Shown one piece after another: positions 1 through 64,000 of a stretch of 64,000 nucleotides of DNA. The first letter of the stretch is position 1, and every line of letters begins with the position of its first letter. The translations under genes and the position numbers were made by a program. Source of the DNA: Chloranthus sessilifolius (taxonomy: Eukaryota; Streptophyta; Magnoliopsida; Chloranthales; Chloranthaceae); contig CM037597.1 in NCBI GenBank assembly GCA_021018995.1, positions 32,242,936 through 32,306,935 of the forward strand. Direction: 5' to 3'. The notes beneath the pieces were generated by a model that did no database searches, was not told where the DNA came from, and worked only from the letters and a program-made list of their open reading frames with translations.

Positions 1-636
1 CTCGTGCAGTAACAATGCCTGATTCCGGTTCTTTGGGCAGCTCCATGGTGCTAACAAGATAGAGCCTCATGAGGCTCAATATCAGGCTTCAGCAGGTGCT
101 CTTGCTTATGAAGCTCTCGCAAGGAGCAACTTGCCTATAAGAACTCCATGAGAAAGCCATCAATTTATTCAAGTGGCTCACAAATGTGAAATTGAGGCCA
201 TAGAGCCTCGTGAGAAAGCACAATTTACCCTTCCTCTTAGTGTTGCACATTGTCCAGTGCATCAATACTGACATGCACCTATCCATTATGCATCTGTACC
301 AACTTCCTTCAAATGTAATCCCTATCATCATGATAAGTGATTGCCCATTACCAACATAAGTACATCAAAAATTTAGAATGCTAAAGATTTTCAATTATAA
401 CAGATTCATGACATTTACAATGACAACACCTCAACCACTCAACCAGAAACAGAGAATGCATATCAACACACAACTCAGATGACAACACATGCACATCACA
501 GTACAACACACAACTCAAAACAAAATAGACAAAACTTGCAAATTACACACAGTGAAACACTACATGACAAATTTTTTAAGCAAAGCAAAACACAAATTCA
601 ACAATTATGGTACACAATGTACAGAGCTATGGATCA
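1..636 (-). other. Non-coding stretch downstream of integrase of element D
   Basis: In Athila elements a long spacer and an extra ORF usually follow integrase. I see no recognisable domain here. A short open frame at 89-331 (-) has no family motif and is not called. The stretch is A/C-rich on the + strand around 440-600. Confidence 0.5.
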
Positions 637-639
637 CTA

Positions 640-1766
640 AGCAATGGGAGGTTCATGCAGGTGAATGGGCTGAGGAGGCTCCACAGAGTTTTCTTCAAAA
701 AAATTTAGCCTTTGCCCATTCACTTTCATGATCTTCCCAGACATGGGATCCACGATCTCCACAGCACTAGATGGGGAGGCATGGATGATAGTGTAAGGTC
801 CATCCCATCTGGATTTTAAATTCCCTGAAAAGATTTTTAATTTGGAGTTGAAAAGCCAAACCTTGGTACCAGCATTGAAGTCCTTCCTCATGAGTTTTTT
901 GTCAAAGAATACCTTCGATTTCTCCTTGTAAATTCTTGCATTTGTATAGGCTTCCAGTCTCAGCTCATCAAGCTCTGACATTTATAATTTCCTGTGAGAA
1001 CCAATAGTAGTTAGATCAAAATTCAGTGTTTTGATAGCCCAGTAGGCTCTGGGCTCTAACTCCACTAGTAGGTGGCAGGCCTTGCCATAGACTGGCCTAA
1101 AAGGGGACAAACCAATAGGTGTCTTATAGGTAGTCCTATAAGCCCACAAACCATCATTCAGCTTTTGTGCCCAGTCCTTTCTATCTGTCCTCACAGTCTT
1201 TTCCAAAATGTGCTTGATCTCCCTATTAGAAATTTCAACTTGCCCACTGGTTTGTGGGTGGTAGGGAGGTATAATGCTGTGTGTAACAGAATACTTTTTG
1301 AGCATATTCTCAAGAGGCCTGATACATAAATGACTCCCCCCATCACTAATGATAGCTCTAGGAGTGCCAAATCTGGAAAGATATTGTCCTTTAAAAATTT
1401 AAGGACAATTGTGTGGTCATTGGTTCTTGTGGCAATGGCATCCACCCATTTGGACACATAGTCCACTGCCACAAGTATAAAGTTGAAACTCATAGGAGGA
1501 AAGGGGCTCATAAAATCAATGCCCAAGATGTCAAAAAGTTCTACCACAAGGATGGGCTGCAATGGCATTGAATCTTTCCTGGAAATGCGTCCCAACCTTT
1601 GACACCTCTCACAGACTTTGCAATGTATGTGTACATCTTTGAACAAAGAGGGCCAATAAAACCCACATCGTAAAACTTTTACAGCTATTTTTTTACCACT
1701 AAAGTGACCTCCACAGGCTTGCTCATGGCACATAGAAAGAATGTTGTGGAACTCACTTTCAGGCAC
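640..1766 (-). pseudogene. Integrase region of element D
   Basis: Reading down the minus strand, this holds an H-H-C-C zinc-binding region (CHEQACGGH, then CKVCERC) and the start of the catalytic core (FDILGIDFMSPFP). Next comes the Y-H-P-Q-T-S-G-Q block with ALWAYRT-type sequence (here [14 protein letters not shown]), then the C-terminal LKSRWDGPY block typical of Ty3/gypsy integrases. The enzyme inserts the cDNA ends into host DNA. There is no chromodomain, as expected for Athila. Several breaks make it a relic. Confidence 0.9.
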
Positions 1767-1847
1767 ACATCTCCTTACAACCTGATCTGCATAATGCTTA
1801 TATAGGTATGGATCCTCCCATAGAAAATATTTGACCTGAGAGAAAGA

Positions 1848-2672
1848 TTAGTCTTTATCCATCTTGGACCAGTGAGGGGGGATCCTACCAACAGCAAGAA
1901 AATTCACAATGTGTGCATACCAGGGTACAATAGACTGCATAGTAAATAACTGCTCATCTGGGAACAATTCATTGACAGGTGTTGCTACACATTCTTCCAA
2001 AACAATTCTAGAGAGGTGGTCAGCCACCACATTCTCAACTCCTTTTTTATCTTCGATCTCAAGATCAAACTCCTGTAACAGGAGCATTCATCTGATCAGC
2101 CTTGGTTTGGCATCCTTCTTGGCTAATAGGTATTTTAGGGTTGAGTGATCAGTAAAAATAATAATTTTAGACCCAAGCAAGTTGGGTCTAAACTTGTCCA
2201 CAACAAACACGATGGCGAGCAGCTCCTTCTCAGTGGTGGTATAACTGAGATGAGCCTCTGCTAGTATTTTGCTAGCATAATAAATCATTGCAGGCAGCTT
2301 ATCTTTTCTTTGTCCTAAGACAACACCTATGGCCAAGTCTAATGCATCACACATCAGTTCAAAAGGGAGTGAGTAATCTGGGGCCTGGATTACAGGAGTA
2401 GTGGTAAGACACTTTTTTAAAACTTCAAAGGTCTTAAGGCACTCAGCAGAAAATTCAAATGGCACATCCTGACACAGTAGGTGGCACAATGGCTTTGCAA
2501 TTTTGCTGAAGTTCTTAATGAACCTCCTGTAAAAACTAGCATGTCCTAAGAAGGATCTGATTTGCTTGACAGTCCTGGGTGAGGACAGGTGTGAAATCAG
2601 GTTCACTTTAGCCTTGTTAACGTCTATTCCTCTGTGAGAGATCACATGGCCTAACACAATTCCTTGTGTTAC
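1848..2672 (-). pseudogene. RT thumb and RNase H region of element D
   Basis: The region begins with the RT thumb (LGHVISHRGIDVNKAK; RSFLGHASFYRRFI). It then gives the gypsy RNase H sequence PFELMCDA, IYYASKILAEA, TTTEKELLAIVF and FTDHSTLKYLL, and ends with the VADHLSRI tail before the integrase spacer. RNase H degrades genomic RNA during cDNA synthesis. Insertion M sits immediately upstream, just before the QGIVLGHVI block. Broken. Confidence 0.9.
2668..2672. repeat. Probable target-site duplication of insertion M, low-coordinate side (gttac)
   Basis: gttac here and attac at 17756-17760 flank M and differ at one base. Removing M and one copy restores continuity of the RT domain of D. Five-base duplications are normal for gypsy integrases. 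Confidence 0.75.
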
Positions 2673-4742
2673 TATTGGCGGGTTTCAGTGTGCAGATTTA
2701 TTATGTAATGAAAAGAAAGGAAATAAAATCAAAGTAAAACAGAGAATGGATTCAGCACATCTAAAATATCCTAGACCTGCAAGATACAGGGTCCTTTGTA
2801 GCAGGTTTTAATAAGTAAGAGTTTGTCCCATAGGGAGTAGTGATCTAAACCTAGAAGGCGTATAGTATACCTCCAGATCTAGCTACAGATCTGGCAATTC
2901 TAGGAAGAAAGAGAGCTTTTCGGGTGTCACTAGATCTAATTTATAGAACTGAAATATAAAACTAAACTAAGAGATGGATGAAGATGGATGAAAAAATGAA
3001 GATCAAATGATGAGAAATAGACAGCTAAGGCCTGGTTTTCATTGCAAAATAGATCAAGATCTGAGGATATGCAGCCATCCTTTATTTGGCTACAAGCACA
3101 AATGCAAGGTATAAGAATCTGATCTAGACCAGTGGTTTGGATTCATCTTAAGGCTATGATCTGTCCACTTCAATTGTCACAGATCATCCAATAGATTTCC
3201 TCCATCCCTGGTTTGGATTGATCTTATGGCTATGATCTGTCCACTTAAATGGTCATAGATCATCCAATAGATTTCCTCCATTCCAATGGCTTCGATCAAA
3301 ACAAGATAATCACTACAGATGTTGTGGATGCAAGGCCACAGGCACAGACACCCACAGGCATATCAAACCCAGGGAAATCAGATGGTCTTCAAGAGATCTA
3401 CCAGTTAAGTGGGTGAGCTGATTAACAAACTCCTCTACACAAATCCGATCGAGAATCTAATGGGACCACAAGATCTTTAGATTTAACTAAGTTTTAAAAT
3501 CAATAATTTATTGCTTCAAACAAAACAACTTATAATAAACTTGTTCCCAGATCTATAGTTTGTACATCGATCCACATTTCTTCATGTCGAAATTACAATT
3601 ACAAACCAGATCTGAGCTGCTATCTAGATCTAATCCAACAGGTTGGATTAGAGAGAGAAGGGGGAAGAGAAAAAGGAAAATAAAAACCTAAACTAAACCT
3701 AAATGAGCTAAGGAGAACTCAGGTTATTCCTTTGTTTCTACTTTCCTTGCTGAAGAAAAATAACAGAAAGGAATTCTATTTATACATTTGCAGTGATCCG
3801 TGTGCTTTGGATTGCAGTCAATCAGAAGACAGGGTTTTAGTTTAAGCTTAATCCCTGTTTAAGAGTTTCAACCAATCAGAGAAGAGATAGGGATTGTGCC
3901 CAGCTGAAGCTAATTTGCATTCCCGCCAAAAGTTAGCTCACACCCATGTGCAGAATTTCCTGTGCATTGGAGCTCCCAAAATGCCCTTGTTTAGCCAAAA
4001 ACACCCAGCTGCACACCTCAAGTGATTGCTCCCAGCTGCTGAGAATGCCCATAAAATAATCATTCTCACTGCCCCAAAAGAATTACTAAACTGCTGATAT
4101 TAAATCTCATGGTTGCAGCTTGGAAGAATAGGCTTGAAGCATTTCAATAGGTTAAAGGCTTGGAGCTCATCTGCTCGACAGGTCCAAGGGATGCTGGGAA
4201 GACTGCACTTCGAGAGGATTGTGCTCTTCACCTCTAAAAGTAGGCTGCACGGGAGGTGAAGCTTTTGTGTGGATGCATGGGAGGTTGAGGTCGAGAGGTT
4301 GGGCTGTAGCTTAAGTAGGTGCAGTCTACAGGTTTCAAGGTGCAAAGACCTGTATGTCGACAGCTTGAAGAAATAGCCGATGTAATTCGAGAGGTTGGGC
4401 ATCTCCTCCAATGGTTGACAGGTTTGGAAGCTTTGGAGTTCTAATCGACCGGTTGGATAGGATATTGACTGCACATCGGCAGGTTAGACAGAGGCTGGAG
4501 GTTGGGCATCTCGACTGGTTCGGATATTTAAGTGGTAAAAAGGCTCTGTGGTCTAGTTTGCAGCTGGAGCTGTGCATGAAAATTGTCGACAGGTTTGGGC
4601 TGCTGGGTATCCACTCGACAGGAAGGATATTTGCTGCAATTGGGTTTCGTGAGGATGGATGGGAGCTGCAAAAGCATTTCGAGAGGTTCCTTTGAAAGTT
4701 CATACACTCGATAGGATTGAAGTTCCCTTCGTGGAGTTGGCT
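2673..4742 (-). repeat. 3' LTR (B) of element M, shortened at its 5' side
   Basis: It aligns with 14130-16680 of LTR A, including the boundary (TATTGG versus TGTTGG) and the block running from the cctagacct signal through tagtgatctaaacctagaagg. It lacks the first roughly 1 kb of the LTR and the ~360-bp patch seen in LTR A (14432-14790). It carries the gtccacttaaatggtca module twice (about 3164 and 3231) and a TATA-like ctatttata at 3776-3784. Confidence 0.8.
3776..3784 (-). promoter_or_regulatory. TATA box in LTR B
   Basis: Minus-strand TATAAATAG, at the same relative place as the one in LTR A (15561-15569). Inferred to mark the U3/R boundary region. Confidence 0.55.
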
Positions 4743-4814
4743 GAAGCTTCATCAGCTTCTTATCTTCTTGTAGATTTTCAAATGAAGTGACTTCTCTTTC
4801 TCATCCTTTTGCCT

Positions 4815-4847
<33 letters not shown>

Positions 4848-5640
4848 GGTCGAAATGCCACAACACCACCAAATGAGTTTCCCTCTTTCTGAACCAAAAA
4901 TCACACCAGCTCTACCTTCTTCCATTTCTTCACCTTTACCTTCTGAATTCTCAGAGTGAGGGTCAGGCTGCATTAGATTAAAAGGTTTTTTTTTTTTTGG
5001 GTTTGAATTTTCTGGTTTCCATTCAAAGAAACTGGGATCTTTAAGGCTCAAAGTGGGTGTATCAAGGGCAGTTCAAAGGGTAGGATATTTAACCTCAAAT
5101 TGTCCAAGGGATGGCCTTACTTCATGTCCTCCAAGTCATGAATGCTGTTAAGCTATTTTAACTTGGATTTGCCTAACTTCTAGTGAGCAGAATTGAGTCC
5201 AATCAGTCCTTAGAGCAGAAGAATTTTCCAAGACACTCTTCAAAGAAAATTTCTCAGGCCCAAATCTCACTGGATATGGCCTTCCATCAAATTTTCTGGG
5301 GTTTATCTTCACAATCTTCTCTCATTTCAGGTTTACTACACATCAAAATTTTTTTTTTCGAAAATTATTGACATTTGCTTCATGAAGCATGTTAGACTAC
5401 AACTTATTTTAGTTTCAAACAGTTTTTTAATTTCCTCTTTTCCAAAAAAAATCAAGTGACAATTTACTCTAATTCCAAATACTCCTTTTTAGCCTAGCTG
5501 CACTATCATTAACTCATTTCATTGGCATACCTGCCATACCCCCAAACCTAAATTAAACAGTGTCCTCAATGTTTTACACTATGAAATCAGTAGAGAGGCA
5601 TGGTAAGAAGATATCTACACAGTTTAAAAAAAAAAAGTAT
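4743..5640 (-). repeat. 3' non-coding block of M, copy 1
   Basis: It aligns in the same orientation with 11745-12650 (shared words include catttcattggca, cctgccataccccc and aatctcactgg). Neither copy codes. It lies between the extra ORF and the LTR, where Athila elements have a long untranslated stretch. It contains a poly-T run near 4819-4843. Confidence 0.75.
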
Positions 5641-5720
5641 ATGAAAACAAAATTGTATTAATATGTCAAATATATACATGAGACAAATGAAAAAGAAACT
5701 AAAACAACAAACTACCACAT

Positions 5721-8177
5721 CTATTTACAGGCATCATCTGGCCAACCATAGAGGTTAGCCAGGATTTTCAGCTCATCCTTAGATAAAGGAGCTTTTCCTT
5801 TAGACTTTGATTTCTGTTGCGGGTTCTTTGGTGCCTCCTCAGACTGGGTAGCTAATTGTTTTCCTTTTGGATCAACCACAACAACAGAATCTGAATCTGA
5901 ATCAAAAGGAAAAAGGGCATTGGGGTCCAATCCTAGAGCCGCAGCAGTCTTCCTTCTTTCGTCCCTAGAGAGTAAGGTGAAAGAAGTGTCAGGTTGGGTT
6001 GGGGGCTTGGTGGGGTGAGCTTCTTTAGACTGGGCAGCAGACTTCTTTCCTTTCTTGACAGAAATAGTAGAGGGAGAAGATCTTTTGGCAGTAACTTTCT
6101 TCTTGGGGGAAGCCCTTTTAGATTTTAGGGGGGTAGGTTGAGTAGGGGGAGGTTCTTGGGCTGGAGGAGGGTGAACATCCACAGGTGGGGTAGGAGGAGG
6201 TTGAGTTGTAGAAGGGGGACAGGTTTGAGTGAAGGGAGGCTCTGTAGGAGGTGTTGTAGCTAGAGGGGTAGGTTGTAAGGGCTGAGAGGTCAAGGAAGCA
6301 ACCTTTTTCTCCAATATGTCAATTTGTTTTGCGGCATAAAGCAGGTTGGCATCAGAGAGTTCGTTGGTGGCCCTGAGTATCTCCTGAGCATTGGTTAATT
6401 TTTTCTTGAGAAACTCAGAATTCTTCTTCTCATATTTAGCAATTAGACTCTCAGCAGTAGCCAACTGTTTTACTGGCTCATAACGAGTCAGGATTTCAGT
6501 CCACCCTAGAGAGATATCTCAGAGCTTGATTCTGTGCTCCAATTCCATGTTGGCAATCCTCTCCTCATAAGGGGCGTCAAGGGAAGCTTGAAGTGCAGCC
6601 ATACCTCTCAGGACATCCCTTTGGATGTAAGGGCTGTCCCTCATGGCATACAGCAGGGTGACGTAAGGGGGGATGTACATGTTTTGTCTAAGGACAATGG
6701 GCAAGGACAGGGGTGTAGTGGATGAAGAGGAGGGGGTGGAGAGAACAAGATCCTCCCATGGATCAGTTTGGGTGGAGGCATCTTTGAAAATAGGTGGAGA
6801 GAGAGGGGGGAAGTAGGTGATGGGTGATTCAACCACTGTAGAAGCAATTATAGCTGGTGATGAAGGGAGAACAGATGGTGGTGAGGAAGGTATGTGGAGA
6901 GATGGGGCTGCTACCTCCTCAGACTGGGTAGCTGCAAGGGGTGGTGAAGCTATGGGTGAAGAAGGAGGAGATAAATGGATGGGTACGTGGATAGGTGAAA
7001 GAGGGGAAGTGGGAGGGGTTGAAGAGCTGGAGAGGATGGGGCAAGGGTGGATTGAATTGATTGGAGGCAGGAGCTCATGAAGGCTTGGTTGTCGGTGTTT
7101 ATGGTCAATTGAGATTAAATGGACTGTAGGAGTGAGAGAATTTGGGTGAAAGTGTCAGGTATGGTTGGGGTAGAGGGGGTAGGTTTTTGAATGGGATGGA
7201 AAGGAGAGGAGGGTGCATGGTTAAAATGAGGAGGAGTGGGGTGTGGGGAGTCAAGAAGTGAGGTGTACTCATTAGCAACATCCCCCACAATTGAAGTCAT
7301 GAGGGCAGTGAACCCAGTAGTGGTGAACTAGTCCACACCCTGTGTATGCAGAGGGGGTTGCGGAGGGGGGAAATCAGAAATGGGTTGGTAAATGGGTGGA
7401 GAAGACATGGTAGGGGTAAGCTCGGAGAGTGTGGGAGGTTCAAGGACCTCAGGTTGGAAGACCTGAGTGGCGGGTGAAGGTAAAACTTGTTCAAAGGTGG
7501 GTAGAAAGGGTGGAAGAGGGACTAGTACAAAGGGAAAAAGCAACATGGGTGGAAGTGTGGGTAATGGGACAGGTATGGTAGGTGAAGGGATGGATGAGGG
7601 TATCTCGACAGGAAGATCTGCTGCCACGGTAGTGGGTACCTTCTAAGCCTCCTCCATACCAGCTGGCTTACTCTTCTTAATCAAGGTGAGGCTGGTGGAC
7701 CATTCCTGCTTTCCATACAGTTTTGTAGTCAGCTTCTCCATTGGTTCATTCTTCTTTATCACATACTTCCTAGCCTTGAACAGCCATGTGATGAGTCTGC
7801 TGAAGGGCAGACCACCTCCCTTAGCAAAAGCTTGTCTCTTCAGCACCTTGTCATTGATGTCCACCATTGTTTTAAAAATCAGCTTAGGTGCATTCACAAA
7901 TTGCCCCTTTGAACAGTAGTATAGGGCATCCACTAATGGGGCCCTTCTCTCTTGCAAATGCCCAGTGACAGACATTTTTCATCAAAATGGTATCAATGAG
8001 TCTTAGGGTAGGATGGAGGTCTCTTCTCATCAGGGACTCACCAGAGCCCACTATTCCGTTAGTAAGCTGTTTAGCCATTTCCCTAAATGTAGCTCTTATA
8101 GGTGCTCCCTCAGCTCTGGTGGAGTCAAATTGATATGGGACTCCCAAAGCCATCCCAATGTCTCTGCAATCGCACAC
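5721..8177 (-). pseudogene. Athila-type extra ORF (putative plant transposon protein family) with basic, proline-rich tail
   Basis: The N-terminal part (about 7643-8177) resembles the extra ORF found between pol and the 3' LTR of Athila/Tat elements, annotated in plants as a putative plant transposon protein (PF20167-like). Recognisable pieces are LHPTLRLIDTILMKNVCHWAF, RRAPLVDALYYCSKG and LPFSRLITWLFKARKYV. Its biochemical role is unknown. The C-terminal part (5721-7640) is low complexity: proline/serine/threonine-rich, then a lysine-rich stretch (KSKRASPKKKVTAKRSS) like histone H1 tails, then an acidic serine patch. Several breaks. The family assignment is from memory of conserved blocks, not a search. 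Confidence 0.65.
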
Positions 8178-8335
8178 AATGCCTTGATATAAATTGATTG
8201 ATAATGAAGGAACTACAGCAGAATTTCAGGTTTTGAACTGGTGTTTTTTCTGCTAAAAATCCTCTAAAACTGAATGGACATGGTGTGGAATTTATTTTAT
8301 TTCCCTTAAACTCTGTTAAAACTGATTGCATTGGC
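8165..8335 (+). repeat. Inverted fragment of M's 3' non-coding region
   Basis: It is the reverse complement of about 11180-11315 (shared: aatgccttga, gatgaagga, aatcctctaaaa, tggtgtggaattta). It abuts LTR C, which is also inverted, so the two form one inverted block within M. Confidence 0.75.
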
Positions 8336-8919
8336 TGCAGCATCAAACCTGTCGAAGGGTAGCTGCTCCAACCTTCCCTTAAACCTGTCGATAGGTACAC
8401 CTACAGATCCTATCGAATGGCAGCAGCTCAAAGCTCCCATGCATCTTCTCAAACTGTAGCCCACAATCCTATCGAAATGCAGTTTTCACCTTGCTGCATC
8501 TACAGCTTCCAATCCTATCGAATTCATCAAAGCGCAGTAGCCTTAAATCCTGTCAACTAGTGGAGAAGCTCCCTTGCAGTGAACCTATCAAACTACCCAG
8601 CTGCAACCTTACAAAGCTTTCGACAGGTTGGTCATTAGATCCTCGCGACAGTTGGATCCTATCGAAAGGATCCTTCACAGCTCCTACAACCTATCGAGTG
8701 GTTCAATGTACAGCAGCAGCAGCCTCCTAGCTTCCCTGCATGCAAGCTTCAACTGCAATCCATTCCACAGCACCTGTTGACTGCCTAAATATCTCAATCC
8801 GTTGAGATGCCCAACCTCCGGCCTTCTCCAATCTGCCGATGTGCAGTTAAGATCCTATCCAACCGTCAATTTCTCAGAAAGCCCCTCAAACTTGCCGTCC
8901 TATGTGCAGCTACATATAC

Positions 8920-8991
<72 letters not shown>

Positions 8992-10924
8992 TTCTTGCTC
9001 CATCCGCCCATTCATCCTATCGAACGCTTCATTGCAGCTGCCTGCAACCTATCGAATGGATGGTTTCAACTTCTCGATTTATTCAAATGGGAGCTGAAAC
9101 TTCATCCTATCGAGTAGTACTCCTCCACTCACCATCCTATTGAGCAGTCCTATCGAATGGATTGCTGAAGCTGTTGTTTTAAACCTGTTGATGAACCTGT
9201 CGCATATAGCTCCCCATCCTCTCGAGATGCTTCAGAAAATCAATCCAATTCGGGTTCTAGCATTCATGTAGGGTTTAGTTTTGGTAACTTTAGCAGCTGT
9301 TGTATGGATCCAAAGGGCTGCCTTGGTAATTGCTGCAGCCTTGTTCTAAAGTAATTTCTAGCAAATGTACAAGGGCTGCAGCAGAAAATATAAATGAACG
9401 GCAGGGATATTTTGGGATAGCCAGCGTAATTACTCTGGGGGCATTTTTCAGCAGATTGGTACAATTATCTAAGGAGTGCAGCTGTAAATATTAAGGGACA
9501 ACAGGGGTAGTTTTGGAAACTTCAAAACAAAGGTAGCTACACATGGGCAAGATTGACCGATTGAATGAAGGTCTCAGCAGAAAATATTTGTGGATAAGCA
9601 AGGGCAGTTTCAGGAATTTCAATACAAAAGGATGGCTGCACATGGGTGTGAACTAATTTTCGGCGGGAACAAATTAGCTTCAGCTAGGCACAAACAAAAC
9701 CAGATCTCTATCTCTTCTCTGATTGGTTGAAACTCTTAAACAAGGATTAAGCTTAAACTGAAATCCTCTCTTCTGATTGGCTGCAACTCAAGGCACATGA
9801 ATCACTGCATACCTATAAGTACCCATCTATTTTGTTGTTTTTCTTCAGCAAGGAAAGTAGGAACAAAGGAATAGCCTGAGTTCTCCTTAGCTCATTTAGG
9901 TTTAGTTTAAGTTTTTATTTTCCTTTTTCTCTTTCCCCTTTTCTCTCTAATCCAGCCTGTTGGATTAGATCTAGATAGCAGTTCAGATCTGGTTTGTAAT
10001 TGTAATTTCAGCATGAAGAAATGTGGATCGATGCACAGACTACAGATCTAGGAATAAGTTTATTGCAAGTTATTTTATTGAAGCAATAAATTATTGATTT
10101 TAAAGCTTAGTTAAATCTAAAGATCTTGTGGTCCCATTAGATTCTCGATCAGATTTGTATAGAGGAGTTTGTTAATCAGCTCACCCACTTAATCGGTAGA
10201 TCTCTTGATGACCATTTGATTTCCTAGGGTTTGATATGCCTGTGGGTGTCTGTGCCTGTGGCCTTGCATCCACAACATCTATAGTGATTCTCTTATTCTG
10301 ATCGAAGCCATTGGAATGGAGGAAATCTATTGGATGATCTGTGACCATTTAAGTGGTCTAATCATAGTCATAAGATCAATCCAAACCAGGGATGGAGGAA
10401 ATCTATTGGATGATCTGTGACCATTGAAGTAGACAGATCATAGCCTTAAGATGAATCCAAACAACTGGTCTAGATCAGATTCTTATACCTTGCATTTGTG
10501 CTTGTAGCCAAATGAAGGATGGCTGCATATCCTCAAATCTTGATCTGTTTTGCAATGAAAACCAGGCCCTAGCTGTCTATTTCTTACCATTTGATCTTCA
10601 TTTTTCCATCCATCTTCCTCCATCTCTTAGTTTAGTTTTATATTTCAGTTCTATAAATTAGATCTAGTGACACCCGAAAAGCTCTCTTTCTTCTTAGAAT
10701 TGTCAGATCTGGCTACAGATCTGGAGGTCTACTATATGCCTTCTAGGTTTAGATCACTACTCCCTGTGGGACAAACTCTTACTTATTAAAACTTACTACA
10801 AAGGACCCTGTATCTTGCAGGTCTAGGATATTTTAGATGTGCTGAATCCATCCTCTGTTTTACTTTAATTTTATTTCCTTTCTTTTCATTAGACAATAAA
10901 TCAGCACACTGAAATCCCCCAACA
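8336..10924 (+). repeat. LTR C, an M-family LTR in inverted orientation
   Basis: It is the reverse complement of 14130 to about 16850 of LTR A and of most of LTR B. It ends with CCCAACA at 10924, followed by the same six-base spacer (agtttt) that precedes the primer site in the other Athila elements here. B and C resemble one another more than either resembles A. It contains the gtccactt module twice (10310-10460), the CCTATCGA-type motif array (8340-9240) and a TA microsatellite. Confidence 0.8.
8920..8985. repeat. (TA)n microsatellite in LTR C
   Basis: About 60 bp of tacata then pure TA. It occupies the same LTR position as the TA tract at 16278-16327 in LTR A. The open frames crossing it are artefacts. 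Confidence 0.95.
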
Positions 10925-10945
10925 AGTTTTTGTTTCCCCCAAACC
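10925..10945. other. Junction of primer-site start (+) with polypurine tract (-)
   Basis: After the end of LTR C come the spacer agtttt and tg, the first two bases of a primer site. The next bases, tttcccccaaacc, read on the minus strand as a polypurine tract (GGTTTGGGGGAAA) for the block at 10933-12650. Two functional borders of opposite orientation are therefore joined head-on. Confidence 0.7.
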
Positions 10946-12650
10946 TAACCTTTGCCAGTCTGCGAGCAAAGTGCAATTTAAAACGACTAACCTATGAAAT
11001 AAAATGCCACTTTCATAGGGAACACATGTGCATTTAGCGCATGCACCAAGCCTTTTGAACCCCTAGGTGATCCCTAGTGGAGGAGTGGAGTCTCCTGAGG
11101 TTTTTCAATGAAGGTACCCCTAAACTTCTCCAAAAAAATCAGTTAGTACTAATGCAACATGTTAAAACAGAGTTTAAATCCAACAAACTAAATTCCACAC
11201 CATATCCATTCATTTTTAGAGGATTTTCAGCAGAAAAATCATCAGTTTAAAACATGAAATTCTGTTGTAATTCCTTCATCATTAATCAGTTCATGTCAAG
11301 GCATTGTGCTTGAAAATTAACGTAGAGCTCTCCTTTAATTTGAGAATTCTGTCTCGATAATGCCTCGAACAAATTAGATTTCAGACTCAAATCTTATCGG
11401 GGATGCCACTCTCAATAAAATTAGAAGGGTTCATCATTTCTCACACAACTCAAGAACAGTTGCAACCGTCAAATAGGACTGCAGGCATGAGCATAGGCAG
11501 TGTTCTACTTTCTGAAATTTTCTAATTCTCTTCACCATAGATCAAACAAATTCTCATCTCCACATGACAGCTCAATCTACTTCAGACCAGTAAGGTCTTT
11601 TTATTGGGTTGTAATGTGGCTTATGGGTGAGGTTTATAAAGAATAAAAGGGTGTACAAAGGATTCAAATTAAGAAATCAATAAGGTGAGGAGATGATTCA
11701 TGACTTCACCTTCTTCATTTCAGCACACTTCCATCTACTTCTTGAATTTTCAGATTTGAAGTGACTAGTTTCTAATCCTCGTTTCAATCTTTCAATGAAA
11801 TGACTTTTCTTCCTCATTCCTTTTATTTTGCTTTTTTGTTTTACTTTTTTTTTTTTTGTATGCTTTTATTTTTGTATTTTTCTTCATTTTTTTTATTTTA
11901 TTTTTTTTAATGGGTTGGGATGCCACAATACCACCAACTGTGCTTTCTTCTTTTTCAACCAATCATCGAACATTGCTCCTCTAACCTCACTTCTCCTTCT
12001 ATCTCCTGATTTCTCAGATTGAGGGTGAGCTGAAATAGGTCAAAAGATTTTGGGTTCAAATTTTATGGTTTTTATCAAAGAAAAACTGGGATTTTTAAGG
12101 TTCAAATGGTGTGTATCAAGGGCAGTTCAAAGGTGGGACATTTTAAGCTCAAACTGTCTAATGAATGGCCTTACTTCATGTCCTCACTATCATGCATGTT
12201 GTCAAGCTGTTTCAACTTGGATTTGCCTAACTTCTAGTGAGCAAAACTAGATCCAATACGTCCATAGAGCAAAAAAAATTGCTCAGACACTCTTCAAAGA
12301 AATTTTTTTTTCAGGCCCAAATCTCACTGGGTATGGCATTTCATCAAATTTTCTGGGGTGTATCCTTACAGTTTTCTCTCATTTCAGGTTCACTAAACAT
12401 CAATTTTTTTAAATTCTTGACATTTGCTTCATGAAAAATGTAAAAACTATAGCTCATGTCAATTTTAAAATTTTTTTTAATTTCCTCTTTTCCAAAAATC
12501 AGGTGGAAAATCACTTTATTTTCAAAAACTTTTTCCAACATAGCTGCACTAGCATTAACTCATTTCATTGGCACACCTGCCATACCCCCAAACCTAAGAT
12601 GAACATTGTCCTCAATGTTCTACACAATGAGAAATTATGGGCAGCAGGGT
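10933..12650 (-). repeat. 3' non-coding block of M, copy 2, ending in a polypurine tract
   Basis: It is homologous to 4743-5640 of M in its upper part and, over its whole length, to 49440-51270 of element J (shared: aggtgatccctagtggaggag, agtctcctga). In both places it lies directly upstream of a purine tract. Non-coding; AT-rich with T runs near 11845-11910. Confidence 0.75.
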
Positions 12651-14105
12651 AAAAGAAGAAAGAGAAACTAAGCAGAAAAATTTTGCAGCTATGTACAGCA
12701 GAAAATAAAGAAAATAAAACTGAATATATGAGCAGAAAAATGGAAAAGATGCTATACAAATGCAGGAAATTACTGATAAAATAGGAAAATCAGTAAAATA
12801 AAGCTAGAACTGCTATGCAAATGAAAGGGAACTAATGCTAATAATTAAAAAAAATAGTAAAAATAGAGTAAGGAACTGAATACAAAGCTACAAAAATCGA
12901 AAAATATTGATACAAAAATAGAGTTGTAGATGAAAAATAGGAAAACAAAGTTAGAAACTAACTATAATCACAGAAAAAATGCATAAAATCAATAAAACTA
13001 GGATACATTATCCTAAGAAAGAGAAATCAACAATCTAAAAACAGAAATTTAAACTAAAATTCTTAAAACAGAAAATCCTAATACCAAATCATAAATCCCC
13101 TAATCCTAAAGAAAACCCCAAAAGCCTGAGCCCATCAGATACTTATGAATCTAAGTGATTTTAAAAATGATCAGCAGGAATAACATACAGTGAAAAGCAA
13201 GATTCATAAGACTGACTCCTATGTTGATGATGTGTATGAATCAAAAAGAATTTCTAAATAATGAAGCATGGGAGCACACATTAAAAACAAGATTCATACA
13301 GCTGAGATCCATTTATTGGTGAAGAAATCTCGAAGAAAAATAAAATCAGTTGCTCCATTGAATATTTGAAACAGCATATGATCCACTGCTCATTATCCTA
13401 TATGATTCCTCAAAATGAAAAATCATGATCTCAGCAAGTCCAAATGGGAAAAATGAATAAAAACAAAGAAAAATAGCCCATCTGATGATATTTTTATGTT
13501 TTCATAATTTTTTATTTTTTTATTTGTTTTGGATCAGCCCGGGCTCAACAAGAGCCCTTATTTACTATTGCTGAAAAATAATGAGAAACAAAAATTTTTA
13601 TTTGTGTTTTCATTTTTCTTCTATTTTTTTATTTCGTTTTGTTGAGTTATACACAAGTTAGAATGATAGCAAATACAGCAAAACTGCTGGTCAAAAGAAT
13701 TTAAAAATAGAAAATGAATGCAAAGGAGAAGGGGATGCAAACTCAAGCAGATCTGCTCCTGCTGCAATCCATTTGCTCCTCGTTTGGTAGCTGCTCCAAA
13801 TCTGCAAAAATTCAATAACTGCAGCAGTACCTTATTCAAGCATATTGACAAAAATACAAAGAAAAATTCAAACTGCAGCCTCATTTTTGCAAAAATGTGA
13901 AAGGCTACAGCAGCATTTATTTGAACATCTAGAAGGCATAAAATAAAAACTCAGAAAAATAAAAAATTCTGTTGCAGTAAAATAGGTTTTCTATATAAAA
14001 ACTATAGAAGACATTTAATCAAACAAGTGGAATGCACTCTAAAATTAAAAAAAAAAATCAGATCTATAAAAAATGAAAAACTCAGATCTACTATCTAGAT
14101 CAAAC
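12651..14105 (-). other. A-rich leader of element M
   Basis: This is the stretch between the primer site and the 3' non-coding block. It is A/T-rich with no recognisable domain. Where a full Athila element would carry several kilobases of gag-pol there is none. The small open frames (for example 13621-13884) show no motif. Confidence 0.6.
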
Positions 14106-14123
14106 TCCCCGGCAACGGCGCCA
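14106..14123 (-). other. Primer-binding site of M (tRNA-Asp)
   Basis: The minus strand reads TGGCGCCGTTGCCGGGG, complementary to the 3' end of plant tRNA-Asp(GTC) including CCA. It is six bases from the end of LTR A, the usual Athila arrangement. Confidence 0.9.
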
Positions 14124-15560
14124 AAAACTTGTTGGGGATTTCTAGTGTGCTGATTTATTGTGTAATGATAAAGACAAAATAAAATCAGAGTAAAACAGGG
14201 GATGGATTCAGCACAATAAAAATATCCTAGACCTGTAAGATACAGGGTCCTTGGTAGCAAGTTTTAATAAGTAAGAGTTTGTCCCACAGGGAGTAGTGAT
14301 CTAAACCTAGAAGGAGTATAGTAGACCTCCAGATCTGGCTACAGATCTGGCAATTCTATGAAAATAGGGAAAAGAGAGAGAGTTTTTCTGTGTCACTAGA
14401 TCTAATTATTTTATAGAACTACTGGAGGTTTTCTAAACTACTGGAGAAATATGAATAAAAGAATGGTTATTTAACTAAAGTGCATAAAAATAAATCCTAA
14501 TCCTCCTTCTTCAGATTAAGGTCGTCAATCTTAGTCCTCAGCTATCGGATATTTATGAAAATAAATAGTACCGTTACACCATATATCAAGTTTCCTAGCA
14601 TTGGTCGTCAATCAAGTCTAAGATCCGATCAATACAGATTTAATCTAATCAACAATCAACCAAAAATTTGGGTGTCAATCAAACTCTAGCAAACTGAAGA
14701 TGAAAAAGTAGAAACCGTTATACTAATCTGCAAATCCTAACCTGAGTCGTCAATTCAAGTTAAAATTTGAAGATGTTTATAAAGCAAATAAAACCAGATC
14801 TTAATTCTACAAAACTAAAATAAAACTAAACTAAAAGATGGAGAAGGATGGAAAAATAAAGATCAAATGGTGGTAACTAGACAGCTAGGGCCTGGTTTTC
14901 ATTACAAAACAGATCAAGATCTGAGGATATGCAGCCATCCTTCATTTGGCTACAAGCACAAATGCAAGGTATAAGAATCTGATTTAGACCGGTGGTTTGG
15001 ATTGATCTTAAGGCTATGATCTGTCCACTTAAATGGTCACAGATCATCCAATAGATTTCCTCCATTCAAATGGCTTCGATCAAAACAAGATAATCACTAC
15101 AGATGCTGTGGATGCAAGGCCACAGGCACAGATACCCACAGGCATATCAAACCCAGGGAAATTAGATGATCACCAAGAGATCTACCAGTTAAGTGGGTGA
15201 GCTGATTAACAAACTCCTCTACACAAATCCGATTGAGAATCTAATGGGACCACAAGATCTTTATAACTAAGCTTTTAAATCAACAATTTATTACTTCGAA
15301 CAAAACAACTTATAATAAACTTGTTCCCAGATCTATAGTCTGTGCATTGATCCATATTTCTTCATGCCGAAATTACAATTACAATCTAGATCTGAGCTGC
15401 TACTTAGATCTAATCCAACAGGCTGGATTAGAGAGAGAAGGGGGAAGAGAAAAGGAAAAATAAAACCTAAAACTAAACTAAACCTAAATGAGCTAAGGAG
15501 AACTCAGGCTATTCCTTTGTTCTTACTTTCTTTGTTGAAGAAAAACAGTAAAAAGGAGTT

Positions 15561-15569
15561 CTATTTATA
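15561..15569 (-). promoter_or_regulatory. TATA box in LTR A
   Basis: Minus-strand TATAAATAG. It would place the start of R near 15535, leaving about 2.2 kb of U3 and 1.4 kb of R-U5. Confidence 0.55.
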
Positions 15570-16275
15570 CATTTGCAGTGATCCGTGTGCTTTGGATTGC
15601 AGCCAATCAGAAGATAGGATTTCAGTTTAAGCTTAATCCCTATTTAAGAATTTCAACCAATCAGAGAAGAGATAAGGATTGTGCCCAGCTGAAGCTAATT
15701 TGCATTCCCGCCAAAAGTTAGCTCAGACCCATGTGCAGAATTTCCTGTGCATTGGAGCTTCCAAAATTGCCCTTGTTTAGCCAAAAATATTTTTTGCTGA
15801 AACCTTCACTAATTCCTACAAATAAATTTCCCGTGTGCAGACCTCTTTGGTGTTCCCAAATCTGCCCTTGTTTACTAGAAATACCCAAATGCACACCTCA
15901 AGTGCTTGCACCCAGCTGCTGAGAATGCCCATAAAATAATTACTCTCGCTGCCCCAAAATGCCCCTGCCGTCCAATAATATTTTGCCTGAAATATACTTC
16001 AGCTGCAACCTTTGCCAAGATAGCCTCATTTTAGACTTGGTAGAGCCCGAGTCGAATTAGCTTGAAGAACCAAGGGCTGATGCAGGTCTATTTAAAATTG
16101 CTACAGCTTCGGTCATGTGGCGGAGGAGATGACTCGAGATGATGAAGACCTCGAGAGGATTGCTGCATCGATGGCTGTGCTCGAGAGGTTCAAGGACCCG
16201 CTGTTCGATATGTTGGGGGATAGCTAGTGCAGCCCTTGGAGAGGATGCATGGGCGGTTGGGTGTGCAACAGGTAT

Positions 16276-16278
16276 GTT

Positions 16279-16327
<49 letters not shown>
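16276..16327. repeat. (TA)n microsatellite in LTR A
   Basis: About 50 bp of pure TA, at the LTR position equivalent to that in LTR C and absent from LTR B. Confidence 0.95.
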
Positions 16328-16329
<2 letters not shown>

Positions 16330-17755
16330 CTGTAGCTGCAATTGGTCGGGACAAGTAAGACTATGGAGCTGGGGGCTGCTAGTCGAGAGGACTAGGTGAG
16401 TTGCAGCTTGCTTTAAGCCATCGACAGGTGCAAGCCTTGAACTTCAAGGATCCATTTGATAGGTTGGAGAGTGCTAGGGCTGAGAAGATGTCAAGCATAT
16501 GAAAGCATGGTTTTCAAGCTGCTTCAACTGAAGCCACGGGTTTGATGGGATCTTGAATGTATGTCGGCAGGCTAGAAGAAAGCTGGAGGTTGGGCATTTC
16601 AACAGGTTCGGATATTTAAGCGGTCAACGGGTGCTATGGATTGGCTTGCAGCTGGAGCTTTGCATGCGGGGAAGCTAGGAAGCTGCTGCTCTTTTAATCT
16701 TGAACCATTTGATAGGATGGCAGCTGCATTGCAGCAGCATTAAGGGATCCTTTCGACATGATTGAAAGCTGTAGAGAAGAGCTTGACAGGTTGGGTTTAA
16801 ATCAAGAACCTGTTGATAGGTTCAATTAATGGAGCCTTCGATAGGTGGGCAAACCCAGCTGATAAACCAATCGATAGGTTCAGCTACATGAAGTGTAAGT
16901 CGACATGTTTAGAGCTTTTAGTAATGAACCATTCGATAGGTTCATAGCTGAAGGAGTAAACTGCTCGAAGAGATTGGAGATCTGGTGTGATCTACTCGAT
17001 AGGTTGCATGCTGGAGTAGATGTAGATAGGTTCATCCATAGCTTCAGCAACCATTCGACAGGTTGACTAAAGCACTCGATATGTTGAATAGCAGCCATTG
17101 CTCGAACTTCTCTTCACTGCAACTGCTGAAGATTATTAGCTGCATAATTTGTAGTTGCTGAAAATGGTGAACCATATGGTTGAGATGCAACTGTTGCCAC
17201 TTGTACATCCATTCTGTTGAATCCCACACTGCTGCAGTTCTTGTGCTTTAGTGTGCATATAGCTTGGCATGATGATAGAGCTATTTATGTGTGCAGCTGC
17301 TGAAATGTGTTGAACCTCTGAGCTTACTGCTGCAACTATTTTGCCCATGTCTGACACAGCTGAAGGTTTCAACCTATCTAGATCAGCTCCACCACCTATA
17401 TGGTTTTGAAGTTCTTTGAGTCCTCTTGATGGTTGACTGCTTGAGCTGCTCTAAATAATGCTTCTGATGGTGTTCTTGATAACAGCAGCAGATCAAAGTG
17501 TTTCTTGACGCTGTTTGCACTTTGATCTGCTATAGACTTCAACAGTTGCAATTCTTCTTCATGCATTGGGCTTTGCTTCTCTCAGCTCATGAATGATTCT
17601 AGTCCTCCTTTTGGCACTTATTAATTAGATCTCTGCACTACGGTGCAATTTCTTCCTAAACTGCAAAACAAGCTAAAAGTAATTATAAATAGCTCTAAGG
17701 CTTAGCAAAAGCCAAGTTTAAAGGTGTAGAAAGTGGGCAAAATCAGTGCTTAACA

Positions 17756-17760
17756 ATTAC
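17756..17760. repeat. Probable target-site duplication of insertion M, high-coordinate side (attac)
   Basis: Partner of gttac at 2668-2672. On this side the RT reading of D stops after the block KSHF. Confidence 0.75.
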
Positions 17761-18400
17761 CAAAAAGTGGCTCTTTTCCCAGCTTAAGACCAAATTGGCC
17801 TCTTAATAGCTTTGTAAACCTAGGTTAAGGTGACTCAAGCACTGGCTAAAGCTGTCCCCATAAATTGAGAAATCATCCATGAAGATTTTCAGGAATTTGT
17901 CAATCATATTAGAAAAAATTGCATACATGCGCCTTTGAAATGTGGCTGGGGCATTGCACAGTCCAAAAGGCATCTTCTTGTAAGCAAAGGTGCCAAAGGG
18001 GCATGTTAAAGTAGTTTTTTCTTGATTTTGAGGATACACAGGGATTTGGTTATACCTTGAGTATCCATCAAGAAAATAGTAAAATACCTTTCTAGCCAGC
18101 TTATCTAGAATTTGGTCAATGAAGGGGAGAGGGAAGTGGTCTTTTTTGGTCTTGGAGTTGAGTTTTTTGTAATCAATGCAAACTCTCCAGCCAGTTGTCT
18201 CCCTGGCTGGCATCAACTCCTCATAATCAAAAGTAATAGCTATTATGCCTGATTTTTTAGGCATCACTTAGATGGGTGACACCCATTCAGAATCTGAAAT
18301 GGGATAAATCACCCCTGCATCCAACAGTTTTACTATCTCTTTCAAGACCACCTCTTGCATGTGAGGGTTAAGCTTCCTCTACATCTCTCTTGAGGGTTTA
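17761..18400 (-). pseudogene. Reverse transcriptase (fingers/palm) of element D
   Basis: Visible blocks are RVCIDYKKLNSKTKKDHFPL, PFIDQILDKLA, GYSRYNQIPV, TCPFGTFAYKKMPFGLCNAP and the catalytic FMDDFSIYG (F-x-D-D form of the Y-x-D-D box). The enzyme copies element RNA into cDNA in cytoplasmic particles. The domain continues at 2672 across insertion M. Relic. Confidence 0.92.
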
Positions 18401-18779
18401 ACACCCTCTTCCAAATGAATTTTATGCATGCAAACTGAGGCATCAATGCCCCCTAGATCAGTAATTGTCCACCCTATTGCCTTTGTATGCTTCTTGAGAA
18501 CACATAGTAATTCCTCCTCCTGCTCACTAGTGAGAGAGGAAGAGATAATCACTATAAGCTTTTGTTTTGCCCCAGGAAGACATACTTTAATGTGTCTGGG
18601 AGCTATTTTAGCTCCAACTCAAGGGAACTTTCAATGAAAGGAAGCAAAGGTGCCTTGGTGGTTTGAGGAAGGGGTGACAATATAGGTTTCCAACTAGAAT
18701 GCTGAACTAGGCCCACAGAAGACTCTATTTTGGTGATGTCTTCTGTCATGAGAACTTGAGCCTCCTCCTCAACCATACT
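18401..18779 (-). other. Protease-RT linker of element D
   Basis: This is the spacer between the recognisable protease and RT blocks of a polyprotein. I see no separate domain in it. Confidence 0.5.
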
Positions 18780-19373
18780 CTAAATACTTTTCAAATTTTT
18801 AGCAACATTATTCCAATCTAGCAGATTGGATAATTCTTCTTGCACAAGGCCATCAAGTACATCTATTGCACAACAGTCCTCAATGTCCATCTGAGGTTGC
18901 CTAGCAGCATTGTATATATTTAATTGGGCCTTCATGTTCCCAAAGGTTACCTCCATCACCCCTGACTTGCATTGAATGCAACCATTTGTAGTGGCCAAGA
19001 ATGACCTTCCAAGGATGACAGGAATTGGAGTTTTACTTTTGTAAGGATCCATTTCCAAAACTAAGAAAACAGCAGGATAGTAGAACTTGTCCACCCCCAC
19101 CAACACCACACTCACAGGTCTCCTCTCAGACCTATCAGCCAGCTGAAGCACAACTGATGTGGATTTTAGCACCCCTAAACCTAGCTCCTCATACATAGAA
19201 TATGGGAGCAGGTTCACATTGGCCCCTAAATCTAAGAGGGCTTTACCAATGGTATAGTTTCCAATTATGCAGGGGATAGTAGGTACCCCTGGGTCCTGTA
19301 ATTTCTCAGGTGTGGCAATGAACAGAACTGACTCAATATGTTCAACAGTAAAAACCTTTTTGGACAAGTGCAC
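18780..19373 (-). pseudogene. Aspartic protease region of element D
   Basis: It has the retropepsin-like core found in Athila gag-pol: the PCIIGNYTIGKALLDLGANVN block with LLDLGA at the catalytic position (family D-[ST]-G-[AS]), then NLLPYSMYEELGLG, then the IPVILGRSFLATTN block (flap-distal ILGR). Retropepsins cut the polyprotein and act as dimers. Downstream about 60 residues are acidic (DIEDCCAIDVLDGLVQEEL). The region is open over 197 codons, so it is the best preserved piece of D. Confidence 0.88.
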
Positions 19374-19399
19374 CCTTACCTTTCTTTTTTATTGCAGAG

Positions 19400-20229
19400 G
19401 TCCTTTAAGAATTTAGCATAGGCAGGGACTTATTTTATAGCATAAGGCAAGAGTAAATTGATCTTTACCTACTTAAAAGTCTCCATCATTTCCTCCATCT
19501 AAGCATTTCCCTTATCAAAAGGAGATGGGCCAGCAAGTGAATGAGGAAATGACAGTTGTGGGACTGCTGGTGCCACAGCTGCATGCCTAACCACATTATG
19601 GTCAATTTTTATTTTTTTTTCTTTTTTCTTCACTTATTGTTTGTTGTTGGGGCTCAACATCAGCTCCTTTATTTTGTCGTTGCTGATCTACAACAAAGGA
19701 TGAATTCCTTGATTCTTCAACACTCATATTTATTTCATTTTCACTCTCTATGACCTCCTCACCTGTTCTGCCCACTAAATTATCAATCACCCTGCTACTC
19801 CTTAGGGTAGTGATTTCATTAGCCTCCTCATGGGGAGAGGATACTTCTCTAATCATGTACTACCCTTTAGGGTTGGCCAAGGGTTGACTAGGCAGTTTGC
19901 CCTCCTCTCCCCTGTTCAAAGCATTACAGATTTGACCCAGCTGGTCCTCTATTTTTTTTATGCTTTGCCCATGAGAGTTCACAGTTTAGATCAAGTTCTC
20001 CAAATTCTGCATAGATGCCATCATTTTCTCTTCAAAGGAAAGACCAACTGATTGGGCTGTGGGGTAGGCAACTGAAAATTATACCTTAGTGGATAACCTT
20101 AGTTAAATTAGTGTTGTGGTATGTATAGAGCTACTAATTATTGCTGTAGGGTTAAGGGTATATATCTTGTCTCCACCTCAAATTTGAGTGGTTTCTCCAT
20201 ATGTACCCAGCAGGTTGCTGCCCATATTC
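19400..20229 (-). pseudogene. Gag C-terminal spacer of element D
   Basis: The stretch between the zinc knuckle and the protease, partly glutamine-rich and acidic (19602-19856), is assigned to gag by position. No domain is recognised. Confidence 0.5.
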
Positions 20230-21264
20230 TTAGGCAGCATTGGCATGTTCCAACACTAACTCAGGAAATTGATTGGCTGATGGACAATCTTGGAGTAAAT
20301 GTGTGGGAGATTGGCATACCAGACATGCCTCTTCCACTTGTGCAACCATCCTAGGCTGCATCACATTCATCAATTTGCCAAACTTTAAACTCAGATTGTC
20401 CACCTTCCTTTCTAAATTACTTTGTACCTTAACTTCATACATTTGACCTCTAGGGGTGGACTCTTTCACCAATTTAGCTGGGGTCTGGCTGTCATTGCAA
20501 GACAATGACTCCTACTGCATGGAATTTTCCCCTATGATGTCAAACAACTCCCAAGCCTCATCAGCTGTCTTGTGGAGGTAACTATCACCACATGAGGTAT
20601 CCACCATATCCCTGCTCTTGGAATTAATTCCTTGGTAAAAGACTTGCACCAATTGCCATTGTAGAATTTGATGGTGGGGACATTATTTTAACATCTCTTG
20701 AAACCTCTCCCATGCCTCATAAAAATCTTCAGTTGAGGACTGAGTGAATGACAATATGTTTGTCCTCATCTAGCTAGTTTTATTTATGGGAAAGAATTTA
20801 GCCAGAATTTGACTTTAGAGGTTACTCCATGTCTAGATGCTATTGGCTGGGAGCTTAGAGAGTCAGGTGTTGGCTTTGTCCTTTAGGGAAAAAGGAAAAA
20901 GCCTCAGTTTGGTGGCTTCAGGTCCCAGGCCAGCAAGATTGAATGTGGTGCAAAGTACTAAAAATTGGTCAATATGCTTGTAAGGATCTTCCTTACTGAG
21001 GCCATGAAAAGATGGCAGGATGTTAATGGTAGAGGACTTAATTTCATAATTTCCCTCAACTAAAGGGAATTGTATACAAAAGGGAGATGTGTAATCCCCA
21101 GGTGTATTGTATTCCTTCAGAGTTCTTTGCCTCTCAACCATGATAGCTGGCTCAGTTTCAATACTAGGGCCTTTTGTGGTGTTTCTTAGTCTAAGAACGC
21201 TTTCAACCTCAGGATTTTGAGGTTTCAACTCAGGGTTTAAGGACCTTCTACCAAGCATACACAC
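20230..21264 (-). pseudogene. Gag (capsid/nucleocapsid) region of element D
   Basis: The N-terminal part (20863-21264) has the retrotransposon gag pattern FHGLSKEDPYKHIDQFLVLC and LRLFPFSLKDKA. A zinc knuckle follows near 20270-20330 (CLVCQSPTHLLQDC, C-x2-C-x4-H-x4-C). Gag builds the particle and the knuckle binds genomic RNA. Several breaks. Confidence 0.85.
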
Positions 21265-21577
21265 ATAAAATCAGCAGATAGAGAAGATGCTCACAGCAGA
21301 CAAAAATATTTTAAACAAAATTTTCAACTAAACAGATTTACAGCTAAACTAGACACAGGGAATTCAACATATATGGACTAAGTTTCGAGGTAAAAGAAGT
21401 GCAAACAAAGCTAGCTGAACTTTAGCTGCAACTCAAGCTTTTCCCTGCTGCTGTTGCCCAATTCTGTAAAAATTCTACAAAAAATCAGTAGTACTTTTTA
21501 TTCTATTCAAGACACAGCTACAAAGAATTTTCAAGACTAAAATATAATACAACTCAAGTCTACTAAAAAGATCAATA

Positions 21578-21595
21578 TCCCTGGCAGCGGCGCCA
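21578..21595 (-). other. Primer-binding site of D (tRNA-Asp)
   Basis: The minus strand reads TGGCGCCGCTGCCAGGG, near-complementary to tRNA-Asp, six bases from the LTR end, matching the layout of M and E. Confidence 0.88.
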
Positions 21596-21601
21596 AAAAC
21601 T

Positions 21602-24327
21602 TATTGGTCATCCCATAGTGCTGTCTTGTTATTGGTGAGGAAATGGTGGGGGAAATATAAATCAAGAAGTGAAAGAATAAAAATTGGTTAAAACAATAAA
21701 TCTGAAATACACACAGCCTGTAAGATATAGGGCTATTGTAGCAAGTTTTGAATAAGTAAGAGTTTGTCACACAGAGAAATTGATCTAGAATCCAAAATGG
21801 GTTATATTAGTAGGCCTCCAGATTTGGCTACAGATTTGACAATCCTAAAGAACGGGAGTTGGGTGTAACAATTACACTATGTTATTACTAAAAGAAGAGA
21901 AATAAAGTGTAGTCCTATCCTAAAGAAAGGGTTATGAAGAAGGTAGTGATAGTGTGTATTAAAATAAAGATAAAAGGTTGGAAAGTAAGCAGTTAAGCTA
22001 GGGTTATATTAGCTATGTAACTCAGACTTAGGTCAATCTCTGCAGCAATCCCTCAGATGACTACAAGCACATCTACTAGGAAGATGTATCCAACTCAACC
22101 CTTATGGTTTGACCGGGTCTCTTAAGGCTATAGCCTATCCACTTAAATGGTCACAGACTATCTAATATAGAGGATCAAACCACATGGACTAAGTCAGAAA
22201 ACCAATCTGATCCACTGAAGTAGGCTGATCTTAAGGCTAAACCTGTCCACATAAATGGTCACAGATTATCCAATAGATGTCCTCCACCTTATGGATCAAA
22301 TTAGAATAGTAAAACTATTACAGACACCATGTATGGCAGGCTACAAGCTCAGGCATCCATGAGAACAAACAGTTCTTGAAAAACCAGTGGAGACCACAGT
22401 AGTTCAAAAGCTATTTGGAGACTTTAAATGCAGTTAGTCATTGCTACAAAAGGCCTGCAATGACTCAACTCACAAGTTTGCAATTTCTCCAGATAAATCA
22501 GATCTAACATCTGATGTTAGTCAAGTATTGCAGAGGGGAGCCTATTCCTGTAGCAACCTCTCACAAGGCTACAAGCTTAAATGCAGAGGAGAAGAATCCT
22601 TCTCAGAGCTATGGCTTGGAATCACCCTAGGGCTATAGTTTATCCACTTAAATGGTCACAGGCTACCCACAAAGGTTATCCACACCACAGAGAACTGAGC
22701 TGGAACATGTATATTGTTGCTGCCACCATGGTCCCAGGGCTATAAGCTCAAGCTCCCATGGGTATTTCAAATCAGCTCAATCCTAAATGCATGGTATAAA
22801 TTGAATAAAACTATGGGAAAATAGAAAAATAACAGACTGAATATACAATTACAATACAAATTTCATTGATTAACATAATACTTACAATGATATTTCTCAA
22901 GGCAGGAGCTTTGTGCAAAACAGCTCATCAACTAATCCCAATGTGCACACCCATTACAAAACTAACAAAACTAAACCTAATTGCTTATAGAGAATTTAGC
23001 CAGCAACTTCTAGGCTAAGAGAGAAGAAAAATGGAAAAAAAAGAGGTGACCAAACCCTAACCCCAGTCTCCTTGAGCTCACCACACACAGAGGTTGAAGG
23101 AGAGATAAAAATTCTAAGTTACATTTACAGCTTAAATACTTAGCCTTAATGCCTTAGCCAATAGAAGATTAACCCTAATTTCTTAGTAGATGTGACACTG
23201 TTACAACCCTTGCATGCCTTGGGATGTGTGCCTCGAGATCAGGGCCTCAGGATGTGTACCCTAGACCTTGGGAAATTCCCAAAAGGTCCTTGAGTTAAGA
23301 CTGAGAAGTGGAGAACCCGTTCTTCGCGAGGCTACCTTTTACTTTTTAGTTCATTCGCACAGCTTACAGAGTCCTTGCGAGGTAACATTCAGCTTTGAAA
23401 GCTCCTAGCTCGCACAGGTGGACTTCGAATACTCTTGTAGCTGCTCTGCACTGCAATGTTGTCGCAAGGATGAGTTGCACTAAATTGGCTTGACTCGCGC
23501 AGCAGAGCTTTAAGTATCTCCTGTCGTGATGATCTGGCAAAGTAAAAATTGAATTTCACTTGGCTTCTTGTCAAATGAAGAACTCAGCTCGCTAGGTAAA
23601 GGGTACAGCCTTTAAGCGCGCGAGAGCTATGCGGGAGAACTTCTGGAGTTCTCTCTACTCCTTAACCGCGCGAGTACTTCGCGAGTTTCTTATTGTTCTT
23701 TGTACAATTTGGCCTCGCGAGATAGTGTGTGTGGCTGATATTGGACTTGTTCCTCGCGAGAGCTTTGCGAGCTAGATTTCTAAAGGCTTAGTGCGCCAGA
23801 GCTTCGCGAGTTCACTAAGTGTTGGTTACAGCTAAAGTGCGTGACTGCTGTGCGAGAGAATGCTTTGGGGCACTTCCTTCACTGAGCTGCATGAATTCCT
23901 CATGAGTTCCCTTGCGTTGTATGTAAAATCTGTGTGAGGCAACTCTGCTGCAGGCTTAGCCATGCGAGGCAGCACCTTTACTGTGCGAGATATCACATTT
24001 GCTCATTTGCTGCTCTGTATCTGCTACTATTGCAGTCCTCTCCACTCACATCTATACTTGTTTCATCTGCTAGACTTTTCTGGTCCATTATGACATGCAA
24101 AATAGTCACCATGGTGTGTACCACCATGCTGTCCATCAGTCTTTGGCTCAGCTGTCATCTCTTGCTTGGATTCTCTCTCTTCTTGGCACCAAAGGCATGA
24201 ACTTTGTGTTAAGCTGTATAAGTTATTACTAACTACAAAATAATCTAAACAAGAGTTATTAGTCAGCTTTAAGGTCCAGCAAAGGCTAGGTTAAGAGGTG
24301 AAAAGTGGTACTTTTAAGTGAATAACA
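21602..24327 (-). repeat. 5' LTR of element D, 2.7 kb
   Basis: On the minus strand it starts TGTTATTCAC (24327) and ends CCAATA (21602). The gtaagagtttgtc signal found in all Athila LTRs here lies near 21770. The ccacttaaatggtcacag module occurs three times (about 22135, 22245, 22635). A CG-rich array of TCGCGAG-like motifs occupies about 23310-24000, in U3. Confidence 0.85.
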
Positions 24328-26461
24328 GTATGCCTCCGGTGATACTTGTAAAGAATTTTAGTTATAAATAAAGAGGTGTTTTTTTTTAATGTTTATTTAC
24401 TTGTTTAAACTTATTAATGGATTAATTTATCTGATTTGTTTGGCTCATTTAGGATTTGACTTAGCTTAGAGTTTCGGGATTCATTCCAGATTTATTCAGG
24501 GTTTATCCCGAGATTAATTTGCTTTATTGAGTTTTGTTTAGAGGGTTTACTTGGTTCTATTTGATTTGTTGGGGGCATTTTTTTGGTCCCAAACAAGTTA
24601 GGCTCTTATTCTAGAGAATTATTTTTTGCTTAAAGTTTATGGTATTTTATTTTAGTCTTTTATTTGATTTGAGACGATACTTGTTAGAAGTGTGTGAATT
24701 TTCAAAGAGTTGTAGATGGTTGTTAAGTGTTTTACTCCTATTGGCTTATCTAAGATTGTCACTTTGTGGTTTAGGAGGTATAGCTTATAAGTGTGAGCCC
24801 AAAGTCTTTGGTTCTTGTTTGGTTTTGAATTCTATTTCAAACTTAAGATTTTAGAAGTTTTGGGGCATTTTTTTTTGTGATTTGTGGGCATTTTTTGTTG
24901 ATGTCGTTTCTTCCTTTTTATTTTGTATCCCTGGTATTGAACCTGAAGAGTTGTGATTATTAAAGATTATTGGGAATGGACGGGATTGGGAGCGTAACGT
25001 AGCAGTCGAATTGCTACCATGCTAAGGAAAGAGGTGGAGGAGAAAAAGGTGGTAGAAAGGAAACCCAAGGATAAGGCGGGGTCAGAGTTCTCATGACCGA
25101 TGCCTATTTTTCCTCGATAGGCTCTGCAGATTCGGTGTTAGTTGCACCTCCTTGTTATGCTTTCCATGGTGAGTTTCCATAGGTGGATCCCGCAAGTCCT
25201 GGGTGACTTTCTGTGAGTCACTCTTTCTTTTTTGCCGGCTCGAGGTGGGGAAAGATTGTCATTGTCAGGATTCGTTCAGGGTGTGTTCCTCCTCCGGGCT
25301 TCTCCGATATTTCTTGCTTCCTGAATAAATTCGGATTCGGGCATTGCCTAAACGTGTGGATTTTAATTTCTTGCTTACGTTGTATATTCAGAGGGTATGC
25401 CCTCTGTGTATTTTGTATTTGTTTTATCTATGAAGTGATTATGATTTTATTTCATTTGTGGTAATTTCTTTTTAGTAAATTTTTGTTTGGTTTATTTGGT
25501 AGCTTATTTTACTTATTTTGGGTGTGATATTTTCCTTCTTATTTAATATTTCTTCAAGTTTGGTTCGATTGGGTTTATTTTATTTTGAATCTGGGGTATG
25601 TTGGGGAGCATTTTTAGTTTAGTTTAGTCTAGTCTAAGATCAAGTGCGTAAGTGATGGGGGGCATTTTTTTTTCATCATTCTTTTTAGTTTAGTTCGGTT
25701 TAGTTGAAGTATATAAGTGATGTTGGGGGGCATTTTTTATTAGTTTAGTTTACTTTGGGGTATATATATATATATATTTAAGTCAGGAGTGTTTTTGGAT
25801 TGGTCTTAACCAGGGAGGAGTTTAGGTCGGTAATTAGCGTCGGAAGTCTCCGAATTTGGTCCTGTGAACTTGCTATTCTAGGATATATTTTTTTTTTGTT
25901 TTTTGGGGAATTGTGCGCTTCACTCTGGGCATATAAACAAATTGCGTGCCAAAATGGGAGCGCGCTTTTCAGAGGGTCGGAAGATTATTAAGTGCCAATG
26001 TCCGGTCGTTTAACAGAGTTAAACGCACGGCATGGGGCGCAGGATTAGGGCCGTGGCCGGTCATTGTGGGGGTGACTATTAGCATTCGCGCATGCCGGTT
26101 CGGGCGCTTAAAGTGATTATGTGCTTAGTAGGCTATGCGCAACTAGGTGGTCGGGTTAGTTTGAGCGAGTGATGATTAGTTTACGCGCTCAAGACTGGTC
26201 GTTTGATCCGAATTAAGCGCGGGGGAGGTGGTGCGTGATCGGGTTGAACGTGTGAGTTTACACGAGTGATTTAGCCGTGTCTTATAAATAGTTCAAAAAC
26301 TTTTCATTTCTTCCATACTATCTGTTTTGGTCTTTGATTCTTTATTTCCTTGTTTCTTTGTGCTCTAGTTTTTGTATTTTCGTGATATCTCGCTATCCGA
26401 TTGTCCATTTCAGGCGCCGTTTCTTTTATTCTCTTTAGTTTTTTGAGCTCTTTCTTCCAGG
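24328..26461. other. Region upstream of the antisense PMD gene
   Basis: No coding domain. It has six copies of a GGGGGCATTTTTT motif on the + strand (24571, 24862, 24886, 25603, 25657, 25725), the last three within imperfect direct repeats. A short TA run lies at 25759. A CG-rich stretch full of GCGC words (25910-26270) ends in a TATA box. It may be 3' LTR or 3' untranslated DNA of element I, or the promoter of the antisense gene. Confidence 0.55.
26281..26290 (+). promoter_or_regulatory. TATA box of the antisense PMD gene
   Basis: cttataaata, about 170 bases before the chosen ATG at 26462 and just downstream of the GCGC-rich array. Position and strand fit a promoter for the gene at 26462-30172. 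Confidence 0.5.
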
Positions 26462-29400
26462 ATGGAGGGTGAGGGCATTGGTAGGCATGATCTCACTATC
26501 TTTTAGTTGGAGATGATGATGGGGGAGATAGGTGAGACCTCTGAGGCTTAGATCGATGATGTTGTCTTGGAAGAGGACATCGGGGAGATAGTTAGAGAGG
26601 AGGTATCAGAGGGTGACCAAGTGGTGGTCAGGGAGGAGGTACTCGAGATTTATCAGGGTGTAGCTGAGGAGGAGGGTGAGAGGGTTGAGGGCGAGAGAGC
26701 TGAGGAGCACTAGGGTGAGGAGCATCGAGATCGCAGACAGTTCCCACTAGAGGATTTCTTCGCTCGAGGCCAGGTAAGTACCCATGAGCAAGAGTTCCTT
26801 CATTTTTTCTAGGCATTTAGGTTATGACATAGACATAAGGATTTAGAAACCCGTTTTAATTTATGCCAAACCCGCATTGATCATCGATTGTGTGCCCACT
26901 CATGCATCGTGACTGCCTCGAGAGGTAGGTCACATTTCTGTTTTGTGTGTTGATTATGAATTTTCATTGTGTCTGGATACATTTCATTGGCTTCTTGGTA
27001 GATCTGTCTGCCTCTCGTCATAGGTATGTGTGTTAGTTTTATTATCATTATTTTTTTTGTTACTCGTTGTTCTATTCGACAAGAGCCCCCGCAGCTGCCT
27101 ATCAGCTCGGCGTGGATCGAGTCCCATACTTGGTATCATGCCTTATCAGAGTTTCAGCGAGCGCGGTTAGTGTCTTTTAGTTTTTGGCCGATCCTGGAGT
27201 TGGTGCCCTTTTAGGTTGATCGTGGCCTACTTGCAGTGATCTTGGAGAGGTGGAGGGAGGAGCATCAAGCACTTCTCTTTCCAGTGGGTATGATATTGCC
27301 GACCCCAGAGGACTGGGTCCGCATTACTAATCTTCATTTTGAGTGGGTCGGGGCCAGGTGTAGTTTGAGTCACCTGGTTTTTTGATACGTTTGAGAGTGG
27401 CTTCGTCCCTCTTAGGCGTCATTCGGAGGCAAGGGCGTCCTATGAGGTGCGGTGCATGGTGGTAGCGGGTCGTGAGCCTGTGGTTGAGCCGAGGTTGGCT
27501 GCAGATAGAGTGCATTGAGCATTCTTGATGCACTTCCTTAGTGCAGTACTCTTTTCTTCTTCGATTCGGGGATGCGTCACTGGGTTGTTTTTTATGGTTC
27601 TCAAGGACTTGGATCGGGTCCCTACTGATGTGTGAGGTGCGGTTGCATTGGCGCATCTCTATGAGCAGCTTTATTGTCAAGGACAAGGCATCGCGACGAT
27701 CGGAGGTTTCCTTCCCTTCCTCCTGGTGAATTTTAGTTAATTGCTATAATGGTGTCTTAATTTTTTTTTATCGTAGCAGCTATTCAGCATTTCTTTTATT
27801 GTTTGTTTTTAGTTTTGGGCATATGATCATTTTGGTTTTATTCGTCTAGGGGTTCCGTTGGAGGTGAGGTTCACGTTTTCGCGGATGCATGTGTGGAGGG
27901 CAACGTTGAGGGTCCTCGCTGGTCTTCTAATCTTCAGACCGCACGGAGTCTTTCTGAGGACATGCATGCATGGTAGGTATATATCACTATGTGTTTATTT
28001 TGTTTTGTTTTGAGTTTTCAGGCTCTAAGGATTCATTGATGGGTTGGCTTGCTTGTTTGGATTGTAGGTGATTTAGAGGCCATATGTGGCCGAGGAGGAT
28101 GCGGGTGTGCCAGTGATTAAGTCTGGCCAGCCCTTCTTCGACATGGACATATGGGTCCATTGTTTTTAGAAGGTGGAGAGGATCCACCTACCTCGGGCGG
28201 TGCGGCAGCTCGAGCCCACTCAGGGAGTCCCTCTGGAGATTCACCAAATGGTGGCGAAGAGGATGACCGACCCCTCTAGCTAAAACTTTGCGGAGAAGAT
28301 GGCCCTTCAGATGGCTGATTTCAGAGCTGGGGGGACCAGGGTGACAGGGGCGTGTGACGAGGTGGATGTCCTAGAGTACAGGAGGTGGTTTAGTGCATTA
28401 GGCGGTGGGCGCCTCTTCACACGTCCCTTCCATGGGAGTGGTTCTTTCACGATTGGCGGGTCGGAGTCGGTGTCGGCATTAAGGGAGAGACTTGCTGCAT
28501 TGGAGCAGGGCCATCTCACCATGAGTGTGCAGGGGTCATTAGATGCCCTCCATAGGGCGATGGAGCAGATGGGGTGTGCTCCTCGTCTGAATGAGGAGAT
28601 GCTGCACTCCTTAGCCCTCTCGGTTGCTCAGGCTAGGGGAGCAGAGGATGAGTTGGGCGTTTGGCTAGCAGAGACTCGACGGCTCCTGCTGAGTTAACTT
28701 ATTGGTTTAATTGTTTATGTATTATGTGGACTTGGTCTTCTAGTCGTTCTGACATAGTTACGGTGTCTTATTTTATTTTGGGCAGTCTGAGAGGGAGGTC
28801 GAGGTCGCTAGTCACATGGAAATGATCGGGTTGCTACGCAGTCTGCAGTAGGCTAGCCGAAAGGTGGAGGCTAGTTTGCGATCTGAGATTGACCGATTGG
28901 TAAGTGTCTATATGAACTTAGTTTTGTTAATCATTAGCATTGTGAGCTTGCCAACTGATGTGTTTATTGTTATTTGTAGAGAGCCGAGATTGCTACTGGA
29001 GGTCTCGTTCCGGCATTTGATCCATCTTCAGTTGCCTCCTCCAGTCTAGAGGATCTAGCGATGGCTTAGCTTCGGGCCAAGCTGGAGCACTCGGTAACTT
29101 TCATTCAATCTTTCGACTCATTTGTATAATTATATTAGTTTGTCGGGTGTTATTATTTCATTTTCTTGACATTTTACTAACATTACATGGTATTTCAGTG
29201 TCAGGTTGCCGAGGATCTTCAGACGAGGGAGGCAACTATTGCCTCTCTACGTCTCGAGAGTCAAGTATAGTTTCTGGTTTGGTGTACTTCAGCTGAGGTT
29301 ATTTCATCTTATTTGTTCTAACATATTTTGTGTTGGCTTGTTTGGTGTTGTGCAAGCTATTCTGGACTCTGCTCCTGAGGCTCCCCCTTAGGGGTATGCT

Positions 29401-30172
29401 TCTATTCCTTCTCAGGTATGTTCTAGTTATTGTGTTCATAATTTATTTGTCATTATAGTGTCATCTAATGTATTTGTTTGTTCTTATTACAGCCGCCTAC
29501 ATTCGCTATTTCCTCTGTGCCTCCTGCTGATCCAGTGACTGCTATGACTATTGAGCAACTTCTGGAGGAGGGGATGGATCTGGTATGACTCTTTCTTTTC
29601 CAAAGTTTCTTTTTTTTATGTTCATATATATATTAGTTTTCTTTGACTTAGTGTGATTACGCAGGTTCATCAACTTGAGGAGGCGCGTCTAGAGGCTGTG
29701 CGAGCGTGCGCCACTCCCGAGGCAAGACGGATCCTTGGGAAAATGCAAAGTCGTGATGACCTATTCATCGAGATGATGGTTGCATAGAAGACTCAGGCTG
29801 AGGCATTGGAGGCGACACATCGGACAATGTAGGCAGAGATGCAGGTGTCCCCAGATCAGCTGCAATATCGTCTGATGAGGAGTGAGCGAGGGGTGCGAAG
29901 GTTGACTAGTTAGCTTAATGGATCAGAGTCGAGGACTATGGGCTCCTCGGCTGGGCAGTCTCATCACACGTCACGTGATCGTGTTAGGTGATGCTCGTGA
30001 GGATTCTGTCGTTTGTGAGATTCTTGCGGGGTATCCTCCTCGCTCTCGATCGAGGCGGTCTGTTAGTCAGATGAGTAAGGGGGGCTCTGTAGCAGGGCCG
30101 AATCATCCAAAAGTTTCGAGGACTCCGGGTGTCGGGATTGTGTTTTCAGAGGATCAGTCTACGGACCTCTGA
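26462..30172 (+). pseudogene. Multi-exon plant-mobile-domain (PMD)-like gene with coiled-coil tail
   Basis: Exons with GT-AG borders: 26462-26773, 26813-26924, 27084-27725, 27813-27972, 28068-28691, 28786-28899, 28980-29093, 29199-29263, about 29356-29415, about 29493-29583, and about 29665-30172. Phases agree where tested. The PMD signature is LLAVILERWREEHQALLFPVG and ILPTPEDWVRI (exon 3), ALAHLYEQLY with GGFLPFLL (end of exon 3), FWAYDHFGFIRLGVP (exon 4) and YRRWF (exon 5). The later exons encode charged heptad-like sequence (ALRERLAALEQGHL; LRSEIDRL), two of them exactly 114 bp. PMD proteins such as MAIN/MAIL1 act in chromatin silencing; related PMDs occur in transposons. It is antisense to element I and carries about ten breaks. 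It may be an element-borne extra gene or a captured host gene. Confidence 0.7.
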
Positions 30173-31839
30173 GCTGATGATACTAGGGACAACGGCGCTC
30201 GGCCATCCCAGGGACATCATAGGGAGTAGGAGTGTGTGTGTGTGTGTGTTTTTTTATTGTGTGTGCATTGTACATACAGGGGGGATGCCCCCAGTGACAA
30301 GTGTAAAATGAAACAAATTTTGATATGTATATATATATGGAGATTTTTGGTTTAGATGTACCTGATTGGCTCCTTTTCTTTTGATCACCTCTTGCATTTG
30401 TCTTTCGCTTTTTAGTTTCTTTAGCGCCGTCGACCGTCATTGGGACTTAGATGCTTCCTGTGCTGGCCCGGTGATGGTTGAAGGTTGTTTTGTACCTGCA
30501 CAAGTAAAGGTAACGCTACCAGTAATTTTTGTTCTCCCCCTTGCTAGTTGTTAAGGGGGGTAAGTATCTCAGACCGGGGTCTAGTAGTAAAAGATGGATA
30601 TGTCGCTCTTTTTCATTTCTTTTTTTTCTTTTCTCTTTTTTTCTTCTTTTTTTCCTTTTGAGATAGAAATAATGCAATAGGGAAAGAAAATAACTAGAGC
30701 AATAAAAACAAAAATAAAAATGCCCCAGAGTAGGAGCGTGGTAGCATCGGTAGTATAGAATCTTCGGTATCATTCTCCAGATGGTGACTTCGTTATTTCG
30801 CATCTTCTTTGTGGACGAGTCAGCACCTCTATGGTGATTCTCCTTCTAATATAAAAAAAATGCCCCAGTTTGTAGATGCAATGGAGCTTTCCTGGGCTTT
30901 AGATAAGCACTTGGGTCTTTAAGCAGTCAAGGGTATTTGGTGAGTTGGTTTTGAAGAAAGGTTGATTGGTACTGTCATTGAACCGATGGAGGTCTCTTTG
31001 ATTAGGTTAGTTGTATGCCAAGGGTCTATTTTAGGGTGATGATCATCCTATCCCGTAGTTACTAGGGAGAAGTATGGTAGGTATAGTAAGTGATTGCATC
31101 AGTCATTATTTATTAGTTTTCGGTTTCATTTCTAGGAGTATCCTGTATGGCTTTTAATTTATCATCCGAAATAAGTAGAAGAGGGGGGTAAGGCTCAGTG
31201 ATGTGGGGAATAGTTTGTATCTAATGCTTTCCAAAAGGGTTGGGCAACAATCTTTTCCTCAGAGGAATATGGGGTGCCATAATCGATCTCTTCGTCATAT
31301 TTTGGTACCATCAAGATCTCACATTCTTTGGTTAGGAGGAATTTATCCTCCTCCCGCCACCTTACGACGACATCTAGTAGTATGGGGGCATCAGGGATGC
31401 CCTCGTAGCTTGCTTATATATTTCTAGTAAAGTTACCAGAGATATCCTCACTATCTGCTTATGCTTCCCTAAGCTCATTTACTTGTTCATTCGTCGTAAT
31501 GCTCTCACTCAATTTGTTTTTTTTATATGTATACTTGAAAGCATCCTACTAGTGTAAGAATAGTATTTTGATTGAACCTAGCATCTTCATTTTTTACTCT
31601 AACGTCTCCTTCAATGGCGGGGGAGGGGGAAATGAGGATCGAGTGTTACTTATACTTTTGAAAGAGGTTAGGTATATCACTAGTTCTTTGATTAGATTAC
31701 CCGAATAAGAAAGTGAGCAATAAATTAGAGGTCTTAAGGATATTTTGAGAATTGATGATGTACAACCGATGAATGGGTCGTGGCAACTACGAGGGTGGTA
31801 AGTATAAGTATTCAACCATGGGATGTGATGATTACAAGG
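30173..31839. other. Spacer between PMD gene and integrase of element I
   Basis: No domain. It contains a GT microsatellite (about 30230-30250) and two AAAAATGCCCC motifs (30716-30728, 30853-30866), which are the inverse of the six GGGGCATTTTT motifs on the other side of the PMD gene. The minus-strand end of integrase (NAMYLRKYYP) is at 31840-31866. Confidence 0.55.
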
Positions 31840-33105
31840 CTTAGGGTAGTATTTTCTAAGGTACATGGCATTCCAAGGGCTAGGGAGTTCTTCCCCATTT
31901 TGGTTCGATAGTTTGTATGTATTTCTAGGGTATGCGGCTGTTATAACATAAGGACCTTCCTAGTTCGATTTCAATTTTCCTTTTGGATGGGCGTGCTTGG
32001 AAGGCATGATTTTCTTCAAGACTAATTCTCCAATATTAATGGTTGGTTCAAGGACTTTCTTATCGTATGCCCTAGCCACTCTCCTCTGATATACACGAGC
32101 ATGATCAGTTGCCCCTATACGTGTTTCATCGAGCTGCTCTAGCTGCTTGAGTAGGGAAATTCTCCTCTCGTCTAAGGATAGCTCATCATCGAGTTGAATT
32201 CATAAGAATGGTACTTATATCTCATATGATAGGACTGCCTCCATTCCGTAGGTAAGGAGGTAGGGAGTTTGGCTAGTGGTCGTATGAATAGAGGTCCTAT
32301 AGGCCCAGAGTGCTTCTGATAGTCGTTCAGGCCAGTCGGCTCCATTGCTTATTTCTACTATGCATTTCAAAATTCAAATCAGCATTTTGTTCATAACTTT
32401 CGCTTGTCCATTTCCTTGAGGATAGAACGGTGATGAGTGGCGTAGATCGATGCCAAACTTCTTGCATAACTTCTTCATCTTTTTTGGGATAAATTGTGGC
32501 CCGTTGTCGGTAAAAAATATCCTGGGTACTCCAAACCTGGTGATGATATTCTGAACAATAAACCTTATGAGTATTGAAGCGGTGATTCTGACATAAGATT
32601 CAGCTTTTGCCCATTTGGTGTAGTATTCGATTGTCATAAGTATAAATGCATGGTTGTGAGTGTTCCCAACAGTTTCTGTGAAAGGTCAGATAACATTGAA
32701 GGCCCACATCGAAAACGGCCATGGCGAGGTCATAGTGTTCAGTGCAACTGGTGGAGCTTTGATAAGTGCGGCGTGTTCTTGGCATTACTTGTAGAGATAG
32801 ACGTAGAGATGGCAATCTCTTATCATTGTCGGCCAAAAATAGCCTTGTCGTGTGATGTGATCGGTGAGTCTCTGTCGATCAGCATGGGTGCCACAGGCAC
32901 TAGCATGTCCTTCTCGAATGATGTATTATCCTTTGGTAGTCGTGACACATCATAGCAGTACTCCTTTGGTGAAGGATTCTTTGTATAGTATTTTATCGAG
33001 TACGCAGAATCGGGCGCATTGGTTCCTTATAGTCTTCCGTTCGATCTTCATGGCATATAGAGGGGCGTGTTGATGCTTCAAGAAGTTTCAGATGTTGAAA
33101 TACCA
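31840..33105 (-). pseudogene. Integrase region of element I (Tat type)
   Basis: Tat-type blocks on the minus strand: TIEYYTKWAKAE, IITRFGVPRIFFTDNGPQF, HSSPFYPQGNGQAKVMNK, then EALWAYRTSIHTTTSQTPY, YGMEAVL and ERRISLLKQLEQLDE, and the terminal EGPYVI and AMYLRKYYP. The N-terminal zinc-binding part is weakly visible above 32836. Broken in several places. Confidence 0.88.
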
Positions 33106-33108
33106 TGG

Positions 33109-33650
33109 CTATCCATCGTCGGTTGGTGATTTTTCAAATCTGAATATAGCGACTTCGGTTTTTGACTTGATGTGCTTTTTCAGAGTGGTTGCTTCTTTTG
33201 GTCCTGTACTCATGGGGAGGATTGGTAACTCTCTCTTAATGGTACATGCTACCTCATGAGTGGGCACTATTAGCCTTTTGATGAAGGTCTTGGTACTTTG
33301 TCCGATGGGTATTTGAATGACCGAGGCTAGTGTGGCAAGGGAGTCTGCGAGCTCGTTTTCTAATCTAGGGATGTGCGTGAAAGATATTCTTTTAAATTTC
33401 TTTACCAAATATTGTGTGGTTTTTAGGTATGCCATTAGTCTCCTTTCCTTAGTTTTTCATTCTCTTATAACTTGCGAGATTACTAGCTTGGAGTCACCGG
33501 TGGTTTTCAACTGTTTAATGCCTAATTGTAGTGTTGCTCGCAGTTCAGCTATGAAAGCTTCGTATTCTGCGACATTTTTAGTAACTGAAAATTCTAATTG
33601 AAAAGCCTTAGGTATGACAACTCCTTCCTAGCTTAAGAGGATTATCCTGA
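33109..33650 (-). pseudogene. Second (archaeal-type) RNase H of element I
   Basis: The block MAYLKTTQYLVKKFKRISF followed by HIPRLENELADSLATLAS is the end of the extra RNase H that Tat/Ogre elements carry downstream of the normal RNase H, ahead of integrase. The upstream portion (33440-33650) includes the conserved strand with AELRATLQLGIKQL-like sequence on the minus strand. Its presence assigns the lineage. Confidence 0.82.
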
Positions 33651-34480
33651 TGCCTTTTCCATTATGATTTAGAGCACCGTCATAATAAAGGGTCCATGAC
33701 GTCTCATCGGGCTCTTCATTATGAATTGTGAGTAAGTCTTCATCCGAGAAATCTGCATGTACGGGCTCATCACTCGGGAGTGGGAGATCTGTGAGGTAAT
33801 TAGCGATTGCTTATCCTTTGATCGACTTTTACGTGATGTAAGTAATATTGAATTCTTGCAAGAGCATATGCCAGCGAGCGATCTTTCCTGATGTGGCAGG
33901 CTTCTCGAATACATACTTTAGAGGGTCCATTCGGGCTAGTACTAGTATTTTATGTGCTCCAAAGTAGTGCCGTAATTTGGTTAAGGCCCACACCAATGTG
34001 AGGTAGGTCTTCTCTATTGGAGTGTATTTTTGTTTGTACTCAATTATCGTCCTATAGAGGTAGTAGATAGCCTTCTCTCTCTTGTCGTCTTCCTTGTATT
34101 GTCCAAGAATTACTCCTATTGCTTTATCATTTGCTGAGAGGTAGAGGATTAGAGGTCTTCCGAGAACTAGTGGCGATAGTATTGGCGGGTTAAGAAGATA
34201 CTTTTTGATATTATCGAAGGCTTGCTGACACTGGTCATCTTATTTGCACTCATCTCCTCCTTTAAGTAGTCCGTAGAAAGGATCACATCTTTTTGAATGT
34301 TGGGAGATGAATCTCCTGATGAATTGCAATCTTCTTATTAGGCTTCATAATTCTTTGATATTGCTGGGAGGTGGCATCTCAAGGATAGCTCTGACTTTTG
34401 CGGGGTCCACTTCGATCCCTCGCTTGCTGACTATAAAATTGAGTAATTTTTTGGAAGTGACTCTGAAGACACATTTCTTT
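33651..34480 (-). pseudogene. RNase H (gypsy type) of element I
   Basis: Assigned by position between RT and the second RNase H, and by minus-strand patterns such as KYVFEKPATSGKIARWHMLLQEF (33830-33920) and the ILVLARMDPLKYV-type strand just above. Strongly decayed. Confidence 0.7.
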
Positions 34481-34489
34481 GGGTTCATT

Positions 34490-35110
34490 TTTAACTGATA
34501 TTTCTTAGCTCTTGTAACACCAGTCGGAGTGCTTCAACATGTCCTACTCTTGTTTGGGACTTCACTAATATGTCATCAACGTAGACTTCTACACATTTAT
34601 ATATCATGTCGTGAAAAATAGCCATCATGGCACATTGATACGTGGCTCCTGCATTCTTGAGCCCAAAAGACATGACAACGTAACAGTAAGTACCCCATGG
34701 TGTGGTGAAAGAAGTCTTTTCTTGGTCAGACTCTGCTAATTTTATCTGATTATACCCAGAGAAACTGTCCATGAAGGATAGCATCTCATGTCCAGCGGTG
34801 TTGTCGACTAGAGTGTCAATGTGCGAATGTGGGAAGTCATCTTTTGGGCATACCTAGTTAAGGTTTCAGAAGTTAATGCAAACCCGTACTCTGCCGTCTT
34901 TCTTAGCGATCGGTACTATGTTGGCGACCCATTTGGGGTAGAGGACGACTCGAATGAATTTGGCTTTGTGTAACTTGGCAACTTCCTCTTTAACTTGAAG
35001 GGCGATTTGTGGGTGCATCCTACGAAGTTTTTGCTTAACAAGTTTTGCATCGGGTTCCAAGACGAGACGATGTTCTACCAAACTTGGGTCTAAACTAGGC
35101 ATATCCTCAT
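34490..35110 (-). pseudogene. Reverse transcriptase of element I
   Basis: Blocks: VEHRLVLEPDAKLVKQKLRR, EEVAKLHKAKFIR, VPIAKKDGRVRVCINF, then MLSFMDSFSGYNQIKLAESD, TPWGTYCYVVMSFGLKNAGATYQ and the catalytic VEVYVDDILVKS (Y-V-D-D). The TPWGTYCY and FGLKNAGATYQ wording is typical of Tat. Broken. Confidence 0.92.
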
Positions 35111-35156
35111 AGGACCATGCAAAGGAGACGAGGTGTTCTTGTAGGACTTGTACGAT

Positions 35157-37100
35157 TTATTGATGTCCCTTAGAGTTTAGCGTCTCGCTAATTGGTAACC
35201 TCTTAGGTTTCTCTTCAGTGCCAAAGTTGATTTCTTTTATAGGTTCTACGACAGCTTGGGTTTGCTTCTTGAAATGCTTGATAACCTGTTGGAAGTCCTG
35301 CGCCTCTTCGGGGACTAATGTTTCTTCTTCATCCTCGGTAAGCTCATATACTGTGAAATTGCTACACTGGGGATTTAGTTTTGTGAAAGGTAACCCTTCA
35401 TAGGCACAATTTATGACTGAGAGATCTTTGGTAAGGTGAAGGTCAAGGCTATTGATCTTTCTCTCAAAGTCATGAAGTATCTCGTCTGGTGTAACCACTG
35501 GCTTGTTGTTTAGCCTGGACACCTTTCGTCCTCGTCCAAGAGATGGGATAGAAGTCTTAGGAGAAAAGTTCCCTTATGGGCCGCAAAATTTGTTTAGGAC
35601 GAAGGGTTCCCTTTCTTTTCTGAGGTTTTTTTATTTTTTTGGATTTTGTAATTTTGAATTTTTAGGGTTTTCTTTTTTTTCTATTTTTTTTATTTTCGAT
35701 AGTAGATATGGTACAGGATCGGTCGCCTCAAGAAGCGCCGGGAGAGTTGCTTCCTCTAATTAAGGGAGCGAGACGACTATTGGAGCCATTCGAGCGACTC
35801 TTTGGGAAATGTGAATTTGTTCTGAATTTGGTATTTTTTTTTAAAGTCCTCATCTAATGAGACCTTTTGAATAAGCGACGTCGATGATAGCGGTATTGAC
35901 ATTCGGATTTCCTCTATCATATTGATTGCCTCATCTTGGAAGAAGCTCTGAAGATTGTAATCAATCGAACTATCATCCTCTAAGTTATAATACGGTTGCT
36001 CTTCCTGTTGAGGTGACCTCCTAAGGGATCCTCAGGGGTAGCGATCTCTTTCCCTTGAACTTCATAATATTTTAGGATGAGCGCACATGCTCGGCAGCGA
36101 GGCTGGTAATGGTGAGAAATGCAGGGAGATCCCCAAGGGCATTCCCATCCTTTCGAGCTAGAGTTAAAGCTGGTATTAAACTTGTCTTCTTGATCTGACA
36201 ATGCTTGAAGTCCTAGGTTAGCCTGCTCTGCTAGCTCGAGTGCAGGGAGGTCTATCCAGTAGTCCTCGTCATCACTCGGAGGGGGTTTCCATTCTTCCTC
36301 AAGGGACTTCCAAAATATTTGGAGTTGTGGCGTGTCTTGGAATGGAGGAGTGTCTAATTTAAGTTCCTCTTCAAACTCTATGAGGGCGATGTGGGTGTTT
36401 CACCCTGGGTCAACCAAATGACTGTTGGAATTTTCTTCTTCTTGTGCCGGTAGCTGAGTTGGTGGGTCGTTACTTGCTTCTGTTGCCACGGGATTGGAGT
36501 CATTGGATCCTACTATTATGGAATGTCAAACCCAGCTAGCAAAGTGTTCCAATATGCTGGTGCATGCCCTACAGCGGGGTTGGTATGGGTGAGTGATACA
36601 CGAGGAGTCCCACGGGCATTCCCATCCTCCAAGGCCAAGGCCGAGGCGGATGCTATGTGAGTTAAAATCCTCTTTTGGAGTGTCATCTCCTTCCCATGTT
36701 AAGTGTAAGTGCTCTTCACTATCTTGCAAGGTGGCTATGTGGAAATCTTCATCGTCAGTAGATTCCCAATCTCCCACTTGCGGCTCGAGTTCTGGAGGTT
36801 CTTTCTTTCTCTCTTTTGTAAGCTCCTTAGTGTCAAACAAGGGTTTGACTCCCTTGAGTGGTTTATCAATATCGTCATTCAGATTCGTTAAATCGTTAAA
36901 TGCTTTAGTCATTTGTTCAATTTCTGTTTCTTGGAATCTAGTGAAGGACACTTCCTTCGGCCTTGGTACATCTACTTTCTCTGTGGTCCCATAGACGAAG
37001 TGGTCATATAGAGACCATTTCGATGAGGTAGGGAACAAGTGGGCTTGCGGGCTGTCCGATTGATAACCTAACCCTAAGTGCTTGAGTATTTTCATTGGAA
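35157..37100 (-). pseudogene. Protease-RT linker of element I with two Cys-rich modules
   Basis: A long polyprotein linker. Two copies of a module of pattern C-x5-C-x2-H-x(5-6)-C-x2-C lie at 36068-36152 (GWECPWGSPCISHHYQPRC) and 36545-36628 (GWECPWDSSCITHPYQPRC), each followed by RAC and an IL/YY or IL/HF helix. Between and around them the sequence is acidic (TDDEDFHIATLQDSEEHLHL). The role is unknown; the Cys/His spacing suggests metal binding (inference). Several breaks. Confidence 0.65.
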
Positions 37101-37199
37101 CAACGGGTCCAGCGCGACCTTGCTTGTTTTTACCAAGTCCGGTGTGGGAGATGTACTCGAGCTAATACATAAGGTCCCACCCTTTTGTCGTGGTTGGGT

Positions 37200-37870
37200 T
37201 GATGTCATAGAGTTTAGCGAGGTTTGGGCCAACCTCTCTTCTCATTAATTTTTGTTGATGCATTGGGGGAAAACTAGGAGGGGTAGGGGATGAACTTTCG
37301 CAATGATTGTCTCATCAGGGATTCAGGCCTTCTGAATGTGGCCTGTGTCCAAAACTGAATCATGGGCTATCGGAATACTCGCAGCGTAATCAGTGTCCAT
37401 CTCCTGGAGGGGTGCATCAGCATATATACGGACAGTGGAGTCCTCATATAAGAATTTGATACATTGATGGTATGTGGACGCAACGGCTTTCATTAACTCT
37501 AACCATTTTCTTCCTAAGATAAGATTATACATACTAGCAAAGTCAGAAACATGAAAAGTGACATCTTTCGTTACAAGTCCTAGGCGAACCTATAGTTTGA
37601 TAGTTCCTTTGAAGAAACGACGTGAACCATCATAAGCTATGAGTGATAGCGCCGAGGGTCTGGCATCCTGCTCCGTGTATTCGAGCGTCTTTCACATTGT
37701 GATAGGGAAGATATTGAGTCCTGCTCCTGTATCAACCAACACATGGGGTACAAAGAATCCTCTGATTATGACCATAAGGTATATGGGAGCTGTGCTTTCG
37801 TGGAGCGTCTCCTTAGGCATGTCTGCGTCTGTGAAAGTGAGCGTTGGAGGTTATACCATGACCGAGGCGG
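37200..37870 (-). pseudogene. Aspartic protease region of element I
   Basis: It ends with YNLILGRKWLE (37500-37532), the ILGR block of retropepsins, then an insert-like CIKFLYEDSTVRIYADA. Upstream (37640-37870) the minus strand reads patterns of the type VLVDTGAGLNI, matching the catalytic loop. Broken. Confidence 0.75.
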
Positions 37871-37999
37871 TTTGATACAACTCATCCAATGTTGTGTCCT
37901 CATCCACTTGTGTGTCTTCAAGTGTCCTTATTAGTAGCCGGTGATGGTCAGGTGATTTCTTGATGAGTTCTAATATAGATATCTGGGCCGGGATCTTTT

Positions 38000-40520
38000 A
38001 AAGATACCACAGAAGGTCATATTCTTGCCCTGGCTCGAGTGCAATTTCTTTGCCTGGCCGATGAGCCTTGGGTGTAGGTGGTTGGAGTGGTTGAGGTGCA
38101 GGGATAATGTGAGGTGGGGGCAGCAAGTTAACTTCTCTTTCTCGCACGCTCCCCTCTGATGGTTGTGCGTTCGTGAAATCCTTACTTTGAGGGAGAGGTG
38201 AAGCTGGATAGTTGGTCCCTGATTTAAGAATCAGGCAAGTCGATTGTTGACCGAACTCAGTATGGCTCGACGTTGATGTGTTTGTGAAGTGAGTGAAATT
38301 CAAGATTGGAGTGCGTACTTGCGCTAGACTACTCCAAGGTGGGAGGTACTGCGTATAATCCTCTTTTTTTAAGAAAGCAGAGACCAGTGTCTCGCACGGG
38401 TCGAGATGTTCTTCTTACTCACTTTCTTCTATGTTTAGTGAACACTCAATCTTTACTTCATTTCCTAGGTTTGGAGTTTTTCGAGTGACACTTTCTACCC
38501 ATGCGCCAATTTAGGCTATAATTTGAAGAACATGGTGTCCATACTCGGGCTCAGAATCAGACGAAGGGAGTGGCAATAGTGTTGCCTCAGGATTTGAAGG
38601 AGTTAAAGGTTTTAGAGGGCAACTATAGAGGAATGATCTCCAGGCCCTAAAAGAGTGGACTCATATCTGAGTGAATTTCGGGTGAGGAGGTAGACTCGGC
38701 AAGGTGATTCGAGTGATCAAGGCCGAGGGATGTGGGGGTAAAGGAACTCTTGTAGGGGTAGCAAAAGTGTCGAAAGGTTGGATACGAGTGATTAAGGTGG
38801 AGGGCTGGAAGGGGGATGGATCGAAAAGATCCACGGTAGTGACCTGAGCCGGTGTTGCTTGGTTGTGGTTAGGCATAAGATTATTAATGATCCCTAAATT
38901 ATATTGGGGTTGGTTATTATTAGGGTTACGATTTTTAAGCACTTCCCAGTCGATTTAGTTTTGATCATTCATGTCATAGATCACATCCCGAAGAACCCAG
39001 CAGTCTTCTAGGTTGTGTCTCGTGTATCGATGGAATGCCCAATATTTGCCATAGTCTAGGTTTGTCGGCCATGGTCAGGGTCTTTCCTGTGAGAATCGAA
39101 GGAGATTTTGAGTGTTAAGGAGACAAAAAATGTTAGGGATCGTATCAGGTAAAGGGGGATAGTGTTCCCACCTTGGCTAGTAGGGGACTCTAGTGGGTTG
39201 AAGTTTTGCGATGGGGGTACGTTATTGTAGTTTGACACGTGGGCCGATCAATTCTGTGTCGCATTTTGGTTCTGGTAGGTGTTGGGATATTGGTTCATGT
39301 TCTGGTATTGGCCCTGATTCTCGTTCTGGCCTTGGTTTTGGTTTGCATATCTTTGTTGATTGGTGCCTTGGTTTTGGTTCGTGTATCGTTGCTAATTTTG
39401 ATTTTGCCCGAAGTTTCGTGGTTGGAAGTTCCCGTTCTCAGAGTTTTGTCCTTGGTTTACAATGGTGTTGACCTGTTCGGTTCCTGAGGCTTTCTTATTA
39501 TTTTTTGACTTTGATTCACTGGAAGAGCCTACTTTCGATGTAACTATGGATAGGGCGAGGTCTTCGCCTTTAATGTGTCACGCTAGTTGGGAGGCCTGGG
39601 AGTGGAGTGCAGTGAAGTCAGGGCAATCACTTATGACAAGCGTGCTCTTCAACGATTCCCTAGTATTGTTGATAATATTATCAATCGAGTCTTTCTCATT
39701 CATTGAAGTGCCAGTCTTGACAGTGAGTTTCCTCCATCTGGTGAAGAAGTCAGTGAATTCTTCATCGGGTCCTTGCTTTGTGCCATCAGATCGCTAAGAC
39801 TGACTGTCTCTTGGATCAAGTGTTTGTATTGGTCTAGGAATTGGCTGGCTAAATCGTCGAATATTTCTATCTTATAGAGCGGGAGTCCCGCAAACCAATC
39901 TAGAGCTTCTCCTTCTAATGAGCGTTGGAAATAGTGAATGAGAAGTTTTTAATTATCATGTATGGGTCGACAATCGTTGTAAAAGAGGGCCAAGTGACGG
40001 TTCGGATTTCCGTGCCGTTATATTTGGTAAATTTTGGTGGTTTAAATCCTATTGGTAAGTTAAATTCAATGTCCCGACAGAATTTATCAAATTCAAATGA
40101 GTGACCAGGGCGTTCCCTCTTGGCCATGTAGTCGTCGAGCATTTTAGGGATATCTTTAATTTTGATAGTGTTGTCTTTTGGAGCAACCCATGAGCCAACC
40201 TTGTCTGGAGAGTCCTCATTAAAGAATGTGTGAGCAGGTTGCCTCAACGGTGTGGCACGAGCTGACGCCGTACTCGGGGTAGGCGGTGGCCTTTTTTTTC
40301 GTTCTCGTTCTTCTTAATATTGTCGTGACCTAATGGTCTCATATGTGGCAGTCAATCCTCGAAGTAATTCCTCAGAGTCATCATCTCCTCTTTGTATTCT
40401 TTTAACACTGAGTTTTATGATTTGTTGAGTAGTGAGGTATTGTCCACTGTTACCATCCTTCCCATTATGATTATTATCGGTGTGCGGGGTAGAGACGGAA
40501 TTTTCATGTTCGCCAGCCAT
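38000..40520 (-). pseudogene. Gag region of element I
   Basis: The N-terminus MAGEHENSVSTPHTDNN (40520) is followed by a capsid part with NLPIGFKPPKFTKYNGT (40000-40080). A Gln/Asn/Tyr-rich low-complexity stretch lies at 39225-39480, and a degenerate knuckle-like motif YWAFHRYTRHNLEDCWVLRD near 38980-39060. A proline-rich tail follows (38000-38940). Gag forms the particle and packages RNA. Roughly ten breaks. Confidence 0.82.
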
Positions 40521-40750
40521 GTTAATCTTAAGTTGTCATAGGTTAGAATTGTAAAGTGATTCTTCTTCGTACATGGGGTTGTCGTGATATCCCCATAATG
40601 GTGGGTCTCCTAAACTCACTCTTCGTATGTCGGACATCTCGAGTCTTTGACAAAGACTCATATATTTAAAGAAAATCTAAATGATGCGATGGGAAAAAAT
40701 GAGAAAATAAAATAAAAACTATCTAAGAAAGAAAGAGTTTGCAAAAGTGT
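40521..40750 (-). other. Leader of element I
   Basis: Short untranslated stretch between the primer site and the gag ATG. No other feature was seen. Confidence 0.6.
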
Positions 40751-40768
40751 CCCATCGCAATCGCCAAT
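40751..40768 (-). other. Primer-binding site of element I (probably tRNA-Arg)
   Basis: The minus strand reads TTGGCGATTGCGATGGGA directly after the LTR end. It resembles the tRNA-Arg-type primer sites (TGGCGACT...GGGGA) common in Tat/Ogre elements. The tRNA assignment is from memory. Confidence 0.65.
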
Positions 40769-41049
40769 CTGTTGGTATGCGCTTTTTCTGGATTCCTCTT
40801 GGTCCCCGTTGCATCAGTGGCCAAATTCTGTCCAGGTGGACTCTAGCGATGCGGTGTTTAAAATGTTAGAAATAAAATAAAAAAAGGGAAAATTTCTAGG
40901 ATATTTCCTAGTTTGTTGCGATCGCCAGCTGCAGATATTTAACGACGCTGCAACACATCACTGATCACACTTTAGAGCGGGTGTGGGTTACTTCTTTACT
41001 GAATCGTCCTCCTGCGAACATCAGCAGCTATGGCTCTTCTTTATAATTT

Positions 41050-41780
41050 AGATAATTTAGTTGTCCTTTTCTTTCCCTGTTATTAATATAATTCTGATTG
41101 GTTTAGATTTTCTTAATTCTATTGTAAGTCTAGTTATGTGAATTTATTATAGTGATCTAGTCTAATATTCTAACCCTATTGAAAGTATAATTAATTTAGT
41201 CTCCTAATCCTATTAGGAGTCTAATTAATTTTATTATTTTACTCTTGTTAAAAGTCTAATTAATTTAATTTCCTAATGCTACCAGAAGTCCAATTAATAT
41301 TAGTCTCGTACTTGTACTAGGAATGCAAATATATCAATTCTAATAAAACTCTAATTAAATCAAGCATGCTGATTGTACTAGAATTCTAAGTAAAGAAATT
41401 ATAATAATTCTACTGCAATTCTAATTGAAATAGAAAACTAATTTTACTATAACCCTAATTTAAGTAATGAATTAATTTTATTAAAATCTAATTAAAACAA
41501 ATAAACTAATTTTATTATGATCTAATTAAAGAAAATAAATTAGCTATACTCAAAATTTAATTAAAATAAAGGAACTAAATTTATCAAATTTTCTAATCAG
41601 GTCGAGGAATTAACTTTACTAAAAAAATCTGATTTAAAGTAATGAATTAACTATACTAGATTTTAATTGAGATACAGGAACTACCTTTTACTAATTCTGA
41701 TTAAAGCAATAAATAATATTATACTAAAATTCTAACTGGTTCAATGAATTAATTTTACTAACATTCTAATTAAAAAAAGG
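41050..41780. repeat. Degenerate AT-rich repeat in the LTR of I
   Basis: About fifteen loosely spaced TCTAATTAA/TCTAATTGA words at roughly 40-60-bp intervals. Non-coding. Confidence 0.6.
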
Positions 41781-42515
41781 GTTTTGGCTCGCTATGCTAA
41801 GGAGGATTGGCCTCGTTCTCAAGTACCTTCCATAAGCTCCCTTGGGCAAATCGGGTGGCTGAGATTAAAGTAAGTTGAATTTTGGATTATAAAATAGTAT
41901 TTTTTAAAAAACATTTGAGTCATTTTCGGGATTATAATCATGAATTAAATTGTGAAACTAGGATTAGAGAAAACTAAATTAATATTTGGGATTTTTAGAA
42001 ATATTAAACTAAGAAATTAAAACTAGAATTTAAAATTTTAACGACTAAATTCTAGGCCGAAATTAGAAAATCAGGCCGTATGAGTAAGGACTGGTTCTAG
42101 AAACTAAGAACTAGAACCAGAACCAGAGATTAACGATAGGACTGGAGATTAAGATTTTGAACAAAATTAAAGTTTGTGGTTGGTGAATTAGGCCGTCAAA
42201 TTAAGGACTGGATCTAAAAACAGAGGACTAGAACCAGGAATTAAAATTACAATCTGAATAAAAGCGTTTACGGTCTAAGACTGAAAATTTAATATTAATA
42301 ATTGAAACTAAGAGAAAATCCTAAATCTAAAACTAAGATTTTTACCTACGACCGAGGCTGCGGAGAGGAATCTCAAAAATTCGAAACTTGAATCTCGAAA
42401 TCATGACTAGGTTCCTCTATGTGTTCATTCTCAGAGTTCTCTGGTTTCAGAATTCTAAAAAAAATTCGTTCTCTCTCGTGTTGTGTGCCCTCTCTGGGGT
42501 GAATTAGAAAAAAAT

Positions 42516-42525
42516 CTTTTATAGG
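42516..42525 (-). promoter_or_regulatory. TATA box in the LTR of I
   Basis: Minus-strand CCTATAAAAG, downstream (in element sense) of the GCGC-rich U3 and about 1.1 kb from the LTR start. Confidence 0.6.
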
Positions 42526-42969
42526 TTTTTCTCCAATTAAACGCCCTATTTCTGGTTTTTAACTGGATTGCGCGCCGATCTCTCGGTGCTTAATCACTTT
42601 GAGTCGGTCACCGACTCATTGAGCGACCAGCTAATTTGCTCAGCGAGTTTCCTAGTTCTAATAATGTTAGGGCTAATTGCGCAGTTGGTGTAGGGTGCAC
42701 AATCCGATTATGCGTCTCTTCCAAAGCGCATAATTGAGGAAGCTTGGGGGTTGAGGACTGTAAGACAAGGTCAGGTGTAGGCCAATTGCACATCGGTGGT
42801 CAGGCACTCAATCCGATCGCACGTCTCGTGTGAGGCGCATGATCAAGTCTCAAAGTGGTCTAGGAAAGGAAGTCTGGTCTAAAAGGGGGACTGATTACAG
42901 GCATGTTGTTTGGCATGCGATCAAATTATGTGCATGGTTTTAGGCGCATAATTCGGGGTTGTCCAAGCC

Positions 42970-43540
42970 GGGTCTAAAATGCCAGATTATTGTTTTAGCC
43001 TGCATTCTGACTATATACTATTGTTTCAGTATATAGTCTCCATATGTTGGGATCTGAGCCACAGAGCTATTATTTCAGCCTGTGTCCAGTCATGTACTAT
43101 TGTTTCAGTGCATGGTTCCCACGTTAGGATCATGGGGCCTGAGCCACAGAGCTATTGTTTTAGCCTGTGTCCAGCCATATACTATTGTTTTAGTATATGG
43201 TCCCACATTAGGGTCATGAGGCCTGAGCCACAGAGCTATTATTTCAGCTTGTATCCAACCATATACTATTGTTTCAGTATATGGTCCCACATTAGGGCAA
43301 AAGGGGTCTGAAATGCAAGACTATTATTTCAGTCTGCATTCCGACTATATACCATTATTTCAGTATATAGTCTCCCTATGTTGGGATATGAGCTACAGAG
43401 CTATTATTTCAGCTGGTGTTTAGCCATGTACTATTGTTTCAGTGCATGGTCCCGATGTTAGGGTCATGGGGCCTGAGCCATAGAGCTATTGTTTCAGCCT
43501 GAGTTCAGCCATGTACTATTAGTGCATGGTTCCCACATCA
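42970..43540. repeat. Minisatellite, unit about 83 bp, about 7 copies
   Basis: The words gagccacagagctatt and actattgtttcag recur at 42977, 43055, 43141, 43224, 43307, 43388 and 43474. Each unit contains actattgtttcag-like words twice, suggesting an older half-unit of about 40 bp. The open frames crossing it on both strands are artefacts. Confidence 0.9.
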
Positions 43541-43609
43541 GAATTATGAGATCAAAGGTTGACCAAACAAATTTGTATATTCCGAGAGGGCAAAATGAGG
43601 GTGTCTACA

Positions 43610-43790
43610 CTCCTGAGCTACTGGACTTTGTTTTGGCAATGTTAGTCCCAACGGGAAACTCAGTGAACACAGATATGGTGTGTCGGCCGTTCATCATTAC
43701 GATTGAGGACCACGAGGCCGTGGCTGATTTTATCTTGCTGGATATGGAGGGATTCGATGTAATCCTCGGGTCTGCTGACACAGCTCATGA
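43610..43790 (+). pseudogene. Protease fragment of element K
   Basis: The words LAMLVPTGNSVNTDMVC and [17 protein letters not shown] match the second half of a chromovirus aspartic protease (family pattern ending in D-V-I-L-G-x-D-W). The first half would lie on the far side of element I. Confidence 0.75.
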
Positions 43791-44260
43791 GAAAGAGTGT
43801 CAAATTTGAGTGGACCGAACAGTGTGAGAAGTGTTTTCAAGAACTTAAGAGTAGGCTAACAACCGCGCCAGTGCTTGCCATACCAGCAGGTAGTGGAGGT
43901 TTTGTAGTGTTCAGTGATGCATCACACAATGGATTAGGATGTGTGGTTTATCAGAATGAGAGAGTTATTGCTTATGGCTCTCGGCAGCTCAAGGACCACA
44001 AAAAGAATTATCTGTCTCATGACCTTGAGTTGGCAGCAGTCATCTTTGCCCTGAAGATTTAGAGGCATTACCTTTATGGGAAAATATTTAATATATTTAC
44101 AGATCACAAGAGCCTCAAATACCTTTTCATACAAAGAGATTTGAACATGAGGCAGAGAAGATGGATGAAAATTTTCAAAGATTATGATTGCTCCATCCAG
44201 TACTACCCCGGGAAGGCTAATGTCGTGGCAGACGCATTGAGCCGAAAGTCTTCTACTTAG
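43787..44260 (+). pseudogene. RNase H region of element K
   Basis: Blocks: [87 protein letters not shown] and [17 protein letters not shown]. This is the gypsy RNase H together with its connection to RT. Confidence 0.92.
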
Positions 44261-44281
44261 TTATCACATCTCATCGCAAGA

Positions 44282-45810
44282 GTGCACCAATGCCACTTAC
44301 TCAAAGATATGGCCCTAAGTGACACGAGATTTGATGTTAAGGGTTCGGGAGCTTTAATGGCTACAATTGTTATTCGGTCGACACTTTTGGAGAACATCCA
44401 CAATCTACAAATGACCGATGATGAACTCATGGCCATCAGAAAAGATGTGATTAGCGGGAATCGACCATATTTCTCCATCAAGGAGGATGGATCACTACTA
44501 TTTCGAGGCCGAGTGTGCATGCCAACAAACACCGAGCTTCAAGACACCATTCTAGAGGAAGCTCATAAATCGATGTATGCCATCCACCATGGGAGTACCA
44601 AGATGTACCAGGATTTGAAAAAGAGTTTCTGGTGGAGGGGTCTAAAGAATGACGTAGCAGACTATATTTCAAAGTGCTTAGCGTGTCAAAAAGTTAAGAT
44701 CGATCATCGTAACCCGTTTGGTCTATTACAACCATTCCCAATACTAGAGTGTAAATGGGAGGCCATATCAATGGACTTCATTATTGGTTTGCCAAGAACA
44801 GGGAAAGGGCACAATGCTATTTAGGTAGTCATTGATCGATTAACCAAATCTGCACACTTCCTACCATATAGTAAGAGGTATACAACTAGTAAACTCGCAT
44901 AGTTGTACCTCAAGGAGATTGTCAGATTGCATGGTATACTTGTTCGCATAGTATCAGACAGAGACCCACTGTATACATCTCAGTTTTGGTAACATTTTCA
45001 TAAAGGAATGGGTTTTAAGCTAGATTTTAGCTCCGCATTTCACCCTCAAACCGATGGGCAGACCGAAAGGTGAACCAGGTAATTAAAGGCACGCTACAGG
45101 CTTGTATGTTAGAGTTTCAAGGATCATGGGGTAAGCATCTACCCTTAATTGAGTTTACGTACAACAATAGTTATCAGATGAGTATTGGAATGGCACCATT
45201 TAAAGTTTCATATGGTCGGAGATGCAAGTCTCCACTCAATTGGGAATAAGTTGGCGAGAAACTAATTTTAGGTCTAGAATCATGGAAAGCACAACCGAGA
45301 CAGTTCGGTTAATCAGTGACAGGTTGCAAGTTGCGTAGAGTCGCCAAAAGACTTATGTCGATCTTCAGAGAACAAGTGTCGAATTCCAAATTGGGGACAA
45401 TGTGTTTGTTAAGATCTTGTCCATGAAAAGAGTAATGTTGTTTGGAAAGCGTGGGAAACTAAGCCCGCGCTATATTGGGCCTTTCGAGTTATTGGGCTGA
45501 GTCGGAGAAGTCACTTATAGGGTTGCTTTACTACCACAACTATCCAGCATGCACAACGTATTCCACGTATCAATGTTGCGGAAATATGGGAAAGACCCAA
45601 CTTATGTCTTGGACTACCAACCTATTGAGCTTGAAGAAGATTTAACGGTGGCCGAAGAACCAATACCAGTTTTAGACCGTAAAGAGCAGACCTTATGGAC
45701 CAAACAGATCCCCTTAGTATTCATGAAGTGGCGGAACTACTCTTCAGAGGAAGCCACTTAGGAACGCGAAGCAGCAATCCGCGATCAGTTCCCACATCTA
45801 TTTGAATGAA
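44282..45810 (+). pseudogene. Integrase region of element K
   Basis: The zinc-binding part has AHKSMYAIHHGSTKMYQDLK and CLACQKVK. The core has WEAISMDFIIGLPRTGKGH, then DRLTKSAHFLPY, SDRDPLYTSQFW and FHPQTDGQTER. The C-terminal part has RGKLSPRYIGPFELLG, HNVFHVSMLRKY, and a final IPLVFMKWRNYSSEEAT block resembling the chromo-like tail of Tekay elements, whose known role is targeting of heterochromatin. Several breaks. Confidence 0.9.
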
Positions 45811-47455
45811 GCTCTTAAAATCCTATGAGTACTTGTAGGTTAAGGAATAAAGTAATACTACGATAACAACTTAACATTTTATGTATTCTCATTTTAATAC
45901 AATTCCCTTCAACGTATGTGATGGATTATTTTGGTTTCATTTTAATTATTATATGTTGTGTTTTGAGGTTCACTCTCAATCCAAATGAAAGTGTGTTCGA
46001 CTGAACCCTAGACCAATACCGTTTCATATAGTTATTGAGAGGATGACTGATGGAGAACATGGATCCAGACAGTCGATGATGAGAGCCCAGTTACCAGACA
46101 TAGTGTGGATGATGGATACTATCTTCAAATGTAATCTATACCCATTGAGACACAAGCAGGAGAGTAGGAGTCATTCAGCAGGCTCTATTCTCGGCCTTTG
46201 AAGGAAAATTGTTTAGTGTGTCGGCAGTAGTGTTTGAGGGGATAACTTATGCCCCCAATTGGATGTTGGAAGGGAGGATGGCACCTCAAAAGACAATACC
46301 CTACTCTCGCCTTATCACCCACATGATTAAGGAGTATCAGACCGACTGACACGATTATAAGATACCGCAGGATGAGCAACAATTGACCGATAATGCTAAG
46401 AGGTATAGGATGAAGGATTGGAGGAAAGTTTTAAGCAATTGGAGAGAAGTGTTCAGGATAGAGAAAATCAATAGGCAGCCGAGCACACTGAAGGAGAATA
46501 GCCACACCTAGGACCCACAGCATAGCTTGATTAGGCAGCCCCACCTCAACAGACACCAGTAGCCTCAAACACCAATGTGCTTGTCATGTTAGCAGAAAAT
46601 AATTGTCAGCTGAACCGGCGATTGGATTTACACAAAGGCTTATTGATGCACCTGATGCAACACGCATACCCTACTTTCTATGCTCCAATGTTGTTGAGGC
46701 ACGCGACTATGCCACGGGTGCATCTACTTTTAGAGCCCGAGGTACCGTAGACAAGGGAGCTGGACCATTTGATGAGTCGGCAAGTCAGTGAGGAGGGTTA
46801 TTGGTAAAATTTTGGTTAAATTTTTGGAGAATTTCAAGTACTTTTCATGTGGTTTTCAGAACTATTGGATCATGGCGGCCCTACCTTTATTTTTTATATG
46901 ATTTTGATTAAATTTAGTTGTGAATATTTTAGGGTGATATTGCAGGTATGTCTATTCCGTTACAATATATAACGGGGAGTCATGATTGACACTAGATGTG
47001 CCTCGTAGTTAATAATAATGATAGTTTAATGATGTGTATGATGTGTGTAGATGGGTGTGCTTCACAATTTATTTCATTGTGCATAATTGATGTTTGTTGT
47101 GAATATAAATGGATAGCAGTGGATAATTCATGTTTGATGATAAATATTTTGTATAAATGCATGATTGTATGATTGGCTGAACCTCGAATCTAGTTGTGAA
47201 CATGTTGGGAACGATGTTGTATAACCCAGTGTAGATATGGTCTCGCTACCTAGCAATAAGTACATGATTGTTCGACTTTTAAATGAACACTGTTGATTTT
47301 AACTACATGAAGTGGATCTTCTGTTAAAGGATTGTATTCTCTTCCTATAGAGAATTTTGAACTCCTGATGTATCCTATGTGTTCTCTTACTACGTAGTGT
47401 AAGGATAAATTTCGGACAAAGGACACGTACTAAATTTTTGAGGACAAAAATTTCT
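45811..47455 (+). other. 3' region of element K with an extra-ORF-like remnant
   Basis: Most of this is non-coding. At about 46044-46560 the + strand shows pieces reminiscent of the plant transposon extra-ORF family: VWMMDTIFKCNLYPLRHKQE, SAVVFEGITYAPNWMLEG and TIPYSRLITHMIKEY. Such an ORF is usual in Athila/Tat but not in chromoviruses, so it may be a separate inserted or acquired piece. It is decayed. The rest, 46800-47450, is AT-rich without features. Confidence 0.4.
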
Positions 47456-47469
47456 AAAAGAGGGGAGAA
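47456..47469 (+). other. Polypurine tract of element K
   Basis: aaaagaggggagaa, preceded by tttttgaggacaaaaa, the usual sequence before the 3' LTR of Tekay-like elements. Confidence 0.85.
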
Positions 47470-47925
47470 TATAACATCCTAAAAAATTCCGAACCCGAAC
47501 TTGCCCGACCAAGTGTGCGTGTTCGACAAGGTGCACAATCCCGCCTTGATATTTTGAATAAATAAATTGTAAGAGTACATTTTTTTGTGTGAAAAATGAG
47601 GTTAGAATACATTATTTAGTCTTTAGTGAAGAACCTGTACACCACGCACGGTGTATTGGCTTAGAACCCAACCAGTAGTGAATAAGGTATTCACTACTTT
47701 CTTTCTCATGAATCTTCTCTCACATTCTTTGTCCTCTTATCTTTGTTTTTAAGAAGGGAAAATTTCAAAATAACCCCTGAGCTTTCACCCCATCATCAAT
47801 AACGCACCTAAACTATTGCTCTTATCTAATAGACACTCAAAGTACACATAAGTTCATCAACAAAATCCCCACCATCACCTTCCTTTAATATGCGAACAGA
47901 AAATGCTGAGTTGGCATACAACACC
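47470..47925 (+). repeat. 3' LTR of element K, first 456 bp
   Basis: It starts TATAACATCCTAAAAAATTCC, typical of chromovirus LTRs. It is cut by element J at 47926, so its other end is not seen. The sub-stretch near 47761-47860 (aaaataacccctgagctttc) looks like a small inserted repeat but cannot be delimited. Confidence 0.75.
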
Positions 47926-49436
47926 TGATTAGCTACTTATGTGTGTATCTAATAAAGTCTTAACCTATTGCAAGCGCACAATAGAAATTGTAGAGCTAGT
48001 ATAGGATCGTTCCTACGAAGACATGATTTTTCTATATTAACTTAATTTTTCTGAAAACTTATATTTATCTTTTAAGTTCCTAAACTACTGGAGAAATATG
48101 AATAAAGAATTGTTTCTTAATCTAAATTACATAAAATAAATCCTAATCCTCCTTCAGATTGTGGTCGTCAATCACAATCTTTAGCTATCGAATATTTATG
48201 AATTTAAACAGTATTGTTATACTATATATCAAGCTTCCAAGCATTGGTCGTCAATCAATACTAAAATCCTATTAATATAGATTTAATCTAGTCAACAATC
48301 TCCTAAAACTTGGGCGTCAATCAAATTCTAGAAATTGAAGATGGAAAAATAAAAATCGTTACACTAATATGCAAACTTCACCCTGAGTCATCAATTCAAA
48401 TTAAAATTCGAAGATATTTATAAAGTAGGAAATTATAATAAAATAAATCTAAACTAGAAAGCAATAAAATTATATCTTTCATCCCTCAGCCGTAGTCGTC
48501 AATTGCTTCTGAGAAACTACAGATATCTACTCTAAGCTTCAACTCCCAATTATAGTCATCAATTGCTCTTGAGAAACCTTGGATATCTAATCTACAAAGT
48601 AATAAAAATTTACTCTAAATTTGATCAAAAGAAAACCCAACCTTAGTCGTTAATTGATGCTGAGAATTTCTTCGATACTTATTCTTACACCGGGCCCTCT
48701 TATTTATAGATCACAAGGAGTCGATTTACAAAACTTCTAATTCTAATAAAAGAAATAACTAAAACAAAACTATCCTAATATAACTCTACTTCTAATTTTA
48801 TCTTTCCTTACTTTCCATCTCTTGATATGCTTCTTGATTGTTCGGTAGTAGAGATCTTCTGGACTCTATCTTCATCAATCTTCTCAGATCTGTGATATGC
48901 CAAACTTTTAATTTAAGAGTTCTTTTAATTCAGTGCATGGCAGTGTAAATCTTCACATGATCATCAGCAGCAGTATCAACAACGAGAAGCTTTTTTTGTA
49001 AAATAGTAAATCACGATTTTCTTTCTTCTATTATAGTTCTCTTTAGAAAATCGTAAATCACGATTTTCTATTTTTCACACAGCTTTCTCTCAGTTGACAA
49101 ATCTCTGGATTATGATTGATCATTTTCTTCTTTGTATCACCTTTACTTTGAACGTTTTCTGGAGAAACGTAAATTATAAGTTCTCATTTCTCTCTCGTTG
49201 GCTTCAGCGCTCAATCGTAGAGCACGATTTCTTGTCTTTCAGCATATGAAGAATCGTCTTTTCCGTTATATCGTCTTTTTACTGCTCTTTTGAGTTCATT
49301 TTAATGAATATTAACACTTTGGCTCTCTTGTACTGATTTTTCTTAATATATGTATATCATTAACTTATTAGTAGCAAACTAAGTCCTAGCATCACTAAGT
49401 TAAGGGTAATAAAATGAAATATTATGTGACTGATCA
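47926..49436 (-). repeat. 3' LTR of element J, 1.5 kb
   Basis: Termini are TGATCAGTC (49436, minus strand) and CTAATCA (47926), set directly after a purine tract. It contains seven irregular repeats carrying GTCGTCAAT between 48160 and 48660. The part 48078-48435 matches 14432-14790 in LTR A of element M. Confidence 0.8.
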
Positions 49437-49450
49437 CACCCCCAAACTTA
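49437..49450 (-). other. Polypurine tract of element J
   Basis: The minus strand reads AAGTTTGGGGGTG immediately before TGATCAGTC, the start of the 3' LTR. Confidence 0.85.
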
Positions 49451-51270
49451 CGTTTTGCTAGTCCCTAGCAAACAAGGAAACATAGAACATCTTATATTAA
49501 AAATTAAATTTCCACTTTTATAGGGAGCACGATTACATTTAGCAGATGCAACAACCCTTTAAACCCTTAGGTGATCCCTAGTGGAGGAGTTGTAGTCTCC
49601 TGAAAGTTTTTAGTGAAGTTACCTTCAAACTTCAAATCTTTTTGGATTTTTCAAAATTAAAACAAAGGTTAAAAATCTAAACTAATTTTGTACATTGTCT
49701 AAATTAACTAAGGTGGTCATCACAGAGTCATTATGATTTTATAAAATTTCCAATCTTTCATCCTTACTTTCCATCATAACAGTTATCCTTGCTTAGAACT
49801 CCAACAATTTTCATTCATGGTAGGCAAGAGATGTATTGCATTAGTGAATAATTTATTCTTCATAAATTTTTCTAAACTGCAGATTTAGAAAATACTTTCA
49901 CTCAAAAACTTACTATTGACATACTCTCAAAAAGATATCAAAACCTTTGGGTTCTCACAATGTTATTTCAAAAAAATTCAGTCAAAGATAAAATTGTCAA
50001 TCTCATAGAAAAGGATAATCTACTTTATTCTTATGAATCTCTGTGCAATCCATAATATCTATTTTTCATATTTCTACTAGGCTTATGCTTTTTCTAAATT
50101 GTAAATAAAAAAGGTCTTACCTTCGGCTTGTAATGGGGCTTTGAGTTTCAGAAGGTGTCAAAGAAAGGTAGAAAAGAAAAGGATTCAAAGTTTTTGTGAG
50201 AATTTAGCTCTTCTTTCTCTTATCTTTTCAATTTCTTTTTTTCTTCAGTAGGTATCCATAAATTGGATAACTTCTTCCCATTTATGTTTTTTTATAAATC
50301 TCATTTCTTCAATTGTAAAATCGTATTTTATGATTTTTCTTCTCTTTGAAAGTTTTTATTTTAAGAATCGTATTCTTCTTTTTCAGAAATCGTTCTTCAT
50401 GATTTTTCATTCTTTCCCCATATTCTTCTTTTGATTTCTTCAGTTGTACCCTTTTTAAATATTTTTTCTTTTTACTCCTTCCACTCCCTCTTCTTCCCTT
50501 CTTTTGTATTCTAAAGTCTCAAAAATTATAAGGTTAAAGGTTGAAAGCTTTGGGTAGTACATATGGTTAAGGGTTTTCAAAATTTTGGTATCAAAAAATT
50601 TGGTTAGACTTCTAATATGGGTTCAATGGATAAAATTTATTATGAGATTTTGGCTTTTTTGCTCTAGTTTAACAAAAGATGACCTTTGATCATCTTTATG
50701 ATTTACTAGCATAGATGCTTTATTGCTTTGATATTTCTAATAGATAGTTCTAGACAAAAAATCAGGTTATCATAGAATATTTTGATTCTAATTTCAGCGG
50801 TATGAGATTTCATATCAGTATAGAAGTTCAAGAAAAAATTTTGACTTGAATAAAAAAAACAGTCTCTCTCTGAATAAAAGAGGAAATATGGCTCAAAATC
50901 TCACTGGTTTATAATCTTTGAAACTATAGTCTAAAATTTTGTAGTTTAGATCAATCTATTGTTTTAAACATCCATTCTAATACAGTGTTCAACGAGCTAA
51001 TCATGAATTGTATTGTTCTTTTTCTGATTATTGAATTCCTACTATAATTTATTGTAAGTTTTTCAAAAATTATAATTTTGTTATCTTAATTCCTACATAA
51101 TCATCAACTAAAGATTCAAACAAAAAATTTCGAAAAAATTTCTATAAAAACAGAATAACTAAAACTAAAATTAAATGACTTACTGTTATTCACAGAAATT
51201 GTGTATCCCTCCAAACGTAAATCGAACAATGCCCTCATTGGCATAAAAATAGGGGACACTAAAAATTATT
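49451..51270 (-). other. 3' non-coding block of element J
   Basis: Homologous over its length to 10946-12650 of M, beginning with the aggtgatccctagtggagg block. It is AT-rich with T-runs and has no coding domain. Confidence 0.75.
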
Positions 51271-52377
51271 TTCCTAAAAATTATTGATATCTCTGATTAA
51301 TTTATCAGAAGTAAAAAAAATATTCTGTAAAGAATGTTCCCCCAAACTAGAGATGTTAGTAACAATTAAACAGTTAGTCAAAATAAAAGTTAGTCAAAAA
51401 GAAAATATTATATAATACTGAATATTTACAATGAACATGAAAAGAAAATATAAAATATATTAAAAACTAATTACATAAAAGAAAATAAATCAAAGAAAAA
51501 TCTAGACACACACTATCGATCATACGGGCAGCAACATCCGAGAGGAAGTAAATGTCTTCGATAAAGATCAATCCAAAATTGTGCTGCCCCCACAAAATAT
51601 CTCCCGTCTTTGAGTAGGTGTGTCCAATAGAAAAGAGGAGCGTTAAGAAGATGGAGGAGGTGAAGATAGAGAAGACTGTTGGTGGTTGGGGGAGGAAGGG
51701 CGATTTTCGGTTGTCGATTCAAGAATGAGAGACAAGAAGAGGGCAAAAATTTCACTGATTAATTGCCCCCTTTCTTCTAACAGCGCGGTGACGTCGTCTT
51801 CATGGCGTTAGATTAGGCATGAAAATGCCTCTATAATCTCCGACCAGCTTGGTTGTTTTGTCATGGCGAAAAGGGTTGGTGTTGGAGAAGAAGATGAAGG
51901 GATGAGATTTGATTGACCAAACGGTACTTGCTTTTTATAACTACTCCAAACCAAGAATTCAAAGAGTGGCCATAAATAGACATTATCGTTTTACGTTGAA
52001 TCGTGTGAATCGGTTAGTAGTCCTAATAAATTTTAAGGTATGTGGCTGCATAGAGTGAATTCAGGCAATGCCTTTGGTATCGAAAGTTGTGCTTTTCTGA
52101 TAACCATTGCGTTACCTGGATAAAACATTCTCTAGCAATCATAGTAGCTACGATTTTTTGTGAGAGAATACTTAGGCTGCAAGAAATCATAATCGCTACG
52201 ATTTAATACACCATGAAATATGTAGACATCCCTTACTATTATATATAATATATATAAATGCTACGGATGAGTCAATAGCTCGACAGTGGCCATGAGTTGG
52301 TCAGTTATAGTCCAGTCTTTTAATGTCATTGTGGTCACTGTCCCTTTTTCTTCTAGAGATACCATCAGTTTAAGTCT
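51271..52377 (-). other. Spacer between integrase and 3' block of J
   Basis: A weak minus-strand frame at about 51500-51885 (starting MTKQPSWSEIIEAF) sits where Athila elements carry the extra ORF, but no family block is recognised. The remainder has no feature. Confidence 0.4.
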
Positions 52378-53435
52378 CTATCCATTAACCTTAAAAATAC
52401 GATTGTCTTTGGGATCTTGAATGGTTACAGCCCCATGAGGGAATGCTTCTACCACATTATATGGTCCATCCCAACAACTTCGTAGTTTTCTTGGGAATAG
52501 TTTCAACCTTGAATTATATAGCCAAACTTGTTGGCTCGGCTCAAACTTTTTTCTTAGAATGTGTTTTATCATGAAATGCCTTGGTTTTGGCCTTATAGAT
52601 TTGAGCATTTTGGTATGCATCATTTCTAATTTCTTCGAGTTCATTCAGTTCAAGTTTTCGTTACTCTCCAGATGCATCCAACTCAAGTTTAATGCTTTGA
52701 TGGCCCATAGAGTTCTATGCTCTAATTCCACAAGTAGGTGGCAAGCTTTTTCATACACCAATCGGAAAAGGGACATGCCAATGGAAGTTTTATAAGCCGT
52801 TCTATATGCCCACAGAGCATCATTCAATCTTATGGACTAGTCTTTTCTTTCAGGTCAAACCGTTCTTTCCAGTATCTTCTTTATTTCACAGTTGGAAACC
52901 TCAACCGGACCACTAGTTTGTGGGTGGTAGGGGGTTGCGATTTTATGCATAACACCATATTTCTTGAGCAAACTCTCGAAATATCTGTTACAAAAATGGC
53001 TCCCTCCATTTCTTATAATAGCCCGTGGGGTTCCAAACCGTGCAAATATATTTTCTCTGATGAAAGAAACTACCACCTTGTAGTCATTTATTCGTGTAGC
53101 CGTTGCTTCTACCCATTTTGACGCATAGTCAATAGCTACAGGTATGTATATGAACCCAAACGACGGTAGAAAGGGACCTATAAAGTCAATGCCCCATCAA
53201 AAGGTTTTGCGACCAAAATCGGTTGAAGGGGCATCATATTTCTTTGGGACATGGCTCCTGACTTCTGACACCGATTGCAGGCTTGACAGAAATTATGGAC
53301 ATCCTTAAGTAACGATGGCTAATAAAACCCCGATTGTAGTACCTTGGCAGTCGTTTTCCTTCCACCGAAGTGGCCCCCATATGCATATGTATGACAGAAT
53401 TGTAGGATATTGTGGGTGTCACTGTCAGGCACACA
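52378..53435 (-). pseudogene. Integrase region of element J
   Basis: Blocks: [70 protein letters not shown], then QQVWLYNSRLKLFPRKL and SCWDGPYNVVEAFPHGAV. These are closely similar to the integrase of D, so J and D belong to the same broad lineage. Broken. Confidence 0.9.
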
Positions 53436-53630
53436 TTTCCTAATTATTTGGTCTAGGCATATTTTAAATAGGTCTGGATCCTCCCAAATATAGTATTTTA
53501 CATTAGCAAAGAAAGTAAATCGGTCTTAATTAGACCAGGTTGGGGGAATCTTACCTATTGTCAAATAATTCACGATATTTGTATACCATGGAACTATTAC
53601 TTGGATGGAAAAATGTTGCTTATCCGAAAA
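53436..53630 (-). pseudogene. RNase H-integrase connection of element J, left of insertion E
   Basis: It aligns with 1767-1960 of element D. It is interrupted at 53630, and homology to D resumes at 56252 with loss of only about 15 bp relative to D. Confidence 0.75.
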
Positions 53631-53689
53631 GGTGAGTATTCCCGTCTGTCACACGGGTGACCCGAGTTCGATCCCCGGCAACGGCGCCA
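53631..53689 (+). tRNA. Partial tRNA-Asp(GTC), cDNA-derived, with CCA end
   Basis: This 59-nt stretch matches plant tRNA-Asp from the GG of the D-loop to the 3' end. It includes the anticodon arm with GTC in a seven-base loop and perfect five-base stem, the T-arm GTTCGATCC, the 3' strand of the acceptor stem (CAACGGC), discriminator G, and CCA. The first 16 nt are absent. CCA is not encoded in plant nuclear tRNA genes, so this is a copy of a mature tRNA that primed the LTR at 53696. It is not a functional gene. Confidence 0.9.
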
Positions 53690-53695
53690 AAAACT

Positions 53696-56251
53696 TGTTG
53701 TTTAAGTTGTTTTGTGCCTGTTGTGTTATTATTAAAAATGCGATAAAAAATACAGCAGAAATAAAGAAGGCAAAAATAGATGAAAAGGAGGCTTAAAATG
53801 GATTGAACACAGCAGCAAAACAAACACACAGTCCTGCAAGATCTAGGGCTGTTGTAGCAAGTTTTGATAAGTAAGAGTTTGTCCCACAGGGAGTGATGAC
53901 CTAAACACAATAGTGGAATAGTAAATCTCCATATCTGTTACAGATCTGGCAACTCTAAACCTAAACTAGAAAGCAAGGTAAAGACAGGGTATTTTTGAGG
54001 TGTCACAAACTAAACTAAAAATAAAAACAAAAACTAGATCAAAAGAAAAGGGGGTAAAGAAGAATGATAATGGGTTGGTAAGATAAAATATAAAATATGG
54101 AGAAGTAGACAACTATGGGCTAATCGTCACTGCAAAATAGATCAAGAGTTGGATCTACAGCAGTCCTTCACTTGGCTATAAGCACAATTGCAAGGTAAAA
54201 GAATCCAGCCTAACCCAGAGAGATGAACTGATCTTAGGGCTATATTCTATCCACTTAAATAATCACAGAATATCACAGGGATTTCATTAAATCAAGGGGT
54301 TAAAGTTGAAACAAGAAAACCATTGTAGACATTATGTTTGTAAGGCTACAAACTCATGCATCCATAGGAGCAAACAATTCATAAAAATCTAGTAAAGACC
54401 ACAAGAAATCACAGATTGAATGGGGCTTTAAAATTAGTTGGTCATTGCTACAAAGAGGCTTGCAATGACCTAGCTCTCAAATCTGCAATCTCAGTAAGAC
54501 CCCAGATCTATTAACTGAAAATAGTATTATAAAACAGAGGAGAAGTTGGATCTACAGTAGTCCCTCACTTGGCTACAAGCACAAGTGCAGGGAAAAAGAA
54601 TCCAGCTCAACCCTTAGATCTAGACTAATCCTAGGGTTATATTCTGTCCACCTAAATGGTCACAGAATATCACATAGATGTGATCCAGTCAAGGGGTTAA
54701 ACTAGAACAGAAAGACTACTACAACCACTATATTTGCAAGGCTGCAAGCACATGCATCCATAGGTGCATAAAACCCATATAGATCTAAATGATAAATATA
54801 AAAAAAATATAGATTAAATGGAGCATTAAAAATGGTTGTTCATTACTAAAAAGGCCTTACAATGACTCTGCCCTCAAGGCTGCAGTCTCTGTAAGATTCC
54901 AAGATTGCTCACAATGTTATTACAAAGCAGATTACAGCATCCAACATAACCCTAGTTGCTACAAAGATTTAACCCAACATTACTGTTGAGATAAGAAAAG
55001 AAAAAGAAAATGAAAAAGGAAACTAAACCCTAACTCTAATCCTAAAATGAGCACAGGCTAAGAGTATTCCTAGCTGCTTTTTACAAAATAGATTACAGCT
55101 ATATATACAATCCATAAAGCAATGAAATGTTTTGGCTAATCAGAAAGAGGGAAAAATCAAAACTTTAGGAGCTGCTGTCGTGGCTCATTCTCAACATAGT
55201 GGTGCCTCAGGATGTGGGGAATAGCTCAGCACATTGGGACATGTGCCCTAGGTGCTGTGAAAGTTCCAAAATACCCCTGAAGTTTGAATACAAAAGCTGG
55301 AACCCAAGCTTTGAGTGGTTGGAGCTTCAGAATATAAATCTCGTGAGGTTCTCGAGCAATTGGAGTGTTTCTGATGGGTTCTCGAGTAGTTGACTAGTGG
55401 ATAAAGGCTTCAGCCATGTATTCTCAAGTAGATTTCGAGTGGCTGAAGGTCTTCAGGTATTCAGCTCGACAGGATGCTTCCTCCACTCGACAACATGTAG
55501 TGCTTCAGCAATGCAGCTTGACAGGATGAATTTCTTCAGGCTGTAGCTCGACAGGATGCTTGGGAACTGCTCGAATGGTTAAATTTGAAGTAGCTTTCAG
55601 TTGCTCAACAGGTTCAAATGGTTCTTCCACTCGACAAGTTGAAGTGATGCATTCTTTCAGCTGCTCGACAGGTTTAATGGTTCATCTCTGAAGTGCTCGA
55701 GAGCTACTCGAGCTAGAAGTGTTGAAGACTGATCTACTCGAGTTGCTTCCTTAACTGCTCAGCAGCTAGTCAGCCTTGGAGTTCTGAAGATGTGATCCAC
55801 TCGAGACAGCTTGAGTGGATGTTTGTAAAGGAACAGAGCTGCTCAAGATTTCTTTGCTGAGGCTAGCGGTATGCTCGAGCTGCTCGATAGGGTAACTCTT
55901 GAAGGCACAGAGCTGCTCAAGAGTCAGAATGCTGCTTTGCTGCTCTGTTCTTTCCACTCTATTGTAGCACTCTACTAAGCATGGGCCTCACTTCTCTCTC
56001 TCTCTGCAGGACTTCTAGGGCCCCAAGGCATGCTAGATAGCCCCTATGGTGTGAACCACCATGATGCATTTATTGTAATTCCCATTAGCTTCAAGGCTTG
56101 ACTCCAATTTCTTTTATCTTGGCACTTATGATATGGACTATTGCACTAAGCTACAGTTTATTTCTAACTACAAAAATATACTTCAAAATCAATTATTACA
56201 TAGCTCAAAGGTCTATCAAAGGCTAGGTTTGGAGGTGGAAAGTGGTTAACA
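53696..56251 (-). repeat. LTR of insertion E, 2.6 kb
   Basis: Termini are TGTTAACC (56251) and CAACA (53696). The gtaagagtttgtccca signal lies near 53870, two copies of the ccacttaaatggtcacaga-type module near 54245 and 54645, a TATA box at 55099-55107, and an array of CTCGACAGG/CTCGAG motifs at 55320-55960 in U3. It is related to the LTRs of M and D but distinct from them. Confidence 0.85.
55099..55107 (-). promoter_or_regulatory. TATA box in LTR E
   Basis: ctatatata on the + strand, TATATATAG on the minus strand, in the same relative place as the TATA boxes of LTRs A and B. Confidence 0.5.
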
Positions 56252-57345
56252 GTGTCGTGCAGAGATTCTTTACTGATGGTCTAAGGCATTTCTATCCTGG
56301 ACAGGTGATCAGACACCATGTTCTCAACTCCCTTCTTGTCCTTGATCTCGAGGTTGAATTCCTATAAAAGAAGGATCCACCTGATTAATCTTGGCTTGGT
56401 ATCCTTTTTTGATAGTAAGTATTTTAGTGCAGAATGATAAGAAAAGATCACAATCTTAGATCCCAATAGGTATAGTCAGAATTTATCCAACGTGAAGACT
56501 ACAGTGAGAAGCTCTTTCTCAGTGGTGGTATAGTTAACCTGAGCTTCGATCAAGGTTCAACTGACATAATAAATTACATGAGGAACCTTATCTCTTCATT
56601 GTCCTAAGATGACACCTATTGCGTAATCAGAAGCATTACACATTACTTCGAAAGGAAGTGAATAGTCAGGAGATTGAATAATTGGGGCGGATGAGAGAAG
56701 TGCCTTAAGATTGATAAATGTGTCAAGACAGGAATCATCGAAGTTAAAGGGTACATCATTTGCTAATAGGTGACATAATGGTCTCGAGATTTTTGAAAAA
56801 TCTTTGATAAATCGGTGATAGAATCCGACATGACCAAGAAAAGATCAAATATGTCGTACTGAAGTTGGTGGTGGTAGATTCGCTATTACATCGATCTTAG
56901 CTTTGTCAACTTCTATCTCCCTTTTAGAGACAATATGCCCTAAGACTATACCTTCTTTAACCATGAAATGACTCTTCTCCCAACTTAGCACTAAGTTGGT
57001 TTCTTCGCATCTTTCTAAGATGAGGGCAAGATGATCAAGTCAAGAATTGAAAGTTCGGCCAAACACCGAAAAGTCGTCCATGAATACTTCAAGAAACTTG
57101 TCTATCATGTCAGAAAGATTGCCATCATGCATCTTTGGAATGTTATAGGTGCATTGCATAACCCAAAGAGCATGCGACGATAAGTAAACGCCCCAAAAGG
57201 ACACGTGAAAGTAGTCTTTTCTTGATCTTTTGGGTAGACCGAAACTTGGTTGTACCCTAAATATTCGTCTAGAAAGAAAAAATATTTCTGCCTCACAAGT
57301 TTTTCCAAAATTTCATCAATGAAAGGTAGGAGAAAATGATTTCGC
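56252..57345 (-). pseudogene. RT and RNase H region of element J, right of insertion E
   Basis: From 57345 downward it has [55 protein letters not shown], the F-M-D-D box (about 57060-57085), then thumb and RNase H parallel to D. It begins abruptly at the fusion with G. Several breaks. Confidence 0.85.
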
Positions 57346-57905
57346 ATATAATCTGTGCTCACGAAGAGTGTGTAGCACAATACGAAGGTGATCTGTATGA
57401 GCTTCTTTTGTGCGAGAATAGATAAGGGCATCATCGATAAACACAACGACGAATTTGTCGAGAAACTCTCTGAATACACGATTCATCAGATCCATAAATA
57501 CAGCAGGTACATTCGTGAGTCCAAAAGGCATAATAAGGAACTCGTAGTATCCATACCTTGTCCCAAAAGCAATCTTCGGAATATCTTCTTCTCTAACCTT
57601 CAACTGATGATATCTAGACCTGAGATCTATCTTCCAAAAATATGTAGTACCCTGTAGCTGATCAAATAGGTCATCGATACGAGAAAGAGGGTATCAATTT
57701 TTTCATGATGATATTATTTAGCTGTCGATAGTCGATACAAAGTCTCATCGAGCCATCTTTCTTTTTTACGAATAAGATCGGTGCTCGCCATGGTGACTCA
57801 CTACGTCGGATAAATCCCTTATCGAACAACTCTCGCAACTAAATCTCTAACTCTTTCAGTTCTATTGGTGTCATTCGACACGGAACTTTTGCAATTGGTA
57901 GGGTA
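57345..57905 (-). pseudogene. Reverse transcriptase part of G
   Basis: Blocks: ELREL-like start, [60 protein letters not shown], then the catalytic [11 protein letters not shown] and [17 protein letters not shown]. This is the chromovirus wording, clearly different from the Athila RT that follows. Relic. Confidence 0.92.
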
Positions 57906-58175
57906 CCAGGTGTGAGATCAATTTTGAATTCTACTTCTCGGTCAGGTGGAAGTCCAGGCGATTCTTCCCGGAAAACATCGACGAACTTCCCAACGATAAG
58001 AATAATTGAGAGGTCCACTTTCTCATCACGTTCACCGCTGAGTATAGCAAATAGGGCTGCTCCTCCCTTTTTAATGCCACAAAATTTGAATGAAGGGCTC
58101 CCAATTGGACGAAAGATGACTACTTTAGAAAAGCAATCAACAGAGGCGTGATAAGCCGCTAATTATATCAAAGTC
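57906..58175 (-). pseudogene. Protease-RT spacer of G
   Basis: Spacer of the polyprotein without a recognisable domain of its own; it fits the distance between protease and RT in chromoviruses. Confidence 0.5.
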
Positions 58176-58445
58176 TTAGAATCCGAGTACCAAGAGATCT
58201 GCGGATAACTCATGCATTCTAATTTTTAAGATCATAGCCTTGCAAACTTTAGATGCCACCATCATGTCTCCTGACGGTGTAGAAATCAAAAGTTTACTAT
58301 CAAGAGGTACGGGCTTAGTTCTAATTTTAGAAACGAAACTCAGTGTAATCAATGAGTAGGTTGATCTGGAATCAACCAACACCCAAGCGTGACAATCAGC
58401 CGAACCAGTAGGTCTAGAAACTTTCATAGTTTCTGAATTACACAA
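58176..58445 (-). pseudogene. Aspartic protease part of G
   Basis: HAWVLVDSRSTYSLITLSFV corresponds to the catalytic loop of retropepsins (family V-L-[FV]-D-[ST]-G-[AS]-[TS]), followed by strands ISTPSGDMMVASKVCKAM and MHELSADLLVLGF. Relic. Confidence 0.82.
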
Positions 58446-58559
58446 GGGTTCACACGTGGTCTAATTATACACACGCCAAAGCATTCTCAAGAAAATAATA
58501 AAGAAAAATTGTACACAAAGCGAACCATAAAAGCAATCGAAAGGAAATAAAGCTTAAGA

Positions 58560-59570
58560 AAGTAGTGAAGGTGTAGTTCGTACCCTGAACGACCTCATCG
58601 GTAGCCAAGGCATCCTGATGTGACATGGCAAAAACTTGACCCTACGCTCGAGGCTGCTGCTGCTGACCTCTCTATGGAATATCCAAGGCAGGTTCTCGCT
58701 CCGGACAATCTCGAACAAAGTGCCCCGACTTCTTACATCGGAAACACACACTCATATGTAGTAAACATTCACCTAGCTTTTGCCTCTTGCTGCACTTGGC
58801 ACATGCTTCATATGGAACATAGGCACTCGTAGGGGCCGCTGTCTTCTTATATTGAGCTAGGGCATTCTTGGGGTATGCCATAGATACAACACCTCTCTGA
58901 GCAGGTTGGGCTATAGTCATCCCTAGATGAGTGTATCCTGATGATGGTGCAACTCTCTGATAACCGGAGGCGGGTTCTGCTCTCTACACTGGGTGAACGG
59001 TGGGTACGGCGTGAAACAATGCTATCTTTATACCGGTGCAGGTCAAGAAGGAGGTGCTCTCAGAGTGAAGGACAAAGAGCCTTCTCGAGTCATTTTACCC
59101 CTTTGTGCTACTTGGCGAGCTAGATGTTGGGCGCGTAGTTCTTCATTTTCCTGCTCCTGAATATAAGCTCGTTCTACATGCTCTCTAAAGGTTGAAATTT
59201 TTAGCATAGCAATCTTACTCTTAGTGATGGGGTTGAGCCCTTTCTAAAAATAGTAACACTTCTCAGCTTTAACAGCTACCAACATAGTAGCGAATCAGGA
59301 GAGTCGATCGAACCTCACCTCAGACTCTGTCACAGACAGGGTTCCTTGCTGTACTGCCAGGAACTCACTCTTTTTCTAACCCTTCATGGCATTGGTGAAG
59401 TACTTATTATAAAATACTTCTCTGAACTACTGCTAAGTCCACTGCTCTTCTTCTTGTCTGTTTTCCAATCTCTTTGCTAACGTCCACCAATTTTGGGCAT
59501 CACCTTGCAGACACATCACAGCCCAAGGTACTTTCTCATTTTTTATAAGAGTAGAGACTTTGAAAAGCTA
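58560..59570 (-). pseudogene. Gag part of G
   Basis: The zinc knuckle CFRCKKSGHFVRDC (C-x2-C-x4-H-x4-C) lies at about 58700-58750, with a second Cys pair just before it (CAKCSKRQKLGECLLH). Above it come the linker and capsid part with FREHVERAY-, EENEELRAQHLA- and FDRLS-type words. About 58465-59330 of it is the left arm of an inverted repeat with H. Confidence 0.85.
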
Positions 59571-59662
59571 TCCCAAATACGATACCAAATACAAAATAGC
59601 ATAAGATAAATAAGGTAGGATGGGGTAGAATTTCGGGTTGAGAATTACAACAAGGAACCCTA

Positions 59663-60430
59663 TCCATGATCGAGTACGAGGTAAAGTTTGATCGACTCTC
59701 CCGATTCGCTACTATGTTGGTAGCTGATGAAGCTGAGAAGTGTTACTATTTTCAGAAAGGGCTCAACCCCATCATCAGAAGGAAGATCGCTGTGATAAAA
59801 ATTTCAACCTATGGAGAGCTTGTAGAACGGACTCATATTTAGAAGTTGGAAAATGAAGAATTGCGTGCTCAGCATGTAGCTCGCAATATAGCACAGAGGA
59901 GTAAACTTACTCGAGAAGGCTCTTCGTCCTTTACTCTGAGAGCACCTCCTTTTTGACCTGCACTGGTATAAAGACAGCAGCATTTCACGTCGTACCGTCA
60001 GACTCACCCAGTTCAGAGAATTGCTCCCACCTCTGATTATCAGAGATTTGCACCATTGTCAGGATACACTCATCCAGGGATGACTACAATCTAACCTACT
60101 CAGGGAGGTATTGTATCTACGGCATACCCCAGGAATGCCCCAACTCAATATCAGAAAATAGTAGCACCTACGGGTACCTTTCCCCAACGCCCCTACGTTC
60201 CGTATGAAACCTGTGCCAAGTGTAACAAGAGGCACAAGCCAAGTGAATGCTTATTACACATGAGCATGTGTTTTCGATGTAAGAAGTTGGGATACTTTGT
60301 TCGAGATTATCTAGAGTGAGACCCCGCCATGGATATTCCTCAGAGTGGTCATCAACAATAGCCTCGAGCTCAGGGCCAAGTGTTTGCCATGTCACACCAG
60401 GATGCCTTGGCTACCGATGATGTCGTCCAG
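59663..60430 (+). pseudogene. Gag part of H
   Basis: Words VKFDRLSRFATMLVADEAEK and NEELRAQHVARN appear, and near 60260-60310 a zinc-knuckle region CFRCKKLGYFVRDY. It parallels the gag of G in opposite orientation. Relic. Confidence 0.82.
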
Positions 60431-60783
60431 GGTATGAACTACAACTTGTCTACTTTCTTAAGATTTATTTCCTTTCAATTGCTTTTATGTTTCTTTTTGT
60501 GTATAATTTTGTTTTATTATTTTCTTGAGAACGCTTTGGAAATGATTGGATCAAGTGAATATCAGACTAAAGTTCGACATACCACACATTCGGAGAAATC
60601 GGGGACATCAAATCAGATTATTTTAGAAATTGATGAATTAGCGTCGACCACCTTCATAGAGGGGGACCCTACCTTGATGATATCGAATCTTAGGTGCCAA
60701 AAATATAGAATTTTTATTGGTGATTCAAGATTAACAAAGAGCTCAATGTCACATTTACATAATTTTTGAGGACGAAAATATTA

Positions 60784-60796
60784 CAAGGGGGGAGAA
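60784..60796 (+). other. Polypurine tract of H
   Basis: caaggggggagaa, preceded by tttttgaggacgaaa, the same context as in element K. Confidence 0.85.
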
Positions 60797-62580
60797 TTAG
60801 ATGTGTTTAACCTACCTTAGTTGAGAAAGTACACGTTTTGATTTTTTAAAAGTTTTTATATTTAAAGTTATATCTATTTGACACAAGTTATGTGATGGCT
60901 TGCTGGTAAAAGGCTTGAGCTGTAGACAAGAGGTCTAAAGGTCAAAACATGTTACAAAGGCTTTAAACCTTTATTTTGGACCATGAAGTAAAAGCCTTTA
61001 CACCCTTATTTGGAGTGACAGCTTAACACCAAATTTCTTCCCATATATCTTAAATAAGATGTTACGGGAGACCCTAAAATCATAACTCGAGAATTCTTCT
61101 TAAAAGAAAACCCTAGCCATCTCCGCTCCCTAATCTTTTCTTTCTTAAAAACCCTAGTCATCAAATATCTTCTTCTCTAGTCGCATTTCTCTAAAAATAC
61201 TTTAAATCTTTGTGTGTTCTTCCCCGAAGAACACCGTGTTTATCTCGTCGCCAAGATCGGGGTGGAAGAAGGCAAAATCGTAGATGGGCCATCGTATGGA
61301 CATCGATCTCTTCGCCCTAATCATCGTTGATTTGCTATCACGCTTCAAGAGGTGGGTACCCATCCATCCATCTCGTTCTTCTCATAACCCATCGCGAAGG
61401 ATACGATTTGATCACGTATCGACAGGCTAATAAAATGAAGCTAGATTTGATTTCCTATAAAAACTACTTTTAGGATTGATACAATGGTTATTTTTTATTT
61501 TAATATAATTTTTATGAATTTTTTGGATACATTATGGGTTTATTTGAAAGCAGATCCATCGAAATTGCAGCAATAGTCGATCGATCGATTATCCTAACTA
61601 TCGACTTTGGCACCTTAATCTCGATTGATCGATCGATCAACTATATAATATAACAACGAGTTTATATGATTTTAACAGTGTCTCAAGTCGCGGTTTTGAA
61701 TTAATCGATCAATCGATAGTGTAAATCGATTGATCGACTACCGCGAATTCTGAACGGATCTGGGTTTCGAAATAAGCCCATAATGTATCTGAAAAATTCA
61801 TAAAAATTTTATTATAATAAGGATCAACCATTGTATCAATCCTAAAAGCAGTTTTGATAGGAAAATAAATCTAGCTTCGCGATCGAATTGTATCCTTCGC
61901 GACGGGATCTGAGAAGAATGAGATGAATGGATGGATACCCACCTCTTGAAGCATGACAACAAATCAATGGTGATTAGGGTGAAGAGATCGGCATCCACAT
62001 GATGGCCCGTCCACGATTTTGCCTTCTTTCACCACGATCTTGACGGCGAGATAAACACAATGTTCTTCGAGGAAGAACACACAAAGATTTAAAGTATTTT
62101 TAAAGAAATGTGGCTAGAGAAGAAGATATTTGACTGTCAGGGTTTGTAAGAAAGAAAAGATTAGGGAGCAGAGACGGCTAGGGTTTTCTTTTAAGAAGAA
62201 TTCTCGAGTTATGATTTTAGGGTCTCCTGCAACATCTTATTTAAGATATATGGAAAGAAATTTGGTGTTAAACTGTCACACCAAATAAGGGTGTATAGGC
62301 TTTTACTTCATTGTCCAAAATAAAGGTTTAAAGCCTTTGTAGCACGTTTCAACCTTTAGACCTCTTGTCTACAACTCAAGCCTTTTACCAGCAAGCCATC
62401 ACATAGCTTGTGTCAAATAAATATAACTTTAAATATAAAAGCTTTTGCAAAATTAAAACGTATACTTTCTCAACTAAGGTAGGTTCCGGTGTGGAGCTCT
62501 ACCACCAAAGATGGCGCAAAACACATCTAATACCACAAGATTAAGTGTGCTAAAAATCAGGTCGTTACATCGCGCCTACA
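60797..62580 (+). repeat. LTR of H, containing a ~1.75-kb near-complete palindrome
   Basis: It starts just after the purine tract (TTAGATGTGTTTAACC) and probably ends with GGTCGTTACA near 62580. Arms of the internal inverted repeat are about 60795-61600 and 61725-62545, with a loop of about 125 bp rich in TCGATCGATC words. Outer ends read attagatgtgttt and aaacacatctaat. Confidence 0.8.
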
Positions 62581-62597
62581 GGATTACTGAGGACACC

Positions 62598-63181
62598 TGT
62601 TAATTGGGCTCTAACTTGAAAACGCTTGAGCAGGAACCAATTTTGCTCGAGTGAGTTTGGCACTCAACAAGAGTAAAACCTACGGTTATAAGTCGCTAAA
62701 GCGAGTTTTGGTTCTCGCTCGAGCGACCGGGGCACGGTACAAAGGGTTTTTTCTTGGGTGTAAGTTGCTCGAGCGACTTTGGTTGTCGCTCGAGTGACCC
62801 GCTACGTCCCAAGATGATGCCAAGTTATGTGCAGATTTCATTTTTTGAGTAGTTTCTCTTCGGCTAGAAGTAGGATTCGGGACTTCTATATAAAGGAAAG
62901 CTCATGGATGAAAATAGAGCCTTTGTGTGAGAGAGATATCATTGTAAAGCTTTAGGAAAACCTATCTAAAGGTTTTGAGGAGAGCTTTGGTGAGGCTTGA
63001 GTGTTCTTGTATTCTTGTATAATCAATAATATAGTAGATTATCATTACCCATGGACATAGGCATATTATCGAACCACGTAAATATTGTTTCTTGTGTGTT
63101 TATGGTTAATTTTCTTTTATTTTGTGTTCTTATTTGATTGCTCATCATGAGATCTTTGGTTAATTTTTTAGCTTCTGTACA
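62598..63181 (+). repeat. 5' LTR of copia element L, about 584 bp
   Basis: Starts TGTTAATTGGGC and ends CTTCTGTACA (TGT...ACA). Short GCTCGAGCGAC-type palindromic motifs recur in its first 200 bp. The start is chosen from the termini and could be off by some bases. Confidence 0.7.
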
Positions 63182-63187
63182 AAAAAT

Positions 63188-63200
63188 TGGTATCAGAGAG
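63188..63200 (+). other. Primer-binding site of L (initiator tRNA-Met)
   Basis: TGGTATCAGAGAG, the usual copia primer site, seven bases after the LTR end. Confidence 0.9.
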
Positions 63201-63225
63201 TAAAGTTTCTGTTCTACGATTTGAG

Positions 63226-64000
63226 ATGGCATCGAAGACTATAAAAGTTTCAAACGCGAGGTTCAAGGTTGAGAAATTCGACGGGAAGATTAATTTTGGC
63301 TAATGGCAAGTACAAGTCTGGGATATCTTGATTCAATAAGGGCTACACAAGGCATTGAAAGAGCTTTCGAGTAAGCCGACAAATATGTCCGATGGTGATT
63401 GGAAAGAATTTAAACTTCAAGCGTGTAGTACGATATGGCTATGTCTAGCAAAGGAGATTATGTACAATGTAATACGTGAGAACTCGGCGGCCATGTTGTG
63501 GGCCAAATTGGAGAGTCTCTACATGACAAAATCTCTGATGAGTCGTCTATATCTCACGAAGTAACTGTACAAGTTGCACATGAAGGCAGGTACTTCTCTC
63601 AATGAACATCTTAATGAATTCAATAGAATAATATCAGAATTATTAAATATTAGAGAAGATGTTGAGGATGAAGACAAAGCACTACTGCTTTTGTCTTCCT
63701 TCCCCGATTCCTATGAGCACCTAGTTACTACGCTGCTATATGGGAAGGATACTATTGAACTGGAGTCGGTTACAGTAGCATTGCTTTGTAACGACATGAT
63801 AAAGAAAAGTTCGGACAATGATATACAAGCAGATGGCTTGTTGGTTAGGGGAAGAGTAGAGGACTGTAAATCCCGAAGGAGTAGATCAAAGTCAAGATCT
63901 GAATTCAAAAATAGAAAGACAGTAGAATGCTATAAGTGTCACGAAAAGGGTCACATAAGAAGGCATTGTCCACAGTTACAAGCAAAGAGGGACGATGCTC
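63226..64000 (+). pseudogene. Gag of copia element L, partial
   Basis: Begins MASKTIKVSNARFKVEKFDG, then SDGDWKEFKLQACSTIWLCL, AMLWAKLESLYMTKSL, LNEHLNEFNRIISEL, a basic stretch (KSRRSRSKSRSEFKNRK), and a zinc knuckle CYKCHEKGHIRRHC (C-x2-C-x4-H-x4-C) near 63930-63975. The pattern is that of copia gag polyproteins, which package RNA. A few breaks; continues beyond the window. Confidence 0.88.

Follow-up and report, generated by a model that had tools for sequence, protein, structure and literature searches.

How does a single long terminal repeat (LTR) come to stand in a chromosome with a copy of a tRNA joined to its end and no internal region behind it? The question is raised by one locus in the window, by which we mean the whole stretch of 64,000 nucleotides of Chloranthus sessilifolius DNA (contig CM037597.1) that was analysed. 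On the minus strand, a repeat that we call LTR E runs without a break through a spacer and a primer-binding site into the complement of tRNA-Asp, and from there directly into the pol gene of an older element. The LTR, the spacer and the tRNA copy are the whole remnant of the inserted element; host pol resumes at 53630-53634. The features are collected in the table.

Table. Features of the LTR E locus, in window coordinates.
Feature	Positions	Strand	Basis or remark
Host pol, downstream part (integrase zinc finger and core, decayed)	52381-53630	-	Pfam, self-comparison
Junction bases GGTG	53631-53634		53634 host-like, not tRNA; 53631-53633 fit the tRNA D-loop (GGT) and the host alike
GTG at the tRNA-host joint, same as 56252-56254	53632-53634		best empty-site model; weak
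Read-through part: tRNA-Asp complement, A58 (53671) down to A21 of the D-loop	53635-53671	-	34/37 identical
Primer-binding site TGGCGCCGTTGCCGGGGA, 18 nt	53672-53689	-	18/18 identical to the tRNA-Asp 3′ end
Spacer AGTTTT from LTR end to primer site, 6 nt	53690-53695	-	identical at the sites near 14.1 kb and 21.6 kb
LTR E, 2556 nt, starting TGTTAACC at 56251 and ending ...AACAACA at 53696	53696-56251	-	LTR alignments, terminal AACA, spacer, primer site
GTG beside the LTR edge of the insert	56252-56254		
Host pol, upstream part (reverse transcriptase and RNase H, decayed)	56255-57320	-	Pfam, self-comparison

An earlier note on this DNA had read 53631-53689 as a copy of tRNA-Asp(GTC). In that register, from G18G19 of the D-loop to CCA, the plus strand is identical to a plant reference at 55 of 59 positions without a gap. 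The ends of this reference agree with printed sequences, and its middle part is taken by us to be that of the plant tRNA. In print are its first 32 nt (as a 'miRNA', PMC5831935), its first 24 nt (again as a 'miRNA', PMC3519564), its first 18 nt (as a tRNA-Asp primer, PMC6521008) and its last 20 nt with CCA (as a 'miRNA', PMC8747174). Past the D-loop end of the copy, identity in the ungapped comparison collapses to 5/16 over the rest of the register. The extent given in the earlier note needs trimming: the copy does lie in the place and orientation of the primer site, but its first four bases, 53631-53634, are ambiguous. Because 53634 is G, the host base in the best empty-site model described below, and the tRNA has A, we end the secure copy at 53635, which leaves 55 nt (53635-53689). 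A chance match is ruled out, since the part outside the 18-nt primer site scores 33 in the window and the best score in 60 simulated first-order-Markov windows is 17. A functional tRNA gene is ruled out as well: ARAGORN finds no tRNA gene in the whole window, the cloverleaf is incomplete, and the Rfam tRNA score at 53615-53683 (16.8 bits, E 1.3) is below the gathering score of 29, as expected of a truncated copy.

Which part of this stretch is informative? The earlier note had treated the CCA as proof of an RNA origin. That argument is weak, because a primer site for the 3′ end of any tRNA holds TGG anyway. The pattern GGCGCCGTTGCCGGGGA, allowing up to 3 mismatches, occurs three times in the window (0.02 expected), and AGTTTT followed by TGG is found at all three primer sites. 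What is diagnostic is the uninterrupted 37 nt past the primer site, 53635-53671, combined with the fact that element sequence does not reappear after them. After the primer site, the minus strand passes in order and without a break through the T-arm, the variable region, the anticodon arm and the D-loop. The similarity to tRNA-Asp that the note had described beyond the 18-nt site is present, and the agreement within the site and beyond it identifies the primer as tRNA-Asp, again as the note had it. At the other two primer sites, near 14.1 kb and 21.6 kb, the tRNA sequence stops right after the site and gives way to a leader that contains TTGATCT in both. Since neither of these two is extended, the extended copy is not the rule in the window.

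The boundaries of LTR E follow from comparisons within the window. On the U3 side, its alignment with the first part of LTR D (24309-24094, 69%) begins at its sixth nucleotide, and that with 17736-17611 (72%) begins at its seventh. On the U5 side, its BLAST matches extend as far as nucleotides 2422-2428 of 2556 in comparisons with LTRs near 14.2, 21.7 and 2.8 kb. The last ~130 nt lie outside these matches, and the LTR end was set there by its AACA, by the spacer that follows and by the primer site. Self-comparison of the window finds no partner LTR, so that LTR E is the only LTR of its own element there. Judged by its relation to LTR D and by its primer site, it appears to belong to the Athila-type (OTA) lineage of plant Ty3/gypsy elements. 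It carries a trait of that lineage, an 18-nt tRNA-Asp primer site, here 6 nt behind the LTR end (lineage pattern as described in PMC1142308). The Athila-type primer sites and pol remnants of the window, along with the tRNA match, point to plant DNA. LTR E also contains an internal direct duplication, 54134-54499 and 54531-54896, whose halves are 76% identical.

The sequence on either side of the insert is that of a single older gene. The downstream flank matches a neighbouring stretch of the window on the same strand (52685-53597 against 1019-1931, 67.5% identical), and the upstream flank matches the continuation of that stretch (56294-56670 against 2005-2381, 70.6%). Because both flanks match neighbouring stretches of one pol gene, we place LTR E and its tRNA copy, 2.6 kb in all, as an insertion in an older gypsy pol, within its RNase H-integrase region. 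Protein domains agree with this placement: integrase lies downstream of the insert, and reverse transcriptase and RNase H lie upstream of it. We searched Pfam at E 0.001 with 10 unmended open pieces, 5 from the host and 5 from other elements in the window, and 8 of the 10 matched. On the downstream side, rve lies in 52858-53196 (6.3e-12) and Integrase_H2C2 in 53322-53525 (6.3e-05, below its own cut-off); the host piece 52381-52644 matched no Pfam family. On the upstream side, RT_RNaseH_2 lies in 56599-56844 (1.7e-10) and RVT_1 in 57108-57482 (2.3e-09), the matched part running from about 57320 down. These matches point to a gypsy-type host pol.

Further observations concern other parts of the window. 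A second gypsy-looking reverse-transcriptase reading of different sequence, labelled by eye (57316-57693 / 57105-57482), adjoins the start of host pol near 57320, as if the pol fragment had been fused there to another element. Beyond the remnant lie two large inverted repeats, 58476-60539 and 60809-62485, with arms of 109-608 nt that are 81-90% complementary and innermost gaps of 292 and 224 nt; they look like foldback or head-to-head duplicated elements. Elsewhere, two LTR-like stretches in opposite orientation, 2675-4001 and 9587-10922, are 90.9% identical over 1341 aligned nt, and a tandem array at 43013-43520 consists of about 6 copies of an 85-nt unit.

How could such a structure arise? 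In the standard scheme of reverse transcription, plus-strand strong-stop DNA consists of U3, R and U5 followed by 18 nt of tRNA, where synthesis stops at m1A58, and this stop guarantees a plus-strand end that fits the primer site of the minus strand. The locus has the composition of a product that missed the stop: U3-R-U5, then primer complement longer than 18 nt. Since the tRNA complement is contiguous past A58, read-through of the primer by reverse transcriptase, the reading of the earlier note, stands as the best explanation, and we regard it as very likely to be the cause, with this one case as its support. It is also probable, at somewhat lower confidence, that the locus as a whole is plus-strand strong-stop DNA that read through its primer, failed in strand transfer and was inserted alone into the older pol. 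Stranded DNA of this kind is likelier than a provirus with an odd primer site, because there is no internal region and because the insertion lies in older pol, two points that the earlier note had passed over.

The proposed sequence of events is as follows. An Athila-type LTR retrotransposon would have primed reverse transcription with tRNA-Asp, and its plus strand, begun at the polypurine tract, would have copied U3-R-U5 and the 18-nt primer region. Instead of stopping at A58, the strand would have continued via the T-arm, the variable region and the anticodon arm to the D-loop, and its over-long 3′ end could not have paired properly with the minus-strand primer site, so that the second strand transfer would have failed. 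The molecule would have arisen after the first strand transfer, since the U3 side of LTR E is complete to its TG edge. This dead-end DNA, an LTR with a tRNA copy, would then have entered the pol of an older gypsy element by itself. Its U3 edge would have been joined precisely, probably by integrase, and its tRNA end by end joining, perhaps aided by the short match GTG/CAC. We assign the second joint to end joining because a tRNA end is not an LTR end and would hardly be a substrate for integrase. This particular route, with integrase at one edge and end joining at the other, is advanced tentatively, at slightly less than an even chance.

Parts of this scheme have been established in other systems. 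The block of plus-strand synthesis at m1A58 is established for HIV-1 with its tRNA-Lys3, and in TRMT6-TRMT61A mutant cells HIV-1 plus strands extend past A58 (as described in PMC13191261). That source distinguishes five classes of product: those that reach the tRNA 5′ end or finish at position 37 do not serve as active templates, and only those that end near the T-loop do. In Arabidopsis, the TRM61/TRM6 enzyme is established with a role for initiator tRNA-Met, and the term 'tRNAAsp' has 0 occurrences in PMC7475180. Plants do possess end joining at short matches (PMC12786077, section 12), and one study cited in the same review finds that the second strand transfer depends on alternative end joining, which uses microhomology at primer sites.

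The two ends of the insert bear differently on the proposed route. The LTR edge is precise: the insert starts TGTTAACC at 56251, and host pol lies directly beyond it in the best empty-site model. Such models were made by joining the flanks at 8 cut points. The best, with a score of 116, has the host resume at 53631, and the others score 108-113, a choice that depends on one homologue about 68% identical and on a margin of 3 score units. The best join loses no host bases and keeps one reading frame (DHLSRIEMP*TISKESLHDTFSDKQHF; homologue, DHLSRIVLEECVATPVNELFPDEQLF); cuts at 53628 (111) and 53634 (108) are in the same frame with lower scores. The GTG shared by the two joints, CAC on the minus strand, is possibly a 3-bp duplication or a microhomology at the tRNA-host joint. 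When the right boundary was moved through 18 positions (53628-53645), none gave a clean 5-bp target duplication, the best having 2 mismatches; a 5-bp duplication at the insertion would require two substitutions (GTGAG/GTGTC). Because a likeness of 3/5 is reached at 3 of the 18 placements (53636, 53638 and 53640), it is no evidence of duplication. According to PMC6317226, 93.4% of the plant elements surveyed there have a 5-bp target duplication. Since this signature is absent here, the integrase step is unproved.

The same joints can be read in another way. A complete element that already carried the over-extended primer site might have inserted with a 5-bp duplication, and a later deletion between the CACC in the tRNA stretch and a CACC at the 3′ flank would then have removed the internal region and the 3′ LTR. 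The best empty-site sequence contains GACACC, from which the observed joint could have been reached without loss of host bases. This reading requires, however, that an element with an over-long plus strand was viable and that the deletion end hit the edge of the target site by chance, and it finds no partner LTR in the window; we consider it unlikely. We think it quite improbable that the long tRNA-Asp-like stretch is instead an inherited trait of a non-autonomous subfamily. Non-autonomous LTR elements with tRNA-like parts are indeed known, Helenus among them, but in Helenus that part sits inside the LTR and the elements measure 311-1263 bp (as described in PMC10886601). Moreover, no extension is seen at either of the related primer sites elsewhere in the window, and the tRNA stretch adjoins host DNA. 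Helenus itself, a TRIM with the tRNA-like part inside both LTRs of a small element (PMC10886601), was set aside as a model for the locus, where there is one LTR of 2556 nt and the tRNA lies outside it. Ajax was considered and likewise set aside.

An exchange of the primer site with a chromosomal tRNA-Asp gene, by gene conversion or by illegitimate recombination, would be compatible with the CCA, because the TGG would come from the primer site itself, and 15 nt of that site match the 3′ end of the gene. The tRNA stretch would then be expected to lead back into the element, whereas it passes into host pol and not into an element leader, and the 5′ part of the tRNA is missing; the exchange is very improbable. 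A solo LTR formed by recombination beside an independent tRNA retropseudogene, which the structure resembles at first sight, is scarcely credible and is disfavoured by the sequence as read, since solo-LTR formation leaves no primer site, whereas here the exact register of the primer site is retained together with the normal spacer AGTTTT, whose presence makes the locus more than an LTR beside a tRNA pseudogene.

We therefore return to stranded plus-strand strong-stop DNA and compare the locus with known cases. Copies of tRNA joined to retroviral DNA are already known, and the locus is a variant of a known accident. A circle of murine leukaemia virus DNA carries tRNA-Gly between its LTRs (Colicelli and Goff 1986, as described in PMC12220202). 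In both cases a reverse-transcribed tRNA is joined to LTR DNA and the 5′ end of the tRNA is incomplete. The circle is unintegrated and was made with a 'spurious' tRNA-Gly primer, only four bases of which are missing from the tRNA sequence, whereas at our locus the primer is of the type usual for the lineage, was copied to the D-loop and is chromosomal. Closer in its setting is an HIV-1 provirus with a reverse-transcribed tRNA-Gly and CCA beside its LTR (Gurgo and Franchini 2025, PMC12220202), which is likewise chromosomal and likewise lacks the normal duplication at that place. There, a non-cognate tRNA lies outside the LTR, and the authors suggest that this tRNA primed its own copying; at our locus, the tRNA is at the primer site, after U5 and the spacer. 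The read-through of HIV-1 without m1A58 (PMC13191261) is the same as the event proposed for the locus, but it concerns laboratory cDNA and tRNA-Lys3, and the available account does not describe it as an inserted LTR with tRNA.

Among plant elements, Diaspora, a Ty3-gypsy element of soybean (PMC1142308) placed in the Athila clade (PMC6317226), resembles LTR E in having an 18-nt tRNA-Asp primer site behind a long LTR, with a gap of 5 bp where LTR E has 6. Diaspora elements are normal, and the available part of PMC1142308 describes no tRNA beyond 18 nt. An ordinary solo LTR shares with the locus one LTR without an internal region; the locus differs in its spacer, its primer site, its 37 more nucleotides of tRNA and its lack of a clean 5-bp duplication. 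Among the open-licence papers listed, as far as titles and the openings of abstracts go, we recognised none that reports a plant LTR insertion carrying such a lengthened copy of its primer. Pattern searches covered viruses and prokaryotes and are uninformative on plants: in IMG/VR, neither the read-through pattern nor the T-rich pattern of the primer site has a match, and the pattern of tRNA-Asp with CCA has 0 matches in a genome-contig collection. A 17-nt primer-site core does occur in 15 IMG/VR contigs; we take these matches as chance, the T-rich LTR end being present before it in 0/15 and the retrieved stretches having 50-71% G+C.

The copy itself holds some information about its primer. 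A58, at 53671, is unchanged, with no misincorporation, and it must therefore be assumed that the primer molecule was unmethylated or that a methylated base was bypassed faithfully. As to why the copy ends in the D-loop, synthesis may have stopped there, the end may have been trimmed, or the primer may already have been cut at that place. Printed sequences of 18, 19, 23 and 24 nt equal the 5′ end of plant tRNA-Asp; their authors list them as miRNAs, their ends vary, and in our own reading they are tRNA fragments. Nicking of the primer in the D-loop, setting the end of the copy, is compatible with these fragments.

The copy also holds some information about its age. The read-through part differs from the tRNA at three positions: 53645 has T for C, 53653 has A for G, and 53665 has A for G. 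Each of these, read on one of the two strands, is a transition of the C-to-T type, and their contexts are CHH, CG and CHG. Methylated cytosines in plant repeats decay by changes of this type. Positions 53645 and 53653 are partners of one anticodon-stem pair, changed from C-G to T-A with pairing kept, which may point to a tRNA-Asp isodecoder or to the coincidence of two decays. The change at 53665, read by eye from the printed sequence, disrupts a T-stem pair. The fourth difference, at 53634 (A to G), is at the edge and is not of the C-to-T type. With 3 differences in 55 nt, and with 7 CpGs kept in the tRNA copy where the reference has 8, the sequence suggests a moderately old insertion, although one short stretch gives no date. 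The ratio of observed to expected CpG is lower in LTR E (0.20) than in LTR D (0.33), part of LTR B (0.36) and host pol (about 0.6). Perhaps LTR E was already CpG-poor when it was copied.

The yeast Ty1 model is presumed to hold for reverse transcription in plant elements (2025 review, PMC12786077), and because that scheme is presumed, direct evidence is useful. The locus is direct DNA evidence of the primer that was attached in one plant-type retrotransposition event. It indicates, too, that an error of reverse transcription can reach a chromosome as a one-LTR insertion that could be annotated as a solo LTR. A broader proposal, of which we are rather doubtful, is that read-through dead-end DNAs are regularly inserted in plant genomes as units of LTR and tRNA and lie hidden among annotated solo LTRs. 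If it were true, the tails of such units would record which tRNA had primed synthesis and whether the blocking methyl was present at A58. The length of the tail, which here reaches the D-loop, in or close to the place of the apparent cuts in plant tRNA-Asp that leave 5′ fragments of 18-24 nt, would reveal whether nicked tRNAs are used as primers. A genome-wide collection of LTRs followed by more than 18 nt of tRNA complement would then measure the failure of second strand transfer, the tRNAs that prime, the positions at which copies end, and the occurrence of primers free of m1A58.
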